NCBI RefSeq assembly: GCF_014764365.1
Contig: NZ_CP061718.1
Span: forward strand, 1,674,001-1,738,000
Reading direction: 5' to 3'
Length of the DNA stretch: 64,000 nucleotides
Source of the DNA: Roseococcus microcysteis
GTDB taxonomy: Bacteria > Pseudomonadota > Alphaproteobacteria > Acetobacterales > Acetobacteraceae
The number at the start of each line of letters is the position of its first letter. Position 1 is the stretch's first letter. Position numbers and translations under genes: made by a program. The notes beneath the pieces are model-generated. The model had not been told where the DNA came from. It did no database searches and was given only the letters and a program-made list of their open reading frames with translations. Shown piece after piece: positions 1 through 64,000 of this stretch.

Positions 1-102
1 TCGGGCATCGGGCCTCCGGCCGGGCGGCGGCGCTTTCACTACAGCGTCATCGCCGCGCCGCGCCACGGTCATCAGCCGGCGTTACCCGAGCGGCCTTGCG
101 GC

Positions 103-120
103 CGGGGGCATCAGCCCCCG
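103..120 (-). terminator. Hairpin overlapping the stop codon of the stress flavoprotein gene
   Basis: A perfect 7-bp stem (CGGGGGC/GCCCCCG) with an ATCA loop. The stop codon of the minus-strand gene ending at 111 lies in the loop and stem. No T-run follows, so it is terminator-like rather than a classical intrinsic terminator. Confidence 0.4.
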
Positions 121-614
121 AACTTCGCCTTGCCGTGCTGGGCCTCGCCTTCCTCGCCCTCATGCATCGCCTGGATGTAGCTGAAGGCCAGGAAGCCGCC
201 GGTGGGCTTGCTGTCCCAGTATTCGGCCGAGCGCATGGTGACGGAGATCAGCGCCAGATCCTCGCTCCGCGCGCCTTCCGGGAACCAGGGGCGGGCATCC
301 TCGGTCCAGAGCTCGCGCTGCTTCGCCACGTCCTGCACCACACGGGCGGTGCCGGCCACCGAGACATATTCCTTCCGCTCGGGGCAGGAGGCGGCGACCA
401 GCACGTCATGGTCGCGCCCGATCTCCATGGATTTCGGGCTATCCACATCGGTGAAGAACCAGATGGTGCTGCCCTCCAGGCCCACGATCTGCATGGGGCG
501 CGCATGCAGCCCGCCCTCGGGCGAATGGGTGGCCAGCATGACGATGCGGATATCGTCCAGCAGGGCGCGGGCCTTCTCGCGCGACATGGCATCAGGGGTG
601 GTGGGCTCGGTCAT
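111..614 (-). CDS. Pyridoxamine 5'-phosphate oxidase-like flavoprotein (general stress protein 26 type)
   Basis: A 167-residue cytoplasmic protein with a split-barrel flavin-binding fold. The N-terminal half has the pattern of this group: a short helix (REKARALLDDIR), then the strands VMLATHS and LHARPMQIVG, then IWFFTDVDSPK and the YVSVAGTARV strand. Length and motifs match the GSP26/PPOX-like family, whose members bind FMN or F420. The substrate is unknown, and it is not the true PdxH. It is divergent from the downstream aldehyde dehydrogenase, with about 100 bp between starts. The ATG at 614 begins MTEPTTPDAMSR; an internal Met at residue 10 is an alternative start. Confidence 0.85.
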   Translation of the reverse strand: MTEPTTPDAMSREKARALLDDIRIVMLATHSPEGGLHARPMQIVGLEGSTIWFFTDVDSPKSMEIGRDHDVLVAASCPERKEYVSVAGTARVVQDVAKQRELWTEDARPWFPEGARSEDLALISVTMRSAEYWDSKPTGGFLAFSYIQAMHEGEEGEAQHGKAKFGG

Positions 615-714
615 CGGGGGTCTCCTCTATGGACCAAGCAACGGCGGCGGCCCGCCAGGGTTGCCCGGCGCCCCCCATCCGTCGCATGGTCCGACCCCTA
701 CGGAGGACACCGCC

Positions 715-2226
715 ATGCTCGACACGCCGCACCCCACCCCGGCCGACCCCACCACGGATTGCCGCGCTCTGGCCAAGGCGCTGTCCGGCCTGCACTTCAT
801 CGGCGGGCGCTATGTGCCGGCCCGCTCCGGCAAGAGCTTCGCGGTGGTGAACCCCGCGACGGGCGAGGAAGTGGCCCGCGCCGCCGAGGGCGATGCCGCC
901 GATGTGGACGCCGCGGTCCAGGACGCCGCCCGCGCCCAGAAGGAATGGGCCAAGGTCCCGGCCCGCAAGCGGGGCGCCCTGGTGCACCAATGCGCGGCCC
1001 TGCTGAAGGCGCATCAGGAGGAGCTGTCGCGCCTCATCGCGCTGGAAACCGGCAAGGCGCTGCGCACCGAAAGCCGCGTGGAAGCGGGCGTGGTGGCCGA
1101 TGTGTTCGAGTTCTTCGGCGGCCTGGGTTCCGAGCTGAAGGGCGAGAGCGTCCCCTTCGCCCCCAACGTGCTGTCCGTGACGGTGCGTGAGCCGCTGGGC
1201 GTGGTCGGCGCCATCATCCCCTGGAACGTGCCGCTGCTGCTGATGGCGCTGAAGATCGCGCCCGCGCTGGTGGCCGGCAACACGGTGGTGGTGAAGTCGG
1301 CCGAGGAAGCGCCGCTGACCGTGCTGCGCATCTGCGAGCTGATGAACCGCATCCTGCCGCCCGGCTGCTTCAACATGCTGAGCGGCTTCGGGCCGGAATG
1401 CGGCGCGCCGCTGGTCACGCATCCCAAGGTGCGGAAGGTCACCTTCACCGGCAGCGTCGAGACCGGCAAGATCGTGGCCAAGGCCGCGGCCGACAAGCTC
1501 GTGCCCGTCACGCTGGAGCTGGGCGGCAAGTCGCCCATGATCGTCTTCGCGGATTGCGATTTCGAGAAGACCGTCTCCGGCGCCATCACCTCCATGCGCT
1601 TCACCCGCCAGGGCCAGAGTTGCACGGCGGCAAGCCGCATCTATGTGGAGCGCCCCATCTTCGACCGCTTCGTGGCCGAGATGAAGAAGGCCGTGGACGC
1701 CATGGTGATGGGCGACCCGCTGGACGAGAAGACCGACATCGGCACCATCATCAGCGAGGGCCAGTTCGAGAAGGTCCAGGGCTTCATCGAGGAAGGCAAG
1801 CGCACGCCCGGCGCCACCGCGCATGAGTGCAGCGCCATGCCGACCGACCCCGCGCTGAAGAAGGGCCTTTTCCTGCGCCCCGTGATCTTCACGGGCCTGG
1901 ATGGCAATTCCCGCCTGGTGCGCGAGGAAATCTTCGGCCCCGTCACCGTCATCCAGCCCTTCGACGACGCCGAGGCCGTGCTGGCCGAAGCCAATGACAG
2001 CGAATACGGGCTGGCGGCGAGCCTCTGGACCAACAACCTCAAGGTCGGCCTCGACCTCGCGCACCGGCTGGAGGCGGGCCTCGTGCAGATCAACCAGAAC
2101 CTGGTGGTGCAGGCGAACCTTTCCTATGGCGGCGTGAAGTCGTCCGGCCTCGGCAAGGAAGCGAGCCTGGAGGCCATGCTGGAGCACTTCACCCACAAGA
2201 AGACCATCATGGTGAATATGGCCTGA
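715..2226 (+). CDS. NAD(P)-dependent aldehyde dehydrogenase
   Basis: A 503-residue aldehyde dehydrogenase that oxidises an aldehyde to its acid with NAD(P)+. Visible motifs are PWN (about 170-172), LELGGKSP containing the general base Glu268, and GQSC with the catalytic Cys303. The C-terminal IFGPV and SYGGVKSSG motifs are also present. The ATG at 715 is preceded by GGAGGA about 8 bp upstream, which favours it over in-frame starts further upstream. The substrate cannot be read from sequence. It is a single gene, convergent with rarA and divergent from the PPOX-like gene. Confidence 0.93.
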   Translation: MLDTPHPTPADPTTDCRALAKALSGLHFIGGRYVPARSGKSFAVVNPATGEEVARAAEGDAADVDAAVQDAARAQKEWAKVPARKRGALVHQCAALLKAHQEELSRLIALETGKALRTESRVEAGVVADVFEFFGGLGSELKGESVPFAPNVLSVTVREPLGVVGAIIPWNVPLLLMALKIAPALVAGNTVVVKSAEEAPLTVLRICELMNRILPPGCFNMLSGFGPECGAPLVTHPKVRKVTFTGSVETGKIVAKAAADKLVPVTLELGGKSPMIVFADCDFEKTVSGAITSMRFTRQGQSCTAASRIYVERPIFDRFVAEMKKAVDAMVMGDPLDEKTDIGTIISEGQFEKVQGFIEEGKRTPGATAHECSAMPTDPALKKGLFLRPVIFTGLDGNSRLVREEIFGPVTVIQPFDDAEAVLAEANDSEYGLAASLWTNNLKVGLDLAHRLEAGLVQINQNLVVQANLSYGGVKSSGLGKEASLEAMLEHFTHKKTIMVNMA

Positions 2227-2234
2227 TGGGCTGT

Positions 2235-2261
2235 GCGGCGCGGCCTCAACCGCCGCGCCGC
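2235..2261. terminator. Hairpin between convergent aldehyde dehydrogenase and rarA
   Basis: A 9-bp perfect stem GCGGCGCGG/CCGCGCCGC with a 9-nt loop that contains the start of the rarA stop codon region. It could serve both convergent genes. There is no U-tract. Confidence 0.4.
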
Positions 2262-3532
2262 GCCTTCAAGCCGGACCAGTAGTCCAGGCGCTTTCGGATC
2301 TCGCGTTCAAAGCCGCGCTCATTCGGCGTGAAGAAGATTTCGGCGCGCAGCGCTTCCGGCAAAAAATCCTGCCCCGCATAGGCTTCCGGCGCGTCGTGGT
2401 CGTACTGGTAGCCGGCGTGGTAGCCCAGCTCCTTCATCATCTTCGTGGGCGCGTTCAGCACCGACAGCGGCGGCGGCAGATGGGCGGTTCGCTCGGCGGC
2501 CGCCAAGGCGCGGGTGAAGCCCATATAGGCCGCGTTCGACTTGGGGGCCGTCGCCACATAGGTGATGGCCTGGGCCATGAAGAGCTTGGCCTCGGGCCAG
2601 CCCACGCGCTCATAGGCGTCCCAGGCCGAAATCACCTGCACCATGGCCTGGGGGTCGGCGGTGCCCACATCCTCGCTGGCGGCGCAGAGCAGGCGGCGGA
2701 ACACCACCTCCGGCGCCTCGCCCCCGACCATCATCCGGGCCGCGTAGTACAGCGCCGCCTGCACGTCCGAGCCGCGAAGCGACTTATGGAAGGCGCTCAG
2801 CAGGTCGTAATGCCCGTCGCCCGCCTTGTCGTGCGTCGCCATGCGGCGCTGGAGCACGCGGCCGAGGCCCGCGGGGTCCAGCACCTCATCGCCCGGCAGG
2901 GTGGCCACCTGTTCCACCAGGTTCAGCAAGTAGCGCCCATCCCCGCCCGCGAGGGAAAGCAGCGCCGCGCGGGCCTCCTCCGTCAGGCGGAGCGGCGCGC
3001 CCAGCGCCGCCTCGGCGCGCGCCACCAGGGCGCCGAGCGCCGCCTCATCCAGGGCGCGCAACACCAGCACGCGGCAGCGGGAGAGCAGCGCGCCGTTGAG
3101 TTCGAAGGAGGGGTTTTCCGTCGTCGCGCCCACCAGCGTGACCGTCCCGTCCTCGACCACTGGCAGGAAGGCGTCCTGTTGGGCGCGGTTGAAGCGGTGG
3201 ATCTCGTCGCAGAACAGCAGCGTGCCCTGCCCGCCCTCGCGCCGGCGTCGCGCCGCCTCGAAGATCTTGCGCAACTCCACCACGCCGGACTGGATGGCGC
3301 TGATGGCCTCGAAATGCAGGTCCGACACCTCGGCCAGCAGACGGGCGATGGTGGTCTTCCCCGTGCCCGGCGGCCCCCAGAGGATCAGCGAGGACAGCGC
3401 GCCAGCCGCCACCATCCGCCCGAGCGGCCCCTCGGGCCCGAGCAGGTGGTCCTGCCCCACCACCTCATCCAGGCGGGCGGGCCGCATCCGGTCCGCGAGG
3501 GGCCGGGGCGCCTGGCCGGCGAAGAGGCTCAT
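2246..3532 (-). CDS. rarA: Replication-associated recombination protein A (RarA/MgsA AAA+ ATPase)
   Basis: A 428-residue AAA+ ATPase that acts at stalled replication forks. The N-terminus has RMRPARLDEVVGQDHLLG. Walker A is GPPGTGKTT (Lys59) and Walker B is LLFCDEIHRF (Asp109-Glu110). The VGATTENPSF sensor region and the C-terminal MgsA-type domain (ALYYAARMMVGGEAPEV, SNAAYMGF) follow. Length is close to the E. coli protein. The start at 3532 was chosen because MSLFAGQ begins the conserved region and AGAGGT lies just upstream on the minus strand. It is divergent from the Bug gene at 3605. Confidence 0.96.
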   Translation of the reverse strand: MSLFAGQAPRPLADRMRPARLDEVVGQDHLLGPEGPLGRMVAAGALSSLILWGPPGTGKTTIARLLAEVSDLHFEAISAIQSGVVELRKIFEAARRRREGGQGTLLFCDEIHRFNRAQQDAFLPVVEDGTVTLVGATTENPSFELNGALLSRCRVLVLRALDEAALGALVARAEAALGAPLRLTEEARAALLSLAGGDGRYLLNLVEQVATLPGDEVLDPAGLGRVLQRRMATHDKAGDGHYDLLSAFHKSLRGSDVQAALYYAARMMVGGEAPEVVFRRLLCAASEDVGTADPQAMVQVISAWDAYERVGWPEAKLFMAQAITYVATAPKSNAAYMGFTRALAAAERTAHLPPPLSVLNAPTKMMKELGYHAGYQYDHDAPEAYAGQDFLPEALRAEIFFTPNERGFEREIRKRLDYWSGLKARRGG

Positions 3533-3604
3533 GATGACCTCTGATTGGGCTTGCGAAGCACGGGCATAGGGGCATCCTACGCCGATCAGCAACGGAGGAA
3601 ACCA

Positions 3605-4561
3605 ATGCCCACGAAACGTGGCCTTCTCATCGCCGGCGCGGGCCTGCTCGCCGCGCCCGCCATCGCGCAGCAGCGCGTGACGCGGCTTCTCGTCACCTTC
3701 CCGCCGGGTGGGTCCACCGACATCCTGGGCCGCATCATCGCGCCCGCGATCGAGCGGCAGCTGGGCCATACGGTGGTGGTGGACAATCGCGGCGGCGCCA
3801 ATGGCGCGGTGGCCATGGCGGCCCTGGCGCAGGCGCCGGCGGATGGCAGCACCTTCGCCCTCGATGCCGGCGGGGCCACGACCAACCCACACCTCATGCG
3901 CGGCCTCGGCTTCGACTACGCGACGGCCTTCGCGCCCGTGACCCAGGCCACCATCCTGCCCGCCCTGCTGATCGTGCGCGGGGACAGCCCCATCCGGGAC
4001 TTCCAGGGCTTCGTGGCCCATGCGCGCGCCAATCCGGGGCAGGTCAGCTATGGCAGTTCGGGCGTGGGCACGGGGTCGCACCTGGCAGGGGCGCTGCTGA
4101 TGCGGCGGGCGCAGTTGCAGGCGACGCATGTGCCCTATCGGGGCGGCGCGGACCAGCTGACCTCGATCCGGCGCGGCGACACCATCACCACCTTCAGCAC
4201 CATCCCGACCATCGCGGGGCTGATCCGCGACGGGGCCATCCGGCCGCTGGTGGCCTCCACACCGCAGCGGGCGCGCGCCTACCCGGATGTGCCGACCGTG
4301 GCGGAAAGCGGCTTCCCGGGCTTTTCCATCTATGACTTCCACGCGATCTACGCGCCGGCCAACACGCCGAGCGAGGCGATCGCGCGCATGGCCTCCGCGG
4401 TGCGGGCGGCGATGAACGACCCGGAATTGCAGCAGCGCTTCCTCAGCCTCGGCCTGGAACCCGCCGCGCATGGGCCGGAGGCCTTCGCCAACTTCCTGCG
4501 CCAGCGGCGGGACGAGATGGGCGCGCTGATCCAGGCCGAGGGCATCCGCCTGGAGGGCTGA
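3605..4561 (+). CDS. Bug/TctC-family periplasmic substrate-binding protein
   Basis: A 318-residue tripartite tricarboxylate transporter receptor (Bug family), which in this family binds small organic acids in the periplasm. A signal peptide (MPTKRG, then a hydrophobic stretch ending APAIAQ) precedes the mature FPPGGSTDILGR motif. GLGFDYATAFAPVT and HVPYRGGADQ follow. Start ATG 3605 has GGAGGAA upstream. No TctA/TctB membrane subunits are nearby. It closely resembles the Bug protein at 5502 (shared STDILGR, GLGFDYA and VPYRGGADQ), and a beta-lactamase lies between them, suggesting local duplication. The ligand is unknown. Confidence 0.92.
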   Translation: MPTKRGLLIAGAGLLAAPAIAQQRVTRLLVTFPPGGSTDILGRIIAPAIERQLGHTVVVDNRGGANGAVAMAALAQAPADGSTFALDAGGATTNPHLMRGLGFDYATAFAPVTQATILPALLIVRGDSPIRDFQGFVAHARANPGQVSYGSSGVGTGSHLAGALLMRRAQLQATHVPYRGGADQLTSIRRGDTITTFSTIPTIAGLIRDGAIRPLVASTPQRARAYPDVPTVAESGFPGFSIYDFHAIYAPANTPSEAIARMASAVRAAMNDPELQQRFLSLGLEPAAHGPEAFANFLRQRRDEMGALIQAEGIRLEG

Positions 4562-4620
4562 CGGGCAGGCGGCAAGAATAGCCGATTACGCCCCTGCGCC
4601 GGATGGTCTATGGCCGGCGC

Positions 4621-5505
4621 ATGATCACACGACGCACCGCGGGGCTGGGGCTGGCCACGGCCGTGGCCGCCCCCTTGGCCGCCCCCTTGGTCGCCCTGGC
4701 CCAGGGCTGGGCCGCCCTGCCCGAGACCTTCGCCGCCATCGAGCGGCGGCACGGCGGAAGGCTCGGCGCCGCGGTGCTGGACCTCGCCACGGGGCAGACC
4801 GTGGCGCATCGGGGCGAGGAACGCTTTCCCCTCACCAGCACCTTCAAGCTGCCCCTGGCCGGGGCCGTGCTGGCGCGGGTGGAGGCGGGGCAGGAGCGGC
4901 TGGACCGGCGCATCGCCTTCGGGCGGGAGGCGCTGGTCACCTGGTCGCCCGTGACGGAAGTCGCGGCGGGCGGACCGGGGCTGACGGTGGAGGCCCTGGC
5001 CGAGGCCTGCATGACCATCAGCGACAACACCGCCGCCAACCTGCTGCTCGACGCGCTGGGCGGCCCCTCGGCGCTGACAGCCTTCCTGCGCGGCATCGGC
5101 GACACGCAATCCCGCCTGGACCGCGTCGAGACCGCGCTCAACGAGGCCCGCCCCGGCGACCCGCGCGACACCACCACGCCGCTGGCCATGCTGGGCACGC
5201 TGCGGGCGCTGACGCTGGGGGATGCGCTCTCGCAGGACAGCCGGGCGCGATTGCTGGCCTGGATGCGCGCGAACCGCACGGGCGGCCCCCTGCTGCGCGC
5301 CAGCCTGCCCGCGGGATGGGAGGCCGGGGACCGCACCGGGGCCGGGGGTTTCAACAGCCGCGCCGTCATCGGCCTGCTCTGGCCGCCTGGCGGGCGGCCG
5401 CCCCTCCTGGTCACGGCCTACCTGACCGAGGGCCCGGCCGCGATGGCGGCGCGGGACGCGGCGCTGGCGGAACTGGGCGCGGCCGTGGTGGCCGCCACCG
5501 CATGA
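4621..5505 (+). CDS. Class A beta-lactamase with an RTG (carbenicillinase-type) triad
   Basis: A 294-residue periplasmic serine beta-lactamase. The signal peptide begins MITRRTAGLG, which is twin-arginine-like. Catalytic motifs are STFK (Ser73-Lys76), SDN (134-136), an omega loop RVETALN with Glu170 and Asn174, and GDRTGAG (238-240) where most class A enzymes have K-T-G. Arg at this position (Ambler 234) is typical of CARB/PSE and RTG carbenicillinases. The ATG at 4603 in the same frame is an alternative start; 4621 gives the cleaner signal peptide. Its stop overlaps the next Bug start as ATGA, so the two are probably translated together. No ampR-like regulator is adjacent. Confidence 0.9.
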   Translation: MITRRTAGLGLATAVAAPLAAPLVALAQGWAALPETFAAIERRHGGRLGAAVLDLATGQTVAHRGEERFPLTSTFKLPLAGAVLARVEAGQERLDRRIAFGREALVTWSPVTEVAAGGPGLTVEALAEACMTISDNTAANLLLDALGGPSALTAFLRGIGDTQSRLDRVETALNEARPGDPRDTTTPLAMLGTLRALTLGDALSQDSRARLLAWMRANRTGGPLLRASLPAGWEAGDRTGAGGFNSRAVIGLLWPPGGRPPLLVTAYLTEGPAAMAARDAALAELGAAVVAATA

Positions 5506-6446
5506 GGCGCCGCGCGCTGCTGGCCCTGCCGCTGCTGCCCGCCACGGCGCGCGCGCAGCCTGCCAGTATCCGCCTCGTCATCGCCTTTCCGCCCGGCGGC
5601 TCCACCGACATCCTGGGCCGGCTGCTGGCGCCGCGCCTGGCGGCACGGCTGGGCGCGCTGGTGACGCCCGAGAACCGCAGCGGCGCGGGCGGGGCCGTGG
5701 CTTCGGGCCATGTGGCGCATTCGGCGCCCGATGGGGGCACGCTGCTGCTCGATTCCGGGGGGCAGGCGGTAAACCCGGCCCTGATGCGCGGCCTCGGCTT
5801 CGACTATGCGCGCGACCTGGCGCCCGTCACCCTGCTGGCCACCCTGCCCCTGCTGCTGGTGGCGCGGCCGGGCTTCGGCGTGGGGGATGTGCCGGCCCTG
5901 GTCGAACGCCTGCGGGCCGATCCGCGCCACGCGCGCTATGGCAGCGTGGGCGTGGGCTCGCGCACCCATATCGCGGCCGCCGCCCTGCTGCGCCGCGCCG
6001 GCATCGCGGGCGAGCACGTGCCCTATCGCGGCGGGGCCGACCAGGTGCAGGGCATGCTGCGCGGCGATGTGCCCTTCGGCTTCACCTCGCTCGCCCTGGC
6101 CGCGCCGCTGCTGGCCGACGGACGGCTGCGGGCGCTGGGCGTCTCCACCGCCACCCGCGCGGCGGCGCTGCCGGACGTCAAAACGATCGCCGAACAGGGC
6201 CTCCCCGGCTTCGCCCATGGCGACTGGGTGGCGCTGCTGGTGCCGGCGGGCACGCCGGAGGGGGTGGTCGCGCGCCTGGCGGAAGCCGCCATCGAAGCGA
6301 TGGGCGAGGCCGAGATCGCGCCCCGCCTCGCCGCCCTCGGCCTCCAGCCGGAGGCGCGGGGCCCGGCCCATCTCGCGGCATTCCTGGCGGAGGAGCGCGC
6401 CCTGATGGCGCGCATCATCGCCGAGGAGGAAATCCGCCTCGACTGA
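5502..6446 (+). CDS. Bug/TctC-family periplasmic substrate-binding protein
   Basis: A 314-residue Bug-family receptor with a signal peptide (MRRRALLALPLLPATARAQ) and the family motifs FPPGGSTDILGR, GLGFDYARDLAPVT and HVPYRGGADQ. The start is fixed by a 4-nt ATGA overlap with the beta-lactamase stop. It is a close paralogue of the protein encoded at 3605. It lacks transporter membrane genes, so either it shares a distant TctAB pair or it has a sensory role, as described for some Bug proteins. Confidence 0.92.
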   Translation: MRRRALLALPLLPATARAQPASIRLVIAFPPGGSTDILGRLLAPRLAARLGALVTPENRSGAGGAVASGHVAHSAPDGGTLLLDSGGQAVNPALMRGLGFDYARDLAPVTLLATLPLLLVARPGFGVGDVPALVERLRADPRHARYGSVGVGSRTHIAAAALLRRAGIAGEHVPYRGGADQVQGMLRGDVPFGFTSLALAAPLLADGRLRALGVSTATRAAALPDVKTIAEQGLPGFAHGDWVALLVPAGTPEGVVARLAEAAIEAMGEAEIAPRLAALGLQPEARGPAHLAAFLAEERALMARIIAEEEIRLD

Positions 6447-6449
6447 GGC

Positions 6450-7241
6450 TCAGCGGATGGTGCCGGTGGTCGGGCTGGAGGGGTCCGCCCGGTAGTCGCG
6501 CGGCATCCGCCCCGCGAGATAGGCATGGCGCCCCGCGATCACCGCATGCTTCATGGCCGCCGCCATCCGCACCGGGTCCTGGGCATGGGCAATGGCGCTG
6601 TTCAGCAGCACCGCGTCGCAGCCCAGTTCCATGGCGAAGGCGGCCTCGCTGGCCGTGCCGATGCCCGCATCCACCAGCACCGGCACCTTCGCCTGGGCCT
6701 TGATGGCGCGGATCATGTAGGGGTTCACCACCCCCATGCCGGAGCCGATCGGGGCACCCAGCGGCATGATGGCCACGCAGCCCATCTCCTCCAGGCGCTT
6801 GGCCGCCACGGGGTCATCGGCGCAATAGACCATCACCTCGAAATTGTCGGCCAGCAGGGCGGCGGCGGCCTCGAAGGTCGCGGCCATGTCAGGGTAGAGG
6901 AAGGGCGGCGGGCCCAGAACCTCCAGCTTGACCAGGTTCCAGCCGCCGGCCTCGCGCGCCAGGCGCAGGGTGCGCACCGCGTCCTGCGCCGTGTGGCAGC
7001 CGGCCGTGTTGGGCAGGTAGGTGTACTGGGTGGGCGGGACGAAATCCTGCAGCATGGGGGCCTTGGGGTCGCTGAGGTTCACCCGGCGCACGGCCACCGT
7101 CACCATCTCGGCGCCGCTGGCGGCGATGCTGGCCGCCGTCTCCTCCAGCGATTTGTAGCGACCCGTGCCGACCACGAGGCGCGAGCGGAAGCGCCGCCCG
7201 GCCACGGTCCAGCCGTCATCCTCCAAGGTGGTCGCGTTCAT
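6450..7241 (-). CDS. thiG: Thiazole synthase ThiG
   Basis: A 263-residue cytoplasmic TIM-barrel enzyme. It forms the thiazole phosphate of thiamine from deoxyxylulose phosphate, a glycine-derived imine and ThiS thiocarboxylate. [11 protein letters not shown] near residue 21, [17 protein letters not shown] (Lys105, the family Schiff-base lysine) and [14 protein letters not shown] are all visible. The start at 7241 lies one base beyond the thiS stop, so thiS and thiG are one operon. No thiO, thiE or thiF is in the window. Confidence 0.96.
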
Positions 7242-7242
7242 G

Positions 7243-7485
7243 TCAGCCGCCCCCGATGAAATGGACGATCTCGATCTGGTCGCCATCGCAAAGCGACGTC
7301 TCGTCGTAGAGGGAGCGCGGGACGATCTCGAGGTTGCGTTCCACCGCGATCTTGCGGCGGGGCAGGCCCAGATGGTCCAGCAGCCCGGCCACGCTCACGC
7401 CCGCGGGCAGCGAGAGGGCCTCGCCATTCACCGTGAGGCGGAGGGTGGGGGCCGTGCGCGTCCCGGCCAGGGAGGTGTCCGTCAT
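7243..7485 (-). CDS. thiS: Sulfur carrier protein ThiS
   Basis: An 80-residue ubiquitin-like sulfur carrier. It has the beta-grasp pattern [15 protein letters not shown], the [12 protein letters not shown] segment and a C-terminal [14 protein letters not shown]. The terminal Gly-Gly is the residue pair thiocarboxylated for transfer to ThiG. An N-terminal extension of about 13 residues ([13 protein letters not shown]) exceeds the usual 65-70 residues, so the true start may lie slightly downstream. It is co-transcribed with thiG, one base apart. I looked for a TPP riboswitch in the 139-bp gap upstream and saw no thi-box sequence. Confidence 0.92.
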
Positions 7486-7624
7486 GGGAGGAACATGGCG
7501 AGGCCCCGCCATCAGGGCAAGGACGCCCCCGCGTCCCTGCCCTCCCCTCGGGCCGCTTGCCGCTCTGCGGGCGCGCGTGCTAGCCGCACCGCTCGCGCCT
7601 TTTGTCACCGGTCCGGATCAAGCC

Positions 7625-8077
7625 ATGCAGCTCGTCGCCGTCCTGAACGGCCCCAACCTCAACATGCTCGGCACGCGGGAGCCGGAGAAATACGGCACCG
7701 CCACGCTGGACGATGTGGAGGCCCTCTGCGCCGAGGCGGCGGAGGAGCTGGGGCTGGCGATCGATTTCCGCCAGACCAATTCCGAGGGCGAGCTCGTCAC
7801 CTGGATCCAGGAATGCCGGGGCCATGCGCAGGGCATCGTCATCAACCCGGCGGGCTACACCACCACCTCGGTGGCCGTGCTCGACGCGCTGCTCGCGGTC
7901 GGGCTGCCGGTGATCGAGGTGCACATCACGAACATCCACCGACGCGAGGAATTCCGTCAGCACAGCCTGGTCTCCAAGGCGGCGACGGGGGTCATCGCCG
8001 GGCTCGGGGTGGCCGGCTACGCGCTGGCGCTCCAGGCCATGGCGGGGCTGATCGCGGATGGTGAGGACGAGGAATAA
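7625..8077 (+). CDS. aroQ: Type II 3-dehydroquinate dehydratase
   Basis: A 150-residue dehydratase that converts 3-dehydroquinate to 3-dehydroshikimate in the shikimate pathway. The N-terminus has LNGPNLNMLGTREP with catalytic Tyr23 and Arg18. QTNSEGELV, INPAGYTTTSVA and EVHITNIHRREEFR (His100) complete the active site. Length is normal for the dodecameric type II enzyme. The stop overlaps the accB start by one base, giving the aroQ-accB-accC arrangement common in proteobacteria. Confidence 0.97.
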   Translation: MQLVAVLNGPNLNMLGTREPEKYGTATLDDVEALCAEAAEELGLAIDFRQTNSEGELVTWIQECRGHAQGIVINPAGYTTTSVAVLDALLAVGLPVIEVHITNIHRREEFRQHSLVSKAATGVIAGLGVAGYALALQAMAGLIADGEDEE

Positions 8078-8556
8078 TGACCAGCGGAATCCAGTTCGAC
8101 CCGGAGGCGATCCGTCGCCTCGCGGACATCCTGCGTGAAACCGACCTGACCGAGATCGAGCTGTCCGAGAAGGATGCGCGCATCCGCGTGGCGCGGGTGG
8201 TGACGGTGGCGCCGGCGGCCCCCGCCTACTATCCGGCGCCCCAGGCGCCCGCCCCGGCCCCGGTGCCGGTGGCGCCCGTCGCCGCGGCGGCGGCGGCTGC
8301 TGATTCGCTCGACCCGAAGCATCCCGGGCTGGTGACCTCGCCGATGGTGGGCGTGGCCTACCTGGCGCCCGAGCCGGGCGCGGCGCCCTTCGTGAGCCTG
8401 GGCAGCAAGGTGGCGGTCGGCCAGACCCTGCTGCTGATCGAGGCCATGAAAACCTTCAACCAGATCAAGGCGACGCGGGCCGGCACCGTCACGCGCATCC
8501 TGGTCGAGGCCGGCACGCCCGTGGAATACGGGGAGCCGCTGGTGCTGGTGGAGTGA
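8077..8556 (+). CDS. accB: Biotin carboxyl carrier protein of acetyl-CoA carboxylase
   Basis: A 159-residue BCCP. An N-terminal helical region (residues 8-40) is joined by an Ala/Pro-rich linker (about 44-77) to a biotinyl domain carrying IEAMKTFN, where Lys125 is the biotinylation site. It carries carboxybiotin between AccC and the carboxyltransferase in fatty acid synthesis. It overlaps aroQ by one base and is followed after 154 bp by accC. Confidence 0.97.
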   Translation: MTSGIQFDPEAIRRLADILRETDLTEIELSEKDARIRVARVVTVAPAAPAYYPAPQAPAPAPVPVAPVAAAAAAADSLDPKHPGLVTSPMVGVAYLAPEPGAAPFVSLGSKVAVGQTLLLIEAMKTFNQIKATRAGTVTRILVEAGTPVEYGEPLVLVE

Positions 8557-8710
8557 TGCAGCCCGAACGGCACGTCATCACCGTGACCAGCACCTCGCCA
8601 CGAGAATCCGGCCGCACCGCGGCCGGCGCCGCCCACCTGACTCCGCCCACCAGCGCGCCTGCCGCGCGGCGTAGCCAAGCCGGCGGAGCCGGCGCCCGGC
8701 GCTTGAGGGC

Positions 8711-10054
8711 ATGATGAAAAAGGTCCTGATCGCCAATCGCGGCGAGATCGCGCTTCGCGTTCACCGCGCCTGCCAGGAAATGGGCATCCGCACCGTCGCC
8801 GTCCACAGCACGGCCGACGAGACGGCCATGCATGTGCGCCTGGCCGACGAAAGCGTGTGCATCGGCCCCCCGCCCGCACGGGAGAGCTATCTCAACGTCG
8901 CCAACATCCTCTCCGCCGCCGCCATCACCGGGGCGGACGCCATCCATCCGGGCTATGGCTTCCTCAGCGAAAACGCCAAGTTCGCGGAGATGGTGGAGGC
9001 GCACGGCTTCACCTTCATCGGCCCCACGGCGGACCACATCCGCATGATGGGCGACAAGATCACCGCCAAGGACACCATGCGCCGCCTGGGCGTGCCGCTG
9101 GTGCCGGGGTCGAAGGGCGCGCTGGCCTCGCTGGAGGAGGCGCGTTCCGTGGCCGAGGAGGTCATGTACCCCGTGCTGATCAAGGCCGCGGCGGGCGGCG
9201 GCGGGCGCGGCATGAAGGTGGCCCGCGATGCCTCCGAGCTCGAGGAGGCCTGGCGCGTGGCCCGCACCGAGGCCAAGGCCGCCTTCGGCAATGACGAGGT
9301 CTATCTCGAGAAATACCTCGACCGCCCCCGCCACATCGAGTTGCAGGTCCTGGCCGACACCCACGGCAATGTCGTGCATTTCGGCGAGCGTGACTGCTCG
9401 CTCCAGCGCCGCCACCAGAAGCTGGTGGAGGAAGCGGGCAGCCCCGTGCTGACGCCCGCCGAGCGCGACGCGCTGGGCGCCCAGGTGACGGCGGGCCTGC
9501 GGCAACTGGGCTACCGCAACGCCGGCACGCTGGAATTCCTGTGGCAGGATGGGCAGTTCGCCTTCATCGAGATGAACACCCGCCTGCAGGTGGAACATCC
9601 CGTCACCGAGATGGTCTGCGGCGTGGACCTGGTGCGCGAGCAGATCCGCGTCGCCGCCGGCGAGAAGCTGGGCTACGGCCAGGAGGATGTGCGCTTCTCC
9701 GGCCACGCCATCGAGTGCCGCGTGACGGCCGAACACCCCGAGACCTTCGCGCCCTCGCCGGGCCGCGTCACGACCTACCACGCGCCGGGGGGCCTCGGCG
9801 TGCGGGTGGATAGCGCGCTCTATTCCGGCTATTCGGTGCCGCCGCATTACGACAGCCTGGTGGCCAAGCTGATCGTCCATGCGCCCACCCGCGCCCAGGC
9901 CATCGCCCGCACCCGGCGCGCGCTGGACGAGATGGTGGTGGACGGCATCGAGACCACGCTGCCGCTACACAAGCGCATCATGGAAGACCCGGAATTCCAG
10001 GCCGGCGACTACACGATCCATTGGCTGGAACGGTTCGTGGGCCGGAACGGCTGA
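8711..10054 (+). CDS. accC: Biotin carboxylase subunit of acetyl-CoA carboxylase
   Basis: A 447-residue ATP-grasp enzyme that carboxylates biotin on AccB. The N-terminal KVLIANRGEIALRV, the glycine-rich loop KAAAGGGGRGMKV, the catalytic stretch EMNTRLQVEHPVTE and the C-terminal domain (GHAIECRVTAEHPETFAPSPG) are all intact. Length equals that of stand-alone AccC proteins. The 154-bp gap after accB holds no gene that I can support. Confidence 0.97.
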   Translation: MMKKVLIANRGEIALRVHRACQEMGIRTVAVHSTADETAMHVRLADESVCIGPPPARESYLNVANILSAAAITGADAIHPGYGFLSENAKFAEMVEAHGFTFIGPTADHIRMMGDKITAKDTMRRLGVPLVPGSKGALASLEEARSVAEEVMYPVLIKAAAGGGGRGMKVARDASELEEAWRVARTEAKAAFGNDEVYLEKYLDRPRHIELQVLADTHGNVVHFGERDCSLQRRHQKLVEEAGSPVLTPAERDALGAQVTAGLRQLGYRNAGTLEFLWQDGQFAFIEMNTRLQVEHPVTEMVCGVDLVREQIRVAAGEKLGYGQEDVRFSGHAIECRVTAEHPETFAPSPGRVTTYHAPGGLGVRVDSALYSGYSVPPHYDSLVAKLIVHAPTRAQAIARTRRALDEMVVDGIETTLPLHKRIMEDPEFQAGDYTIHWLERFVGRNG

Positions 10055-10145
10055 CGCGAAGCCCGTGCCTTCCCGGCGCGATTGTGGCATCATCCCGTGC
10101 ATGCCCAAAGCTGTCCCAGCGCGTCGGGCGGGCTGAGCATCACGC

Positions 10146-10814
10146 ATGTCCACCCGCCGCCAGATGGAAATCACGCCGGAGCTGATGCTCCGCGCCTACC
10201 GTATCGGGCTCTTCCCGATGGCGGAAAGCCGTGACGCCCAGACCCTCTACTGGCTGGACCCCGAGCAGCGCGGGGTGATCCCGCTGGAGGCATTCCACCT
10301 GCCGCGGCGCCTGGCGCGGCGGGTGCGGCAAGCGCCCTATGTCATCACCGCGGACACGGAATTCGAGGCGGTGATAGACGCCTGCGCGGCACCCCGCCCC
10401 AACAGCAATGACAGCTGGATCAACGAGGAAATCCGCCGCCTCTTCCTCGCCCTGCACGCCCAGGGGCACGCCCATTCGCTGGAGGCCTGGCGGGAGGGGG
10501 AGCTGGTGGGCGGGCTCTATGGCGTGGCGCTGGGCGCGGCCTTCTTCGGCGAGAGCATGTTCAGCCGCGCCGATGATGCGTCGAAGATCGCGCTCGTGCA
10601 TCTCGTGGCGCGGCTCAGGCTGGGGGGCTTCACCCTGCTGGACGCGCAGTTCCAGACCGAACACCTGGCGCAGTTCGGCACGCGCGAGGTGCCGCGCAAT
10701 CTCTACAAGCAGCTGCTGGCGGATGCGGTGGAGAAGCCCGCCGAGTTCCAGGCGGCGCCGGAGCCCGCGCTTCTCTCGGCCGAGCTGGAACGGATGCGGC
10801 AGAAGCCTGGCTGA
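10146..10814 (+). CDS. aat: Leucyl/phenylalanyl-tRNA-protein transferase
   Basis: A 222-residue enzyme that adds Leu or Phe to N-terminal Arg/Lys of proteins, marking them for ClpS-ClpAP degradation. Family motifs visible are YRIGLFPMAE, YWLDPEQRGVIPL, NSNDSWIN, SLEAWREGELVGGLYGVALGAAFFGESMFSR and LLDAQFQTEHLAQFG. The start ATG 10146 begins MSTRRQMEITPELML. It is convergent with the b561 gene, with only a few bases between. Confidence 0.95.
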   Translation: MSTRRQMEITPELMLRAYRIGLFPMAESRDAQTLYWLDPEQRGVIPLEAFHLPRRLARRVRQAPYVITADTEFEAVIDACAAPRPNSNDSWINEEIRRLFLALHAQGHAHSLEAWREGELVGGLYGVALGAAFFGESMFSRADDASKIALVHLVARLRLGGFTLLDAQFQTEHLAQFGTREVPRNLYKQLLADAVEKPAEFQAAPEPALLSAELERMRQKPG

Positions 10815-10817
10815 GCG

Positions 10818-11338
10818 CTACACCATCCGCAGCAGCGTCCCGTCCTTGCGGACGGCCTGGTGAAAGATGGCGGCGCCGATATGGACCACCAGCAGCGCCG
10901 CGATGGTCCAGCCCAGCCAGCGGTGGAACATCAGCAGCCATTCGGCCAGCGGCACATTGGCTTCCATGAATTTCGGCAGGTCGATCAGGCCCATATAGGC
11001 GGTGGCGCCCTGCATGGGGAAACCAAAGGCGTTGGTGGCGAAGAAGCCCAGCAGCGGCTGCAGGATGAGGGCGGCGTAGAGCGCGTGATGCACGCCGTCC
11101 GCCACGCGGCGCATGCCATCCGGTACGGCGGGGTTGGGGGGACGGGGTTCCGCAGCCGCCAGGCCAGCCGCGCGAGGGCCACGAAGAACAGGGTGAAGCC
11201 GGCGCTTTCATGGATGGCGTAGAAGGCCATCTTGCTCTCGTCCTTCACATGCGGAATGACGAAGCCGAGCGGCAATGCCACGGCCATCAGCGCGGCCGTG
11301 ACCCAGTGGAACCATTTCGCCGTGGAAGTGTAGCCCAT
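10818..11338 (-). pseudogene. Cytochrome b561, interrupted by a -1 frameshift
   Basis: The minus strand from 11338 encodes MGYTSTAKWFHWVTAALMAV and continues through an AIHES helix to LRNPVPP. The rest of the protein (VADGVHHALYAALILQP through FHRWLGWTIAALLVVHIGAAIFH) continues in another frame to 10818. Together they make a cytochrome b561 of about 174 residues with four membrane helices and the heme-ligand histidines, the usual length. One base is missing between about 11115 and 11141. Adding a C to the six-base run at 11136-11141 or the four-base run at 11130-11133 restores the frame. It may be a sequencing error or a recent loss. If intact, it would be a membrane di-heme electron carrier. 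Confidence 0.85.
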
Positions 11339-11377
11339 GCGCGCCTCCTGCCCCGTCACCCGCATCATGCCATGGCC

Positions 11378-12298
11378 ATGATCGCGGCGCACGCCGATTG
11401 GTCCATGGAGCCGCGCAAGCGCTGGGTGGCGGTGGCACGGCGGGGCGCGCAAGGCTGGCGGATGGAGGCGCCCGTGCCGGTGGGCGAGCCCGCGCGCCTC
11501 GCTGCCGCGCTGCTGGCGGAGGGCATGCCGGCGGTGCTGGGCCTCGACCTGCCGCTCGGCGTGCCACGCGGCTTCGCGGCGGGCCGGCCCGAGGGCGGCT
11601 TCGTGGAATTCCTGGCCAGCCGCGCCGGGGATGCGCGCTTCTTCACCGTGAACCCGGGGCTGGAGGGCGTGGGGCGGGACGCCCCTTTCTATCCGGCGCG
11701 GGGGGTGAAGGGCATGACACGGGCGGCGCATGCGGCGGCGCTGGGGCTGGATGGGCCGGCCGCGCTGAACCGCTGGTGCGACCGCGCCACCTCCACGCGC
11801 CCGGCCGGCGCGCCGGTGTTCTGGACGCTGGGCGCCAACCAGTCGGGCAAGGCCGCCATCACCGCCTGGCGGGACTGGCTGGCGCCGGCGCTGGCGGCGG
11901 GCGCGCCCTATGACCTCTGGCCCTTCGCCGGCCCGCTGCACGGGCTGCTGCGGCCCGGGCGGCTTGCCCTGGCGGAGGTCTATCCGGCCGAGGCTTTGCG
12001 CCAACTCGGCCTGCGGCTGCTGGGCAGCAAGCGCGCCGAAGCCCCGCGCCGCGCCCTGGCCGAAGCGCTGCTGGCCTGCATGGCGGCGCTGGGGGTGGAA
12101 GCGACCCCGGCGCTCGCCGCCATGGCGCGCGCGGGCTTCGGCGCCGATGCGGCGGGAGAGGACCGGCTGGACTGCACGCTGGGCCTGCTTTGCCTCATCG
12201 CGGTGCTGGACGGGGTGCGGGCGGACACCATCCCCGACGACCCCATGGTGCGCGCCTGGGAGGGCTGGGTGCTGGGCCAGGCCCTTCCGCTGGCGTGA
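11378..12298 (+). CDS. DUF429-like hypothetical protein
   Basis: A roughly 306-residue soluble protein that I recognise only loosely. HADWSMEPRKRWVAVAR near the N-terminus and AVLGLDLPLGVPRGFAAG resemble the start of DUF429/RNase H-fold predicted nucleases. The C-terminal part has LAEVYPAEALRQLG and EDRLDCTLGLLCLIAVL, the latter with the acidic pattern expected there. No signal peptide is visible. An ATG six bases upstream (11372) is equally possible as start. It is followed after 22 bp by the FMN-binding gene in the same direction. Confidence 0.7.
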   Translation: MIAAHADWSMEPRKRWVAVARRGAQGWRMEAPVPVGEPARLAAALLAEGMPAVLGLDLPLGVPRGFAAGRPEGGFVEFLASRAGDARFFTVNPGLEGVGRDAPFYPARGVKGMTRAAHAAALGLDGPAALNRWCDRATSTRPAGAPVFWTLGANQSGKAAITAWRDWLAPALAAGAPYDLWPFAGPLHGLLRPGRLALAEVYPAEALRQLGLRLLGSKRAEAPRRALAEALLACMAALGVEATPALAAMARAGFGADAAGEDRLDCTLGLLCLIAVLDGVRADTIPDDPMVRAWEGWVLGQALPLA

Positions 12299-12320
12299 CG
12301 GCTGCGGCAACCTTGGCGTG

Positions 12321-12944
12321 ATGTACACGCCGCCCGCCTTCCGCGAGGACCGCCCCGAAATCCTGCACCGCCTCATGGCGCAGGCCCGCCTGGCCACGCT
12401 GGTCTCCAACGGCGCGGGGGGCGTGCCCGACATCACCCTGCTGCCGCTGATGCACAGCCCGGGCCAAGGGATCATCCTGGGCCACCTCGCCCGCGCCAAC
12501 CCGCACTGGAAGGCGCTGCGCGCGGCGGGGCGGGCCATCGCCATCTTCCAGGGGGCGGAGGGCTACATCTCGCCCTCCTCCTACCCCTCCAAGGCCGAGC
12601 ATCACCGCGTCGTCCCGACCTGGAACTACGAGGCCGTGCTCGCGGAGGGCCCGGTGGAGATCGTGGAGGACGCCGCGCGCCTGCACGAGATCGTGAGCAG
12701 CCTGACCGACCTGCACGAGGGGGCGCGCGCGAACCCTTGGCGCGTGACCGACGCGCCGGAAGACTTCATCCAGGGCCAGCTCAAGGGCATCGTCGGCATG
12801 GTGCTGCGGATCGAGACGCTGACGGGCAAGCGCAAGCTCTCGCAGAACCGCAATGCCGCGGACCGCGAAGGGGCGCTGGCCGGACTGACCACGGAACAGG
12901 CCGCGCTGGCCCATGCCATGCGCGCGCAGCAAGGGGGCGAGTGA
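12321..12944 (+). CDS. FMN-binding negative transcriptional regulator family protein (PaiB-like)
   Basis: A 207-residue split-barrel protein with MYTPPAFREDRPEILHRLM at the N-terminus, HLARANPHWKAL, YISPSSYPSKAEHHRVVPTWNYE in the middle and LKGIVGMVLRIETLTGKRKLSQNR near the end. These are the hallmark segments of the PaiB/FMN-binding family. Bacillus PaiB represses sporulation and protease genes; in proteobacteria the role is unclear. Its stop codon directly abuts the SDR start. Confidence 0.9.
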   Translation: MYTPPAFREDRPEILHRLMAQARLATLVSNGAGGVPDITLLPLMHSPGQGIILGHLARANPHWKALRAAGRAIAIFQGAEGYISPSSYPSKAEHHRVVPTWNYEAVLAEGPVEIVEDAARLHEIVSSLTDLHEGARANPWRVTDAPEDFIQGQLKGIVGMVLRIETLTGKRKLSQNRNAADREGALAGLTTEQAALAHAMRAQQGGE

Positions 12945-13709
12945 ATGGAACTGGGTCTGCGCGGCAAGCGCGTCGTCATCACGGGCGCCTCCAAGGGCAT
13001 CGGCTTTGCCTGCGCCGAGGCCTTCGCGGCGGAGGGCTGCGACCTGGTGCTGGCCGCCCGCCAGCCGGAGGAGGCCGCGGCCAGGCTGCGCGCCCGCTTC
13101 CAGCTGCGCATCGAGGCCGTGACGGCCGACCTCTCGCGCCCCGAGGACCGTGCCCGCCTGCACGATGTGGCGGCCGAGGCCGACATCCTGGTGAACAATG
13201 CCGGCGCCATCCCCTCGGGCGGCATCGCGGACATCTCGATGGAACGCTGGATGGAGGCCTGGAACCTCAAGGTCTTCGGCTATTTCCACCTGACGCAGCT
13301 TTTCCTGGCCTCGATGCGGGCGCGGCGGCAGGGCGTCATCTGCAACATCATCGGCATGGCGGGGCGGGCCTGGAAGCCGGGCTACATCGCGGGCACGGCG
13401 GGCAATGCGGCGCTGATCGCCTTCACCTCCGCGGTGGGCTTCGACGCGCAGAAGGATGGCGTGCGCGTCTTTGGCATCAACCCGGCCGTCACGCGCACCG
13501 AGCGCATGGAAACCCAGGCCCGCTTCCGCGCCGAGCAGGCGCTGGGCGACCCCACGCGCTGGCGCGAGATGGTGACCGGCCTGCCCTATGACCGACCCAT
13601 CGAGCCGCGGGAGATCGCGGAGATGGCCGTCTTCGGCAGTTCCGCCCGCGCGGGCTATCTCAACGGCACCGTCGTGGACATTGATGGCGCCGGCCAGTTC
13701 AAGGGGTGA
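12945..13709 (+). CDS. Atypical short-chain dehydrogenase/reductase lacking canonical catalytic residues
   Basis: A 254-residue SDR-fold protein. The cofactor site is intact: VVITGASKGIGFA at 10-22 and VNNAGAIPSGG near 84. The usual Ser...YxxxK active site is altered. The Ser position reads NIIGMAG, and the Tyr segment is GYIAGTAGNAAL with no Lys four residues after Tyr. A subgroup of SDRs shows this pattern; whether they are active is not something the sequence tells. It starts immediately after the PaiB-like stop and is followed after 7 bp by the FAD oxidoreductase. Confidence 0.85.
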   Translation: MELGLRGKRVVITGASKGIGFACAEAFAAEGCDLVLAARQPEEAAARLRARFQLRIEAVTADLSRPEDRARLHDVAAEADILVNNAGAIPSGGIADISMERWMEAWNLKVFGYFHLTQLFLASMRARRQGVICNIIGMAGRAWKPGYIAGTAGNAALIAFTSAVGFDAQKDGVRVFGINPAVTRTERMETQARFRAEQALGDPTRWREMVTGLPYDRPIEPREIAEMAVFGSSARAGYLNGTVVDIDGAGQFKG

Positions 13710-13716
13710 GGGCCTG

Positions 13717-15054
13717 ATGGTCGCAACCCGCGCGCTCGACCTCGTGGAGGGCGATGACCCGCTGCCCGAATCCGCCGATGTGGTGGTCATCGGCGCCGGC
13801 ATCATCGGCGTTTCGGCCGCCTGGCATTTGGCCAAGGCCGGGCATTCGGTGGCCCTGCTGGAAAAGGGCGTGGTGGCCGGCGAGCAATCCAGCCGCAACT
13901 GGGGCTGGTGCCGCACCATGAATCGCGACGAGCGGGAAATCCCGCTCATGCAGCACAGCCAGTCGCTCTGGGACACGCTGCCCGGCGAGATCGGCGCGGA
14001 GATGGGCTTTCGGCGCGCGGGCCTCGTCTATGTCACCAAGGACCCGGCGCAGCTCGCGTCCTGGGAGGCCTGGCTGGACATGGCGCGGCCCTACCAGATG
14101 GGCGCGCGCATGATTGATGCCGAGGAGGCGCGACGCCTCGCCCCCTGCCCCGGCGAGGACTGGGTGGGCGGCGTCGTCTCCCCACGCGATGGCCGGGCGG
14201 AACCGGCGCTGGCCGCCCCCGCTTTGGCCCGCGCCGCCCGCGCCCGCGGCGCGACGCTGCACCAGAACTGCGCGGTGCGGGGCCTGGACACCACGGGCGG
14301 GCGCATCAGCGGTGTCTTCACCGAGAAGGGCTTCATCCGCACCCAGGCCGTGGTGCTGGCGGCGGGCGCCTGGGCATCCATGTTCCTGCGGCGGCATGGC
14401 GTGGACATGCCCCAATCCTCGGTCCACTCGACCATCTTCGCCACCACGCCCGGGCCGCGCGTCAGCGAGGGGCCGATCTACACGCCCGAGGTCATCCTCA
14501 CCCCGCTGCTCGATGGTGGGTATCTCGTGGCGGCCAAGGCGCGCGGGCGGCTGGAACTCACGCCAGCCGGCATCCGCTACGCCCGCCAATTCCTGCCCAG
14601 CCTGCGGAAGAACTGGAAGCTGGTGGAGCTGCGCTTCGGCCGCTCCTTCTTCGAGGGGCCGGACGCCTGGCATGGCAAGTGGTCCTTCGACCAACCCACC
14701 GTCTTCGAGCGGATGCGCGTGCTGGAGGCCAAGCCCAAGGCGAGCATCGTGCAGCCGGCGCTGGACGCCATCGCCGCCGCCTTCCCGCAACTGTCCGGGC
14801 TCAAGCCCGCGCGGCTCTGGGCGGGCTGGATCGATTCGACGCCCGATGCGGTGCCGGTCATCTCCCCCGTGGCATCCCTGCCCGGGATGGTCGTGGCGGC
14901 GGGCTTCAGCGGGCATGGTTTCGGCATCGGGCCGGGCGCGGGGCGGCTGGCCGCGGACCTCGCCACCGGCGCGCCGCCCGTGGTGGACCCCGCGGCCTTC
15001 GCGCTGTCGCGCTTCCATGACGGGTCGAAGTTGAGGGCGCCGGCGGGGATCTAG
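13717..15054 (+). CDS. FAD-dependent oxidoreductase of the D-amino-acid oxidase (DAO) family
   Basis: A 445-residue soluble flavoenzyme. The ADP-binding motif VVVIGAGIIGVSAAWHLAKAG lies at about 22-42. SSRNWGWCRTM follows at about 58-68, as in glycine/sarcosine-oxidase-like DAO proteins. The C-terminal flavin site has DSTPDAVPVI and GFSGHGFGIGPGAG. It oxidises an amine or amino acid, with an unknown substrate. It ends the cluster DUF429-like/PaiB-like/SDR/DAO. Its TAG stop is the first element of the 55-bp repeat array that follows. Confidence 0.92.
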   Translation: MVATRALDLVEGDDPLPESADVVVIGAGIIGVSAAWHLAKAGHSVALLEKGVVAGEQSSRNWGWCRTMNRDEREIPLMQHSQSLWDTLPGEIGAEMGFRRAGLVYVTKDPAQLASWEAWLDMARPYQMGARMIDAEEARRLAPCPGEDWVGGVVSPRDGRAEPALAAPALARAARARGATLHQNCAVRGLDTTGGRISGVFTEKGFIRTQAVVLAAGAWASMFLRRHGVDMPQSSVHSTIFATTPGPRVSEGPIYTPEVILTPLLDGGYLVAAKARGRLELTPAGIRYARQFLPSLRKNWKLVELRFGRSFFEGPDAWHGKWSFDQPTVFERMRVLEAKPKASIVQPALDAIAAAFPQLSGLKPARLWAGWIDSTPDAVPVISPVASLPGMVVAAGFSGHGFGIGPGAGRLAADLATGAPPVVDPAAFALSRFHDGSKLRAPAGI

Positions 15055-15164
15055 CGTCTGATCGTCTTTGGCGGAATCGCCAAAGGCGTGAATCAGCCGC
15101 GTGGCAAAGCGTCTGATCGTCTTTGGCGGAATCGCCGAAGGCGTGACTCAGCCGCTCAACAAAG
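15054..15164. repeat. Two tandem copies of a 55-bp hairpin repeat
   Basis: Copies start at 15054 and 15109. Each begins GCGTCTGATCG, has a stem CTTTGGCG/CGCCAAAG around a GAAT loop, and closes with GGCGTGAATCAGCC. An outer CTGAT/ATCAG helix with a TGA bulge can form in copy 1. Copy 2 changes CGCCAAAG to CGCCGAAG, keeping pairing through G-U. The array sits between two convergent genes, directly on the DAO stop codon. Confidence 0.9.
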
Positions 15165-15165
15165 C

Positions 15166-15447
15166 TCAGGCCCGGCGGAACATGCGCCGGATCGGCCGGC
15201 TGCGCCTGGCATACCAGGCCAGCGCCCGGCGCTCGCGCTCCTCGATGGCGGGAATGGCCTGGGGCCAGCGCGCGCGGATCTTGTCCACGCCGCGCGCCGC
15301 CCAGACATACTGGTCGCGCAGCATCCACACGGCGAGGGCCAGGAAGATCCAGCCCGGCATGATGGGCAGGATCAGCCCGATCACGCCCAGGAACAGGGCG
15401 CCGAAGCCCAGCAGCTTGCGGGTCAGGGAAGGGCGAAGCACGACCAT
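15166..15447 (-). CDS. Small membrane protein, YbaN/DUF454-like
   Basis: A 93-residue protein. The N-terminal half forms one or two membrane helices (LLGFGALFLGVIGLILP, then MPGWIFLALAVWML), and the PIMPGWIFL stretch resembles the PGxP turn of DUF454 proteins. The C-terminal half is strongly basic (RRALAWYARRSRPIRRMFRR) and probably cytoplasmic. Start 15447 was chosen because upstream in-frame sequence is low-complexity. Function is unknown. Its stop lies right beside the 55-bp repeat array. Confidence 0.7.
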   Translation of the reverse strand: MVVLRPSLTRKLLGFGALFLGVIGLILPIMPGWIFLALAVWMLRDQYVWAARGVDKIRARWPQAIPAIEERERRALAWYARRSRPIRRMFRRA

Positions 15448-15641
15448 GGCGGCAGAGGTGGCCCCTGCCCCTCCCCCCTTCAAGCGAGACGCCGCCTGGA
15501 ATGCGGCGGCTTTGGCCAGTTCCATGCGCATCTGGCGCTTTTGCCGGCAGCGTCTCCGTGCAGCCGGCCACAGCTTCGCAACGGGGCATTGCAGCGCGCC
15601 CATCGCCCGGCTTCCATGCGCCGTCGCCCATCGAGGACCCC

Positions 15642-17081
15642 ATGCCCGCACCGCGAAACCTCGCCGAACTGGAAGCCGATGTGGCGCGGGACCTGGAGCT
15701 GACGGCCCATCCCCGCGCGCCCTGGCTGGTGCCGCGCCAGGTGGGGGGCCGAGACATCCTGGACGTGCTCATCATCGGCGGCGGGCAATGCGGGCTGGCG
15801 GTGGCCCACGCGCTGCGACGCGACAAGGTGGACAATATCCTGGTCGTGGACCGCGCGGGCTACGGCCAGGAAGGCCCCTGGGTCACCTATGCGCGGATGC
15901 GCGCCCTGCGCAGCCTGAAGGACCAGACGGGACCGGACCTCAAGCTGCCCTCGCTGACCTACCAGGCCTGGCACGAGGCGAGCTTCGGCCGCGACGACTG
16001 GGACCGCATGCGCTGGATTCCCAAGGAATTCTGGAACGACTACCTGCTGTGGTTCCGCCGCGTCACCGGCATTCCCGTCCGAAACGGCGTCGAGGCCGGC
16101 CCCATCCGCCCCATCCGCACCGATTGCGGCCTGCCAGCGCTGGAGGTCGTCACCAGCGCCGGCATGATGCGCGCGCGCAAGGTGGTGCTGGCCACGGGGC
16201 AGGAGGGTGTGGGCGGCTGGTGGATGCCGCCGCAGATCGAGGCCCTGCCCCGCCCCTTCCGCGCCCACACCAATGAGATGATCGACTTCGACGCCCTGCG
16301 CGGGAAGGTGGTGGCCGTGCTGGGGGCCGGCGCTAGCGCCTTCGACAACGCCGCCGTGGCCCTGGAGCAGGGCGCGGCCGAGGTCCACCTCTTCTGCCGC
16401 CGCGCCGAGCCCATGGTGGTGCAGCCCTATCGCTGGCTCACCTTCGCGGGCTTCCTGCGCCACATGGGCGAGATGCCCGATGAATGGCGCTGGCGCTTCA
16501 TGTCCTACATCCTGGGCCTGCGCGAGGGCTTCGCGCAGGACCACTACGACCGGGTGATGAAGCACGCGAATTTCCACATGCATGTGGGCCGTGAGTGGAC
16601 GGGCGCCGCCATCCAGAACGGCCGCGTGGCGCTGGACACGCCCACCGGCCCCTTCACGGCGGATTTCCTCATCACCGGCACGGGCACGCGCATGGACCCG
16701 GGCCTCTGCCCCGAACTGGTCCATTGCGCGGACAACATCGCCCTCTGGGCCGACCGCTACACGCCCCCGCCCGAGGAGGCGAACCCGCGCCTCGCGCAAT
16801 TCCCCTACCTCAACCCCGACAGCGCCTTCCTCGAACGCCGCCCCGGCGAGACGCCCTGGATCGCGGACATCCACCTCTTCGGCATCGGCACGACGATGAG
16901 CTTCGGCCCGGCCGGCAGTTCCATCAACGCCATGTCCATCAGCGCGCCGCGCGTGGCCGCCGGCGTCACGCGCGGCCTGTTCCAGGCCGACCTGCCGCGC
17001 CTCTACGCCGACCTGCGCGCCTATGAGCAGAAACAGGTGGAGCTGGACCCCGCCCGCCTCGTCCGCCACGCTGCGGAGTAG
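15642..17081 (+). CDS. Flavin-dependent NAD(P)-binding monooxygenase/oxidoreductase
   Basis: A 479-residue protein with two dinucleotide-binding motifs: IIGGGQCGLAVA at about 41-52 for FAD and VLGAGASAFDNAA at about 225-237 for NAD(P)H. The WVTYARMRALRSLKD segment and the late GTGTRMDPG fit the FMO/N-hydroxylase-like group. The start ATG 15642 follows GAGG at a sensible distance. It is followed 52 bp later by a Bug binding protein, so it may act on that protein's ligand, but this is inference. Confidence 0.88.
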   Translation: MPAPRNLAELEADVARDLELTAHPRAPWLVPRQVGGRDILDVLIIGGGQCGLAVAHALRRDKVDNILVVDRAGYGQEGPWVTYARMRALRSLKDQTGPDLKLPSLTYQAWHEASFGRDDWDRMRWIPKEFWNDYLLWFRRVTGIPVRNGVEAGPIRPIRTDCGLPALEVVTSAGMMRARKVVLATGQEGVGGWWMPPQIEALPRPFRAHTNEMIDFDALRGKVVAVLGAGASAFDNAAVALEQGAAEVHLFCRRAEPMVVQPYRWLTFAGFLRHMGEMPDEWRWRFMSYILGLREGFAQDHYDRVMKHANFHMHVGREWTGAAIQNGRVALDTPTGPFTADFLITGTGTRMDPGLCPELVHCADNIALWADRYTPPPEEANPRLAQFPYLNPDSAFLERRPGETPWIADIHLFGIGTTMSFGPAGSSINAMSISAPRVAAGVTRGLFQADLPRLYADLRAYEQKQVELDPARLVRHAAE

Positions 17082-17133
17082 CCATCGGCATCCGCCCCGC
17101 CTACCCTCCTCGGCAGAGATCGGGAGAGAAACG

Positions 17134-18069
17134 ATGAAACGCTTTTGCGCGCTGATCCTGGCGCTTGGCCTCGCCCTGCCGGCCGCGGCGCAGGACTATC
17201 CCAGCCGCCCCGTGCAGATGATCATCCCCTTCCCCGCCGGCGGGAACACGGACCTGATGGCCCGCGCCCTGCAGCAGGAGATGTCGCGCATCCTGGGCGG
17301 CACCGTGGTGGCCGTGAACCGCGGCGGCGCCGCCGGCACCATCGGCAACCGCGAGGTGCATCGCGCGGCCCCCGATGGTCACACCATCGGCCTCTCACCC
17401 AACAACGCGCTGACCACCCAGCCGCACCTCCAGCCCGGCACCTATGCCGTGGACCAGTTCCGCTACATCTGCGGCGTCTATGAGAACCCCTATGTCGTGG
17501 TCCTCGCCCGCAACGCGCCTTTCCGCGACTTCGCGGGGATGATCGCGCATGCCCGCACCGGCCCCGAGGCGCTGGTCTATGGCGGGCCAGGCCAGGGCAG
17601 CACGCCGCACCTCGTCATGGCGCAGCTTCTGCAACGCGCGGGCGTGACGGGCCTCTTCGTGCCCTATCAAGGCTCGGGCCCCATGGCGCAGGCCGCACTG
17701 GCCGGCGACATCATGGTCTTCGCCGAGGCCGCCACCATCCCGGCCACCACGGGCCTCGGCATCCTCGCCGCCATCGACCACCAGCGCATGCCGAGCCTGC
17801 CGGACGTGCCCTCGGTCGCGGAACTCGGCGTGCCCATGCGCGGCTCGACCTATGGCGGCCTCATCGCCCCGGCCGGGCTGCCCGACGCCATCGCCCAGCG
17901 CCTGGAACAGGCCTGCCAGACGGCGGTGAACAGCGAGCCCTTCCAGGCCGCCGCACGCCGCCTCAACGCCGAACCCGCCTTCACCCCGGGCGCCGCCTTC
18001 CGCACCCGCCTCACGGAAGAAAGCCAGGCCAACCAGGAACTGATGCGGACGCTCGGCATCGGGCGGTAA
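17134..18069 (+). CDS. Bug/TctC-family periplasmic substrate-binding protein
   Basis: A 311-residue receptor with a classical signal peptide (MKRFCALILALGLALPAAAQ), then YPSRPVQMIIPFPAGGNTD, RGGAAGTIGNREV and FVPYQGSGPMAQ. It is more divergent than the 3605/5502 pair. The start has GGGAGAG upstream. It is adjacent to a flavin monooxygenase and ends just before a large inverted repeat. Confidence 0.92.
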   Translation: MKRFCALILALGLALPAAAQDYPSRPVQMIIPFPAGGNTDLMARALQQEMSRILGGTVVAVNRGGAAGTIGNREVHRAAPDGHTIGLSPNNALTTQPHLQPGTYAVDQFRYICGVYENPYVVVLARNAPFRDFAGMIAHARTGPEALVYGGPGQGSTPHLVMAQLLQRAGVTGLFVPYQGSGPMAQAALAGDIMVFAEAATIPATTGLGILAAIDHQRMPSLPDVPSVAELGVPMRGSTYGGLIAPAGLPDAIAQRLEQACQTAVNSEPFQAAARRLNAEPAFTPGAAFRTRLTEESQANQELMRTLGIGR

Positions 18070-18079
18070 GGGGCTCCGC

Positions 18080-18289
18080 GGGAGGGCGCCGCCCTCCCGG
18101 ACCCTCCCGCCGGGGACTTTGGGTCCCCGGACCCCTTGAGACCTTGGTCGGGTTTTCGGGGAGGGGCGTCACGGGCGCCCCGGTTGTCACACGTACGCCA
18201 TGCCCCTCCCCGCAAACCCGACAAACGCATCGGGTCCAGGGGCCCACTGGCCCCTGGCGGGGGAGCGCGAGGGGGCGGCGCCCCCTCGC
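18080..18289. repeat. Large imperfect inverted repeat (two 88-bp arms, 34-bp centre) between convergent genes
   Basis: Arm 1 (18080-18167) and the reverse complement of arm 2 (18202-18289) align over their full length. The last 20 positions match at 19. Each arm contains two hairpins of its own: 18080-18098 (8-bp stem) and 18110-18130 (8-bp stem) in arm 1; 18236-18257 (9-bp stem) and 18267-18289 (10-bp stem) in arm 2. Stem sequences differ between arms but stay paired. The position fits a terminator pair for the two converging genes. It holds no supported ORF. Confidence 0.88.
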
Positions 18290-18299
18290 AGGGCGCACC

Positions 18300-19031
18300 C
18301 TACCCCCGAAGCAGCGCGGCCAGCTTCGGGTCCAGGTTGGTGCTGGCTCTGCCGCGCGGGGGGGCGAGGCTGCCCTGGCTGGGCTTGGGCGGGTTCAGGG
18401 CGACCAGGGCTTCCAGGAATTTCACCCCGCAGGCGATGCCGTCCAGCAGGGGCACCGGGGCTTGCGGCTGGAGTTGGGGGCCGAAGCCGGCCAGGGCTGC
18501 GCCGCCCATGATGACCGCGTCCGCGCCCTCGGCAACGGCGCGCTGGATGCCGCCCAACACCTGCCGGGCCACGCCATCGGGGTCGCGCAGGCTGTCCTGG
18601 GGCGTCACGTCGAGCCCGACCAGGGAGGCGCAGCGCGAGGTCAGGCCGTGCGCGGCGATACGTTCGCGATAGGTCTCGACGCCCCCGAAGGTGACCAGGC
18701 CGAAGCGCGCGCCGAGGAAGCAGGCGCCGAACAGCGCGGCCTCGGTCATGCCGACCACCGGGCAGGGCATGAGCTGGCGCGCGGCCTCCAGCGCCGTGTC
18801 GTGGCTGACGGCGAGAAGGACGCCCTCCACCGCGCCCGCATGCTGGGCCAGCAATTCCAGCAGCGCATGCCCCGCGATGATGTTCTCCGCGCGGGTGGAG
18901 ATGACCTCGGGGCCGAAGCGCGGCGTGGCGGGAATGATCTCGGTGCCGGGCGCGGCGGCGGCGCGCGCGGCGTCCGCGCAGCGCTGCGTGATGGCCTCGG
19001 TGGTGTTGGCGTTGGCGATGAGCAGGCGCAT
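18300..19031 (-). CDS. Aspartate/glutamate (hydantoin) racemase family protein
   Basis: A 243-residue protein. MRLLIANANTTEAITQRC at the N-terminus is the hydantoin-racemase-type NPN(T/S) motif. The two catalytic cysteine regions appear as GACFLGARFGL (about residue 100) and GLTSRC/LDGIACGVKFLE, and MGGAALAGF lies between. It probably racemises a carbamoyl or amino acid-type substrate. It is divergent from the M20 peptidase gene with only 27 bp between starts, so their promoters must overlap. Confidence 0.87.
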   Translation of the reverse strand: MRLLIANANTTEAITQRCADAARAAAAPGTEIIPATPRFGPEVISTRAENIIAGHALLELLAQHAGAVEGVLLAVSHDTALEAARQLMPCPVVGMTEAALFGACFLGARFGLVTFGGVETYRERIAAHGLTSRCASLVGLDVTPQDSLRDPDGVARQVLGGIQRAVAEGADAVIMGGAALAGFGPQLQPQAPVPLLDGIACGVKFLEALVALNPPKPSQGSLAPPRGRASTNLDPKLAALLRG

Positions 19032-19058
19032 GATTTTCCCATCCAAGAGGGAATCACC

Positions 19059-20189
19059 ATGGAAGCCAAGCTCGACCTGCCCTTCGACGCGGACAAGATG
19101 CTGAACGGCCTGCGCCGCTGGGTGGAGTGCGAAAGCCCCACCCATGACGCCGCGGCGGTGAACCGCATGATGGCGATGGCGGGCCGCCACCTGGCACTGA
19201 TGGGCGCGACCGTCGAGACCATCCCGGGCCGGAAGGGGTTTGGCGACTGCGTGCGCGCCCGGTTTCCGCACACCAGCACCGAGAAGGGCATCCTGGTCCT
19301 GGCGCATCTCGACACGGTGCATCCGGTGGGCACCCTGGCCGAGGGGCTGCCCTTCAAGCGCGTGGGCGACAAGGCCTATGGCCCCGGCATCCAGGACATG
19401 AAGGGCGGCACCTATCTGGCGGTGGAGGCCATCGGCCAGCTCATCAAGGCCGGCATCCCCACCTCCAAGCCCGTGACCGTGCTGCTGACCAGCGACGAGG
19501 AGGTGGGCAGCCCCTCCACGCGTGACCTGATCGAGGCCGAGGCCGCGCGGCACAGCGTGGTGCTGGTGCCGGAGCCCGCGCGCCCCGATGGCGGCGTGGT
19601 CACCGGCCGCTATGCCATCGCGCGCTTCAACCTGCGGACCACGGGCCGGCCCTCCCATGCGGGCGCGCGGCTGGGCGAGGGTCGCAGCGCCATCCGGGAG
19701 ATGTGCAAGCAGATCATCGCCATCGAGGAGATGACGACCGAGGCCTGCACCTTCTCGGTCGGCGTCATCCATGGCGGGCAGTGGGTGAACTGCGTCGCCA
19801 CCCATTGCGACGCCGAGGCGCTTTCCATGGCCAAGCGCCAGGAGGATCTGGACGCTGCGGTGGAGCGGATGCTGTCGCTCAAGCCCACGGGCAATGAGGT
19901 GAAGCTCGATGTCACGCGCGGCGTGACGCGGCCGGTGTGGGAGCCGGACGACAAGGTGCTGGCGCTGCACGCCAAGGCGGAAGCACTGGCGAAGCGGCTG
20001 GGCTTCGCTTTGCCGCATGAAAGCTCGGGCGGCGGGTCGGATGGCAATTTCACGGGGGCCATGGGCATCCCCACGCTGGACGGCCTCGGCATCCAGGGGG
20101 CGCTCGCGCATACCTTGCAGGAGCATGTGCAGATCAGCTCCATGGTGCCGCGGGCCAAGCTCTTCGCGGGGCTGCTGCAGAGCGTCTGA
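19059..20189 (+). CDS. M20-family metallopeptidase (carboxypeptidase G2-like)
   Basis: A 376-residue cytoplasmic zinc hydrolase. The metal and catalytic residues are visible: HLDTVHP (His83, Asp85), IQDMKGG (Asp113), SDEEVGS (Glu147-Glu148) and EPARPDG. A dimerisation domain occupies about 180-285, with RPSHAGARLGEGRSA at its edge, and the terminal zinc His lies in HTLQEH. It cleaves an N-acyl or C-terminal amino acid. A GAGG site precedes ATG 19059. It is divergent from the racemase gene, which may act on the same compounds. Confidence 0.92.
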   Translation: MEAKLDLPFDADKMLNGLRRWVECESPTHDAAAVNRMMAMAGRHLALMGATVETIPGRKGFGDCVRARFPHTSTEKGILVLAHLDTVHPVGTLAEGLPFKRVGDKAYGPGIQDMKGGTYLAVEAIGQLIKAGIPTSKPVTVLLTSDEEVGSPSTRDLIEAEAARHSVVLVPEPARPDGGVVTGRYAIARFNLRTTGRPSHAGARLGEGRSAIREMCKQIIAIEEMTTEACTFSVGVIHGGQWVNCVATHCDAEALSMAKRQEDLDAAVERMLSLKPTGNEVKLDVTRGVTRPVWEPDDKVLALHAKAEALAKRLGFALPHESSGGGSDGNFTGAMGIPTLDGLGIQGALAHTLQEHVQISSMVPRAKLFAGLLQSV

Positions 20190-20290
20190 TTTTTGAGGGC
20201 GCCGTCCCGCATTTTTTTGCGTACCAAATGTTTATTTTGATGCAATCCGGGGTGGGTTCATTTACCTTCTCCGTATTGTCTCTGCGGAAT

Positions 20291-20611
20291 ATGGATATGC
20301 GCCTGCCCCTCGCTCTCGCGGCCTCAATGCTTCTCGCGGTTCCGGCCTTTGCCCAGAGCGGCTTCTCACCCGGCGGCGTGGCCAATTCCCGCGCCGCCGC
20401 GCAGCGGCAGATTCCCGGCGAGGCCCTGAATGCCCGCCCCGAATTGGCACCGCGTTCCGGCACCGCCGCGGGGGACCGGATGACGCGCCAGCAGATGCAG
20501 CAGCGCCTGGGCCAGGGCTTCAACAGCTCCGGCCTCGCCCGCAACTCGGCACCGCCGCCGGCCAGTGCGCTGACCCATGTGCCCGGCGGAAGCACCCCGC
20601 CCCGGCGCTGA
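20291..20611 (+). CDS. Small secreted hypothetical protein
   Basis: A 106-residue protein with a clear signal peptide (MRLPLALAASMLLAVPAFAQ after MD). The mature part is low-complexity, rich in Ala, Gln, Arg and Pro (AAAQRQIPGEALNARPELAPRSG; QQMQQRLGQGF), with no cysteine and no known domain. The next possible start is 20297. About 80 bp upstream are unusually AT-rich for this genome (T-runs at 20190-20240), suggesting its own promoter. I do not recognise the family. Confidence 0.6.
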   Translation: MDMRLPLALAASMLLAVPAFAQSGFSPGGVANSRAAAQRQIPGEALNARPELAPRSGTAAGDRMTRQQMQQRLGQGFNSSGLARNSAPPPASALTHVPGGSTPPRR

Positions 20612-20668
20612 TTGACGCGGGCAGGGATTGCCCGCACCGATAGGGACCCCAGACACGCAAGGGTCCCG

Positions 20669-22123
20669 ATGCCGCGAATCGCCGCCGCCCGCCTCTGGTT
20701 CGAAGGGAACAGCTTCTCTCCTGTTCCCACGCCGCTCTCGGCCTTCCAGGGCCGCGAATGGGTGGCCGGCGAAGAGGCCTTGCAGCGCTATCGCGGCACC
20801 GCGACCGAGATCGGCGCGCTGGACGCCTTCGTGGCCGCCCGCCCGCATTGGGACCTGACATTGCTGCGCTGCGCCTCGGCCCAGCCCGGCGGGCCCATGA
20901 CGCAGGACGCCTTCGACACCTGGCTGGACGAGGTGGAACGACCCCTGGCGCGGGGCAGCTTCGACGGCATCTATCTCTCCCTCCACGGCGCCTGCGTGAC
21001 CGAGCAGGACCCCGAGGCGGACCTCACCATCCTGCGCCGCATCCGCGCGGCCATCGGGCCCCATGCCAGGCTGACGGCCAGCTTCGACTTCCACGGCAAT
21101 GCCTCGCCACGGATGGTGGGGCTGCTGGACGGAGCCTCGGTCTATCGCACCTATCCGCACATCGACATGGACGCGGCCGCCCGGCGCGCGCTGACCATGC
21201 TGGAGCGCGCGCTGGACGGCGAGACCTTCCACGGCGCGCTGGTGAAGCGACCCATGGTGCTGCACAGCTTCCACATGCGCCACGAGGCCGGCCCCATGGC
21301 CGAGGTCTGGGCGGAGGCCGCGGCGGCCGAGGGCGGCGTGATCCAGGACGCCTCGCTCTTTGGCGGCTTCGCCTGGGGGGACAGCCCCTGGGCCGGGCCC
21401 TCGGCCATGGTCTGGGCGCGCGAGCATGGCGCGGCACGGGCGCTGGCCCGGGACCTGGCGGATTCCATCGCCGCGCGCCAGCCCCGTTTCGCCGTGACCC
21501 TTGCCTCTCCCGAGGTGGCGCTGCGCGAGGCGCTGGCCGCACCTCCCGGCGTGGTCGCGCTGCTGGACCCGGCCGATAACCCGCTCTCGGGCGGGGTGGC
21601 GGACACGCCGGGCCTGCTGCGCACCCTGGTCGAGGCGGCGCTGGAGGTCGAGACGGTGTTCTGCTTCCTGCACGACCCCGGGGCCGTGCGCGCGGCGCAG
21701 GTGGCCGGGCGGGGCGGCGCCTTCAACCGCCCCCTCGGCGGCCAGGCCACGACGGATTTCGGCCCGCCCGTGCCCTTCGAGGGCGTGGTGGAGGTGCTGA
21801 CGGCGGGGCAATTCCTCAACACAGGCCCCATGGAACATGGAGCGCCGGTGGATTTCGGCCCGACGGCCGTGGTGCGGCGCGGCCATCTGCGCGTGGTGCT
21901 GACCACCCGCAAGGAGGCGGTGGTGGACCCCGCCTTCTTCGCCCTGCACGGGATTGACCTGGGCGGCGTGCGGCTGCTGGCCAACAAGGCCAAGAACCAC
22001 TTCCGCGCCGCCTTCGCCGGGCGGTGCAGCGCCATCATCGAATGCGACGCGCCGGGGCCCGCGGCACTCGACCTGGCGCGCCTGCCCTTCCGGCATGTGC
22101 CGGAAGAGTGGCGAGCAGGCTAG
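20669..22123 (+). CDS. M81-family metallopeptidase (MlrC-like)
   Basis: A 484-residue protein of the microcystinase C family. It has RIAAARLWFEGNSFSP at the N-terminus, LSLHGACVTEQDPEAD, ASFDFHGNASPRMV, YRTYPHIDMDAA and the C-terminal DPADNPLSGGV region. The His/Asp-rich motifs match the zinc site of MlrC. MlrC finishes microcystin breakdown in Sphingomonas. In other bacteria these proteins are common and their substrates are unknown, often near transport genes for organic compounds. Start 20669 gives the family N-terminus. Confidence 0.9.
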   Translation: MPRIAAARLWFEGNSFSPVPTPLSAFQGREWVAGEEALQRYRGTATEIGALDAFVAARPHWDLTLLRCASAQPGGPMTQDAFDTWLDEVERPLARGSFDGIYLSLHGACVTEQDPEADLTILRRIRAAIGPHARLTASFDFHGNASPRMVGLLDGASVYRTYPHIDMDAAARRALTMLERALDGETFHGALVKRPMVLHSFHMRHEAGPMAEVWAEAAAAEGGVIQDASLFGGFAWGDSPWAGPSAMVWAREHGAARALARDLADSIAARQPRFAVTLASPEVALREALAAPPGVVALLDPADNPLSGGVADTPGLLRTLVEAALEVETVFCFLHDPGAVRAAQVAGRGGAFNRPLGGQATTDFGPPVPFEGVVEVLTAGQFLNTGPMEHGAPVDFGPTAVVRRGHLRVVLTTRKEAVVDPAFFALHGIDLGGVRLLANKAKNHFRAAFAGRCSAIIECDAPGPAALDLARLPFRHVPEEWRAG

Positions 22124-22422
22124 GCCGGCTCGCTACGGTCCAGCAGCTTGCTCACGCGCTTGAGCGCGGCGGCGAAGACCTGCTTCTTCGCCGCCACGCC
22201 CGTGTCGTTCAGCCCGCCGCGCGGATCACCCTTGCCGCGCTTGGCGCGGCGCATGGTGGCGAGGGTGGCGCGGGAAGCGTCCCGCGCCTCCCGCAGCCGC
22301 CGCGCCAGTTCGATGAGGGCGGGGCGGTCGAGCCGCCCCACCTCCGGGTAGTGGCTGGGCGCCACCAGGGCGAAATCGGCCTCACCCAGCAGCTTGCGCT
22401 CATTGGCGCGCGGCATCGCCAT
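22120..22422 (-). CDS. Small basic hypothetical protein
   Basis: A 100-residue, strongly basic, predicted helical protein (RPALIELARRLREARDASRATLATMRRAKRGKG). It has no signal peptide, membrane segment or recognised domain. It begins 4 bp after the stop of the Bug gene at 22427 on the same strand, so it probably belongs to that operon. Start 22422 or 22416 are both possible. Its 3' end overlaps the convergent M81 gene by 4 bp. Conservation in related genomes would decide whether it is real. Confidence 0.55.
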   Translation of the reverse strand: MAMPRANERKLLGEADFALVAPSHYPEVGRLDRPALIELARRLREARDASRATLATMRRAKRGKGDPRGGLNDTGVAAKKQVFAAALKRVSKLLDRSEPA

Positions 22423-22426
22423 GGCG

Positions 22427-23410
22427 TCAGCCCAGGCTGATGTTGGCGGCGCGGATCACCTCGCGCCACTTGTCGTTCTCTTCCGCGATGAAGCGGTCGA
22501 AATCGGCGCCGATCAGCGGCATGGGCTCGGCGCCCAGTTCGCGGATGCGGCCCTGGACGGAGGTGTCGGCCAGGATGCCCGCCACCGCCTCGCGCAGGCG
22601 GTTCAGCGCGGGGGCGGGGGTGCGGGCCGGCGCCTGCAGGCCGAACCAGGGAATGGCCTGGAAGCCCGGGATGCCGCTCTCGGCCACCGTCGGCACCTCC
22701 GGCACGGCGAACCAGCGCTGCGCGCTCGTCACCGCGAGGATCTTGAGCCGCCCGTCACGGATGGCGCCCAGATAGGCGGGCAGGTTGTCCACCGCCATGG
22801 TCACGCGGCCGGCCATCAAATCGGGCAGGATGGTGCCCGTGCCGCGATACGGCACATGGGTGATGTCCACCTGGGCGCGGAACTTCATGTACTCGCCCGA
22901 CATGTGGCCGGAGGTGCCGTTGCCCGGCGTCGCATAGGTCAGGCGGCCGGGCTGGCTGCGGGCCAGGGCCATCAGCGCCGGGAAGTCGGCGGCCTGCACG
23001 CCCGGATGGACGATGATGCCATTGGCCACGCCCATCACCATCGCGATCGAGGCGAAGTCGGTGCGCGAGTTGAACGGCATGTTCGGGTAGAGGAACTGGT
23101 TGATGCTGGCCGTGCCGATCGTGGCCATCAGCAGGGTGTGGCCATCGGGCTCGGCCTTGGCCACCGCGTCCGCGCCCACATTGCCGCCGGCGCCGGCACG
23201 GTTCTCGACCACGAAGGAGCCGCCGATGACCGCGCTCAGCCGCTCGGCCATGATGCGGGCCGCGGCGTCGGTGGCGCCACCCGCGGTGAAGGGCACGATG
23301 ATCCGCACGGCGCGGGAGGGCGTCCAGCCCTGGGCGCGCGCGGAGACGGGCAGCAGGGCGGGGGCGGCGAGCAGCGTGCCCGCGGCGAGAATCGAACGGC
23401 GTGACGGCAT
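22427..23410 (-). CDS. Bug/TctC-family periplasmic substrate-binding protein
   Basis: A 327-residue receptor with a twin-arginine-like signal (MPSRRSILAAGTLLAAP). IIVPFTAGGATDAAAR, VVENRAGAGGNVGADAVAKAEPDG and HVPYRGTGTILPDLMAGR are family motifs. The start has a strong GGAGGAT upstream on the minus strand. It lies 85 bp downstream of a second Bug gene and shares long stretches with it (RAGAGGNVGADAVAKAEPDG), pointing to tandem duplication. No TctA/TctB is adjacent. Confidence 0.92.
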   Translation of the reverse strand: MPSRRSILAAGTLLAAPALLPVSARAQGWTPSRAVRIIVPFTAGGATDAAARIMAERLSAVIGGSFVVENRAGAGGNVGADAVAKAEPDGHTLLMATIGTASINQFLYPNMPFNSRTDFASIAMVMGVANGIIVHPGVQAADFPALMALARSQPGRLTYATPGNGTSGHMSGEYMKFRAQVDITHVPYRGTGTILPDLMAGRVTMAVDNLPAYLGAIRDGRLKILAVTSAQRWFAVPEVPTVAESGIPGFQAIPWFGLQAPARTPAPALNRLREAVAGILADTSVQGRIRELGAEPMPLIGADFDRFIAEENDKWREVIRAANISLG

Positions 23411-23495
23411 GGATATCCTCCGGCTGATGTTGCCGGGGGAGATAACGGGGGTGGCGCCACAAATCCACCTCCCGTCCCCTTCGTTGCGCGCTCCG

Positions 23496-24509
23496 TTATG
23501 AAACGGTGGCGCCCGAACGCCGCACCACCTCGGTCCATTTCTCGACCTCGGCCCGCACGAACTGGTCGAAGGTGGCGGGCGTCGAGCCACCGCCTTCCAC
23601 CAGGTCCGCCCGCATCCCGCCCAGCTCGGCCATGCGGGCCCAGATGGCGGGGTTGGCGAGCACCGCCTCGATCTCCCGGCCCACGCGCTCGATCGCGGGG
23701 CGCGGGGCGCGGGCCGGCGCCATCACGCCGAACCAGGCCGTCGCCTCGACGCTGGGCTGGCCGGCCTCGGCCGTGGTCGGCACCTCGGGCAGCTGGGGCG
23801 AGCGGGTGGCGGTGGTGACGGCCAGCGGCCGCAGGCGGCCATCGCGGAAATGCCCGATGACGGAGGGCAGGTTGTCCACCGCCACCTCGATGCGCCCGGC
23901 CACGCATTCGGCCAGCATGGGGCCCGCGCCGCGGAAGGGGACGTGGACGAGGTCAATGCCCGTGGCCAGCTTCAGCAATTCGCCCGTCATGTGCAGCGAG
24001 GTGCCGATGCCCGAGCTGCCGATGTTCATGCGCCCCGGATTGGCGCGCGCCAGCTCGATCAGTTCCGCCAGCGTGTTCGCCCGCACCGAAGGATGCACGA
24101 AGATGGCGTTGGGCACCCGCACCACCAGCGAGACGCCCGCGAAATCCTCGGGCTTGTAGGGCATCCGCGCGCCATAGAGCTGGTAGTTGATGGCCCCGGA
24201 ACTGACCGTCTGCATCAGCAGCGTGTAGCCGTCGGGCTCGGCCTTCGCGACGGCATCCGCCCCCACATTGCCGCCGGCGCCGGCGCGGTTCTCGATGATG
24301 ACCGGCTGGCCCAGGCGCTGGCTCAGCGGGTCGGCGATGATGCGGGCCGCGATGTCGGTGGTGCCGCCCGGCGGGAAGCCGACGACGAGGCGGATGGGCC
24401 GGTTGGGCGACCATTGCGCCTGCGCCAGCGCGGGGGCGGCCAGGGGGACGGCAAGCGGCAGGGTGGCGGCGCCGGCCAGCAGGTGGCGGCGTGCGATCGG
24501 ATGGGGCAT
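23496..24509 (-). CDS. Bug/TctC-family periplasmic substrate-binding protein
   Basis: A 337-residue receptor. The signal peptide MPHPIARRHLLAGAATLPLA has paired Arg and may be Tat-dependent. VVGFPPGGTTDIAAR, NRAGAGGNVGADAV, GIGTSLHMTGELLK and HVPFRGAGPMLAE follow. It is the upstream member of the 23496/22427 pair and divergent from the glucan exporter gene, with 129 bp between them. The gap has a 7-T run but no promoter I can define. Confidence 0.92.
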   Translation of the reverse strand: MPHPIARRHLLAGAATLPLAVPLAAPALAQAQWSPNRPIRLVVGFPPGGTTDIAARIIADPLSQRLGQPVIIENRAGAGGNVGADAVAKAEPDGYTLLMQTVSSGAINYQLYGARMPYKPEDFAGVSLVVRVPNAIFVHPSVRANTLAELIELARANPGRMNIGSSGIGTSLHMTGELLKLATGIDLVHVPFRGAGPMLAECVAGRIEVAVDNLPSVIGHFRDGRLRPLAVTTATRSPQLPEVPTTAEAGQPSVEATAWFGVMAPARAPRPAIERVGREIEAVLANPAIWARMAELGGMRADLVEGGGSTPATFDQFVRAEVEKWTEVVRRSGATVS

Positions 24510-24638
24510 GAACGTCTCCAGAACATTTTTTTGTTTGCCGGATGAGACTGCCGCCTTGCCCCGTGCGGTTCAAGCCCGGAGTGCCTTGCGCCCCGTGACG
24601 GTCCCTGTATCCCGGCAGCCTTCGATGAAAGACCCCCG

Positions 24639-26393
24639 ATGGCGTTCCTGAGGCTCTATGCCCGCGTTCTGGGCCTGCTCGCGCCCGACCGTCGCCTGGC
24701 CCTTGGGCTGGCGGCGGCGGCGGTCGCGCTGGCCGGGCTGCAATTCCTGGAGCCGGTGCTCTTCGGCCGCGTCATTGACCTGCTGGCGCGCTCCGAACGC
24801 ATGGCGGAAAGCGCGGTCTGGGCCGAGGCCTTCACCCTGCTGGCCATCTGGGCCGCGGTGGGGCTGACGGCCATCGCGGCCAATGTCGCCGTCTCGTTGC
24901 TGGCCGACCGCATGGCGCACCGCAACCGGCTGGCCATGATGTCGCGCTACTTCCGGCACGTGCTCGCGCTGCCGCTCTCCTATCATGGCGATGTGCAGTC
25001 GGGCCGGCTGCTCAAGATCATGGTGGTGGGGTGCGACAACCTGTTCGGCCTCTGGCTCGGCTTCTTCCGCGAGCACCTGATCACCTTCGTGGGCGCCATG
25101 GTGCTGCTGCCGCTGACGCTGATGCTGAACTGGCGGCTCGGTTTGCTGCTGATCGCGCTGGTGGTGGTGTTCACCGTGCTGACCGCCTTCGTCATCCGCA
25201 AGACGCAGGTGGCGCAGATGGCGGTGGAGGGCTTCCACACGCGCATGGCCGGCTCGGCGCAGGATGCGCTGTCCAACGTGATGGTCGTGCAGTCCTTCAC
25301 GCGGCTGAACATGGAGGCGCGGCAGTTCGGCCAGATCAGCCGACAGGTGCTGGACCATCAGTTCCCCGTGCTGAACTGGTGGGCGCTGGTGCATGTGCTG
25401 ACGCGCGCGGCCAGCACCATCACCGTCATCCTCATCTTCATCCTGGGCACGCTGCTGCACCTGCGCGGCCAGGCCAGCGTGGGCGAGATCGTCAGCTTCA
25501 TGGGCTTCGCCACCTTGCTGGTGGCGCGGCTGGAGGCGGCCGTCGCCTTCGTCTCCTACATGCTGTTCCAGGCGCCGGCGATGGCGGAATTCCTGGCGGT
25601 GCTGGACGCGGAGAACTCCGTCCCCGACCGCGCCGATGCGCGGGAGATGGGCCGCGCCGAGGGTCGCGTGGCCTTCGAGGGCGTGGACTTCGCCTACCCC
25701 AATTCGGGCCAGGTGCTGCACGGGCTCGACTTCGTGGCGGCCCCTGGCCAGACCATCGCGCTGGTGGGGGCCACGGGCGCGGGCAAGACCACCTCGATGC
25801 AGCTGCTCCAGCGGCTTTGGGACCCCACGGGCGGGCGCATCACGCTGGACGGCGTGGATCTGCGTGACATCCGGCAGGACAGTTTGCGCGCCAATATCGG
25901 CGTGGTCTTCCAGGAGAGCATGCTGTTCAACCGCACCATCCGCGAGAACCTGCTGGTGGGCCGCCCCGACGCCACGCAGGAGGAAATTGAGCGCGCCTGC
26001 CGCATGGCCGAGGCGCATGACTTCATCACCCGCCAGCCCAAGGGCTATGACACGCTGGTGGGCGAGCGGGGGGCCAGCCTCTCGGGCGGACAGCGGCAGC
26101 GCCTCGCCATCGCGCGCGCCCTGCTGAAGGACCCTCCGGTGCTGATCCTGGACGAGGCGACCAGCGCGCTGGATGCCGCCACCGAAGCCCGGGTGCAGAA
26201 GGCGCTGCGGGCGCTGATGGCGGGGCGGACCACCTTCATCATCGCCCACCGCCTCTCCACCGTGCGCGAGGCCGATGAAATCCTGGTCTTCGACCAGGGC
26301 CGCATCATGGAACGCGGCAGCTTCCAGCAGCTCGTGGCTGCCGAGGGCCGCTTCGCGGAACTGGTGCGCACGCAGCTGACGGGCGTGGCCTGA
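24639..26393 (+). CDS. Glucan exporter-type ABC transporter, fused permease and ATPase (NdvA/ChvA-like)
   Basis: A 584-residue inner-membrane half-transporter with an N-terminal transmembrane domain of about six helices (residues 1-310). The ATPase domain has Walker A GATGAGKTT, signature LSGGQRQR, Walker B VLILDEATSALD and switch IIAHRLSTV. Overall pattern, including the start MAFLRLYARVLGLLAPD, fits the cyclic beta-glucan exporter group. It probably exports a glucan or lipid-linked compound as a homodimer. Its TGA overlaps the rlmJ ATG by one base. Confidence 0.92.
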   Translation: MAFLRLYARVLGLLAPDRRLALGLAAAAVALAGLQFLEPVLFGRVIDLLARSERMAESAVWAEAFTLLAIWAAVGLTAIAANVAVSLLADRMAHRNRLAMMSRYFRHVLALPLSYHGDVQSGRLLKIMVVGCDNLFGLWLGFFREHLITFVGAMVLLPLTLMLNWRLGLLLIALVVVFTVLTAFVIRKTQVAQMAVEGFHTRMAGSAQDALSNVMVVQSFTRLNMEARQFGQISRQVLDHQFPVLNWWALVHVLTRAASTITVILIFILGTLLHLRGQASVGEIVSFMGFATLLVARLEAAVAFVSYMLFQAPAMAEFLAVLDAENSVPDRADAREMGRAEGRVAFEGVDFAYPNSGQVLHGLDFVAAPGQTIALVGATGAGKTTSMQLLQRLWDPTGGRITLDGVDLRDIRQDSLRANIGVVFQESMLFNRTIRENLLVGRPDATQEEIERACRMAEAHDFITRQPKGYDTLVGERGASLSGGQRQRLAIARALLKDPPVLILDEATSALDAATEARVQKALRALMAGRTTFIIAHRLSTVREADEILVFDQGRIMERGSFQQLVAAEGRFAELVRTQLTGVA

Positions 26394-27211
26394 TGAACTA
26401 CCGCCACGCCTTCCACGCCGGCAATTTCGCCGACTGCATGAAGCATGCGCTGCTGGTCTGGCTGCTGCGGGCGCTGGCGCGCAAGCCCGCACCCTTCCAT
26501 GTGCTGGACAGCCATGCCGGCATCGGCCGCTACAGCCTGGACAGCGAGGAAGCCCAGCGCACCGGCGAATGGCGCGCGGGCATTGGCCGGCTGATGGACC
26601 TCACCGAAGGGCCGCTGGCCGATTATGTGGCGCTGGTGCGGGCGGAGGGCGGCTATCCCGGTTCGCCCGCGCTGGCGGCCGCGCTGCTGCGCGAACAGGA
26701 CCGGCTTTCGCTGGTGGAACTGCATGAGGCGGACCACGCCACGCTGCGCACCACCTTCCGCCGCGACCCGCGCGTGGCCATCCATCGCCGCGACGCCTGG
26801 GAGGCGGTGCGGGCGCTGACGCCCTTCCCCCAGAAGCGCGGCCTGGTGCTGATGGACCCGCCCTTCGAGCAGCCCGGCGAATACGAACGCCTGACCGCCG
26901 CCATCGCCGAGGTGAACCGCCGCGCCCGCGGCCTGGTGCAGGCCGCCTGGTATCCGGTGAAGGGCCGCGCGCCGGTGCGCGCCTTCCACGCCGCGCTGGC
27001 GGAGACGGGCGTGCGCGACATCCTCGCCGCCGAACTCCATCTGCGCGAACCCACCGATGCGGCGCGGCTGAACGGTTGCGGGCTGATCGTGGTGAACCCG
27101 CCCTTCGGCTTCGAGGAAGCGGCCCGCGACATCCTGGCCGCCCTGCACGCGCGGCTCGCCACCGGAGAGGCCGGGGGCGGCTGGGCGCTGACCCGCATCG
27201 CCGATGAGTGA
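26393..27211 (+). CDS. rlmJ: 23S rRNA (adenine2030-N6)-methyltransferase RlmJ
   Basis: A 272-residue SAM-dependent methyltransferase that modifies A2030 of 23S rRNA. MNYRHAFHAGNFADCMKH at the N-terminus, LDSHAGIGRY (SAM site) and the catalytic LMDPPFEQPGEYERL (Asp155-Pro-Pro-Phe158) are diagnostic. It overlaps the ABC transporter gene by one base and gpsA by eight, so the three form an operon. Confidence 0.95.
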   Translation: MNYRHAFHAGNFADCMKHALLVWLLRALARKPAPFHVLDSHAGIGRYSLDSEEAQRTGEWRAGIGRLMDLTEGPLADYVALVRAEGGYPGSPALAAALLREQDRLSLVELHEADHATLRTTFRRDPRVAIHRRDAWEAVRALTPFPQKRGLVLMDPPFEQPGEYERLTAAIAEVNRRARGLVQAAWYPVKGRAPVRAFHAALAETGVRDILAAELHLREPTDAARLNGCGLIVVNPPFGFEEAARDILAALHARLATGEAGGGWALTRIADE

Positions 27212-28181
27212 GGTGGCGGTGATGGGCGCGGGCGCCTGGGGCACGGCGCTGGCCATCCATGCGGCGCGGCTCGGCCATCGCGTGACGCTCTGGGCGCGCG
27301 ATGCGGACCACGCCCGCGCCATGGCGGCGGCGGGCGTGAATGCGCGCCGCCTGCCAGGCCAGCCCTTCCCGGAGGGGCTGCACGCCACCCACGACGCCGC
27401 TGCCATGGCCTCCGCGCGGCTGGTCATCCTGGCCGTGCCCATGCAGCCGCTGCGGCAGGTGCTGGCCGCCCTGCCCGCCGCCCTGCCGCCCCTGCTGCTG
27501 GCCTGCAAGGGGCTGGAGGCGACCACCGGCCTGCTGCCGCTGGAAGTGCTGGCACAGGCCCGCCCCGGCCATCCGGCGGGCATCCTCTCCGGCCCCAATT
27601 TCGCGCATGAGGTGGCGGCCGGCCTGCCAGCGGCCAGCGTCGTTGCCGCCGCTGATGCCACGCTGCGCGAGGAGGCCCAGGCCCTGCTCTCGGGCGCGGC
27701 GCTGCGCCTCTATGCCAGTGAGGACGTGCTGGGCGTGCAGCTCGGCGGGGCGGCGAAGAACGTGCTGGCCATCGCGGCCGGCGTCGCCACCGGGGCGGGG
27801 CTGGGCGAGAATGCCCGTGCGGCCTTGATCACGCGCGGGCTGGCGGAACTCTCGCGGCTGGTGGTGGGCCTGGGCGGGCGGGCCGAGACGGCGGCGGGCC
27901 TCTCGGGCCTGGGCGATCTGCTGCTGACGGCCACAGGGCCGGGCAGCCGCAACACCTCGCTCGGCATGGCGCTGGGGCGGGGTGAGGCGCTGGCCGACAT
28001 CCTGGCCGGACGCAGCAGCGTGACCGAAGGGGTGGCCACCGCCCCCGCCTTGCTTTCCCGCGCGGCGGAGGCCGGGGTGGAGCTGCCCGTCTGCGCCGCG
28101 GTGGCCGCCCTGCTGGAGGGGCGGCTCGATGTCCAGGGCGCCGTGCGCGCCCTGCTGGAGCGGCCGCTCAAGGCCGAATAG
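27204..28181 (+). CDS. gpsA: NAD(P)H-dependent glycerol-3-phosphate dehydrogenase
   Basis: A 325-residue enzyme that reduces dihydroxyacetone phosphate to sn-glycerol 3-phosphate for phospholipid synthesis. AVMGAGAWGTALA (Rossmann loop), LLLACKGLE, GILSGPNFAHEVAAGLP, LGGAAKNVLAIAAG (catalytic Lys) and GLGDLLLTATGPGSRN are all present. The start overlaps rlmJ by 8 nt. It is convergent with the hemY-like gene. Confidence 0.96.
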   Translation: MSEVAVMGAGAWGTALAIHAARLGHRVTLWARDADHARAMAAAGVNARRLPGQPFPEGLHATHDAAAMASARLVILAVPMQPLRQVLAALPAALPPLLLACKGLEATTGLLPLEVLAQARPGHPAGILSGPNFAHEVAAGLPAASVVAAADATLREEAQALLSGAALRLYASEDVLGVQLGGAAKNVLAIAAGVATGAGLGENARAALITRGLAELSRLVVGLGGRAETAAGLSGLGDLLLTATGPGSRNTSLGMALGRGEALADILAGRSSVTEGVATAPALLSRAAEAGVELPVCAAVAALLEGRLDVQGAVRALLERPLKAE

Positions 28182-28196
28182 TCAGACGCCTCAGCC

Positions 28197-29432
28197 TCAA
28201 CCCGGCCGGCGCCACACGATCCGCCCCACCGTCCCGCAGGCGGAGCAGGCGGGCTCCCAATTGGCATGGATATGGCCACAGGCCTCGCACACCCAGGCGG
28301 GGGGCGGGGGGGCTTCCTGGGCGCGGCGGTCCCATTCTTGCTGCGCGGCGTCGGAGAAACCCGCGCCCTGCTCGGACCGCTCCAGTGCGGCCATGAGCTG
28401 ATACCAGCGGCGGTCGAGGTCGCCCGACTGTTCCCACGCCACCAGATCCTGTCGCGCGCGCACCGTCTGGCCCGCACCCAGCGCCACCAGCGCGCGTAGC
28501 GCCCGGCTTTCGGGATGGGCCACATGGGTGCGCGTCAGGTCGTCCACCAGGCGCAGCCTTCCGGCGGGGTCCGTCTCGGGACCGATCCAGGCGCTGGCGA
28601 TGGCCGGGTGCGGCGCGGCCTCCCAGCTCTGGCGCAGCACGGACAGGCCCGCATCGCCACCCAAGCGGGCCGCAAGGGCCAGGGCCGCGGGGGCGAAGCC
28701 CGGGTCGGCCTGGAAGGCCTGGCGCTCGAAGGCGCGGGCCTCGGCGGCGGTTTCGGCATCGCGCGCGGCGGCCAGCGCCAAGGGCGCGATGGGCGCGTCG
28801 TCGGGAGCCAGCGCCAGCGCCTCGCGCCAATCCTGGCGGCGCATCGCGGCCTCGCCCTGCTCCAGGCGCAGCGACTGGGCGCGGGGCTCGGCCTTCGCGG
28901 CCTCGCGCGCCAGACGTTCCTGCGCCTCGGCATCACCGCGGGCCTTGGCCTGTTCCATCAGGCCCTGCAGGCCCAGGAACTTGGCGTCGCTGCGGGCGGC
29001 CAGCGCCTCATAGGCGGCGGTCACGCCGGCTTCGTCGCCCTGGGCGCGGGCGGCCTCGGCCTCCATGGCCAGCAGGGGCGCGGTTTCGCCGGCCAGGCGC
29101 TTGGCCTCGGCCAGTTCGGCGCGGGCGGTGGCGGGCTGGCCGGCGGCCAGCGCCACCATGGCGCGCGTAACGGCGATCTCGGCCATGGCCCGGTTGTCCA
29201 GGTCCACGCGCAGCTTCCGCCGCTCCGGCGTGCGGACCATCCAGGAATAGAGCCGCAGCCCCAGGTGGAACAGCACGAAGGCGCCGAGCAGCAGCAGCAC
29301 CGCGACGGGCAGCGAGACACCGATCCAGTATTCCCCGGCCGCGATCTCGATCTGCCCACTCAGCCCCAGCGCCCAGGCCACGACCGCGATGACGACCGCG
29401 ATGAGGATGACGTAGTTGAGGATGCGCGCCAT
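28197..29432 (-). CDS. hemY: HemY-like TPR membrane protein with C-terminal zinc ribbon
   Basis: A 411-residue inner-membrane protein found beside heme genes in proteobacteria. Two N-terminal helices (about 5-25 and 37-59) end in LRLYSWMVRTPERRK, the HemY_N signature. A long TPR-like alpha-helical domain (about 75-350) follows. The C-terminus has a CEACG...CSACG zinc ribbon, typical of the alphaproteobacterial form. Its role in heme synthesis is indirect and not biochemically settled. It is the last gene of the hemC-hemD-mitofilin-hemY operon. Confidence 0.88.
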   Translation of the reverse strand: MARILNYVILIAVVIAVVAWALGLSGQIEIAAGEYWIGVSLPVAVLLLLGAFVLFHLGLRLYSWMVRTPERRKLRVDLDNRAMAEIAVTRAMVALAAGQPATARAELAEAKRLAGETAPLLAMEAEAARAQGDEAGVTAAYEALAARSDAKFLGLQGLMEQAKARGDAEAQERLAREAAKAEPRAQSLRLEQGEAAMRRQDWREALALAPDDAPIAPLALAAARDAETAAEARAFERQAFQADPGFAPAALALAARLGGDAGLSVLRQSWEAAPHPAIASAWIGPETDPAGRLRLVDDLTRTHVAHPESRALRALVALGAGQTVRARQDLVAWEQSGDLDRRWYQLMAALERSEQGAGFSDAAQQEWDRRAQEAPPPPAWVCEACGHIHANWEPACSACGTVGRIVWRRPG

Positions 29433-29435
29433 GGT

Positions 29436-30407
29436 TCAGCCCCCCGCGAGGTCGCGCAGCGCGGCGCGCGCCGCGACCAGCGCTTCCGCCTGCGCGATCC
29501 AGCCTTGCATGGGCGCGCGATGGCTGTCGGGAAGCTGGCCCAGGTGCCGCACGGCGCCGGCCAGGTCCCCGGCGGTCAGCGCGCGGCGGGCACGTTCCAG
29601 CATGGCTTCGTTGGCATCGCCCCAGATCACGTCCTCGCCGCGGCGAATGGTGAAGAGGCTGCCGATGCCGCGCGGCTGGCCCTCGGCCACCTGGGCGCGG
29701 GCGGCGCGCACGCTTTCCTCGAAGGAGAGGCGCAGGGCGGGCTCGGTCGGCGGCGCCGTCTCGGCGAAGCGGGCCAGCGCGGGCGGCGCCTCGCCCGGCA
29801 GGCGCGCCAGCACCGGGCCAAGCGGCTGCCCGGCCGCCAGGCGGGAGCGCAGGGTCTCGACCAGCACGAGGCGGGCGGTGTTGGCCTCGGCGGCCTCCAG
29901 CCGCTCGGCAAGCGGGGCGATGCGGGCGGCCAGCGCCTGCGCCTCGGCCTCGCTGCGGGTCAGGCTGTTCTGCATGGCGGCCAGGCGTTCGGCGGCCTCA
30001 CGAGCCTGGGTCTCGGCGGCATCGAGCCGGGCGCGCAGGTCGGAGAGGTCGGCGGCGGGGGCAGGTGCCGCGGCCGGGGCCGGCGCGGGTTGCGGCGCCG
30101 GGGCCGGCTGCGCCGCCGGTGCTGGCGCGGCCGAGACGGGGGCGGGCGTGGCCGGCGTGGCGCGCTCGGCCGGGGCGGCGGGGGCCTCCTGGCGCGGCTG
30201 CGGGGCCGGGGCGGGCGCATCGCCGCCGCGCATCACGGAGAAGCTGGCGCCAACCAGCACGATGGCGGCCACGCCGATGGCGAGCCAGGCCGGGTCGAAG
30301 GGCAGGCCACCGCTGGGCGGGTGGTCATGTCCGGTCGCAAGCGTCTGCATGGTCACATCCGGGCTCGAAGGAGGGTTCGCCGGCGAGGGCTTCGTGCTCT
30401 GGGTCAT
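29436..30407 (-). CDS. Mitofilin-like membrane protein (COG4223 type)
   Basis: A 323-residue protein with one membrane helix at about 41-58, an Ala/Pro-rich periplasmic linker (about 63-125), a coiled-coil stretch (LRARLDAAETQAREAAERL onward, about 127-185) and a globular C-terminal domain with GSLFTIRRGEDVIWG. This domain order is that of alphaproteobacterial homologues of mitochondrial Mic60/mitofilin, which help shape the cytoplasmic membrane and are encoded beside hem genes. Start ATG 30407 overlaps the hemD stop by 4 nt. Confidence 0.88.
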   Translation of the reverse strand: MTQSTKPSPANPPSSPDVTMQTLATGHDHPPSGGLPFDPAWLAIGVAAIVLVGASFSVMRGGDAPAPAPQPRQEAPAAPAERATPATPAPVSAAPAPAAQPAPAPQPAPAPAAAPAPAADLSDLRARLDAAETQAREAAERLAAMQNSLTRSEAEAQALAARIAPLAERLEAAEANTARLVLVETLRSRLAAGQPLGPVLARLPGEAPPALARFAETAPPTEPALRLSFEESVRAARAQVAEGQPRGIGSLFTIRRGEDVIWGDANEAMLERARRALTAGDLAGAVRHLGQLPDSHRAPMQGWIAQAEALVAARAALRDLAGG

Positions 30408-31114
30408 GGGCTACCTAGCAACTCCAGCATATGATCTTGATCAGACCGCGAAGCGATCCGGACGGTGCGCCAGGGCCATGCGGAGAGCACCGCCGCGACG
30501 CGTGGACTGATCGCGATGGCGACCATGCCGGGGGCTGCCCCCGTCAGGCCGCCTTCGGCAAGGTGGCGCAAGCTACACGCGGCACTGCGTGGCGAGAAGA
30601 ACAGCGCATGCCCGACCTTCCCTTGCCCGATCGCTAACGCGGCCGCGGGGGGCAGGGTTGGCGCCTCGCGCGCCGCATAGGCGATGCGCCGCATCACCCG
30701 GAAACCCAGGGCGCGCAGGTTGTTGGCCAGTTCCATGGAATAGCCGCGCCCCACCGCCAGCAGCAGCGGCCCCGCCGCGGGGTCCAGCCGCGCGGCGCAG
30801 AGGCGGGTGAGCGAGGCCGCATCCCCCTCCGCCGCCACGACATCGGTGAAGCCCTGGGCGCGGGCGGCCTCGGCCGTGCCCTCGCCCACCGCATAGACCG
30901 GGATGGGCCAGGGGCTGAGCGCGCGGGCCGCCGCCCGGCTGGGCAGCAGCAGCGCCTGGGCGGGCGGCAATGGGCCCGGCGGGCAGGGCGTCAGCACCAG
31001 GGCCGGCGCCAGCACCGGGCACCAACCGAGCGTGGCGATGCGGGACGCGGTCTCGGCCGCGCCGGGCTCGGGGCGGGTGATCAGCACGCCCCGCCGGGGC
31101 GCCTCGTCAACCAA
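30404..31114 (-). CDS. hemD: Uroporphyrinogen-III synthase
   Basis: A roughly 236-residue enzyme that cyclises hydroxymethylbilane to uroporphyrinogen III. VLITRPEPGAAETASRI at the N-terminus, VYAVGEGTAEAARAQGF, the interdomain GDAASLTRL and FFSPRSAACSL are recognisable. No ATG is available near the start. TTG at 31114 overlaps the hemC stop region and GTG at 31087 is the other candidate; the domain begins immediately after GTG, so the start is uncertain. HemD sequences are always poorly conserved, but position between hemC and mitofilin supports the call. Confidence 0.9.
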   Translation of the reverse strand: MVDEAPRRGVLITRPEPGAAETASRIATLGWCPVLAPALVLTPCPPGPLPPAQALLLPSRAAARALSPWPIPVYAVGEGTAEAARAQGFTDVVAAEGDAASLTRLCAARLDPAAGPLLLAVGRGYSMELANNLRALGFRVMRRIAYAAREAPTLPPAAALAIGQGKVGHALFFSPRSAACSLRHLAEGGLTGAAPGMVAIAISPRVAAVLSAWPWRTVRIASRSDQDHMLELLGSP

Positions 31115-32102
31115 AGATGTCCACCGGGCTGTCGGCGCGCAACTCCTCGCCCAGCGCCTGGCCGATCCGGGCGGCGTCGGTCGCGTCGCCACGCACCTCG
31201 CGCTTGAGCAGGAAGGAGCCATCCTCCCGCGCCACCAGCCCCGTCAGGCGCAGCGTGCCATCGGGCAGCAGGCGGGCATGGCCGCCGATGGGCGTGCGGC
31301 AGGACCCGTCCAGCGCGGCCAGCAGGGCGCGCTCCGCCTTGGAGACGGCGGCGGCCTCCTGGTCCTCGATGGCGGAGAGCATCTCGCGCAGTTCCACGTC
31401 GTCGGCCCGCGTGGTGATGCCCACGATGCCCTGGCCGGCGGCGGGCACCATCACCTCGGGGTCCAGGACCAGGGAGGCGCGATCCTCCAACCCCAGCCGG
31501 CGCAGGCCCGCCAGCGCCAGCAGGCTGCCCGCGACCTCGCCGCCCGCCACGCGGGAAAGGCGCGTCTGCACATTGCCGCGCAAGGTCACCACCTGCAGGT
31601 CCGGCCGCACGGCCAGCATCTGCGCCTGCCGCCGCAGCGAGGAGGAGCCGATGACGGCGCCATGCGGCAGGCAGGCATAGGGATCGGCCGGGTCGGGGGC
31701 GCCCGTGTTCTGCCCCAGGATCAGCGCATCCCGCGCATCCTCGCGCCGCAGCGTGCAGGCGAGCACGATGCCGGGGGGAAGCTCGGTTTCCAGGTCCTTC
31801 AGGGAATGGACCGCGAAATCCACCCGCCCATCGGCCAGCGCCTCATGGATTTCCTTGGCGAACAGCCCCTTGCCGCCGATCTCGGCCAGGCGGCGGTTCT
31901 GGATGGCGTCACCCGTTGTGGTGATGGCATGTTCCTCAAAGGCATCCATCGCGCGCAGCACGGGGCAGAAGCGCGTCAGGATTTCCAGGAAATGCCGCGT
32001 CTGCCAGAGCGCGAGCGGCGAGGCACGGGTGCCCACCCTCAGCGGCAGGCTTCGCTTCCGCGCGTGGTTCACGCGCGGGGGTCCGGAGATGGCGGAAGAC
32101 AT
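31107..32102 (-). CDS. hemC: Porphobilinogen deaminase (hydroxymethylbilane synthase)
   Basis: A 331-residue enzyme that polymerises four porphobilinogens. LRVGTRASPLALWQ, HSLKDLETELP (Asp103), GSSSLRRQAQ, LRGNVQTRL and GSCRTPIGG (Cys268, cofactor attachment) are present. Length is slightly above the usual 310 because of about 20 extra N-terminal residues; an internal start is possible. It is divergent from tsaD with only 25 bp between starts, a common alphaproteobacterial layout. Confidence 0.96.
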   Translation of the reverse strand: MSSAISGPPRVNHARKRSLPLRVGTRASPLALWQTRHFLEILTRFCPVLRAMDAFEEHAITTTGDAIQNRRLAEIGGKGLFAKEIHEALADGRVDFAVHSLKDLETELPPGIVLACTLRREDARDALILGQNTGAPDPADPYACLPHGAVIGSSSLRRQAQMLAVRPDLQVVTLRGNVQTRLSRVAGGEVAGSLLALAGLRRLGLEDRASLVLDPEVMVPAAGQGIVGITTRADDVELREMLSAIEDQEAAAVSKAERALLAALDGSCRTPIGGHARLLPDGTLRLTGLVAREDGSFLLKREVRGDATDAARIGQALGEELRADSPVDIFG

Positions 32103-32127
32103 GGAGGGGTCATATAGGTCGCATCCG

Positions 32128-33168
32128 ATGAACGAAACCCGACCATATGCAGGTCTGCCGCGCCCGATTCTCGGTCTTGAGGCGAGCTGCGACGAAACCG
32201 CCGCCGCCGTGCTGGACGCGGAGGGGCGCATCCTGGCCGAGGCGGTCTTCACCCAGCAGGAGGAACATGCCCGCTTCGGCGGCGTGGTGCCCGAGATCGC
32301 GGCCCGGGCGCATTTGGCGCGCCTGCCCGGCCTGGTGCGGCGGGTGCTTGCGGAAGCGGGGCTTTCCGTGGCCGATCTCGGCGGCGTGGCGGCCACGGCC
32401 GGGCCTGGGCTGATCGGTGGCCTCGTGGTCAGCGCCAGCTATGGCAAGGGGCTGGCCATGGGGGCGGGCCTGCCCTTTATCGGCGTGAACCACCTCGAGG
32501 CCCATGCCCTGACCGCGCGCCTGCCGGGCCTGTTTCCGGAACCGCCGGCCTACCCTTACCTGTTGCTGCTGCTCTCGGGCGGGCATTGCCAATGCGTGGC
32601 GGTGGAAGGCCTGGGGCGCTACCGCCGCCTCGGCACCACGCTGGATGACGCGGTGGGCGAAGCCTTCGACAAGGCCGCCAAGCTGATGGGCCTGCCCTGG
32701 CCGGGCGGGCCGCATCTGGAACGGCTGGCCGCGCAAGGCGATGCGCGCGCCGTGCCCCTGCCCCGGCCGCTGCTGGGGCGGGTGGGGTGCGACTTCTCCT
32801 TCTCCGGGCTCAAGACGGCGGTGGCCCAGGCGGTGGGCAAGGGCTTCGCCCATGCCGACATCGCCGCCAGCTTCCAGGCCAGCGTCGCCGCCGTGCTGGC
32901 CGATCGCGCGCGCCACGCGCACGCCATGCTGCCCGAGGCGACGGCGCTGGTGGTGGCGGGCGGCGTCGCCGCCAACCAGGCGGTGCGGGCCGCACTGGCC
33001 TCGGCCACCCCCCTGCCCTTGCTCGCCCCGCCTTTGCGCCTCTGCACCGACAATGCCGTGATGGTGGCCTGGGCGGGGCTGGAGCGGCTGCGGGCGGGGC
33101 AGCGGGACCCGATGGACCTCGCCCCGCGCCCACGCTGGCCGCTGGGGGAGCTCGCCGCTCCGCATTGA
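32128..33168 (+). CDS. tsaD: tRNA threonylcarbamoyladenosine transferase TsaD
   Basis: A 346-residue ASKHA-fold protein that with TsaB and TsaE transfers threonylcarbamoyl to A37 of ANN-decoding tRNAs. LGLEASCDETAAAVLD at the N-terminus, GVVPEIAARAHL, the iron-binding GVNHLEAHALTA (His122, His126), LSGGHCQ, GTTLDDAVGEAFDKAAKLMGL and CTDNAVMVAWAG are intact. Start ATG 32128. It is divergent from hemC. Confidence 0.97.
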   Translation: MNETRPYAGLPRPILGLEASCDETAAAVLDAEGRILAEAVFTQQEEHARFGGVVPEIAARAHLARLPGLVRRVLAEAGLSVADLGGVAATAGPGLIGGLVVSASYGKGLAMGAGLPFIGVNHLEAHALTARLPGLFPEPPAYPYLLLLLSGGHCQCVAVEGLGRYRRLGTTLDDAVGEAFDKAAKLMGLPWPGGPHLERLAAQGDARAVPLPRPLLGRVGCDFSFSGLKTAVAQAVGKGFAHADIAASFQASVAAVLADRARHAHAMLPEATALVVAGGVAANQAVRAALASATPLPLLAPPLRLCTDNAVMVAWAGLERLRAGQRDPMDLAPRPRWPLGELAAPH

Positions 33169-33200
33169 CCCAGGGAGGAGGCGGGCGCACCATAAAAAAC

Positions 33201-34415
33201 ATGACCGAAACGACCCTGTCCCCCCGCCGTGACGCGCAAATCTGCGCCCTGATCGGGACCGGGCATTTCCTCAGCCATTTCTACGTGCTCTGCCTGCCGC
33301 CGCTGTTCCTGGCCTGGCGGGCGGAGTTCGACGTCTCCTTCGCCATGCTGGGCCTTTCGGTGGCGCTGATGAGCGGCGTCACCGCCCTGCTCCAGACGCC
33401 GGTGGGCTTTCTCGTGGATCGCCACGGCGCGCGGCCCTACCTGGTGGGCGGCACGCTGCTGATGGCGCTGTCCATCGCCGCCATGGCCTTCGTGACCGAC
33501 TACCGGCTGATCCTGGTGCTGGCGGTGCTCTCGGGCATCGGCAATTCCGTGATCCATCCCGCGGACTACGCCATCCTCGCGGGCTCCGTGCGGAAGGAGT
33601 TCATGGGCCGCGCCTTCGCCCTGCACACCTTCACGGGCAATCTCGGCTTCGCCATGGCGCCGCCCGTCATCGCCACGCTGCTGCTGGTGATGGATTGGCG
33701 CGGGGCGCTGCTGCTGGTGGGGCTGCTGGGCGTGCCGGTGGTGGGGGCCATCCTGCTGCAATCGCGCATCCTGAGCGACCAGCCCAAGGCGCGCGGCCCG
33801 AAACCCGAGGGCGGGGCGCGGCTGCTGACCTCCAAGCCCATCCTCGCCTTCTTCGCCTTCTTCCTGCTCTCGGCCATGGCGGGCTCGGGGGTGACGGCCT
33901 TCCTCATCACCGTGCTGGGGGTGCTGTGGGCCACGCCCGTCGCCATCGCCTCGGTGGCGCTGACGGGCTACATGGCGGGTGCGACGGGCGGCACGCTGGT
34001 CGGCGGCTGGTGGGCGGACAAGAAGGGCGGCAACCTGCTGGGCTTCGTGGTGGTGCTGACCGGCATCTCCATGGCGCTGATCCTCTCCATGGGGCTGGTG
34101 GATTGGGGCCAATGGCTGCTGCTGCCGGTGGCCTTCGCGGCGGGGCTGTGCCTCGGCGCCTCCCGCACCCCGCGCGACGTGATGCTGAAGGAGGCCTGCC
34201 CGCCCGGCGAGGTCGGCAAGGTCTTCGGCTTCGTCAGCGCCGGCCTGCCGCTGGGCTCGGCCATCATGCCCGTGCCCATGGGCTTCCTGATTGACCTGGG
34301 CTTCGCCTGGGCGGTGCTGCCCACGGTCGCGGTGCTGCTGGGGCTTTCCCTGCTCTGCGCCGGCGCGGCGCGGGGCATGTCCGCCCCGGCCCCCCGGATG
34401 CAGCCGGCCGAATAG
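33201..34415 (+). CDS. Major facilitator superfamily transporter
   Basis: A 404-residue, 12-helix inner-membrane carrier. GHFLSHFYVLCLPPLFLAW (helix 1), GFLVDRHGARPYLVGG (MFS motif A in loop 2-3), SGIGNSVIHPADYAIL and GTLVGGWWADKKGG (second half motif A) are visible. The HFLSHFY/HPADYA pattern resembles FosmidomycinR/NarK-like or oxalate-type carriers, but the substrate cannot be inferred. It lies 32 bp after tsaD and 2 bp before the TRIC-like gene. Confidence 0.88.
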   Translation: MTETTLSPRRDAQICALIGTGHFLSHFYVLCLPPLFLAWRAEFDVSFAMLGLSVALMSGVTALLQTPVGFLVDRHGARPYLVGGTLLMALSIAAMAFVTDYRLILVLAVLSGIGNSVIHPADYAILAGSVRKEFMGRAFALHTFTGNLGFAMAPPVIATLLLVMDWRGALLLVGLLGVPVVGAILLQSRILSDQPKARGPKPEGGARLLTSKPILAFFAFFLLSAMAGSGVTAFLITVLGVLWATPVAIASVALTGYMAGATGGTLVGGWWADKKGGNLLGFVVVLTGISMALILSMGLVDWGQWLLLPVAFAAGLCLGASRTPRDVMLKEACPPGEVGKVFGFVSAGLPLGSAIMPVPMGFLIDLGFAWAVLPTVAVLLGLSLLCAGAARGMSAPAPRMQPAE

Positions 34416-34417
34416 CC

Positions 34418-35056
34418 ATGCTGGAGCAATGGCTGCCATGGCTGGACATGGCGGGCATCGCGGTCTTCGCGGCCTCCGGCGCGCTGGTCGCCTCGCGCAA
34501 GGAGATGGACGCGGTGGGCTTCGTGCTGCTGGCCTGCGTGACGGGCTTCGGCGGCGGCACGCTGCGCGACCTGCTGCTGGGCAACACCCCGGTCTTCTGG
34601 CTGCGCGCGCCGGAGGTGGTGGGGGTGGCCGCCGCCGCGGGCCTGCTGGTCTTCTTCATCGCGCACCGGGTCGAGAACCGCTTCCGCGCCCTGCTCTGGG
34701 CCGATGCGGTGGGGCTGTCCCTCTTTGCCGTGGCGGGCGCCGAGATCGCGCTGGAAGCGGGCGCCGCGCCCTGGGCCGCCGTGCTGCTGGGCGTGGTGAC
34801 GGCCACCTTCGGCGGCATCATCCGCGACGTGATCAGCAACGAGGTGCCGCTGATCCTGCGGCGCGAGATCTATGTCACCGCCGCCGCCGCCGGTGCGGCG
34901 GGCTTCGTGGTGCTGACCCAGGCCGGGCTGTGGCGGGAACCCGCCTTCGCGCTCGGCCTGCTGACCTGCTTCACCATCCGCGCCCTCGCCCTGCTGCGCG
35001 GCTGGAGCCTGCCCGCCTACAAGGGCCGCCCCGGGCGCGAACATCCGGACCGCTGA
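34418..35056 (+). CDS. TRIC-like/UPF0126 membrane protein
   Basis: A 212-residue protein of about seven membrane helices built from two repeats. Each repeat carries a glycine hinge plus Arg-Asp: GFGGGTLRDLLLG in the first and TFGGIIRDVISNE in the second. This is the PF03458 duplication; prokaryotic members form trimeric potassium-permeable channels. The start is 2 bp after the MFS stop, so translation is probably coupled. Physiological role unknown. Confidence 0.92.
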   Translation: MLEQWLPWLDMAGIAVFAASGALVASRKEMDAVGFVLLACVTGFGGGTLRDLLLGNTPVFWLRAPEVVGVAAAAGLLVFFIAHRVENRFRALLWADAVGLSLFAVAGAEIALEAGAAPWAAVLLGVVTATFGGIIRDVISNEVPLILRREIYVTAAAAGAAGFVVLTQAGLWREPAFALGLLTCFTIRALALLRGWSLPAYKGRPGREHPDR

Positions 35057-35102
35057 GCGCGCGCTCAGTTGACGCAAGGCCTTGCGCGACCAACCTTCCA
35101 GA

Positions 35103-35158
35103 GGGCCGGCACGCCGCCGGCCCCTGCGCAACACCCCAAGGCGCCCTCCCCGGGCGCC
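35103..35158. terminator. Two consecutive GC hairpins after the TRIC-like gene
   Basis: Stem 1 is GGGCCGGC/GCCGGCCC at 35103-35123 with a 5-nt loop. Stem 2 is GGCGCCC/GGGCGCC at 35140-35158 with a 5-nt loop. Both lie in the 123-bp gap between the TRIC-like gene and the HtrA-like gene. They probably end the upstream transcript or stabilise its 3' end; there is no T-run. Confidence 0.4.
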
Positions 35159-35179
35159 CCAGGAGAATCCGGACCCGTC

Positions 35180-36256
35180 ATGGCGGCCCATCCTTCCGCG
35201 CTCCCGCGTCGCCGCGCCCTGCTGGCCGGCCTGTCTTTACCCGCCCTCCTGACCGCCTGTGGGCCGCGTTCGGCCGTGGCGCAGCGCGGCGTCCTGCCCG
35301 ATTTCGCCGACCTGGCCGAACGCGTGCTGCCCGCCGTGGTCAACATCGCCGTCACCAGCGAACAGGCCGCGACCATCCCGCCCGAATTCCGCGGCACGCC
35401 GCTGGAGCGCCATTTCCGCAACCGGCGCGAGCGCGTGCAGGGCGCGGGCTCGGGCTTCATCATCGATGCCTCGGGCCTCGTGGTCACCAACAACCATGTG
35501 GTGGGCCAGGCCTCCCGCCTGACCGTCTCGCTCCAGGGCGGGCAGGAGGTGCAGGCCACGCTGATCGGCGGCGATGAGCTGACGGACCTCGCCTTGCTGC
35601 GGATCGAGGGGCGCACGGACCTCACCGCCCTGTCCTGGGGGTCGAGCGCCGCAATGCGCGTGGGCAATTGGGTGATGGCGGCGGGCAACCCCTTCGGGCT
35701 GGGCGGCACCGTCACCACGGGCATCGTCTCGGCGCGCGGGCGCGACCTGGGCGCGGGCCCCTTCGACGACTTCATCCAGACCGATGCCGCCATCAACCCG
35801 GGCAATTCCGGCGGGCCGCTGTTCAACACGGCGGGCGAGGTCATCGGCATCAACACCGCCATCTACTCGCCCTCCGGCGCCAATGCGGGCATCGGCTTCG
35901 CGACGCCCTCCGACCTCGCGCGCCCGGTGATCGAGACGCTGCGGCGGGATGGCCAGGTGGCGCGCGGCTGGCTCGGCGTGCAGGTGCAGGATGTGGTGGC
36001 CGAGGATTCCCGCGCCGGGCGCCGCGCCGTGCTGGTGGCGGGCGTGGACCGCGCCGGCCCGGCCGCCCGCAGCGGGCTGCGCGCGGGCGACATTGTCACC
36101 GGCATCAATGGCGAGACGATCGAGACCTCGCGCACCCTGGTCCGCAACATCGCGGCCATGCCGCCCGGGCAGACGGTGCGCCTCTCCGTGCTGCGCGACC
36201 GCCGGCAGATCGAACTGCGCCTGCAGGTGGGGCGGCGCCCTGGCGGCCCGGCCTGA
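35180..36256 (+). CDS. HtrA/DegP-like serine protease with PDZ domain, predicted Tat lipoprotein
   Basis: A 358-residue envelope protease. The N-terminus PRRRALLAGLSLPALLTACG combines a twin-arginine-like signal with a lipobox (LTAC, Cys27), suggesting an exported lipoprotein. The catalytic triad is His106 (TNNHVVG), Asp137 (LTDLALLRI) and Ser210 (NPGNSGGPLF). One PDZ domain follows (about 255-350; RGWLGVQVQDV, RSGLRAGDIVTGING), one fewer than DegP and like DegS. AGGAG lies about 14 bp upstream of ATG 35180. The adjacent two-component system suggests a stress link, by inference. Confidence 0.92.
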   Translation: MAAHPSALPRRRALLAGLSLPALLTACGPRSAVAQRGVLPDFADLAERVLPAVVNIAVTSEQAATIPPEFRGTPLERHFRNRRERVQGAGSGFIIDASGLVVTNNHVVGQASRLTVSLQGGQEVQATLIGGDELTDLALLRIEGRTDLTALSWGSSAAMRVGNWVMAAGNPFGLGGTVTTGIVSARGRDLGAGPFDDFIQTDAAINPGNSGGPLFNTAGEVIGINTAIYSPSGANAGIGFATPSDLARPVIETLRRDGQVARGWLGVQVQDVVAEDSRAGRRAVLVAGVDRAGPAARSGLRAGDIVTGINGETIETSRTLVRNIAAMPPGQTVRLSVLRDRRQIELRLQVGRRPGGPA

Positions 36257-36405
36257 GCCCGAATCGTGCGGGAGATTTCGCCCGACGGGGTTTTCGGCTA
36301 GAATCTCCGCGATGAGGCGCCCGCCGGCGCCGCAACCCCGGGTGTGCCCGGCGGCGGCGGCGGCCCGCGACCCATCGCCCGACAAGGACGGAAACGGAAC
36401 AGCCC

Positions 36406-37086
36406 ATGCGGATCCTGCTGGTGGAGGACGATGTCGAGGTCGCCCGCTTCGTGAAGAAGGGCCTCCAGGAGGCCGGGCACACCGTCGAGCAGGCGGGCAA
36501 TGGCCGCGACGGCCTGTTCCTCGCCGCCTCGGAGGCCTTCGACCTGCTGGTGCTGGACCGCATGTTGCCCGGCGGCGTGGACGGCGTGCGCATCGTGGAA
36601 ACCCTGCGCCAGCAGGACAACCGGACGCCCGTGCTGTTCCTCTCGGCGCTGTCCGGCGTGGATGAACGGGTGCGCGGCCTCAAGGCCGGCGGCGATGACT
36701 ACCTGGTGAAGCCCTTCGCCTTCGCCGAGTTGCTGGCACGCTGCGAGGCGCTGGGCCGCCGCCCCTCCAGCGAGGCACCCGTCACGCGCCTGAAGGTCGC
36801 GGACCTGGAGCTGGACCTGCTCAGCCGCACCGTCACCCGGGCGGGCAAGAAGATTGACGTGCAGCCGCGCGAATTCCGCCTGCTGGAGCATCTGATGCGC
36901 CATGCCGGCCAGGTGGTCACGCGCACCATGCTGCTGGAGAAGGTCTGGGACTACCATTTCGACCCGCAGACCAACGTGATCGACGTGCATGTGTCGCGCC
37001 TGCGGCAGAAGCTCGACCGCGGCTTCGACAAGCCGCTGATCCATACGGTGCGCAACGCCGGCTACATGATCCGCGCCGAGGGCTGA
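36406..37086 (+). CDS. OmpR-family response regulator
   Basis: A 226-residue regulator. The receiver domain has the acidic pair VEDD, phosphoacceptor Asp51 (LVLDRMLPGG) and Lys102 (YLVKPF). The C-terminal winged helix (about 130-225) has VQPREFRLLEHLMRHAGQVVTRTMLLEKVWDYHF and HVSRLRQKLDRG. It is paired with the histidine kinase 33 bp downstream. A TAGAAT hexamer at 36299-36304 could be a -10 element, but I see no good -35 match. Confidence 0.94.
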   Translation: MRILLVEDDVEVARFVKKGLQEAGHTVEQAGNGRDGLFLAASEAFDLLVLDRMLPGGVDGVRIVETLRQQDNRTPVLFLSALSGVDERVRGLKAGGDDYLVKPFAFAELLARCEALGRRPSSEAPVTRLKVADLELDLLSRTVTRAGKKIDVQPREFRLLEHLMRHAGQVVTRTMLLEKVWDYHFDPQTNVIDVHVSRLRQKLDRGFDKPLIHTVRNAGYMIRAEG

Positions 37087-37119
37087 GGCTTGGCGGAGGG
37101 TCCCGGCCCCCTCCGGGGC

Positions 37120-38520
37120 ATGGCGCAGGGCTTCCCACGCAGCGCGCCGCCACGGCTGCTGCAATCGGCCGCCTTCCGCATCGCCCTGCTCTTCATGGGC
37201 ACCTTCTCCGCCGCCGCCTGGCTGCTGGTGGCGGTGCTGTGGTGGGCGACGGCGGGCGCGCTCGACCGGCAGACCATCGCCGCCATCCGCACCGACGCGG
37301 CGGCCCTCGCCGAACGCCACCGCGAGGAAGGGCTGCACGGGCTGATCGAGGCCATCGAGGAACGCCTCGCCCTCGATGCCGCGGCGGAGACGCTCTACCT
37401 CCTGCTGGACGATGAGGGCATCAAGCTCGCGGGCAACCTGGAACGCTGGCCCACCGCCATCGGCGAGGAAGGCCTGTGGTTCCGCACCCGCTTCGACCAG
37501 GATGGCGTGATCTCAGAGGCGCGGGTCCATCGGCGTGACCTGCCCGGGCTGCGCCTGCTGGTGGGCCGCGACGAGAGCGAGCGCGTGCAGCTGCGCCTGC
37601 TGCTGACCGAGGGCGTGGCGTGGTCGCTGGGGGGGATGTTCCTCTTCGCGTTGCTGGGCGCGAACATCGTCCGCCGCTCCCTGCAGAACCGGATGCGGCC
37701 GGCGGTGGTGACGGCGCTGGGCATCGCGGGGGGCGACCTGTCGCGCCGCGTGCCGCTTTCGGACCATGGCGACGAGTTCGACCGCCTGGCCTCCACCATG
37801 AACGACATGCTGGACCGAATCGCCGCCCTCATGGCCGGGGTCCGGAGCGTCTCCGACGCCATCGCGCATGACCTGCGCACCCCCATCGCCCGCGCGCGCG
37901 GCAAGCTGGAGGAAAGCCTCGCCACCGCCCGCACCGAGGAGGATTGGCGGGCCGCTGTCGAGCAGGGCATCCAGGACCTCGACAACATCAGCCGCGTCTT
38001 CCAGGCCCTGCTGCGGATCGCGGAGGCCGAGGCCGGCGCCCGCCGCGCCGCCTTCGCGCCCATGGACCTGCCCGAGGTGCTGCGCGACGCCGCCGAGTTC
38101 TACGAGGTGATGGCCGAGGCGCGCGACCAGCGGCTGGAAACCGCCCTGCCCGAGCATCTGGTGATGGTGGGTGACCGCGACCTGCTGCTCCAGGCCGTGG
38201 CGAACCTGCTGGACAACGCCATCAAGTTCACGCCACCGGGCGGGGTGGTGCGCCTGGCCGCGCGGCAGGAGGAGGGCGGCATCGAGGTGGCCGTGAGCGA
38301 CACGGGGCCGGGCCTGCCGCCCGAGGAACGGGCACGCGCCACAGACCGCTTCTTCCGCGCCGATGCCTCGCGCAACACGCCGGGCTCGGGCCTCGGCCTC
38401 TCGCTGGTGCGGGCGGTGGCGCAGTTGCATGGCGGCGAGGTGCTGCTGGCAGACGCGCGGCCGGGAGTGGCACCGCCCGGGCTGCGGGTCAGCCTGCGCC
38501 TGTCCGACAGCCTGGGGTGA
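37120..38520 (+). CDS. Membrane sensor histidine kinase
   Basis: A roughly 466-residue kinase with membrane helices at about 18-46 and 166-187, a periplasmic sensor of about 120 residues, a HAMP linker, an H-box SDAIAHDLRTPIAR (His250), and an ATPase domain with N-box NLLDNAIKFTP, G1 SDTGPGLPP and G2 GSGLGLSL. A TTG at 37090, closer to the regulator stop, is an alternative start. It is the cognate kinase of the upstream regulator; the type is similar to QseC/TctE-like kinases. The signal is unknown. Confidence 0.92.
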   Translation: MAQGFPRSAPPRLLQSAAFRIALLFMGTFSAAAWLLVAVLWWATAGALDRQTIAAIRTDAAALAERHREEGLHGLIEAIEERLALDAAAETLYLLLDDEGIKLAGNLERWPTAIGEEGLWFRTRFDQDGVISEARVHRRDLPGLRLLVGRDESERVQLRLLLTEGVAWSLGGMFLFALLGANIVRRSLQNRMRPAVVTALGIAGGDLSRRVPLSDHGDEFDRLASTMNDMLDRIAALMAGVRSVSDAIAHDLRTPIARARGKLEESLATARTEEDWRAAVEQGIQDLDNISRVFQALLRIAEAEAGARRAAFAPMDLPEVLRDAAEFYEVMAEARDQRLETALPEHLVMVGDRDLLLQAVANLLDNAIKFTPPGGVVRLAARQEEGGIEVAVSDTGPGLPPEERARATDRFFRADASRNTPGSGLGLSLVRAVAQLHGGEVLLADARPGVAPPGLRVSLRLSDSLG

Positions 38521-38563
38521 TGCGGGGTTGCCAGCCCCGCCCGGCCGGGCAAGCCTGACGCCC

Positions 38564-39304
38564 ATGCGGGTCGCGATCCTCACCGATATCCACGCCAATC
38601 TGGAGGCGCTGGAGGCCTGCCTCGCCGATGCGCGCGCGGCGGGGGCGGAGCGCCTCGTCTTCCTGGGTGATTTGGTGGGCTATGGCGCCGACCCCTGGGA
38701 GGTGGTGGCGCGCGCGCGCATCCTGCAATCCGAGGGCGCGGTGGTGCTGCGCGGCAACCATGACGAGGCGGCGAGCTTCGGGCCGCGGGGCTTCTCCACC
38801 CTGGCCGCCGCCGCCATGCGCTGGACCATGGAGCGCCTGTCGCCGGAGGCACGGGAATGGCTGGCCGGGCTGCCGCTGACCCATGCGGAGGGGGAGGTCC
38901 TCTTCACCCATGCCGATGCCTCGGCCCCGGGCGAATGGCGATACGTCACCGATTCGCGCAGCGCGCGGCGCAGCCTGCTGGCCACGCCCGCCTGGCTGAC
39001 ACTGTGCGGCCACACCCATGTGCCGGCCCTGTGGCGGCTGTCGGGGGCGGAGCATGTGGCGCCGGTGCCCTTCGAGGAGGACCGGCCCCTCGCCCTCGAT
39101 GCCGCGCATCGCTGGCTGGCGGTGGTGGGCGCCGTGGGCCAGCCGCGCAACGGCCAGGCGGAGGCGTGCTACGCGCTGCTCGACCCCGGCGCGCGCCTCA
39201 TCACCCAGCGGCGCGTGGCCTATGACGTGGCGCGCGCGGCCGACAAGATCCGCGCGGCCGGCCTGCCGGAATTGCTGGCCGAACGGCTTTTCGTGGGCGT
39301 GTAG
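38564..39304 (+). CDS. Calcineurin-like metallophosphoesterase
   Basis: A 246-residue phosphoesterase with the dimetal motifs in order: RVAILTDIHANLEAL, LGDLVGYGADP, LRGNHDEAA, and CGHTHVPALW. This pattern and length match the YfcE/DUF2437-like bacterial group that hydrolyses phosphodiesters or protein phosphates. Substrate unknown. It follows the kinase gene by 43 bp, so it may be the third member of that operon. Its stop is fused to the 55-bp repeat array. Confidence 0.9.
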   Translation: MRVAILTDIHANLEALEACLADARAAGAERLVFLGDLVGYGADPWEVVARARILQSEGAVVLRGNHDEAASFGPRGFSTLAAAAMRWTMERLSPEAREWLAGLPLTHAEGEVLFTHADASAPGEWRYVTDSRSARRSLLATPAWLTLCGHTHVPALWRLSGAEHVAPVPFEEDRPLALDAAHRWLAVVGAVGQPRNGQAEACYALLDPGARLITQRRVAYDVARAADKIRAAGLPELLAERLFVGV

Positions 39305-39463
39305 CGTCTGATCGCCTTCGGTACTCACCGAAGGCGTGAATCGGTCGCGCGGCGTGTAGCGTCTGATCGCCTTCGGTGCTCACCGAAGGCGTGAATCGGC
39401 CGCGCGGCGTATGGCGTCTGATCGCCTTCGGTGCTCACCGAAGGCGTGAGTCAGCCGCGCACG
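39304..39463. repeat. Three tandem copies of the 55-bp hairpin repeat
   Basis: Copies start at 39304, 39359 and 39414. Each begins GCGTCTGATCG and carries the stem GCCTTCGGTG/CACCGAAGGC (GTA in place of GTG in copy 1) followed by GTGAATCGG or GTGAGTCAG. It is the same family as the array at 15054, with identical period but a different stem sequence. It sits between a plus-strand stop and a minus-strand stop. Confidence 0.9.
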
Positions 39464-39466
39464 GCT

Positions 39467-39715
39467 TCAGAGCGGGCGCTGCGCGCGTTCCATCAGGCGG
39501 GAGAAGAAGCCGGGCTTCTTGGCCGGCAGCGCCGCCTCGGTGCGCGCCGCCTTCGCGGCTTCGGCGGCCTCGGCCTTGGCGCGGCGTTCCTTGTCGCGCA
39601 TCCAGGCCTCCAGCGTCATGCCGGCCTTCGCCGCGCGCTTCGCCTCATAGGCGCGCTGGCCGGGCGTGAGAGAGGCCAGGCCCTGCGTCTCACGCGTCAC
39701 CTTGATCGAGTCCAT
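39467..39715 (-). CDS. Small charged hypothetical protein
   Basis: An 82-residue cytoplasmic protein, helical and Ala/Lys/Glu-rich (TLEAWMRDKERRAKAEAAEA), ending KKPGFFSRLMERAQRPL. No domain recognised. An alternative start MGSSIHG lies 10 codons upstream (39745). It is divergent from the DUF1491 gene and its stop abuts the 55-bp repeat array. Confidence 0.6.
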   Translation of the reverse strand: MDSIKVTRETQGLASLTPGQRAYEAKRAAKAGMTLEAWMRDKERRAKAEAAEAAKAARTEAALPAKKPGFFSRLMERAQRPL

Positions 39716-39800
39716 GCCCGTGGGTCCATGTATGGAGGAGCCCATTATGTGGACGGGCGCGGGGCTTGCCGCAAGCGGGGTGGCGCGCCACACAGGCCGC

Positions 39801-40133
39801 ATGGACGCGAAGGTCAAGGCGCATATCTGGGTCTCGATGGCGGTGCGGATGTCGGACATGGCCGGCCGCGGCGCCGCCGTGCTGCGCAAGGGCGACCCGG
39901 ATTCGGGCGGCATCCTCTGCGTGCTGCGGGGCCGCGAGGGGCAGGTGGTCCTGGCCCAGGCGCGCGATGCCGAGGGCCGCCCCGCCTGGCTGCGCGGCAC
40001 GGGCGACGCCCCCGTGGCCGAGGACACCGCCGACGCCTATGTGGCGCGCCAGGTGAAGCGCGACCCCGACCTCTGGGTGGTCGAGTTCGACGCGCCCGAC
40101 CTGCTGCCGCCCTTCGAGGCGCGGCTGATCTGA
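39801..40133 (+). CDS. DUF1491 family protein
   Basis: A 110-residue protein. MDAKVKAHIWVSMAVRMSDM, AVLRKGDPDSGGILCVLRG, the central ARDAEGRPAWLRGTG and the terminal DPDLWVVEFDAPDLLPPFEARLI match DUF1491, a short alphaproteobacterial family of unknown function, typically 105-115 residues long. An upstream ATG at 39747 would add 18 residues without family support. Confidence 0.82.
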   Translation: MDAKVKAHIWVSMAVRMSDMAGRGAAVLRKGDPDSGGILCVLRGREGQVVLAQARDAEGRPAWLRGTGDAPVAEDTADAYVARQVKRDPDLWVVEFDAPDLLPPFEARLI

Positions 40134-40146
40134 CCGCCCCGCCGCC

Positions 40147-40614
40147 TCAGCGCGGCAGGATTTCCGAAATCCGCAGCTGCGCCGGCACGCGGCTGCCGCG
40201 GTCATAATGGCCGATCCAGATGTCGTATTGGCCGGACATGGGATTGTTGAAGATGAGGCCCGGGTCGGTGCCCCGGAAATCGTCATTGCAGGCCCAGCGG
40301 CCATTGGGCAGGTTCACCACCAGCGTCACATCGGCGCGCGAGGTGGCCGAGATATAGAGCGGCAGCCCCTGCCCCGCGCGGTAGTTCAGCCGCACATCCG
40401 GTGCGTCGGCGATGGTGCCCACGCATTGCGACCCACCCAGACGTTCAGCCGGGACATTGCCACCGGCGGTGACGTTCACCACCACAGGGTCCGGCGCGAA
40501 ATTCGCGCTGAGGTTGAGCGTACCGAAAGAGGGCGGGCGGCTGTAGTTCTGCGCGACGACGGGCCCCACCGTCACGGAGAGGAGGGTGGCTGCGGCAAGA
40601 AGCCTGGCGGACAT
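40147..40614 (-). CDS. Secreted protein with PPC-like beta domain (copy 2 of a tandem pair)
   Basis: A 155-residue exported protein with a signal peptide (MSARLLAAATLLSVTVGPVVAQ). The C-terminal half, with LYISATSRADVTLVVNLPNG and SGQYDIWIGHYDRG, has the strand pattern of bacterial pre-peptidase C-terminal-like domains, which bind other proteins or substrates. Two Cys (residues 64 and 109) could form a disulfide. Its paralogue lies 134 bp upstream in the same direction. Function unknown. Confidence 0.75.
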   Translation of the reverse strand: MSARLLAAATLLSVTVGPVVAQNYSRPPSFGTLNLSANFAPDPVVVNVTAGGNVPAERLGGSQCVGTIADAPDVRLNYRAGQGLPLYISATSRADVTLVVNLPNGRWACNDDFRGTDPGLIFNNPMSGQYDIWIGHYDRGSRVPAQLRISEILPR

Positions 40615-40748
40615 GGCGTTTTTCCGTGGGCGCGGAAGGCGCGCGCCCCCGTGGCCCGCCTGTTCCCTCCTTGCCGCCTTGATCCTGGCGCATCGGGCAG
40701 GATCAATGAAGAGGGAAAATCAACCCAAAATTGAAGTCGCCCCAAACT

Positions 40749-41216
40749 TCAGCGCGGCGGAATCTCCGAAATCCGCAGCTGCGCGGGCACGCCCGAACCG
40801 CGCCCGTAATGGCCGATCCAGATGTCGTATTGGCCGGACATGGGGTTGGGGAAGACGAGCCCGGGATCGGTCCCGATGAAGTCGTCATTGCAGGCCCAGC
40901 GGCCATTGGGCAGGTTCACCACCAGGGTGATGTCGGCGCGTGCGGTGGCCGAGAGATAGAGCGGCAGTCCCTGCCCCGCCCGGTAGTTCAGCCGGACATC
41001 CGGCGCCTCGGCGATGGTGCCCACGCATTGCGAACCGCCCAGCCGCTCGGCCGGGATGGAGCCACCCGCGGTGACGCGGATCACATAGGGGTCGGGATAG
41101 AAATTCGCGTTGAGGTTGACCGTGCCGAAGGAGGGACGGAGGTTGTAGTTCTGCGCCACCACCGGGCCCATCGTCACCGCCAATACGGCCGCCGCCGCCA
41201 GAACACCCTGCTTCAT
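40749..41216 (-). CDS. Secreted protein with PPC-like beta domain (copy 1 of a tandem pair)
   Basis: A 155-residue exported protein with a signal peptide (MKQGVLAAAAVLAVTMGPVVA). It is the same length as the next gene and differs from it at 12 of the last 106 residues, whereas the signal and first 30 mature residues differ more. It has two conserved Cys (64, 109) and the SGQYDIWIGHY motif. It is downstream of ggt with 137 bp between, probably with its own promoter, though none is evident. Function unknown. Confidence 0.75.
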   Translation of the reverse strand: MKQGVLAAAAVLAVTMGPVVAQNYNLRPSFGTVNLNANFYPDPYVIRVTAGGSIPAERLGGSQCVGTIAEAPDVRLNYRAGQGLPLYLSATARADITLVVNLPNGRWACNDDFIGTDPGLVFPNPMSGQYDIWIGHYGRGSGVPAQLRISEIPPR

Positions 41217-41353
41217 TGCTGCCTCTCCCCGCTTGCCGGCGTGCGGTCCGCCCCGATGGCGCCCGCGCCCATTCGCCTCCCATCCGCTGCCCCAGGCCGG
41301 GGACACGCGGTGGTTGCAGGCTAGGGCCAGGGTGAACCGGAGGGCAACCCCAC

Positions 41354-43015
41354 CTATTCCGTGGCCACCACGCCTTCGCGGCGAGGATCGGCCCCACCCA
41401 GGGGCGGCTGGCCGGGACGGAGGCGGATGATGTGCAGGCCCGAATGCATCTCGCGCACCGCCACCTCCAGCCCGCGCGCGGCCAAGGCGGGGGCGAGGGC
41501 GGCGGCGGGCGTGCCCGCCTCCAGCTCCACCGTGGCGTTGAGCGGGCCCACATGGGGCATGGAAGCGACGTCTTGCGGCGCCATCTCCCAATCCAGCAGG
41601 CCGACCAGGGATTGCGCCACATAGCCGATGATCCGCGCGCCGCCGGGTGAGCCGGTGATGGCCTCCAGCCGCCCGTCCCGGAACACCAGGATGGGCGACA
41701 TGGAGGAGCGCGGCCGCTTGCCGCCCGCCACGCGGTTGGCGATGGGCCGGCCGTCGCGCTCCGGCGGGAAGCTGAAATCGGTCAGCTGGTTGTTCAGCAG
41801 GAAGCCCGCGGCCAGCACATGCGCGCCCATCACGCCCTCGATGGTGGTGGTCATGCTGACGGCACGTCCGGCCGCGTCCAGGATCGAGACCTGCGCCGTG
41901 CCGCCCTCGGGCTGGGGCGGTTGGCTCGCCATCGGCGGGCCGCCGAAGCGGGGATTGCCGGGGGCGATGGCGGCGATGGCGCGGTCGCGGTTCATCAACT
42001 GCGCGCGCTGGGTCAGGTAGGCGGGGTCCAGCAGGCCGGCGACGGGCACCGTCACATGCGCCGGGTCGGCCATGAACATGTTGCGGTCGGCGAAGGCCAG
42101 GCGCCCGGCCTCGCCCACCAGCATGGCGGCATCGGCGCTGTCCGGGGGCACGCCCGGCAGGTCGAAATGCGCGAGCAGCCCCATGATCTGCAGCACCACC
42201 GCGGCCCCCGAGGGCGGGGGCGGCCCGCACAGCGTGAAGGCGCGATAGGGCATGCACAGCGCCCGGGTGCGGCGCGGGGTGTAGTTCGCCAGATCCTCCG
42301 CCGTCATCAGGCCGGGATTGGCGTGGCCGCGCACCACGCGAACGATCTCCTCCGCGATGGGGCCTGTGTGCAGCGCGTCGGCGCCGCGCGTGGCCAGGGC
42401 ACGGAAGGTCTCGGCCAAGGCGGGGTTGCGGAGGGTGGTCCCGGCGGACAGTGGCGCGCCTTCCGGTGTCAGGAACAGCGCCGCCGCGCCGGGGTCGCTC
42501 CGCAGGGCCGGCGCCGTCGCGGCCAGGGCGCGGGCCAGATAGGGCGAGACCGTGAAGCCCTCCTCCGCCAGCCGGATGGCGGGTTGGAAAAGCTGCGCCC
42601 AGGGCAGCACGCCATGCTCGCGGTGCGCCGCCTCCAGCATCCGCATCACGCCGGGCACGCCCACGGCGCGGCCGCCCACCACCGCCTCGCGGAAGGGCAT
42701 GGGGCGGCCGTCGCGCAGGAACAATTCGCCCGTGGCCGCGGAGGGGGCTTCCTCGCGCCCATCCCAGGCGGTGATGGCGCGCCCGTCCCAATGCATCAGG
42801 AAAGCGCCGCCGCCGATGCCGGAGGCCTGCGGCTCCACCACCGTCAGCACGGCCTGGACGGCGATGGCGGCATCGAGCGCGGTGCCGCCCGCGCGCAGCA
42901 TGGCCATGCCGGCCTCGGCGGCGAGCGGATGGCCCGCCACGACCATGTTGGCCGGCTGGGGTTGGGCCCAGGCCGGCGCCGCACAGAACAGGAAGGCCAG
43001 CAGGAAGCGCTTCAT
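41354..43015 (-). CDS. ggt: Gamma-glutamyltransferase
   Basis: A 553-residue periplasmic enzyme made as a precursor that cleaves itself before the nucleophilic Thr. The signal peptide is [57 protein letters not shown] and [15 protein letters not shown] are family motifs. The cleavage site is [10 protein letters not shown], with Thr373 aligned to the E. coli nucleophile, but TTH is replaced by [11 protein letters not shown] matches the glycine loop. It degrades gamma-glutamyl compounds such as glutathione. Its start overlaps the comM stop by 4 nt. Confidence 0.93.
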
Positions 43016-44534
43016 CCGATCCTCCGCATGCCGCGCCGGCCGCGATAGGCCAAGGCTTCGGCCACATGGGCGCGTGTGACGGCCGCACTTCCGGCCAAAT
43101 CCGCGATGGTGCGCGCCACGCGCAGCATCCGGGTGTGCCCACGCGCCGAAAGCCCCAGCCGCTCCGTCGCCTGTTCCAGAAGCTGGCGCGCCATCTCGTC
43201 CAGCACGAGCTTTTCTTCCAGCGCGGCGCCCTCGGCTGCCGCGTTGTGGCGCGGTCCGTCCTCGCCATAGCGGGCGCGCTGGGCGGCGCGGGCCGCGGCC
43301 ACGCGCGCGGCGACGGCGGCGGTGGGCTCGCCCGCCGGCGCGCGGGAGAGTTCCGCCGCCGGCACGGGCTGCACCTCCACCGTCAGGTCCATGCGGTCCA
43401 GCAGCGGGCCGCTGAGACGGTCCGAATACTCTTCCCCGCAGCGCGGTGCGCGTGAGCATTCCCGCCCCGGTTCGCCCAGGAAGCCGCAACGGCACGGATT
43501 CATGGCCGCGATGAGCTGGAAGCGCGCGGGCCAGGTGACATGCGCGTTGGCGCGCGCGATCACGGCGCGGCCGCTTTCCATGGGCTGACGCAGCGACTCC
43601 AGCGCGGGGCGCGGGAATTCGGGCCACTCGTCCAGGAACAGCACGCCGTGATGGGCCAGGCTGATCTCGCCCGGCCGCCCCTTGTTGCCGCCGCCGATGA
43701 GGGCCGCCTGGCTCGCGGAATGGTGGGGGTCACGGAAGGGTGGGCGCGTCAGCAGGCGCCCGTCGCGCAGCAGCCCGGCGACCGAATGCACCAGGGAGAG
43801 TTCCAGCGCCTCCTCCGGCGAGAGGTCCGGCAACAGGCCGGGCAGGCGCTGGGCCAGCATGGATTTCCCGGCCCCGGGCGGCCCGACCAGCAGCAAATTG
43901 TGCCCCCCGGCGGCGGCGATTTCCAGGGCGCGCTTGGCCGTCTCCTGCCCCTTCACCTCGGAGAGGCAGGGGCCGCGCCAGGGCTCGGGCGCGAGGTGCG
44001 GCGGCGCGGGCGGCGCCAGCACCTGCACGCCCCGGAAATGGTTGAGCAGGGCCGGCAGGTCGGCGGGCGCCAGCACTTGGCCGCGCCCGGCCCAGGCCGC
44101 CTCGGCGCCTTGGGGGCTGGGCAGATCAGGCCCAGGTTCCGTTGCGAGGCACCAAGCGCGGCCGGCAGCACGCCGGCCACCGGCAGCAGCGCGCCATCCA
44201 GCCCGAGTTCACCCAGGGCCGCGAACCCGGCCAGTTCCTCGCGCGGCAGCACGTCCATGGCGGCGAGCAGGGCCAGCGCGATGGGCAGATCGTAATGGCT
44301 GCCCTCCTTGGCGAGGTCGGCGGGCGCCAGGTTCACCAGGATGCGCTTGGGCGGCAATGAGAGGCCGAGGCCGGTCAGCGCCGCCCGCACCCGCTCGCGC
44401 GATTCGCCCACCGCCTTGTCGGCCAGCCCCACCACCAGGAAGGCCGGCAGGCCGGAGGCGAGCTGCACCTGCACCTCCACCGGCACCGCCTCGATGCCGG
44501 CGAAGGCGAAGGTGGCCACACGCGCGAGACTCAT
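43012..44534 (-). pseudogene. comM: ComM/YifB magnesium-chelatase-like AAA+ ATPase, interrupted by a -1 frameshift
   Basis: Codons from 44534 give [21 protein letters not shown] and continue to GLICPAP. From there the protein continues in another frame as QGAEAAWAGRGQVLAPADLP, through the AAA+ domain ([32 protein letters not shown]) to 43012. Adding one C to the five-base run at 44112-44116 restores a full-length protein of about 507 residues, the normal size. ComM is a helicase for branch migration in natural transformation. This could be an assembly error, since flanking overlaps are intact. Confidence 0.9.
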
Positions 44535-45559
44535 GCGGCGGCGCGCACCCTCGCCATGTAGCCATCCAGCTGCGCGGGATCGAGCCAGCGCGTCACGCTG
44601 ACGATGTTACCCTCCGGCTCCATCCAGGTCGTGTTGCCGCCGGCGCCGGAGAAGCACACCGCGCCCTCGCTGGCACTCGGCCACTTGGTGCGGCCGGTGT
44701 TGAGCCAGAACAGGAAGCCGTAATGCGGGTTCAGCGCGCAGGGGGTGCGGCAGAGGTCCAGCCACTCCTTGGAGATCAGGCGCTGGCCATTCCATTCGCC
44801 ATCCGCCGCCACCAGCAGCCCGACGCGTGCCTGGTCCTCGGCCGAGATGAAGATGCCCCCGCCCCAATGCCCGCCGCCCGAGACGCTCTCGATGACGCGC
44901 CCATCCACCTCGACGCCCGAGGTCGAATAGCCATGCCAATGCCAATCCGCGCTGGCGCCGATCGGGTCCATGATCCGCTCGCGCCACACATCGGGCAGCG
45001 CGCGCCGGAACAGCAGCAACAGGCCAAGCGAGAGCGCGTTCACGCGCACATCATTGTATTCCCAATAGGCGCCCGGCGCCTGCAAGGGCCGCGTGCTGCG
45101 CTTCTTCCCCTGCCCTTCCACGCCCAAATTCCGTCCGCGGTCGATCAGGTCGCTCTTGCCGAAGAGCGTGCCCTCCCATTCGGAGGTGTTGGTCAGCAAA
45201 TGCCGCCAGGTGATGCGCCCGTTCTGCGCGCCGTCGAAGGCGGGGTGGGCGGCGCGGCGGCGCACCTCCTCGTCCAGGTCCGGCAGCAACCCGTCCTGAA
45301 CGGCCAGGCCCGCCAGCATGGCCAGGTAGGACTTGGCCACGCTGAAGGTCATGTCCGCGCGGCTCGTGTCACCCCATTCGGCCACGCGCTGCCCGCGCTG
45401 GAAGATGATGCCGGCCGGGCCGCCGCGCGGGGCGGTCGGGCCCAGCACCTCGTTGTCCGGCGCGGGCTCGAAGAAGCCGCTTTCCAGATGCGCCAGGATG
45501 TCGCGCGGCCAGGGGGTCTCGTGCGCCTGGGCGTGCGCCACCGCGTCCTGGAAGCTCAC
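44531..45559 (-). CDS. Serine hydrolase of the beta-lactamase/DD-peptidase superfamily
   Basis: A 342-residue protein with SVAKSYLA (SxxK), a YNDVRVN (YxN) motif and a late GGNTTW region, the class C/esterase-type arrangement. No signal peptide is visible, so it is probably cytoplasmic and an esterase or peptidase rather than a resistance enzyme. Start is GTG at 45559, overlapping the minE stop by 4 nt; its stop overlaps comM by 4 nt. It is thus locked into the min transcript. Confidence 0.88.
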
Positions 45560-45833
45560 GTCAGCTTGCCCTTGGGGCCCGGCAGCTCGATCTCGATGGC
45601 GAGCGTGGAGAGGTCCGCGCCGCGCTCCAGGTTCACCTGCACCTTCTCGGGGTCCACCGCGACATAGCGCGTGACCACGGCGACCAGCTCCTGCTGCATC
45701 TTGGGCAGGAAATCCTCCCGCGTGCGGGAGACGCGCTCATGGCTGATGATGACCTGCAGCCGGTCCTTCGCCATGTTGGCGTTGGTGGCGGCGGCCGCCT
45801 CGTCGCGGCGGGTGCGGAAGAAGTTCAGCCAGC

Positions 45834-45837
<4 letters not shown>
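45556..45837 (-). CDS. minE: Cell division topological specificity factor MinE
   Basis: A 93-residue protein. MSWLNFFRTRR is the membrane-targeting N-terminus. DRLQVIISHERVSRT is the MinD-contact beta strand region, and DFLPKMQQELVAVVTRYVAVDPEKVQV is the dimerisation domain. It drives MinCD oscillation to place the division site. The start overlaps the minD stop by 4 nt. Confidence 0.96.
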
Positions 45838-46655
<818 letters not shown>

Positions 46656-46683
46656 GAAGAAAATCCCTCCCGGTTGGGTCGGC

Positions 46684-47466
46684 TCAGCCGATCGGGCTGA
46701 ACCGAAGCTGTTCGCCCTCCAGCCGGACGATCGCGCCGCGGCCGATGGGTGTGCCCGAAAGCCCGTCGCGCACGGCATAGAAGCCCGCGATGGCGACGAG
46801 TTCCGGGTCGAAGATCTGTGCGAAGATGCGCGCCTCGCCGTCATCGCCCGCGCCGGCAACGGCCCGGCCGCGCAGCGCGCCATAGATGTGGACATTGCCG
46901 TCGGCGATGACCTCCGCCCCGGCATTGACGGTGCCGATGACGACGAGGTCCGCCCCCTGGGCATGGACCCGCTGCCCGGCGCGGATGTTCTGCTCGACGA
47001 CCAGCGTGCGCGCGGCGGCGGCGACGGGGGCCGGCATGGGCGCGGGGGAAACGGGCGGCGGGTTCATGGCGACGGGGGGTGCCGCCACCGGCGCCGGGGC
47101 CTGCACCTCCGTCTCCTTCTGGCCGGTGGGGCGCAGGGTGGGCAGGCCGGCGCCGGCGGCGGCCGCGCGCTGCATCTGCGTGCCGCCCGTGACGCCGATG
47201 GGCAGGATTTCCAGGGCCCGCAGCCCCTGGATCAGCGCGGGGAAATCCACCCGGTCATCGCCGAGGTCATCGAGACCGATGGCGATGGGCGCGAAGCGCA
47301 GGAACCCGGGCGCCTTCTGGAACTGGTCGCCCAGCGCGGGCAGCACCTCCTCGATGCGGCCCGTCAGCAGGCGGAGCGTCAGCAGGCTGTAATTGCTCGC
47401 GCGCAGGCGGAAGCTTTCCGGCATGGGGGAGGGCCTCGCGGCGACGGACATGGGGCTTTGTGTCAT
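46684..47466 (-). CDS. minC: Septum site-determining protein MinC
   Basis: A roughly 260-residue inhibitor of FtsZ assembly. The N-terminal domain is at about 15-95. An Ala/Pro-rich linker follows (about 125-160). The C-terminal beta-helix has RTLVVEQNIRAGQRVHAQGADLVVIG, NAGAEVIADGNVHIYGALRGRAVAG and DPELVAIAGFY, the MinC_C repeats. Alternative starts are 47451 and 47424; the last gives MPESFRLRASNYSLL, the best family alignment. It is the first gene of the min operon. Confidence 0.93.
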   Translation of the reverse strand: MTQSPMSVAARPSPMPESFRLRASNYSLLTLRLLTGRIEEVLPALGDQFQKAPGFLRFAPIAIGLDDLGDDRVDFPALIQGLRALEILPIGVTGGTQMQRAAAAGAGLPTLRPTGQKETEVQAPAPVAAPPVAMNPPPVSPAPMPAPVAAAARTLVVEQNIRAGQRVHAQGADLVVIGTVNAGAEVIADGNVHIYGALRGRAVAGAGDDGEARIFAQIFDPELVAIAGFYAVRDGLSGTPIGRGAIVRLEGEQLRFSPIG

Positions 47467-47592
47467 CCAGGCTGCAACGCGCCTGCATAGCCGCCCCGCG
47501 CGCCGGAGCGAAGCCCTTCCCGTCTTTTGCCCGGTGGAAAGCGGGGATGAACCGGGACATCCTGCGTCCCTGACCCCCGAAAGGAACCCCGC

Positions 47593-48027
47593 GTGAGAGC
47601 ACCCCCCGGCCGCCGCGCCGACTACAGATGGTTCTGCCCCATGGCCACCCGCTGGATGGACAACGACATCTACGGCCACATGAACAACGTCCAGCACTAC
47701 AGCCTGTTCGACACGCTGGTGGCGCGCTTCCTGCTGGCGCATGGGGTGCTGGACCTGGCGCGCAGCCCCCATGTGGGCCTCGTGGTCGAGACGGGCTGTC
47801 GCTACCACGCCCCCATGGCCTTCCCGGACGAAGTCACCGGCGGCCTGCGGCTGCGGCGCCTGGGCGGTTCTTCCATCACCTACGAGCTGGCCCTGTTCCG
47901 CAACGAGGAGGGCCAGGCCGCGGCCGAGGGCCACTTCACCCATGTCTATGTGGACCGCGCCCAGCAATCCCGCACCGTGCCGCTGCCGGAGGCGCTGCGC
48001 CGCGCCGCCGAGGCCCTGCTGACATGA
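47593..48027 (+). CDS. Acyl-CoA thioesterase (4-hydroxybenzoyl-CoA thioesterase-like hotdog protein)
   Basis: A 144-residue hotdog-fold protein with TRWMDNDIYGHMNNVQHY, containing the catalytic Asp/Asn region, and YHAPMAFPDEVTGGLRLRRLG. It hydrolyses an acyl-CoA of unknown chain. Start is GTG 47593 with AAGGAA upstream; ATG 47641 is an alternative. Its stop overlaps the P-type ATPase start as ATGA, an odd functional pairing. Confidence 0.88.
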   Translation: MRAPPGRRADYRWFCPMATRWMDNDIYGHMNNVQHYSLFDTLVARFLLAHGVLDLARSPHVGLVVETGCRYHAPMAFPDEVTGGLRLRRLGGSSITYELALFRNEEGQAAAEGHFTHVYVDRAQQSRTVPLPEALRRAAEALLT

Positions 48028-49826
48028 CCCCTTTGGCCGACCGGCGGGCGCTGCTGGCGCCGCCGCTGCTCGGCCTGCTCGTGGGCGGGGTGCTCTGGGC
48101 GCTGGGCCATGTGCCGGGCGCCGCCTTCGCCATGGGCGCCCTGCCCGTGCTGGTCATCCTGCTGGCGGAGATGGCGCGCAGCCTGCGGCGCGGCGATTTC
48201 GGGCTGGACCTCATCGCGGCCCTGGCCATCGGCTTCGCCCTGGTGATGGACGAGAACCTCGCCGCCAATGTGGTGGCGCTGATGTATGCCGGCGGGCAGT
48301 TCCTCGACGACCACGCCCGCCACCGCGCCAGCGCCGAGATGACGGCGCTGCTGGCCCGCCAGCCCCGCACCGCGCTGCGTCACGGCGCCCAGGGCCTGGA
48401 GGAGGTGCCCATCGCGGCACTCCGCCCCGGCGACCGGCTGCTGGTCCCGCGCGGGGCAGTGCTGCCGGTGGATGGGGTGCTGGAGGGCGAAGCGGCGCTG
48501 CTCGACACCGCCGCCGTCACCGGCGAGCCCCTGCCGCTGCGCGCCACCCGTGGCGACGCCCTGCTGTCCGGCTGCGCCAATGCGGGCGAGGCCTTCGACC
48601 TGCTGGCCACCACCGATGCCGAGGCCAGCACCTATGGCGGCATATTGCGCCTGGTCCGGGCCGCGCAGGAGAGCCGCGCGCCCATGGCGCGGCTCGCGGA
48701 CCGCTGGGCGCTGGGCTTCCTGGCGCTGACCCTCACCATCGCGGGCGGCGCCTGGGCCGCGACGGGCGAGGCCACCCGCGCGCTCGCCGTGCTGGTCGTC
48801 GCCACCCCCTGCCCGCTGATCCTGGCCGTGCCGGTGGCGCTGATGGCGGGCCTCTCGCGCGCGGCGAAGCTCGGCGTGCTGGTGAAATCGGCGGCGGCGC
48901 TGGAGGCCATGTCGCGCATCCGAGTCGTCATCATGGACAAGACCGGCACCCTGACGCGCGGCCAGGCGGAGCTGGTGGCCCATGCCGGCGGCGAGGAGGC
49001 GCTGCGGCTGGCGGCCAGCCTGGACCAGGCCTCCACCCACCCCATCGCGCGCGCGCTGGTGGGGGCGGCGCGGGCGCGGGGGCTGGCGCTGGCCACGCCC
49101 GAATCGGTGCGCGAAACCCCGGGCGAAGGGTTGGAAGGCCTGGTGGAAGGCCAGCGCGTCCTGGTGGGCGGCGCGGGCTTCGTGCAGGCCCGCGCCGAAG
49201 GCGCCCCGCCCCCGCTGGATGCCGAGGAAGGGTTGGAAGGCGCCACCCGCTCCCTCGTCGCCGTCGAGGGGCGCGTGGCCGGCGTGCTGCTCTTCGCCGA
49301 CCGGCTGCGGCCGGAGGCTCCCGCCCTCCTCGCCGCACTTCGCCGCCAGGGGGTGGCGCGGGTGGAACTGGCCTCGGGCGACACCGAGGCGCGGGTCTCG
49401 GCCATCGGCCGCGCCGTGGGCGCCGATGAGGCCCATGCGCGGCTGGCCCCCTCGGGCAAGGTCGCCCTGTTGCACGCCGCCCGCGCCCATGGCCCCGTGA
49501 TGATGCTGGGCGATGGCTTGAACGACGCGCCCGCCTTGGCCGCCGCCGATGTGGGCGTGGCGGTCGGCGTGCGCGGGGCCGCCGCCGCCCAGGCCGCCGA
49601 TGCGGTGCTGCTGGGCGATGGCCTGGGGCGCCTCGCGGAGGTGCTGGCCGCCGCCACCCGCGCCCGCGCCATCGCGCGGCAGAGCGTGGTGGCGGGCATT
49701 GGCCTCTCCACCCTGGGCATGATCGCGGCGGCGGCGGGCTATCTCACGCCCGTGCAGGGCGCCTTGTTGCAGGAGGCGATTGACGTGGCGGTGATTCTCA
49801 ATGCCCTACGGGCGCTGAGAGCCTGA
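48024..49826 (+). CDS. P-type heavy-metal ATPase with TPC motif and no N-terminal metal-binding domain
   Basis: A 600-residue P1B-like pump. It has DKTGTLT with phosphorylated Asp305, [26 protein letters not shown], an HP motif (STHPIARAL), and a membrane metal site reading TPCP (261-263) in place of the CPC of copper pumps. No HMA domain precedes the first helix at about residue 10-30. TPC-type P1B pumps have less certain metals (cobalt, nickel or iron have been proposed for related groups). It is coupled by ATGA overlap to the thioesterase. Confidence 0.9.
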
Positions 49827-49844
49827 CCACCAAGGGGAAATTCC

Positions 49845-50804
49845 ATGCCAAAGCTTATGCGCCTCGCCATCCTGGACGACTACCAGGGCGTCACCCTCGC
49901 CCTGGGCCCGTGGGAGAAGCTGCCGCACATCGAGACCACCGTCTTCCGCGACACCCTGCACGACCAGGACGCGCTGGTGGCCCGCCTCGCGCCCTTCGAC
50001 GCCATCCTCGCCATGCGCGAGCGCACGCCCTTCCCCGCCGCGCTGCTGGAGCGGCTGCCGAACCTGAAGCTGCTGATCACGACGGGCGAGCGCAACCGCG
50101 GCATTGACGCCGCCGCCTGCGCCGCGCGCGGCATCACCTTCAGCGGCACGCCGAGCTTCGGCGCGCCGACCGTGGACCTCACCTGGGGGCTGATCCTCGC
50201 CCTCGCCCGCGGCATCCCGGGGCAGCAGGACGCGCTGCGCGCCGGCCGCTGGCAGACGGAGGTGGGCGTGGGGCTGCAGGGGCGCACGCTGGGCCTGCTG
50301 GGCCTGGGCAAGCTCGGCCAGAAGGTGGCGAAGGTGGGCCAGGCCTTCGGCATGAAGACCATCGCCTGGAGCCAGAACCTCACCGCCGAGGCCGCCGCCG
50401 CCCATGGCGTGACGCGCGTCGAGAAGGCGGAGCTCTTTTCCGGCGCCGATGTGCTCTCCATCCACCTCATCCTCTCCGAGCGGTCGCGCGGGCTGGTGGG
50501 GGCCGCGGAACTCGCGCTGATGAAGCCCGATGCCTTCGTGGTGAACACCTCGCGCGGGCCCATCATTGACCAGGCGGCGCTGATCGCGGCCCTGCGCGAA
50601 GGGCGCATCGCCGGTGCCGGCATTGATGTCTATGACATCGAGCCGCTGCCCATGGACCACCCGCTGCTGTCGGCGCCCAACACGGTGCTGACGCCGCATC
50701 TGGGCTACGTCACGCAGGAGAATTACCGCAGCTATTTCGCGGGGGCGGTCGAGGCCATCCAGGCCTATGAGGCGGGCAGCCCCATCCGCGTCATCACGGG
50801 CTGA
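49845..50804 (+). CDS. D-2-hydroxyacid dehydrogenase family protein
   Basis: A 319-residue NAD-dependent enzyme. The cofactor motif LGLLGLGKLGQKVA lies at about 147-160, with VVNTSRGPIID and GAGIDVYDIEPLP after it and the catalytic His in PHLGYVTQENY. It interconverts a 2-hydroxy acid and a 2-keto acid. The substrate is unknown. It is a separate unit after the P-type ATPase. Confidence 0.93.
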   Translation: MPKLMRLAILDDYQGVTLALGPWEKLPHIETTVFRDTLHDQDALVARLAPFDAILAMRERTPFPAALLERLPNLKLLITTGERNRGIDAAACAARGITFSGTPSFGAPTVDLTWGLILALARGIPGQQDALRAGRWQTEVGVGLQGRTLGLLGLGKLGQKVAKVGQAFGMKTIAWSQNLTAEAAAAHGVTRVEKAELFSGADVLSIHLILSERSRGLVGAAELALMKPDAFVVNTSRGPIIDQAALIAALREGRIAGAGIDVYDIEPLPMDHPLLSAPNTVLTPHLGYVTQENYRSYFAGAVEAIQAYEAGSPIRVITG

Positions 50805-50874
50805 ACCGCCGGGAAAGGTGGACAGGCGCGGCGCGGCGGTGTGTGCTGCGCCGCAAAACCCCGAGGTGGCACGG

Positions 50875-51708
50875 ATGAAGCTGGCGAATGGTCTGGATTG
50901 GGCAAGCCTCACGCAGCGCGAACGCGACGACGCCTATGACAACCGCAAGGCCGTGGCCGACAGCCCCGCGCTGACCGAGGAACGCAACCAGGCCTCCGAA
51001 GCCTTCCGCGCCGCCCATCCCGGCCACCTGAACCTGCCCTATGGCCCCACCGAGCGCGAGGCCTGGGACCTCTTCCCGGGCCGCGACCCCTCGGCCCCCG
51101 TGCTGGCCTTCATCCATGGCGGCTATTGGCAATGGAACCGAAGGCAGGATTTCGCCTGCGTGGCCGAGGGCGCGCTGGCCATGGGCTGGGGCGTGGCCCT
51201 CTGCGGCTACAGCCTGGCGCCCGATGCCACGCTGACCCGCATCGTCTGGCAGTTGAACACGGCGCTGGACTGGCTTTCCGCCCATGGCGCCGAGCACGGC
51301 ATGGGCGGGCCGCTGGTGCTGTCCGGCTGGAGCGCGGGCGGGCATTTGACGGCGCTGGGGGCCGAACACCCCTCGGTGAGTGCGGCCGTCGCCATCTCCG
51401 GCATCTTCGAACTGGGGCCGATCCGCGACACCTACCTGAACGCGGCGCTGAAGCTGACCGATGACGAGATCATCAACCTCTCCCCCATGCGGCGGCCGGT
51501 GGTGATGAAGCCCATGGCCATCGTCCATGGCGGGGCGGAACTGCCCGAGCTGTGCCGCCAATCGCGCGACTTCCACGCGCGGCGCGCGGCGGCGCAAGCA
51601 CCTGGCCCGCTCTGGCCCGTGCCCGGCGCCGATCATTTCCGCGTTCTGGAGGCGCTGCGCCGGCCCGACGGGCTGTTGCTGCGCGTGGCGGCGGAAATGC
51701 TGCGATGA
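50875..51708 (+). CDS. Alpha/beta hydrolase with HGGYW oxyanion motif
   Basis: A 277-residue hydrolase of the kynurenine formamidase/esterase-lipase (HSL) type. FIHGGYWQWN holds the oxyanion loop and GWSAGGHLT holds the nucleophile Ser; the triad His is in PGADHFRVLE. Start ATG 50875 begins MKLANGLDW. Its stop overlaps the allophanate hydrolase start (ATGA), so they probably act in sequence on an amide-type compound. The substrate is inferred, not shown. Confidence 0.9.
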   Translation: MKLANGLDWASLTQRERDDAYDNRKAVADSPALTEERNQASEAFRAAHPGHLNLPYGPTEREAWDLFPGRDPSAPVLAFIHGGYWQWNRRQDFACVAEGALAMGWGVALCGYSLAPDATLTRIVWQLNTALDWLSAHGAEHGMGGPLVLSGWSAGGHLTALGAEHPSVSAAVAISGIFELGPIRDTYLNAALKLTDDEIINLSPMRRPVVMKPMAIVHGGAELPELCRQSRDFHARRAAAQAPGPLWPVPGADHFRVLEALRRPDGLLLRVAAEMLR

Positions 51709-53441
51709 TCGTCACCCTGGAGGGGCTGCGCGCCCGCCTCGCCGCCGGCACGCCCGCCACCACCATCGCGGCCGAGGCGCTGGCGCGCATCGCGGCATTC
51801 AACGACCCCGCGCTGTTCCTGCACCTGCGCCCCGAGGCCGAGATCATGGCCGAGGCGGCGCGCCTGCCGCAGGGCAAGCTGCACGGCATCCCCTTCGTGG
51901 TGAAGGACAATATCGACGTGGCGGGAATGCCCACCACCGCCGCCTGCCCGGACTTCGCCCATGTGCCGGAGGCCGATGCACCCGCCGTAGCGCGGCTGCG
52001 CGCGGCCGGCGCGCTGCTGCTGGGCAAGGTGAACCTGGACCAGTTCGCCACCGGGTTGAACGGCACGCGCAGCCCCTACGGCACCCCGCGCAACGCCGTC
52101 CGGGCGGAGCTGATTCCGGGGGGCTCCTCCTCCGGCTCGGCCACGGCGGTCGCGGCGGGCATCGCGGCCTTCAGCCTGGGGACGGACACGGCGGGCTCGG
52201 GCCGGGTGCCCGCCGCCGCGCAGAACCTGGTGGGCCTGAAGCCGAGCCTGGGGCTGATCCCGACGCGGGGCGTGGTGCCGGCCTGCCGTTCGCTCGACGT
52301 GGTGTCCATCTTCGCCCATTCGGTGGCCGATGCGGCGGCCGTGCTGGCCATCGCCGCCGGCCCCGATGCCGAGGACCCCTACAGCCGCCCCGCCCCCGCC
52401 ACCTGGCGCGCCCTGGACGCACCGCCCGCCGCGCCGCGCCTGGCCGCGCCGCTGGAGGAACAGCTCGTCTTCGACACGCCGGGCGACGCGGCGGTGTTTC
52501 ACGCCACGCTGGCCCGCGCCGAGGCCATGGGGGCCACCATCCGCCGCGTGGACATCGCCCCCCTGCTGGAGGTGGCACGCCGCCTCTATGACGGGGCCTG
52601 GGTGGCCGAGCGCACGGCGGCGCTGCGGGAATGGGTCGTGCGGCGGCCGGACGCCCTGCACCCCGTCACCCGCGCCATCCTGGAAGGCGGGCTCGATCGC
52701 CGCACCATAGACGCCTTCGACGATTTCCACGCGGCCGCCGGCGCGCGGCTGCTGGCCCGGCGCCTCTTCGCCGAGGTGGACGCGCTGCTGCTGCCCACCT
52801 GCCCCGGCATCCCCACCCTGGCGGCGATGGAGGCGGCGCCCATCGCGGCCAATTCGCGGCTGGGCACCTACACGAATTTCGTGAATCTCTGCGACCTGGC
52901 GGCGCTGGCGGTGCCCGCGGGCTTCCGGGCGGATGGCGCGCCAGCGGGTGTCACGCTGGTCGGGCCGGCGCATAGCGAGGGGCGGCTGTGCGGCATGGGT
53001 GCGGCCATCCATCACGCGGCCGGCATCGGGCCGCTGCCGCCCACCCCCGCGCCGCTGGCGCCGCATGAGCTGGCGCTGTTCGCCATCGGCGCGCATATGG
53101 CCGGCCTGCCCTTGAACCGGCAATTGCTGGGCCATGGCGGGCGCTTCCTGCGCGCGGCCCGCACGGCGCCGGCCTATCGCCTGCACGACCTCGGCAACCG
53201 GCCCGGCATGGTGCGGGTGGCGACCGGCGGCGGCATGATCGCGGGCGAGGTCTGGGCCCTGCCCGCCGCCAGCATCGGGCCTTTCCTCGCCGAAATCCCG
53301 CCGCCGCTCGGTTTCGGCCAGGTGGCGCTGGAGGATGGCAGCCGCATCCTGGGCTTCCTGGCCGAGGCCGAGGGCGTGGCCAGCGCGCCGGACATCACGG
53401 CGCTGGGCGGCTGGCGCGCGCATCTGGCGGCGAAGGGATGA
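51705..53441 (+). CDS. atzF: Allophanate hydrolase (amidase plus C-terminal domain)
   Basis: A 578-residue two-domain enzyme. The amidase part (about 1-440) has the Ser-cisSer-Lys triad: Lys67 (FVVKDNID), Ser142 in GGSSSGSA, Ser166 in GTDTAGSGR. The C-terminal domain (about 460-578), with LALFAIGAHMAGLPLN and LGGWRAHL, is the allophanate hydrolase lid domain. It splits allophanate to ammonia and CO2. Urea carboxylase, its usual partner, is not in the window. Confidence 0.93.
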   Translation: MIVTLEGLRARLAAGTPATTIAAEALARIAAFNDPALFLHLRPEAEIMAEAARLPQGKLHGIPFVVKDNIDVAGMPTTAACPDFAHVPEADAPAVARLRAAGALLLGKVNLDQFATGLNGTRSPYGTPRNAVRAELIPGGSSSGSATAVAAGIAAFSLGTDTAGSGRVPAAAQNLVGLKPSLGLIPTRGVVPACRSLDVVSIFAHSVADAAAVLAIAAGPDAEDPYSRPAPATWRALDAPPAAPRLAAPLEEQLVFDTPGDAAVFHATLARAEAMGATIRRVDIAPLLEVARRLYDGAWVAERTAALREWVVRRPDALHPVTRAILEGGLDRRTIDAFDDFHAAAGARLLARRLFAEVDALLLPTCPGIPTLAAMEAAPIAANSRLGTYTNFVNLCDLAALAVPAGFRADGAPAGVTLVGPAHSEGRLCGMGAAIHHAAGIGPLPPTPAPLAPHELALFAIGAHMAGLPLNRQLLGHGGRFLRAARTAPAYRLHDLGNRPGMVRVATGGGMIAGEVWALPAASIGPFLAEIPPPLGFGQVALEDGSRILGFLAEAEGVASAPDITALGGWRAHLAAKG

Positions 53442-53477
53442 TCGCCACGGGGCGAAGGCCCGCGGGCGTGGATCAGG
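53439..53477. repeat. Possible degenerate single copy of the hairpin repeat
   Basis: It begins TGATCGCC at the allophanate hydrolase stop and closes GGGCGTGGATCA beside the stop of the convergent GST gene. The outer ends TGATC/GATCA pair, as do CGGG/CCCG inside. It resembles the family at 15054 and 39304 in both position and closing sequence, but the match is short. Confidence 0.4.
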
Positions 53478-54453
53478 CGACGCCGATCCCGCCGCCGCCG
53501 CGCCCATGCGGCCGGTCCAGATCCGGCACCGGCCCCACCGGCACGATGCCATGCGGGTTCAGGCCACGGTGGCTTTCATAGTAGTGGCGGCGGATGTGGG
53601 AGAAGTTCACCGTCTCCCGCACCCCTGGCCATTGGTAGAGTTCGCGCAGATAGCCTGACAGCGCGGGGTAGTCCGCGATGCGCCGCCGGTCGCATTTGAA
53701 GTGGCCGGCATAGACCGCGTCGAAGCGCAGCAGCGTGGGGAAGAGGCGCCAATCGGCCTCGGTGATGGTGTCGCCGCAGAGGTAGCGGCGGCGCGAGAGA
53801 ATGCCCTCCAGCCAGTCCAGCGTCTCGAAGAGCGGATGCACCGCCGCCTCATAGGCGGCCTGGGTGGTGGCGAAGCCCGCCTTGTAGACCCCGTTGTTCA
53901 GCGTGTCGTAGATGCGCGCGTTGAGCGCATCTATCTCCTCGCGCAGCGCCTCCGGGTAATGGCGCCCGCCGCCGCCCCAGGCGGTGTCGAGCATGCGGAT
54001 GATGTCGGCGCTCTCATTGCTCACGATGGTGCCGCGCGCCTTGTCCCACAGCACGGGCACCGTGACCTTGCCGGTGAAGCGCGGGTCGGCGGCGGTGTAG
54101 ACCTGGTGCAGGAAGCGGGCGTTCTGGATGGGGTCGGGGATCACGCCCTCGCCCTCCACGAAGGTCCAGCCATGGTCGAGCATCAGCCAGTTCACGACCG
54201 AGACGCTGATGGAGTCCTGCAGCCCGTTCAGCACGCGGAAGATCAGCGTGCGGTGCGCCCAGGGGCAGGCCAGCGAGACATAGAGGTGGTAGCGCCCATG
54301 CTCGGCCTTGAAGCCGCCCTCGCCCGTGGGGCCGGGCGCGCCGTCGGCCGTGACCCAGTTGCGGAAGGGGCTTTCGTTGCGGACGAAGGCGCCGTCCTTG
54401 GTGGCGACGAGGGGGGTCTCGGCGTGCCAGGCGCCGTTGATCAGCAGGCCCAT
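53473..54453 (-). CDS. Glutathionyl-hydroquinone reductase-like glutathione S-transferase (YqjG/ECM4 type)
   Basis: A 326-residue Xi-class GST. The active-site LACPWAHRTLI has Cys63, and IVSNESADIIRMLDTAWG and GDTITEADWRLFPTLLRFD are typical of YqjG. The family reduces glutathionyl-hydroquinones or deglutathionylates them, in quinone and chlorinated-aromatic metabolism. It is the last gene after the MFS carrier, 7 bp apart. Confidence 0.94.
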   Translation of the reverse strand: MGLLINGAWHAETPLVATKDGAFVRNESPFRNWVTADGAPGPTGEGGFKAEHGRYHLYVSLACPWAHRTLIFRVLNGLQDSISVSVVNWLMLDHGWTFVEGEGVIPDPIQNARFLHQVYTAADPRFTGKVTVPVLWDKARGTIVSNESADIIRMLDTAWGGGGRHYPEALREEIDALNARIYDTLNNGVYKAGFATTQAAYEAAVHPLFETLDWLEGILSRRRYLCGDTITEADWRLFPTLLRFDAVYAGHFKCDRRRIADYPALSGYLRELYQWPGVRETVNFSHIRRHYYESHRGLNPHGIVPVGPVPDLDRPHGRGGGGIGVA

Positions 54454-54460
54454 GGGGCAT

Positions 54461-55591
54461 TCACTCCTTCGCGGCGGGCAGGCGCCAGACCAGCGCGGAA
54501 AGCCCCACGCAGCCCAACGCCAGCAGCCAGGGCAGGATGCGCGCCCCGGCCAGGTCGGCCGCCAGCCCGAGCAGGGCCGGCACCACCGCCACGCCCAGCA
54601 TGGCGGCGGAGACCTGGAACCCCACCGCCTGCGCCGCCGCCTGGGTGCCGAGGCGTGAGGGCGTCCGGGCCATCACCGTCGGATAGATCGGGGCAAGGGC
54701 CAGCGCCATCAACCCGAGTGCGGCGAAATCCGCCCAAGCCGTGGCCAGGAGCAGCGCCGCCAGCACGGTGACGGGGGTGAGAAGGCGCAGCAGAAGGTCC
54801 GCCCCCACCCGATCCACCACGAAGCCGAGGCCGATGCGCCCCGCCGTCAGCGCCGCGAAGAAGGTGGTGGCGGCCGCCGCGCCCTCGGCCGGGGTGGCGC
54901 CGCGCGCGGCGGTGAGGATGGTGGCGGCCCATTGCCCCGCCCCGGCCTCGATGCCGGTGTAGACGAAGAAGAGAACGATCTGCAGCCGCGCCACCGGGTG
55001 CCGCAGCACGGCCAGCGCCGAGAGGTCCGCCCCGCCCCCCTGGTGCCCGCCCGCATCCCAGCGCCGGCGCGTCAGCCCGAAGGCCAGTGACAGCGCGGCC
55101 AGCACGGCGCCCACCACAAGGTAGCCCGCCTGCCAGCCGAAGCCGCCCGCCAGCAGCAGCGCCGCCGCCAGCGGCCCCAGCGTGGCGCCGATGCCCCAGC
55201 ATCCGTGCAGCCAGTTGAGGTGGCGCGGCCGGAAGCGATGCGCGGCGAAGAGGTTCAGCGCCGCATCCACCGCGCCCCCGCCCATGCCCGCCAGCACGGA
55301 GAGCGCCACGAAGCCCCACCAGGGCGGCGCGAGCCCCTGCCCCAGGGCGGCCGTCGCGGTGGCCGCCAGGCTGACGGACAGCAGCAGCCCGATGCCCAGC
55401 CCCCGGATCAGCCGGGCCGCCAGCAGACCGGCCGTGATGTAGCCCGCCGCATTGGCGGCCAGCACGAGGCCCAGCCCCGCATTGGCTACGCCGAAATGCG
55501 GCTGCAATTCGGGCCAGAGGCTGCCGGGCAAAGGGTCCGGCAGGCCCAACCCGATGAAGGCGAGGAAGGCGAGGGCGAGTAGGGGCATCAC
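54461..55591 (-). CDS. Major facilitator superfamily transporter (FucP-like)
   Basis: A 376-residue carrier of about 12 helices. GLGLPDPLPGSLWPELQPHFG, GYITAGLLAARLIRG and NLFAAHRFRPRHLNWLHGCWGIGA resemble FucP/NarK-like MFS members with sugar or organic-solute substrates. It lacks obvious motif A charges. It lies 54 bp after the disrupted carbamoylase and a hairpin repeat. Confidence 0.87.
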   Translation of the reverse strand: MMPLLALAFLAFIGLGLPDPLPGSLWPELQPHFGVANAGLGLVLAANAAGYITAGLLAARLIRGLGIGLLLSVSLAATATAALGQGLAPPWWGFVALSVLAGMGGGAVDAALNLFAAHRFRPRHLNWLHGCWGIGATLGPLAAALLLAGGFGWQAGYLVVGAVLAALSLAFGLTRRRWDAGGHQGGGADLSALAVLRHPVARLQIVLFFVYTGIEAGAGQWAATILTAARGATPAEGAAAATTFFAALTAGRIGLGFVVDRVGADLLLRLLTPVTVLAALLLATAWADFAALGLMALALAPIYPTVMARTPSRLGTQAAAQAVGFQVSAAMLGVAVVPALLGLAADLAGARILPWLLALGCVGLSALVWRLPAAKE

Positions 55592-55595
55592 CTCA

Positions 55596-55644
55596 GCGTC
55601 CGATCGCCCCGGGCCCCGGGCCTGGGGCGTGAAGCGGCCGCGCG
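55596..55644. repeat. Single copy of the hairpin repeat with a fully different stem
   Basis: It begins GCGTCCGATCGCC and ends GGCGTGAAGCGGCCGCGCG, the same flanks as the units at 39304. The stem has changed to CGCCCCGGGCC/GGCCTGGGGCG, 11 pairs with one G-U, and the loop is 3 nt. It lies in the 54-bp gap between the carbamoylase stop and the MFS start. Confidence 0.8.
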
Positions 55645-55645
55645 A

Positions 55646-56845
55646 TCAAGTCCCCAGCGCTTTCTCCGCCGCGTCGGCCAGGATGCGGAGCGAAAGGACC
55701 AGATCCTCCTCCTTCGTGTCCTCGGCCCAATGGTGGCTGATGCCGCCAATGGAGGGCGTGAAGAGCATCGCCATGGGCATGATCTTCGCCACATGCTGCG
55801 CGTCATGGATGGCGCCGGAAGGCATGGGCTGCCATTGGCCATTGGCGTGGCGCGTCGCGGCCTCGCACAGCGCGCCGTGCAGCACGGGGTCGGCGATGGC
55901 CGGCGCCGAACGGCCCAGCCGTTCGATGCTGAGGGCGCAGCGGTCGCGCCGGTCCACCTCCTGCACGATGCGGTGCAGCAGAGTCTCCAGCCGGTCCAGC
56001 ACCTCCTCCGACAGGTCGCGGAACTGGAAGATCAGCTCCGCCCGGCCGGCGATGATGTGCGGCGCGTTGGGCTCCAGCACCACCCGGCCGCAGGTCCAGA
56101 CCGTGCGTTCGCCGATATGCATCGGGAATTGCTCGTCGATCAGCGCCAGCACGCGCATGGCGGCGACCGCGGCATCCTTGCGCTCGGCCATGGTGGTGCC
56201 GCCGGTGTGGTCCTACTGGCCGATGGCGGTGATCTTGAAATAGCGGATGCCGAAGATGCCGGTGACGACGCCGCTGCGCAGCCCCGCCTGTTCGAGCTGC
56301 GTGCCCTGCTCGATGTGCAGTTCCAGGAAGCCGCGATAGCGCGCGGGGTCGAGGCGCATCCGCGGCAGGCCCTCCAGCCCGGCCTCGCGCAGCGCCTCGC
56401 GCAGCGGCTTGCCTTCGGTGGCGTGGCGGGCGGCATCAATCTCGGCCTCCGTCACCTCGCCCACCATGGAGCGGCTGCCGAGGAAGCTGCCGTAATGGCC
56501 TTCCTCATCGGCGAAGGCGACCACGTCCACGGGCATGCCCGCGCGGGCCAGCGCCAGGCCCGCCAGCACGCCCAAGGCGCCGTCCAGCCAGCCGGCCTCG
56601 TTCTGCGTCTCGATATGGCTGCCGGCCAGCAGCTTCTTGCCCGGCCCGGGGTGGCGGCCCAGCACATTGCCGAGGCCGTCCATCTCCGGCTCCAGCCCCA
56701 CCTCGCGCATGCGGTCCATCAGCCAGTGGCGGCTTTCCATGTCCTGCGGCGTGTAGGTCGGGCGGTGGACGCCGGTCTTGAACTTGCCGATCTGCCGCAG
56801 CTCATGCAGGTCGGCCAGGAAGCGGGCGGTATCGGGCTCAGCCAC
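55646..56845 (-). pseudogene. Hydantoinase/carbamoylase-family amidase A, interrupted by an in-frame amber stop
   Basis: An M20-type amidohydrolase of about 399 residues. The N-terminal 210 residues (LAGSHIETQNEAGWLDGALGV, FADEEGHYGSFLGSRS, LHIEQGTQLEQ) end at TAG at 56213-56215. The same frame continues as DHTGGTTMAERKDA to the stop at 55646. The tandem paralogue has Gln at the stopped position, so a single C-to-T change (CAG to TAG) explains it. Everything else is intact. It would hydrolyse an N-carbamoyl-type amide if functional. Confidence 0.88.
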
Positions 56846-58036
56846 GGAGATAGGCCTCCGCCGCGTCCGCCATGATGCGGATGTTCAGCGCCAGATCCTC
56901 CTCCTTCGTGTCCTCGGCCCAATGGTGGCTGATGCCGCCGATGGAGGGCGTGAAGAGCATCGAGGCCGGCATGATGCGCGCCATGTATTGCGCGTCATGG
57001 CCCGCACCCGAGGGCATGTGCTGCCATTGCCCATTGGCGTGCTTGGTCGCGGCCTCGGCCAGTGCAGCCTGCATGGCGGGGTCGCAGGGGCGGGCTTGGA
57101 GCGGCTCATCGCCTCCAGCGTGGTGGTGGTGCGCTCGGTGCGGTTCATCTCCTGCACGATGCGGCGCAGGCATTCCTCCAGCCGTTCCAGCGTCGGCACG
57201 TCAATGTCGCGGAACTGGAACAGCACCTCGGCGCGGCCGGGGATGATGGAGGGCGCGCCGGGGTCCAGCGCGATGCGCCCGCAGGTCCAGACCGTGCGGG
57301 GCCCGCAGATCATGGGGAATTCGCGGTCCACGCGGGCCAGCAGCCGCACCGCCGTCAGGCCCGCATCCTTGCGTTCGGCCATGGTGGTGCCGCCGGCATG
57401 GTCCTGCATGCCTTCGATGACAAGGCGGAACTGCCAGATGGCGACGATGCCCGTCACCACGCCGGCGCGCAGCCCCTGGGATTCGAGCTGGGTTCCCTGC
57501 TCGATATGCATCTCGAAGAAGCCCTTGTAGCGGGACGGGTCCAGCTTCGGCCGCGGCAGGCCTTCAAGGCCCGCCTCGCGCAGCGCCTCGCGGAGCGGCT
57601 TGCCGTGGTAGCGGTTCTTCAGACCGTCGATCTCGCTGTCTTCCAGGATGCCGAGCAGCGAGCGGCTGCCGATGAAGCTGCCGTAGTGGCCCTCCTCATC
57701 GGCGAAGGCGACGACATCCACCGGCAGCCCGGCGCGGGCAAGCGCGACACCCGCCATCACACCCAGCGCGCCATCCAGCCAGCCGGCCTGATTCTGGCTT
57801 TCGATATGGCTGCCCACCAGCAGATGCGGACCCGGCCCGGGGTGGCGGCCGAAGACATTGCCGATGCCGTCCATGCTGGGCTCCAGCCCCACCTCGCGCA
57901 TGCGGTCCATCAGCCAGCGGCGGCTTTCCATGTCCTCGGGCGAGAAGGTGGGGCGGTGCACGCCGGTCTTGTAGGCCCCGATCTTCCGAAGCTCGTTCAG
58001 GTCCTTGAGGAACCGTTCCGTGTCCACCTGCGCCAT
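56838..58036 (-). pseudogene. Hydantoinase/carbamoylase-family amidase B, interrupted by a -1 frameshift
   Basis: A paralogue of amidase A, with the start MAQVDTERFLKDL at 58036. The metal site is VGSHIESQNQAGWLDGALGV, followed by FADEEGHYGSFIGSRS, MHIEQGTQLE and MQDHAGGTTMAERKDAG. At about 57090 the frame is lost. Adding one C to the four-base run at 57087-57090 joins EAMSRSKPAP to DPAMQAALAEAATKHANGQ and gives 399 residues, the same length as amidase A. It overlaps amidase A by 8 nt. Confidence 0.88.
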
Positions 58037-58110
58037 GCCGCACCCCTTTCGCGAAGCGGGCGAGGATAGGCCATGATGCGAGGGCGGCAATGGGCCGCGA
58101 GGGGGGCGAC

Positions 58111-58500
58111 ATGTCCGAGATCACCCGTTTTGCCACGCCTTTGGGCGGGCGTGCCTATCCGCCGTTCTCCATGGCCGTGCGGCATGGCGGCACGCTGTAT
58201 GTCTCGGGGCTGGGGCCGGTGGACCCGCAGGGGAACATCGCGCGCGGGGATTTCGCCGCGCAGTTCGACCAGGTGATCCGCAACCTGCACGCCATCCTGG
58301 CCGAGGCCGGCACGGATATGACGCGTGTGCTCAAGACCAGCGTGCTGCTGGTGCGCGCGACCGACGTGCCGGAGATGAACCGCCTCTATGCGGCGGCCTT
58401 CGACGCGGCGCACCTGCCGGCGCGCACCACCAGCGTGGTGGCGGCACTCCCGGTGCCGGACTTCCTGCTGGAGATCGAGGCGATCGTGGCGGTGGGGTGA
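58111..58500 (+). CDS. RidA family protein
   Basis: A 129-residue trimeric protein of the YjgF/UK114 group. GGTLYVSGLGPVDPQGN, the conserved Arg in LPARTTSVVA and LEIEAIVA near the end match RidA. RidA deaminates reactive enamine/imine intermediates. Start ATG 58111 follows a GAGGGG site; the in-frame ATG 58090 is an alternative. It is divergent from amidase B. Confidence 0.9.
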   Translation: MSEITRFATPLGGRAYPPFSMAVRHGGTLYVSGLGPVDPQGNIARGDFAAQFDQVIRNLHAILAEAGTDMTRVLKTSVLLVRATDVPEMNRLYAAAFDAAHLPARTTSVVAALPVPDFLLEIEAIVAVG

Positions 58501-58506
58501 GGCCTC

Positions 58507-58537
58507 TTGATCTTCCCATTATGGGAAGCTCCATGCT
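58507..58537 (+). promoter_or_regulatory. CueR/MerR-type operator-promoter in front of copC
   Basis: A perfect dyad CTTCCCATTATGGGAAG at 58512-58528 is centred on one base, with CTTCC and GGAAG separated by 7 bp as in CueR sites. It is bracketed by TTGATC (-35, 58507-58512) and CATGCT (-10, 58532-58537) with a 19-bp spacer, the elongated spacing MerR-family activators need. No merR-type gene is in the window. Confidence 0.6.
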
Positions 58538-58543
58538 GATCAG

Positions 58544-58936
58544 ATGATTCGTTTTCGAGCCTTTGGCATGCCCCCGATGCGACGCCGCCTCGCGCTGCTC
58601 GGCCTTGCCGCCACGCCCTTGGCGCTGCCCGCGGCGGCGCATTCCGAACTGCGGCGCAGCGTGCCCGCCGCGGGCGCCGTGCTTGACCGCGCGCCGGAGC
58701 GGATCGAACTGCATTTCAGCGAAAGGGTGCAGTTGACCGCGCTGCGCCTGCGCCGCGCCGACAACGTCGAAATCCCGCTGCCGCGCCGCCCCATCCGGCC
58801 GGAGCGCACCGAGATCATCGCCCTGCCGCCGCTGGAACCCGGCGAGTATCGGGCCGAATGGCGCATCATCTCGGCCGATGGGCATCCGGTCGGCGGGGTC
58901 ATTCCCTTCCGGGTGGCGGGGACGCGCCAGCCATGA
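58544..58936 (+). CDS. copC: Copper resistance protein CopC
   Basis: A 130-residue periplasmic cupredoxin-fold copper carrier. A signal peptide ends at about PAAA before His33 (HSELRRSVPAAGA), which would be the mature N-terminal copper ligand. The second ligand site is DGHPVGG (His114). The Met-rich loop of the plasmid type is absent, so it is the Cu(II)-only form. ATG 58544 sits about 7 nt after the proposed -10, so its mRNA could be leaderless; ATG 58568 or 58577 are alternatives. It overlaps copD by 4 nt. Confidence 0.92.
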   Translation: MIRFRAFGMPPMRRRLALLGLAATPLALPAAAHSELRRSVPAAGAVLDRAPERIELHFSERVQLTALRLRRADNVEIPLPRRPIRPERTEIIALPPLEPGEYRAEWRIISADGHPVGGVIPFRVAGTRQP

Positions 58937-59841
58937 TCCTGGAGTATCTCCAGCCGGACCCTTCGCTGCTGGATGGCCTGACCGTCCTGCTGCGCGGCGC
59001 CCAGCATGCGGCCACGCTGGGAGCGGCGGGCCTCGTCATCTTCGCGCTGGGCTTTGGCCATCGGCTGGATGGGACGGAAGCCGCGCGGCTGCGGCGCACG
59101 GTGCTGGCGGCCATCGGGGCCGGCCTCGCGCTATCGGTGCTGGCGCTGGTCCTGCGGGTGCTCGTGCTGACCGCGGGGGCGAGTGCCACCGACCCCGATG
59201 TCTGGGCGGCCGTCCTGCGCTCGCGCATCGGGGATGCCTTCTGGCTGCGCGGCGCGGGGCTGGTGCTGCTCGCGGCGGTGGCCTTGCCTTGGCGGGTGGG
59301 TCCGGCGGTCGCGGCGGTGGGGGCGGCGCTGGTCGTGGGGTCCTATGCCGCGATGGGCCATTCCACCCTCTACGGCCCACGGCAGGAAATCGTGGCGCTG
59401 CTGGTGCTGCACCTCGTGGTCGTGGCCTTCTGGGTGGGTTCGCTGCCGCCCCTGCTCTGGGTGGCAGGGCGACCGGATGGCGCGGCGGCGGCCGTGCTCG
59501 TGCGGGATTGGAGCCGGGCCGCGACCCTGGCCGTGCTGGCCATGCTCGTCACCGGCATGCTGCTGACCTGGTATCTGACCCTTCGCCTCGACCGCATCCT
59601 GGACGCCTGGCATGGCTGGGCGCTGCTGGCCAAGACGCTGGCGGTGCTGGCGGCGCTGGCGCTGGCCGGGTGGAACCGTCTGCGCCACACGCCGGCCCTG
59701 GCACGCGGCGAGGCGGGCGCCGGCGCGCGGCTGGCGGGCGCCATCCGCGTCGAGATGGTCTTCATCCTGCTGGCCTTCTGGGCGGCGGCCGAGATGGTCT
59801 CGGTCCATCCCGTGGATTACGGCCACCGCCTGCCAGGCTGA
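58933..59841 (+). CDS. copD: Copper resistance membrane protein CopD
   Basis: A 302-residue protein of about eight membrane helices. LLRGAQHAATLGAAGLVIF, AMGHSTLYGPRQEIVALLVLHLVVVAFWVGSLPPLLW and GMLLTWYLTLRLD carry the conserved His and Trp residues of CopD. It is thought to take copper from CopC into or across the inner membrane. The start overlaps the copC stop by 4 nt (ATGA). Confidence 0.92.
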   Translation: MILEYLQPDPSLLDGLTVLLRGAQHAATLGAAGLVIFALGFGHRLDGTEAARLRRTVLAAIGAGLALSVLALVLRVLVLTAGASATDPDVWAAVLRSRIGDAFWLRGAGLVLLAAVALPWRVGPAVAAVGAALVVGSYAAMGHSTLYGPRQEIVALLVLHLVVVAFWVGSLPPLLWVAGRPDGAAAAVLVRDWSRAATLAVLAMLVTGMLLTWYLTLRLDRILDAWHGWALLAKTLAVLAALALAGWNRLRHTPALARGEAGAGARLAGAIRVEMVFILLAFWAAAEMVSVHPVDYGHRLPG

Positions 59842-59845
59842 CGCG

Positions 59846-60607
59846 CTACAGCGTCAGCCCGCCATCCACCACCACCGTCTGCCCCGTCACCATCGCGGCC
59901 CCGGCGAGCAGGAAGACCATGACCTCGGCCAAATCCTCCGGCTCGCAGCGCCGCTTCAGCACGGCCTTGTCGATCGAGGTGGCGCGCTGCTCATTGGTCC
60001 ATTCGATCTGCCAGGTGGAGTTCACCGCACCCGGCGCGATGGCGTTCACCCGCACCTCCGGCCCCAGCCCGCGCGCGAGGTTCTTGGTCAGCGAGATCAC
60101 GCCTGCCTTGGTCGCCCCATAGGCCATGGAGGAGCCGGGCGAATTGATCCCGGCGATGGACGCCACGGAGACGATGGCCCCACCCGTCTTCTTCAGATGC
60201 GGCGCGGCCGCCTTGGAACAGCGGAAGACGCCCAGCAGGTTCACCTCGATCACCGCCTCCCACAATTCCTCGGTGATGCGGTCGAGCGCGGTGGGCGGGA
60301 TGGAGGCGCGGGTGCCCGGCGTGCCGGCATTGTTCACGAGGTAATCGAGGCGCCCGAGATCGGCCACCGCCTGTTCCACCATGCGCGGGCCATCCGCCGC
60401 ATCGCCGACATTGCCGGGGGCGGAGAGCACGTCCATTCCCTCGGCCCGCAGCGCCTCCACCACCTCCGGCCCGCGCGGGTCGTCGGCCAAATGGTTGATG
60501 GCGACCTTGCAGCCGCCCTTCGCCAGCATCCGCACGGTGGCGAGGCCGATGCCCGAGGCACCCCCCGTCACCAGCGCCGCCTTGCCCTTGAGGTCATAGG
60601 TGATCAT
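59846..60607 (-). CDS. Short-chain dehydrogenase/reductase
   Basis: A 253-residue canonical SDR. Cofactor motif ALVTGGASGIGLA, NNAGTPGTRA, and the catalytic set VSVASIAG followed by YGATKAG (Ser-Tyr-Lys) are intact; the C-terminal TGQTVVVDGG is usual. It oxidises a hydroxy group, substrate unknown. Start 60607 overlaps the 3-hydroxyacyl-CoA dehydrogenase stop by 4 nt, so it is the last gene of a catabolic operon. Confidence 0.93.
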   Translation of the reverse strand: MITYDLKGKAALVTGGASGIGLATVRMLAKGGCKVAINHLADDPRGPEVVEALRAEGMDVLSAPGNVGDAADGPRMVEQAVADLGRLDYLVNNAGTPGTRASIPPTALDRITEELWEAVIEVNLLGVFRCSKAAAPHLKKTGGAIVSVASIAGINSPGSSMAYGATKAGVISLTKNLARGLGPEVRVNAIAPGAVNSTWQIEWTNEQRATSIDKAVLKRRCEPEDLAEVMVFLLAGAAMVTGQTVVVDGGLTL

Positions 60608-61584
60608 GCGTCATTCGCCTTCATGCCACGTCCCGCCATGAAGCCGATCTGCCGCATGGCCTTCTTGAGCGCGATGAGCTTGGCATCGCGTTCCTCGAAC
60701 AGTTCCGCGGGCGCGCGCCCGCCCCAGTCGTAGTAACCGCGCCCGCCCATGACACCCGTATCCCCGCGCGCGATCAGCGCATCCATGCTGCGGCTGTGGT
60801 CGGTCTCGGGCGGGGGCGTGTACATCTTGTTGCGGAAGGTGTGCTGCAGCAGCGGCAGGCCCGTGAAATCCGCCTTGGCCATGATGCCAATGATCATGAA
60901 GCGCAGCGCGATGCCATGGATGGCGCTGTCATCGATGTCCTGCGCGGTGGCATAGCCCTCATCAATGAGGAACTGCACCTCGTTCTGGAAGGCGGCCTGG
61001 ATGCGGTTCGCGATGTAGCCGGGGATGAACTTCTTCAGGACGATGGGCACCTTGCCCATGGCCTCGATGGCCTCCTTCACGGTCGCCATCGCCTCCGGCT
61101 CGCATTCGGGGCTGGCCACCAGATCCACCAGGTCCACCAGGTAAGGCGGCGTGTACCAATGCGCGATCAGCGCGCGCTTCAGGCGATGCGGCGGCATCAG
61201 CGGAAACACGTCGAGGTAGCTGGTGTTGCTGGCCCAGATGGCGTCCGGCGGCGCGCAGGCGTCGAGCTGCGCGTAGAGCGTCCGCTTGGCCTCGGGGTTT
61301 TCCACGATGGCCTCGATGATGAGCTCCGCGCCCTCCACCGTCTCCGCAAGGTCCGCGTGGCAGGTGCAGATTTGCGCCAGCTGTTCCGGCCCCATGCCCG
61401 CCGGGGCCTCGCCCATGGCGGTCAGGGTGGTCAGCGCCTTGGCCATCAGCTCCGGCGCGCGGGCGAGCGTCTCGGCATGGGAATCGGTCAGGCGGACGCT
61501 GTGCCCGCCCATGGCGAAGACCAGGGCCAGCGCATGGCCCATCGTGCCGGCGCCCAGCACCGCCACGCGCATCTGTCGGCTCAT
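60604..61584 (-). CDS. 3-hydroxyacyl-CoA dehydrogenase family protein
   Basis: A 326-residue protein. The Rossmann motif is VAVLGAGTMGHALALVFAMGG; ASNTSYLDV follows, the catalytic His lies in IAHWYTPPYLVDL, and IPGYIANRIQAAFQNE starts the C-terminal helical domain. Start 61584 was chosen as it begins MSRQMRVAVLG. The single-domain form suggests a dedicated catabolic step rather than the main beta-oxidation complex. It lies 16 bp after the ThDP enzyme. Confidence 0.93.
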   Translation of the reverse strand: MSRQMRVAVLGAGTMGHALALVFAMGGHSVRLTDSHAETLARAPELMAKALTTLTAMGEAPAGMGPEQLAQICTCHADLAETVEGAELIIEAIVENPEAKRTLYAQLDACAPPDAIWASNTSYLDVFPLMPPHRLKRALIAHWYTPPYLVDLVDLVASPECEPEAMATVKEAIEAMGKVPIVLKKFIPGYIANRIQAAFQNEVQFLIDEGYATAQDIDDSAIHGIALRFMIIGIMAKADFTGLPLLQHTFRNKMYTPPPETDHSRSMDALIARGDTGVMGGRGYYDWGGRAPAELFEERDAKLIALKKAMRQIGFMAGRGMKANDA

Positions 61585-61600
61585 CTTAATTCTCCGCGAT

Positions 61601-63259
61601 TCAAGAGGGTGGGGTCCAGGGTTCGGGGGCGCGGAAATCAATGCCGGTGGCGACATCCACCACCACCGGCGCCTCCATGGCGATGGCCCGGCGCAAGGCT
61701 GGGCCGATGGCGTCCGGCGTCTCGACGCGGATGCCAGTGACGCCGAATTCCTCCGCCACGCGGGCGAAGTTGGTGGGGCCGAAGCGCAGCACCTGCTCCG
61801 CCGCCACGGGCCGGTTGCCGGCCTGCTTGAGGTAGTTGGGCCAGCCCTGGCCGAAGCCCGAATTGTTGTTCACCACCAGCACCACGCCGATGCCCCGCCG
61901 CCGCGCCGTCTCCAGCTCGGTGAGGTGGTAGTAGAGCGCGCCATCGCCCGAGAAGCACACCACCTTGCGATGGGGCGCGGCGCATTTGGCCCCCAGCGCG
62001 GCGGGGAAGGACCAGCCCAGCGAGCCCGCCGCGCGCAGGTAGGACTGTCCCGCGCCGTTCAGCTCCACCAGATTGCCGGTCCAGATGCCCGAATAGCCCG
62101 TATCGGCCACCAGGATGCCGTCTTCGGGCAAGGCCGCGCTGATCTCGGCGCAGAGCCGGGCCGGGTCTATGGGCGCGTCATTGGAGGCCATGCGCGGCGC
62201 CATCGCCGCGCGCCATTCGCGCATGGCGGTCGCGGCGCGCAGCGCGTAGCCACCATCACGCTCCGGCCGGCCGATCAGCGTGTTGAGCGCGGCCAGGCTC
62301 AGCTTCGGGTCGCCGCACAGCGCATGTTCCAGCGCGTAGCTGCGCTCGAACTCCAGCGGGTCGGCGTCGAGCTGGATGCAGCGCCGGCCCAGGCGCGGCG
62401 TGCGCCAATAGTTCGTCAGCATGTCCGAGGTGTCGGCGCCGATGAAGAAGACCAGCTCCGCCTCATCCACCACCGCGTTCGCCGGTGGGCCGGCATAGGC
62501 GCCCAGCACGCCCAGATGCAGCGGGTGGCGCGTCGGCACGATGCCCCGCGCGCCGAGGGAAAGCGCGATCGGCGCCTGCAAGGCCTCGGCCAGCGCCAGC
62601 AATTCCGGGCCGCAGCCCGAGAGCAGCGCGCCCTCGCCCACCACCAGCGCCACGCGCTTCGCGCCCAGCAGCAGCGCGGCCGCACGGTCCAGCCCATCGG
62701 CGATGGAGCGATGGCGCGGGGCGCGCCAATCGGCCAGTTCCAGCGGCGCGTCCGTGATCTCGCCGCGCTCGATCACCTCGCCCATCAGCCCGTGCAGATC
62801 GAGATGCGCGGGGCGCGGCGGCGGCGCCAGCATGGCGGACCAGGCCTGTCGCAGTTGGCGCGGGAAATCCTCCGCGCGCTCCACCAGCGCCGCGTGCTTC
62901 GTCACCGCCTGGAAGAGCGGCCCATGCGGCAATTCCTGATAGGCGTTGCGGTGTTGGTGGCCGAGCGGCTTGCGCCCCGTCAGCGCCAGCACCGGCGCGC
63001 GGCCGAGATAGGCATCCTGCAACCCGGCCGCGAGGTTCGCCGCCCCGACCGCCTGCGCCGCCACGACACCCGGCCGGCCGGCGATGCGCGCATAGCCATC
63101 GGCCATGTAGGCGGCGGATTTCTCGGCATGGGCGAGGACGGGCTGCACGCCCACCCGTTCCAGCGCCAGCAGCGTCCGCCGCAGCACCGCATCCACGAAG
63201 AAGAAATGCGAGACGCCCGACCCTCGCAATGACCGGGCGAGCCATTCGGCCCCTTCCAT
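61601..63259 (-). CDS. Thiamine diphosphate-dependent enzyme (acetolactate synthase-like)
   Basis: A 552-residue enzyme with the three ThDP domains in order. The catalytic Glu46 is in LAHAEKSAAYMADGYAR, the middle domain spans about 185-330, and the ThDP/Mg motif GDG...NNN is at about 438-466. It resembles acetolactate synthase, oxalyl-CoA decarboxylase or benzaldehyde lyase-like proteins. Its position beside hydroxyacyl-CoA dehydrogenase suggests a decarboxylase or lyase in ketoacid catabolism, by inference. Confidence 0.92.
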   Translation of the reverse strand: MEGAEWLARSLRGSGVSHFFFVDAVLRRTLLALERVGVQPVLAHAEKSAAYMADGYARIAGRPGVVAAQAVGAANLAAGLQDAYLGRAPVLALTGRKPLGHQHRNAYQELPHGPLFQAVTKHAALVERAEDFPRQLRQAWSAMLAPPPRPAHLDLHGLMGEVIERGEITDAPLELADWRAPRHRSIADGLDRAAALLLGAKRVALVVGEGALLSGCGPELLALAEALQAPIALSLGARGIVPTRHPLHLGVLGAYAGPPANAVVDEAELVFFIGADTSDMLTNYWRTPRLGRRCIQLDADPLEFERSYALEHALCGDPKLSLAALNTLIGRPERDGGYALRAATAMREWRAAMAPRMASNDAPIDPARLCAEISAALPEDGILVADTGYSGIWTGNLVELNGAGQSYLRAAGSLGWSFPAALGAKCAAPHRKVVCFSGDGALYYHLTELETARRRGIGVVLVVNNNSGFGQGWPNYLKQAGNRPVAAEQVLRFGPTNFARVAEEFGVTGIRVETPDAIGPALRRAIAMEAPVVVDVATGIDFRAPEPWTPPS

Positions 63260-63328
63260 CCGCTTCCCCCTTCCTTGACGGGAAGGAGGGTCGCGCGGGG
63301 GGCCCGCCCGGTCAATCCGCGGGCAGCT

Positions 63329-64000
63329 TCAGCGGCTGCGCTCGATCCCGATGGCGCGAACCACCCGGCCCAGCGCCTCGCTTTCCGCCGCGATCAGGCG
63401 GGCGGATTCCTCGGGACCGCGGAACTGCGGCGTCACGCCGCTGCGGGCCAGCTGCTGCTGGAAGCGCTCGGTGCGCCAGGCGGCCTCGAAGGCCGTCATC
63501 AGCGCGGCGCGGCGGTCGGCGGGCAGGCCGCGCGGGGCCAGCATGCCCCACCAGATCAGCGTCTCCTCCTCCGGGATGCCCAGCGCGTCGAGGCCGCTGC
63601 CCGTGGGCACCGCCGGGTGCTGGTCACGCTGCGTCAGGATCAGGCAGCGGGCGCGCCCGTCGCGGATGGCCGGCATGGCGACCGCGATGGAGCCGCCATA
63701 GAGCTGGATATGCCCGCCGCTGAAGGCCGTCAGCGTCTGCGCGGCGCCCTGGAAGGGCACCATGGTCCCCTCCACGCCCAGCCGGCGGAAGACGCGCTCG
63801 GCGGCCAGGTGCATGTTCCCGCCCACGCCGTCGGTGCCATAGGTGTAGCCGCCCGGGTCGGCGCGCATGGCCGCGATCAGGCTCCGCGCGTCCTGGTGGG
63901 GGCTGTCATTCCGCACGCAGAGGGTGAAGCCCACATGGCCCACCATGAACATCGGCTCCAGCTGGTCCACGGTGTAGCGCACGTTCATCACATGCGGCGC
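63329..64000 (-). CDS. Bug/TctC-family periplasmic substrate-binding protein (N-terminus cut by window edge)
   Basis: Its 3' two-thirds are visible, continuing to the window end with no start. YGTDGVGGNMHLAAERVF, MVPFQGAAQTLTAFSGGHIQLYGGSIAVAMP and LGIPEEETLIWWGMLAPRGLPADRRAAL match the family. The signal peptide and first motifs are beyond the window. It lies 69 bp upstream of the ThDP enzyme on the same strand, giving an operon that could import and degrade one organic acid. Confidence 0.88.
   Translation of the reverse strand, partial: APHVMNVRYTVDQLEPMFMVGHVGFTLCVRNDSPHQDARSLIAAMRADPGGYTYGTDGVGGNMHLAAERVFRRLGVEGTMVPFQGAAQTLTAFSGGHIQLYGGSIAVAMPAIRDGRARCLILTQRDQHPAVPTGSGLDALGIPEEETLIWWGMLAPRGLPADRRAALMTAFEAAWRTERFQQQLARSGVTPQFRGPEESARLIAAESEALGRVVRAIGIERSR

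Follow-up and report, generated by a model that had tools for sequence, protein, structure and literature searches.

A probable family of REP-like mobile palindromes beside stop codons in Roseococcus and some other Acetobacteraceae

Repeat arrays in the window

The window is a 64-kb stretch of the Roseococcus microcysteis genome, and the gene positions given here, in the window and elsewhere, come from our own codon-usage gene caller and not from annotation. In one convergent gene pair, a forward-strand gene for a calcineurin-like phosphoesterase (PF12850; 38564..39304) faces a reverse-strand gene of 82 amino acids (39467..39715) that has no Pfam match at an E-value of 0.001. Between them lie three forward-strand, head-to-tail copies of a short repeat (39304..39348, 39359..39403 and 39414..39458). 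The first G of copy 1 completes the TAG stop codon (39302-39304) of the phosphoesterase gene, so that this TAG is common to gene and repeat, and the stop of the facing gene is found 9 nt past the end of copy 3. Two further forward-strand copies (15054..15100 and 15109..15155) follow a forward-strand gene for an FAD-dependent oxidoreductase (PF01266; 13717..15054), whose TAG stop is likewise completed by the first G of the first copy; the convergent gene on the other side (15166..15447, reverse strand) codes for 93 amino acids and has a weak DUF454 match under the cut-off. The sixth and last copy of the window, with GCGTCCGATC, is single (55596..55641, forward strand) and is oriented against both flanking genes. 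Convergent pairs account for 10 of the 66 adjacent gene pairs of the window, and two of them hold the arrays at 15054 and 39304.

The sequence-only reading had described the three copies at 39304 as an array of the 15054-type repeat, with the same 55-bp period, the same flanks, a convergent setting and a stem whose letters had changed with pairing kept. The array and its convergent setting were confirmed, and Tandem Repeats Finder returned the period for both arrays (39296-39460, period 55, 3.0 copies, score 288; 15053-15165, period 55, 2.1 copies). The GTGAATC flank is present in the array at 39304, but copy 3 reads GTGAGTC. In the same way, the 8-bp stem CTTCGGTG/CACCGAAG is found in copies 2 and 3, while copy 1 reads CTTCGGTA...TCACCGAAG and has lost the last stem pair. 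Pairing is kept through two-sided changes at two pairs between the arrays (T-A to C-G and C-G to T-A), one of which has a T-G intermediate in the 15109 copy, copy 2 of the first array. The stem had also been drawn too short: our folding model has 18 pairs, a mismatch and a TGA bulge.

Size of the family

The genome was searched as a single contig of 4,208,010 bases. It contains 33 exact occurrences of the tag GCGTCTGATCG, vs 0 of a reversed control; with up to two mismatches the tag occurs in the window at chance level (35 matches vs a shuffled mean of 37.4), thus only the exact tag or the whole unit was counted. An alignment of 39 copies from 28 places was obtained from 29 of the 33 tag matches and 10 neighbours or variants, the remaining four tag matches (L003, L004 at 1493, L006 and L019) having failed the flank filter. 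These copies were recruited by their flanks with up to two and up to three mismatches, which fixes most of the lower stem and leaves the upper stem free. A covariance model built from the alignment and run on the same genome gave 150 matches; three on the mirror strand, two short ones and one with an E-value of 0.004 were dropped and 144 were accepted. The family contains at least 144 accepted copies in at least 101 places, all with E <= 5.7e-5, a count that may be too low, as 150 of 9661 first-look candidates were scored.

The 101 places comprise 74 single copies, 16 pairs, 7 triples, 3 groups of four and one of five. All the 27 multi-copy places are arranged head-to-tail, and no opposite-facing neighbour was found within 300 nt among the accepted arrays. 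Core length is 42-47 nt in 137 of the 144 copies, slightly above the 20-40 quoted for REPs. Four arrays are densely clustered at 2667-2673 kb amid genes that look ordinary by eye. Another dispersed repeat, distinct from this one and about 76 nt long, was also observed (L172:3245-3320, corresponding to 2882653-2882728 of this genome); it has many matches of about 77-92% in the sister genomes G003 and G010, some of them tandem with a period of about 61.

Fold of the unit

In general form, a unit reads TAG-CG(T/C)C(T/C)GATC, then a variable stem with a short loop, then GTGAATC(A/G)G(C/T)CGC, after which comes a short tail; units of the array at 39304 repeat every 55 bp, and those of other arrays every 50-60 bp or so. 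In the lower stem GCG pairs with CGC and, after a pyrimidine-pyrimidine mismatch, CYGAT pairs with ATCRG; above it there are a TGA bulge on the 3' side, a C-G pair, the variable upper stem and a loop of about four. In a set of 126 distinct cores, 121 have two pyrimidines at the mismatch (T.C 87, C.T 17, C.C 15, T.T 2) and 114 have TGA as the bulge. When the six window copies were each compared with 200 dinucleotide shuffles, between 0 and 9 of the shuffles folded equally well. A subfamily of this genome (e.g. 353425, 3221375 and 3967123) carries a symmetric purine GGA/GGA internal loop in the upper stem, whose columns among the 126 cores contain G.A in 29 (u5), G.G in 19 (u6) and A.G in 33 (u7).

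Covariation and folding strand

A covariation test on the 39 aligned copies gave a strong signal, with 0 of 500 shuffles reaching the observed value on any measure. Standard pairs fill 97.3% of 701 cells (shuffled mean 89.1%), and two-sided changes occur in 56 cells, vs 14.5 in shuffles; nine pairs have such a change, seven of them in the upper helix. In the control with slid pairing, 27-44% of positions are paired. Similar data were obtained from other species, where at least 118 stretches recruited by exact flanks yielded 141 copies with 115 distinct middles: the 805 cells of the seven outer pairs hold 639 Watson-Crick, 51 G-T, 11 A-C and 104 other combinations, vs shuffled means of 458, 77, 53 and 218, respectively. 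Recruitment with GATC[GC]...[GC]GTGAATC collected 356 distinct sequences, vs 0 for the reversed control, and the five outer lower-stem positions are all paired in 314 of them, part of this DNA having been fetched by a pattern that itself fixes the lower stem. Stems are not identical genome-wide, as recent spread with no covariation had been expected to leave them; they are diverse and yet paired, so that a constraint on structure exists for the family as a whole.

Mispairs in the stems of the 126 cores are more often G-T than A-C (75 vs 19; 23:8 in the lower and 52:11 in the upper stem), bearing in mind that copies are not independent and that these cores were found with a model of the same strand. 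In other species the ratio is 51:11, with 32 of the 51 G-T in one column, and becomes 19:11 without that column. These ratios suggest that it is the TAG-CGTC strand that folds, as RNA or single-stranded DNA. A cruciform involves the two strands of the DNA, and the predominance of G-T over A-C speaks more for folding of the sense strand.

Genomic place and stop codons

The genes on either side are convergent at 59 of the 101 arrays, unidirectional at 35 and divergent at 7; where they are unidirectional, the array is oriented along the genes in 24 cases and against them in 11 (binomial P 0.04). A co-directional gene is found upstream of 83 arrays. The first base of the core is the last base of this gene in 41 of the 83, with TAG as the stop codon in 40 cases and TGA in one, while TAG accounts for 67 of 352 stops among the other genes examined; in 61 of the 83 the core starts 0-15 nt from the stop.

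The dinucleotide TA precedes the core G in 52 of the 101 arrays, vs a TA frequency of 0.7%, and the base at position -3 is C in 47, G in 24, T in 18 and A in 12. TA is present in 40 of the 41 stop-abutting arrays, in 3 of the 42 other co-directional ones and in 9 of the 18 whose upstream gene has the opposite orientation. These last nine indicate that TA belongs to the element or to its target. Furthermore, among the 43 TA-starting arrays that follow a co-directional gene, the TAG is in the reading frame and ends the gene in 40 (P 3e-16 vs one third). Thus, TA(G) either comes with the element or is its target, and when a copy starting with TA follows a gene it nearly always supplies the stop codon.

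Distribution among genomes

Matches at E <= 0.01 were found in 29 of 60 genomes. All the 21 genomes of the genus Roseococcus are included, with from at least 2 to at least 93 matches each, together with 7 of the 15 other Acetobacteraceae, one of which (G035) has at least 89; outside the family, one of 24 genomes has one weak match. Genomes rich in the repeat include those of R. microcysteis, G003, G010 and G035, and poor ones G011, G016 and G018. The titles of 80 of the at least 118 flank-recruited stretches refer to Acetobacteraceae, its genera, or Rhodospirillales and Alphaproteobacteria bins. The repeat is restricted to one family among the genomes sampled, apart from the one weak outside match.

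A blastn search of the array (39298-39470) in plasmid and phage collections gave no match, and carriage on a plasmid or phage was rejected as an explanation. Three IMG/VR contigs filed as viral (L319, L320 and L321) hold the repeat pattern; L319 and L320, when aligned, match a gene neighbourhood on the R. microcysteis chromosome and may be misfiled.

Search for a mobilising enzyme and for known RNA signals

The Y1 transposase profile (PF01797), which represents the REP-associated transposases and is the only family searched for, has no match in the R. microcysteis genome; it is absent from 20 of the 21 genus genomes and also from G024, G027, G031 and G035, the last with at least 89 repeat matches. 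Mobility driven by a RAYT was rejected on this basis. The exception in the genus is G016, which has three Y1 transposase matches and at least 9 matches of the repeat. Eight Y1 loci hold one weak match of the covariance model (L086, 16 bits), which was not counted as evidence.

No terminator-like site was found in 38500-40200, and the tails of the 101 arrays contain no T run by composition. A search of the window in Rfam gave no match at gathering score, with two weak matches over the array far under the gathering scores; a known RNA family was rejected accordingly.

Comparison with known repeat families

The Roseococcus repeat is a short, high-copy palindrome that is intergenic and mostly downstream of coding regions, and as such it falls within the broad definition of REPs. 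Among the matches listed in open-licence literature, no earlier description of this family was found.

According to the available excerpts of Di Nocera et al. (2013; PMC3733652), CGTC-tagged REPs are short palindromes, mainly alphaproteobacterial and with no associated transposase, which are located near stop codons, in spaces between convergent or unidirectional genes; the paper leaves open by what means REPs lacking a dedicated transposase are spread. CGTC-tagged REPs have an unpaired CGTC at one end, a stem of 8-9 bp whose first two positions hold complementary AT, and an unpaired CCA-type tail; head-head dimers predominate, clusters are rare and head-tail arrangements negligible. The same excerpts state that CGTC repeats are missing in Acetobacteraceae. 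Compared with this written description, and not with the consensus figure of that paper, the Roseococcus repeat is similar in having CGTC near one end and a location near stops. It may also resemble them in having no dedicated transposase, PF01797 having no match in its genome. However, its CGTC is mostly inside the stem, where C8, G9 and C11 are in the commonest pair in 117, 118 and 119 of the 126 distinct cores, respectively. The fold is also different, with 18 pairs, a bulge and a GCG/CYGAT lower stem, and with neither an AT/AT start nor a CCA tail; finally, arrays are head-to-tail, without opposite-facing neighbours within 300 nt such as the head-head dimers that dominate in the CGTC group as described in those excerpts.

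In GTAG-tagged REPs, as reported in the same excerpts (PMC3733652), the TAG beside the hairpin is often the stop codon of the flanking gene. The Roseococcus hairpin, too, lies beside a TAG serving as stop, and it resembles these REPs and REPINs also in its high copy number. Conversely, unlike GTAG-tagged REPs with a RAYT, it lacks a regular GTAG tag, TA being present before the core G in only about half of the arrays, and R. microcysteis and all but one of the 20 other genus genomes have no Y1 transposase. The repeat lacks defining features of both the CGTC- and the GTAG-tagged superfamilies, and is best read as a new REP-like family.

The REP sequence of E. coli is not known to resemble that of the Roseococcus repeat. 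As to location, E. coli REPs can lie within 15 nt of a stop codon (Liang 2015, as cited in the excerpt of PMC12306157), and the Roseococcus repeat likewise follows directly after stops, so that by analogy an effect on the ribosome or on mRNA would be possible. Br-REP1 and Br-REP2 of Bradyrhizobium are described in the excerpt of PMC5082802 as alphaproteobacterial hairpin repeats of 3' UTRs, present also between convergent genes. The Roseococcus repeat shares their hairpin form, their position 3' of genes and between convergent genes, and their occurrence in Alphaproteobacteria, but the consensus sequences printed there for Br-REP1 and Br-REP2 differ from it by eye.

Turnover between sister species

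Sister species, which are about 90-95% identical in the matched stretches and include R. suduntuyensis DSM 19979 (G010) and R. thiosulfatophilus RB-3 (G003), were compared site by site. Site 39304 has three units in R. microcysteis, two in G010 and a single one, decayed, in G003, and site 15054 has two here, two in G003 and none in G010. Three, four and one units are found across species at 4014306, one, three and two at 3034755, and one vs four at 3593385. Site 2759248 has one unit here, none in L319 and an apparently inverted one in L320 (by eye). Most sister-species stretches are the best-scoring among the matches listed, which biases the comparison towards intact copies. In a less biased set of 10 arrays (two dense clusters and those of the window), chosen regardless of the state in G003 and G010, 19 of 20 comparisons were possible; by eye, the element is present in 12 of the 19, one of them decayed, and lacking in 7, and the unit number is the same in 6 of the 12 filled sister sites. 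Thus, sites turn over quickly, with gain, loss and change of array length between sister species.

Only 2759248 in L319 (GGGTTA^AGCC) looks like a clean empty site. No clean target-site duplication was found, and most empty sites differ by more than the element; 3695146 in L241, 4180766 in L295 and 1729596 in G010 resemble deletions that keep the GCG start. Runs of short repeats of the TTACCATC/TTACTATC type, or of their complement, were also noticed after the element, in G010 beside 2668968 (L402) and in R. microcysteis after 2401698.

Constraint on resident copies

Change at shared sites was followed in 15 of 54 comparisons, namely those with a single copy and equal length, from 14 sites (one site was used twice, with the same letters). 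Changes affect 19 of 540 paired positions, 12 of 158 unpaired ones and 60 of 900 flanking ones, so that stem positions change about half as often as unpaired and flanking ones. Single changes break a pair in 10 of 17 cases (0.59), vs 0.73 in a neutral simulation (95% range 0.53-0.91), and broken pairs are 10 vs 16.1 simulated (P 0.02). No compensated double change was found in these 15 comparisons (0.3 expected), and one double change broke a pair. From this small set, resident copies are under at most moderate constraint at the level of the site.

Compensated differences do occur at shared sites. Two pairs are involved in 2401698/L275, from a comparison in which the counts of the rows 836110/L214 and 1713304/L095, shifted by indels, were not used, and at 2671122 a T-A is replaced by G-C in both units of G010. 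At 2673322, different paired stems are found in three species, and the species have the rare lower stem CGGAT/ATCCG in common at 3065238, where the upper stem is wholly different and paired in G010 (L206). Some of these differences look like block replacement. Stem changes are few and 10 of 17 single changes are breaking, thus pairing seems to be kept mainly while copies spread or get replaced; the family-wide covariation is better explained by the making and replacement of copies than by selection on resident ones, a balance that a larger set could change. The sequence-only reading had taken compensatory change as an argument for selection on an RNA or a cruciform: the structure is indeed kept family-wide, but constraint at single sites is at most moderate, with no compensated double in the 15 comparisons, and a cruciform is disfavoured.

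Possible origin and meaning of the repeat

Taken with its observed fold, place and turnover, the family is likely to be a new one of REP-like mobile palindromes in Roseococcus and some other Acetobacteraceae, leaving hairpins at the 3' ends of mRNAs. New sites would be reached through an enzyme that copies the unit and requires its strand to be folded, and this requirement would keep pairing while letters drift. Arrays would grow and shrink through slippage or unequal recombination. Once resident, a unit would leave a stable hairpin immediately behind the stop codon, and this hairpin, as described for E. coli REPs (Liang 2015 via the excerpt of PMC12306157), could slow 3'-5' decay or ribosome release; we infer this putative role in RNA from place and orientation. 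Since presence and copy number vary between sister species, including the two named strains, movement, array change and the effect at stop codons are directly testable.

The same data may be read in terms of selection by the host, the hairpin being kept at each site to protect, end or tune the upstream mRNA, with compensation by selection at the site. The position at stop codons, the prevalence of G-T over A-C in the 126 cores and in other species, the lower rate of change in stems and the deficit of broken pairs all agree with such a role. However, 10 of 17 single changes break a pair and no compensated double was seen, the element is missing from sister species at 7 of 19 comparable sites, and the G-T excess of other species largely depends on one column; we regard this account as rather doubtful. 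It may be, though we hold this tentatively, that an orphan palindrome family without a known REP transposase is actively moving in Roseococcus, its stems being rewritten as paired blocks by an enzyme copying a folded single strand or by replication of one arm from the other. If so, covariation would record the copying mechanism and not selection on RNA. A related proposal dispenses with selection altogether: replication slips in the hairpin, where one arm serves as the template for the other, by quasi-palindrome correction or template switching, so that both sides of a stem change at once. The shared lower stem and replaced upper stem at 3065238 and the three paired stems at 2673322 would be expected from it. 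In addition, 216 cases of near-identical copies differing at two positions were found in 270 sequences selected to have 5 or more of the 7 upper pairs; both differences are on one pair in 13 of them, vs 4.2 expected, and 12 of the 13 are paired, an outcome that this selection favours. Arm copying across the lower stem, however, should erase the mismatch and the bulge, which persist in 121 and 114 of the 126 cores. The purine GGA/GGA internal loop, too, persists in a subfamily, and exchange with other copies can give the same block changes; for these reasons arm copying appears unlikely. In any case, even when covariation among paralogous hairpins is strong, it is not in itself proof that a functional RNA exists at every site.

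Ordinary intrinsic terminators, alike through common function, would also be GC-rich hairpins right after stops, and 59 of the 101 arrays lie between convergent genes. No T run follows the arrays, though, and a conserved bulge, mismatch, tag and tail in head-to-tail arrays would not be expected of terminators, which makes this explanation very improbable. A satellite-like tandem repeat spreading by local duplication only is hardly credible: it accounts for the 27 multi-copy places and for array lengths that vary between species, but 74 of the 101 places are single-copy and scattered through the genome. Local duplication fails against these data as a full account, and stays part of the explanation of the arrays.
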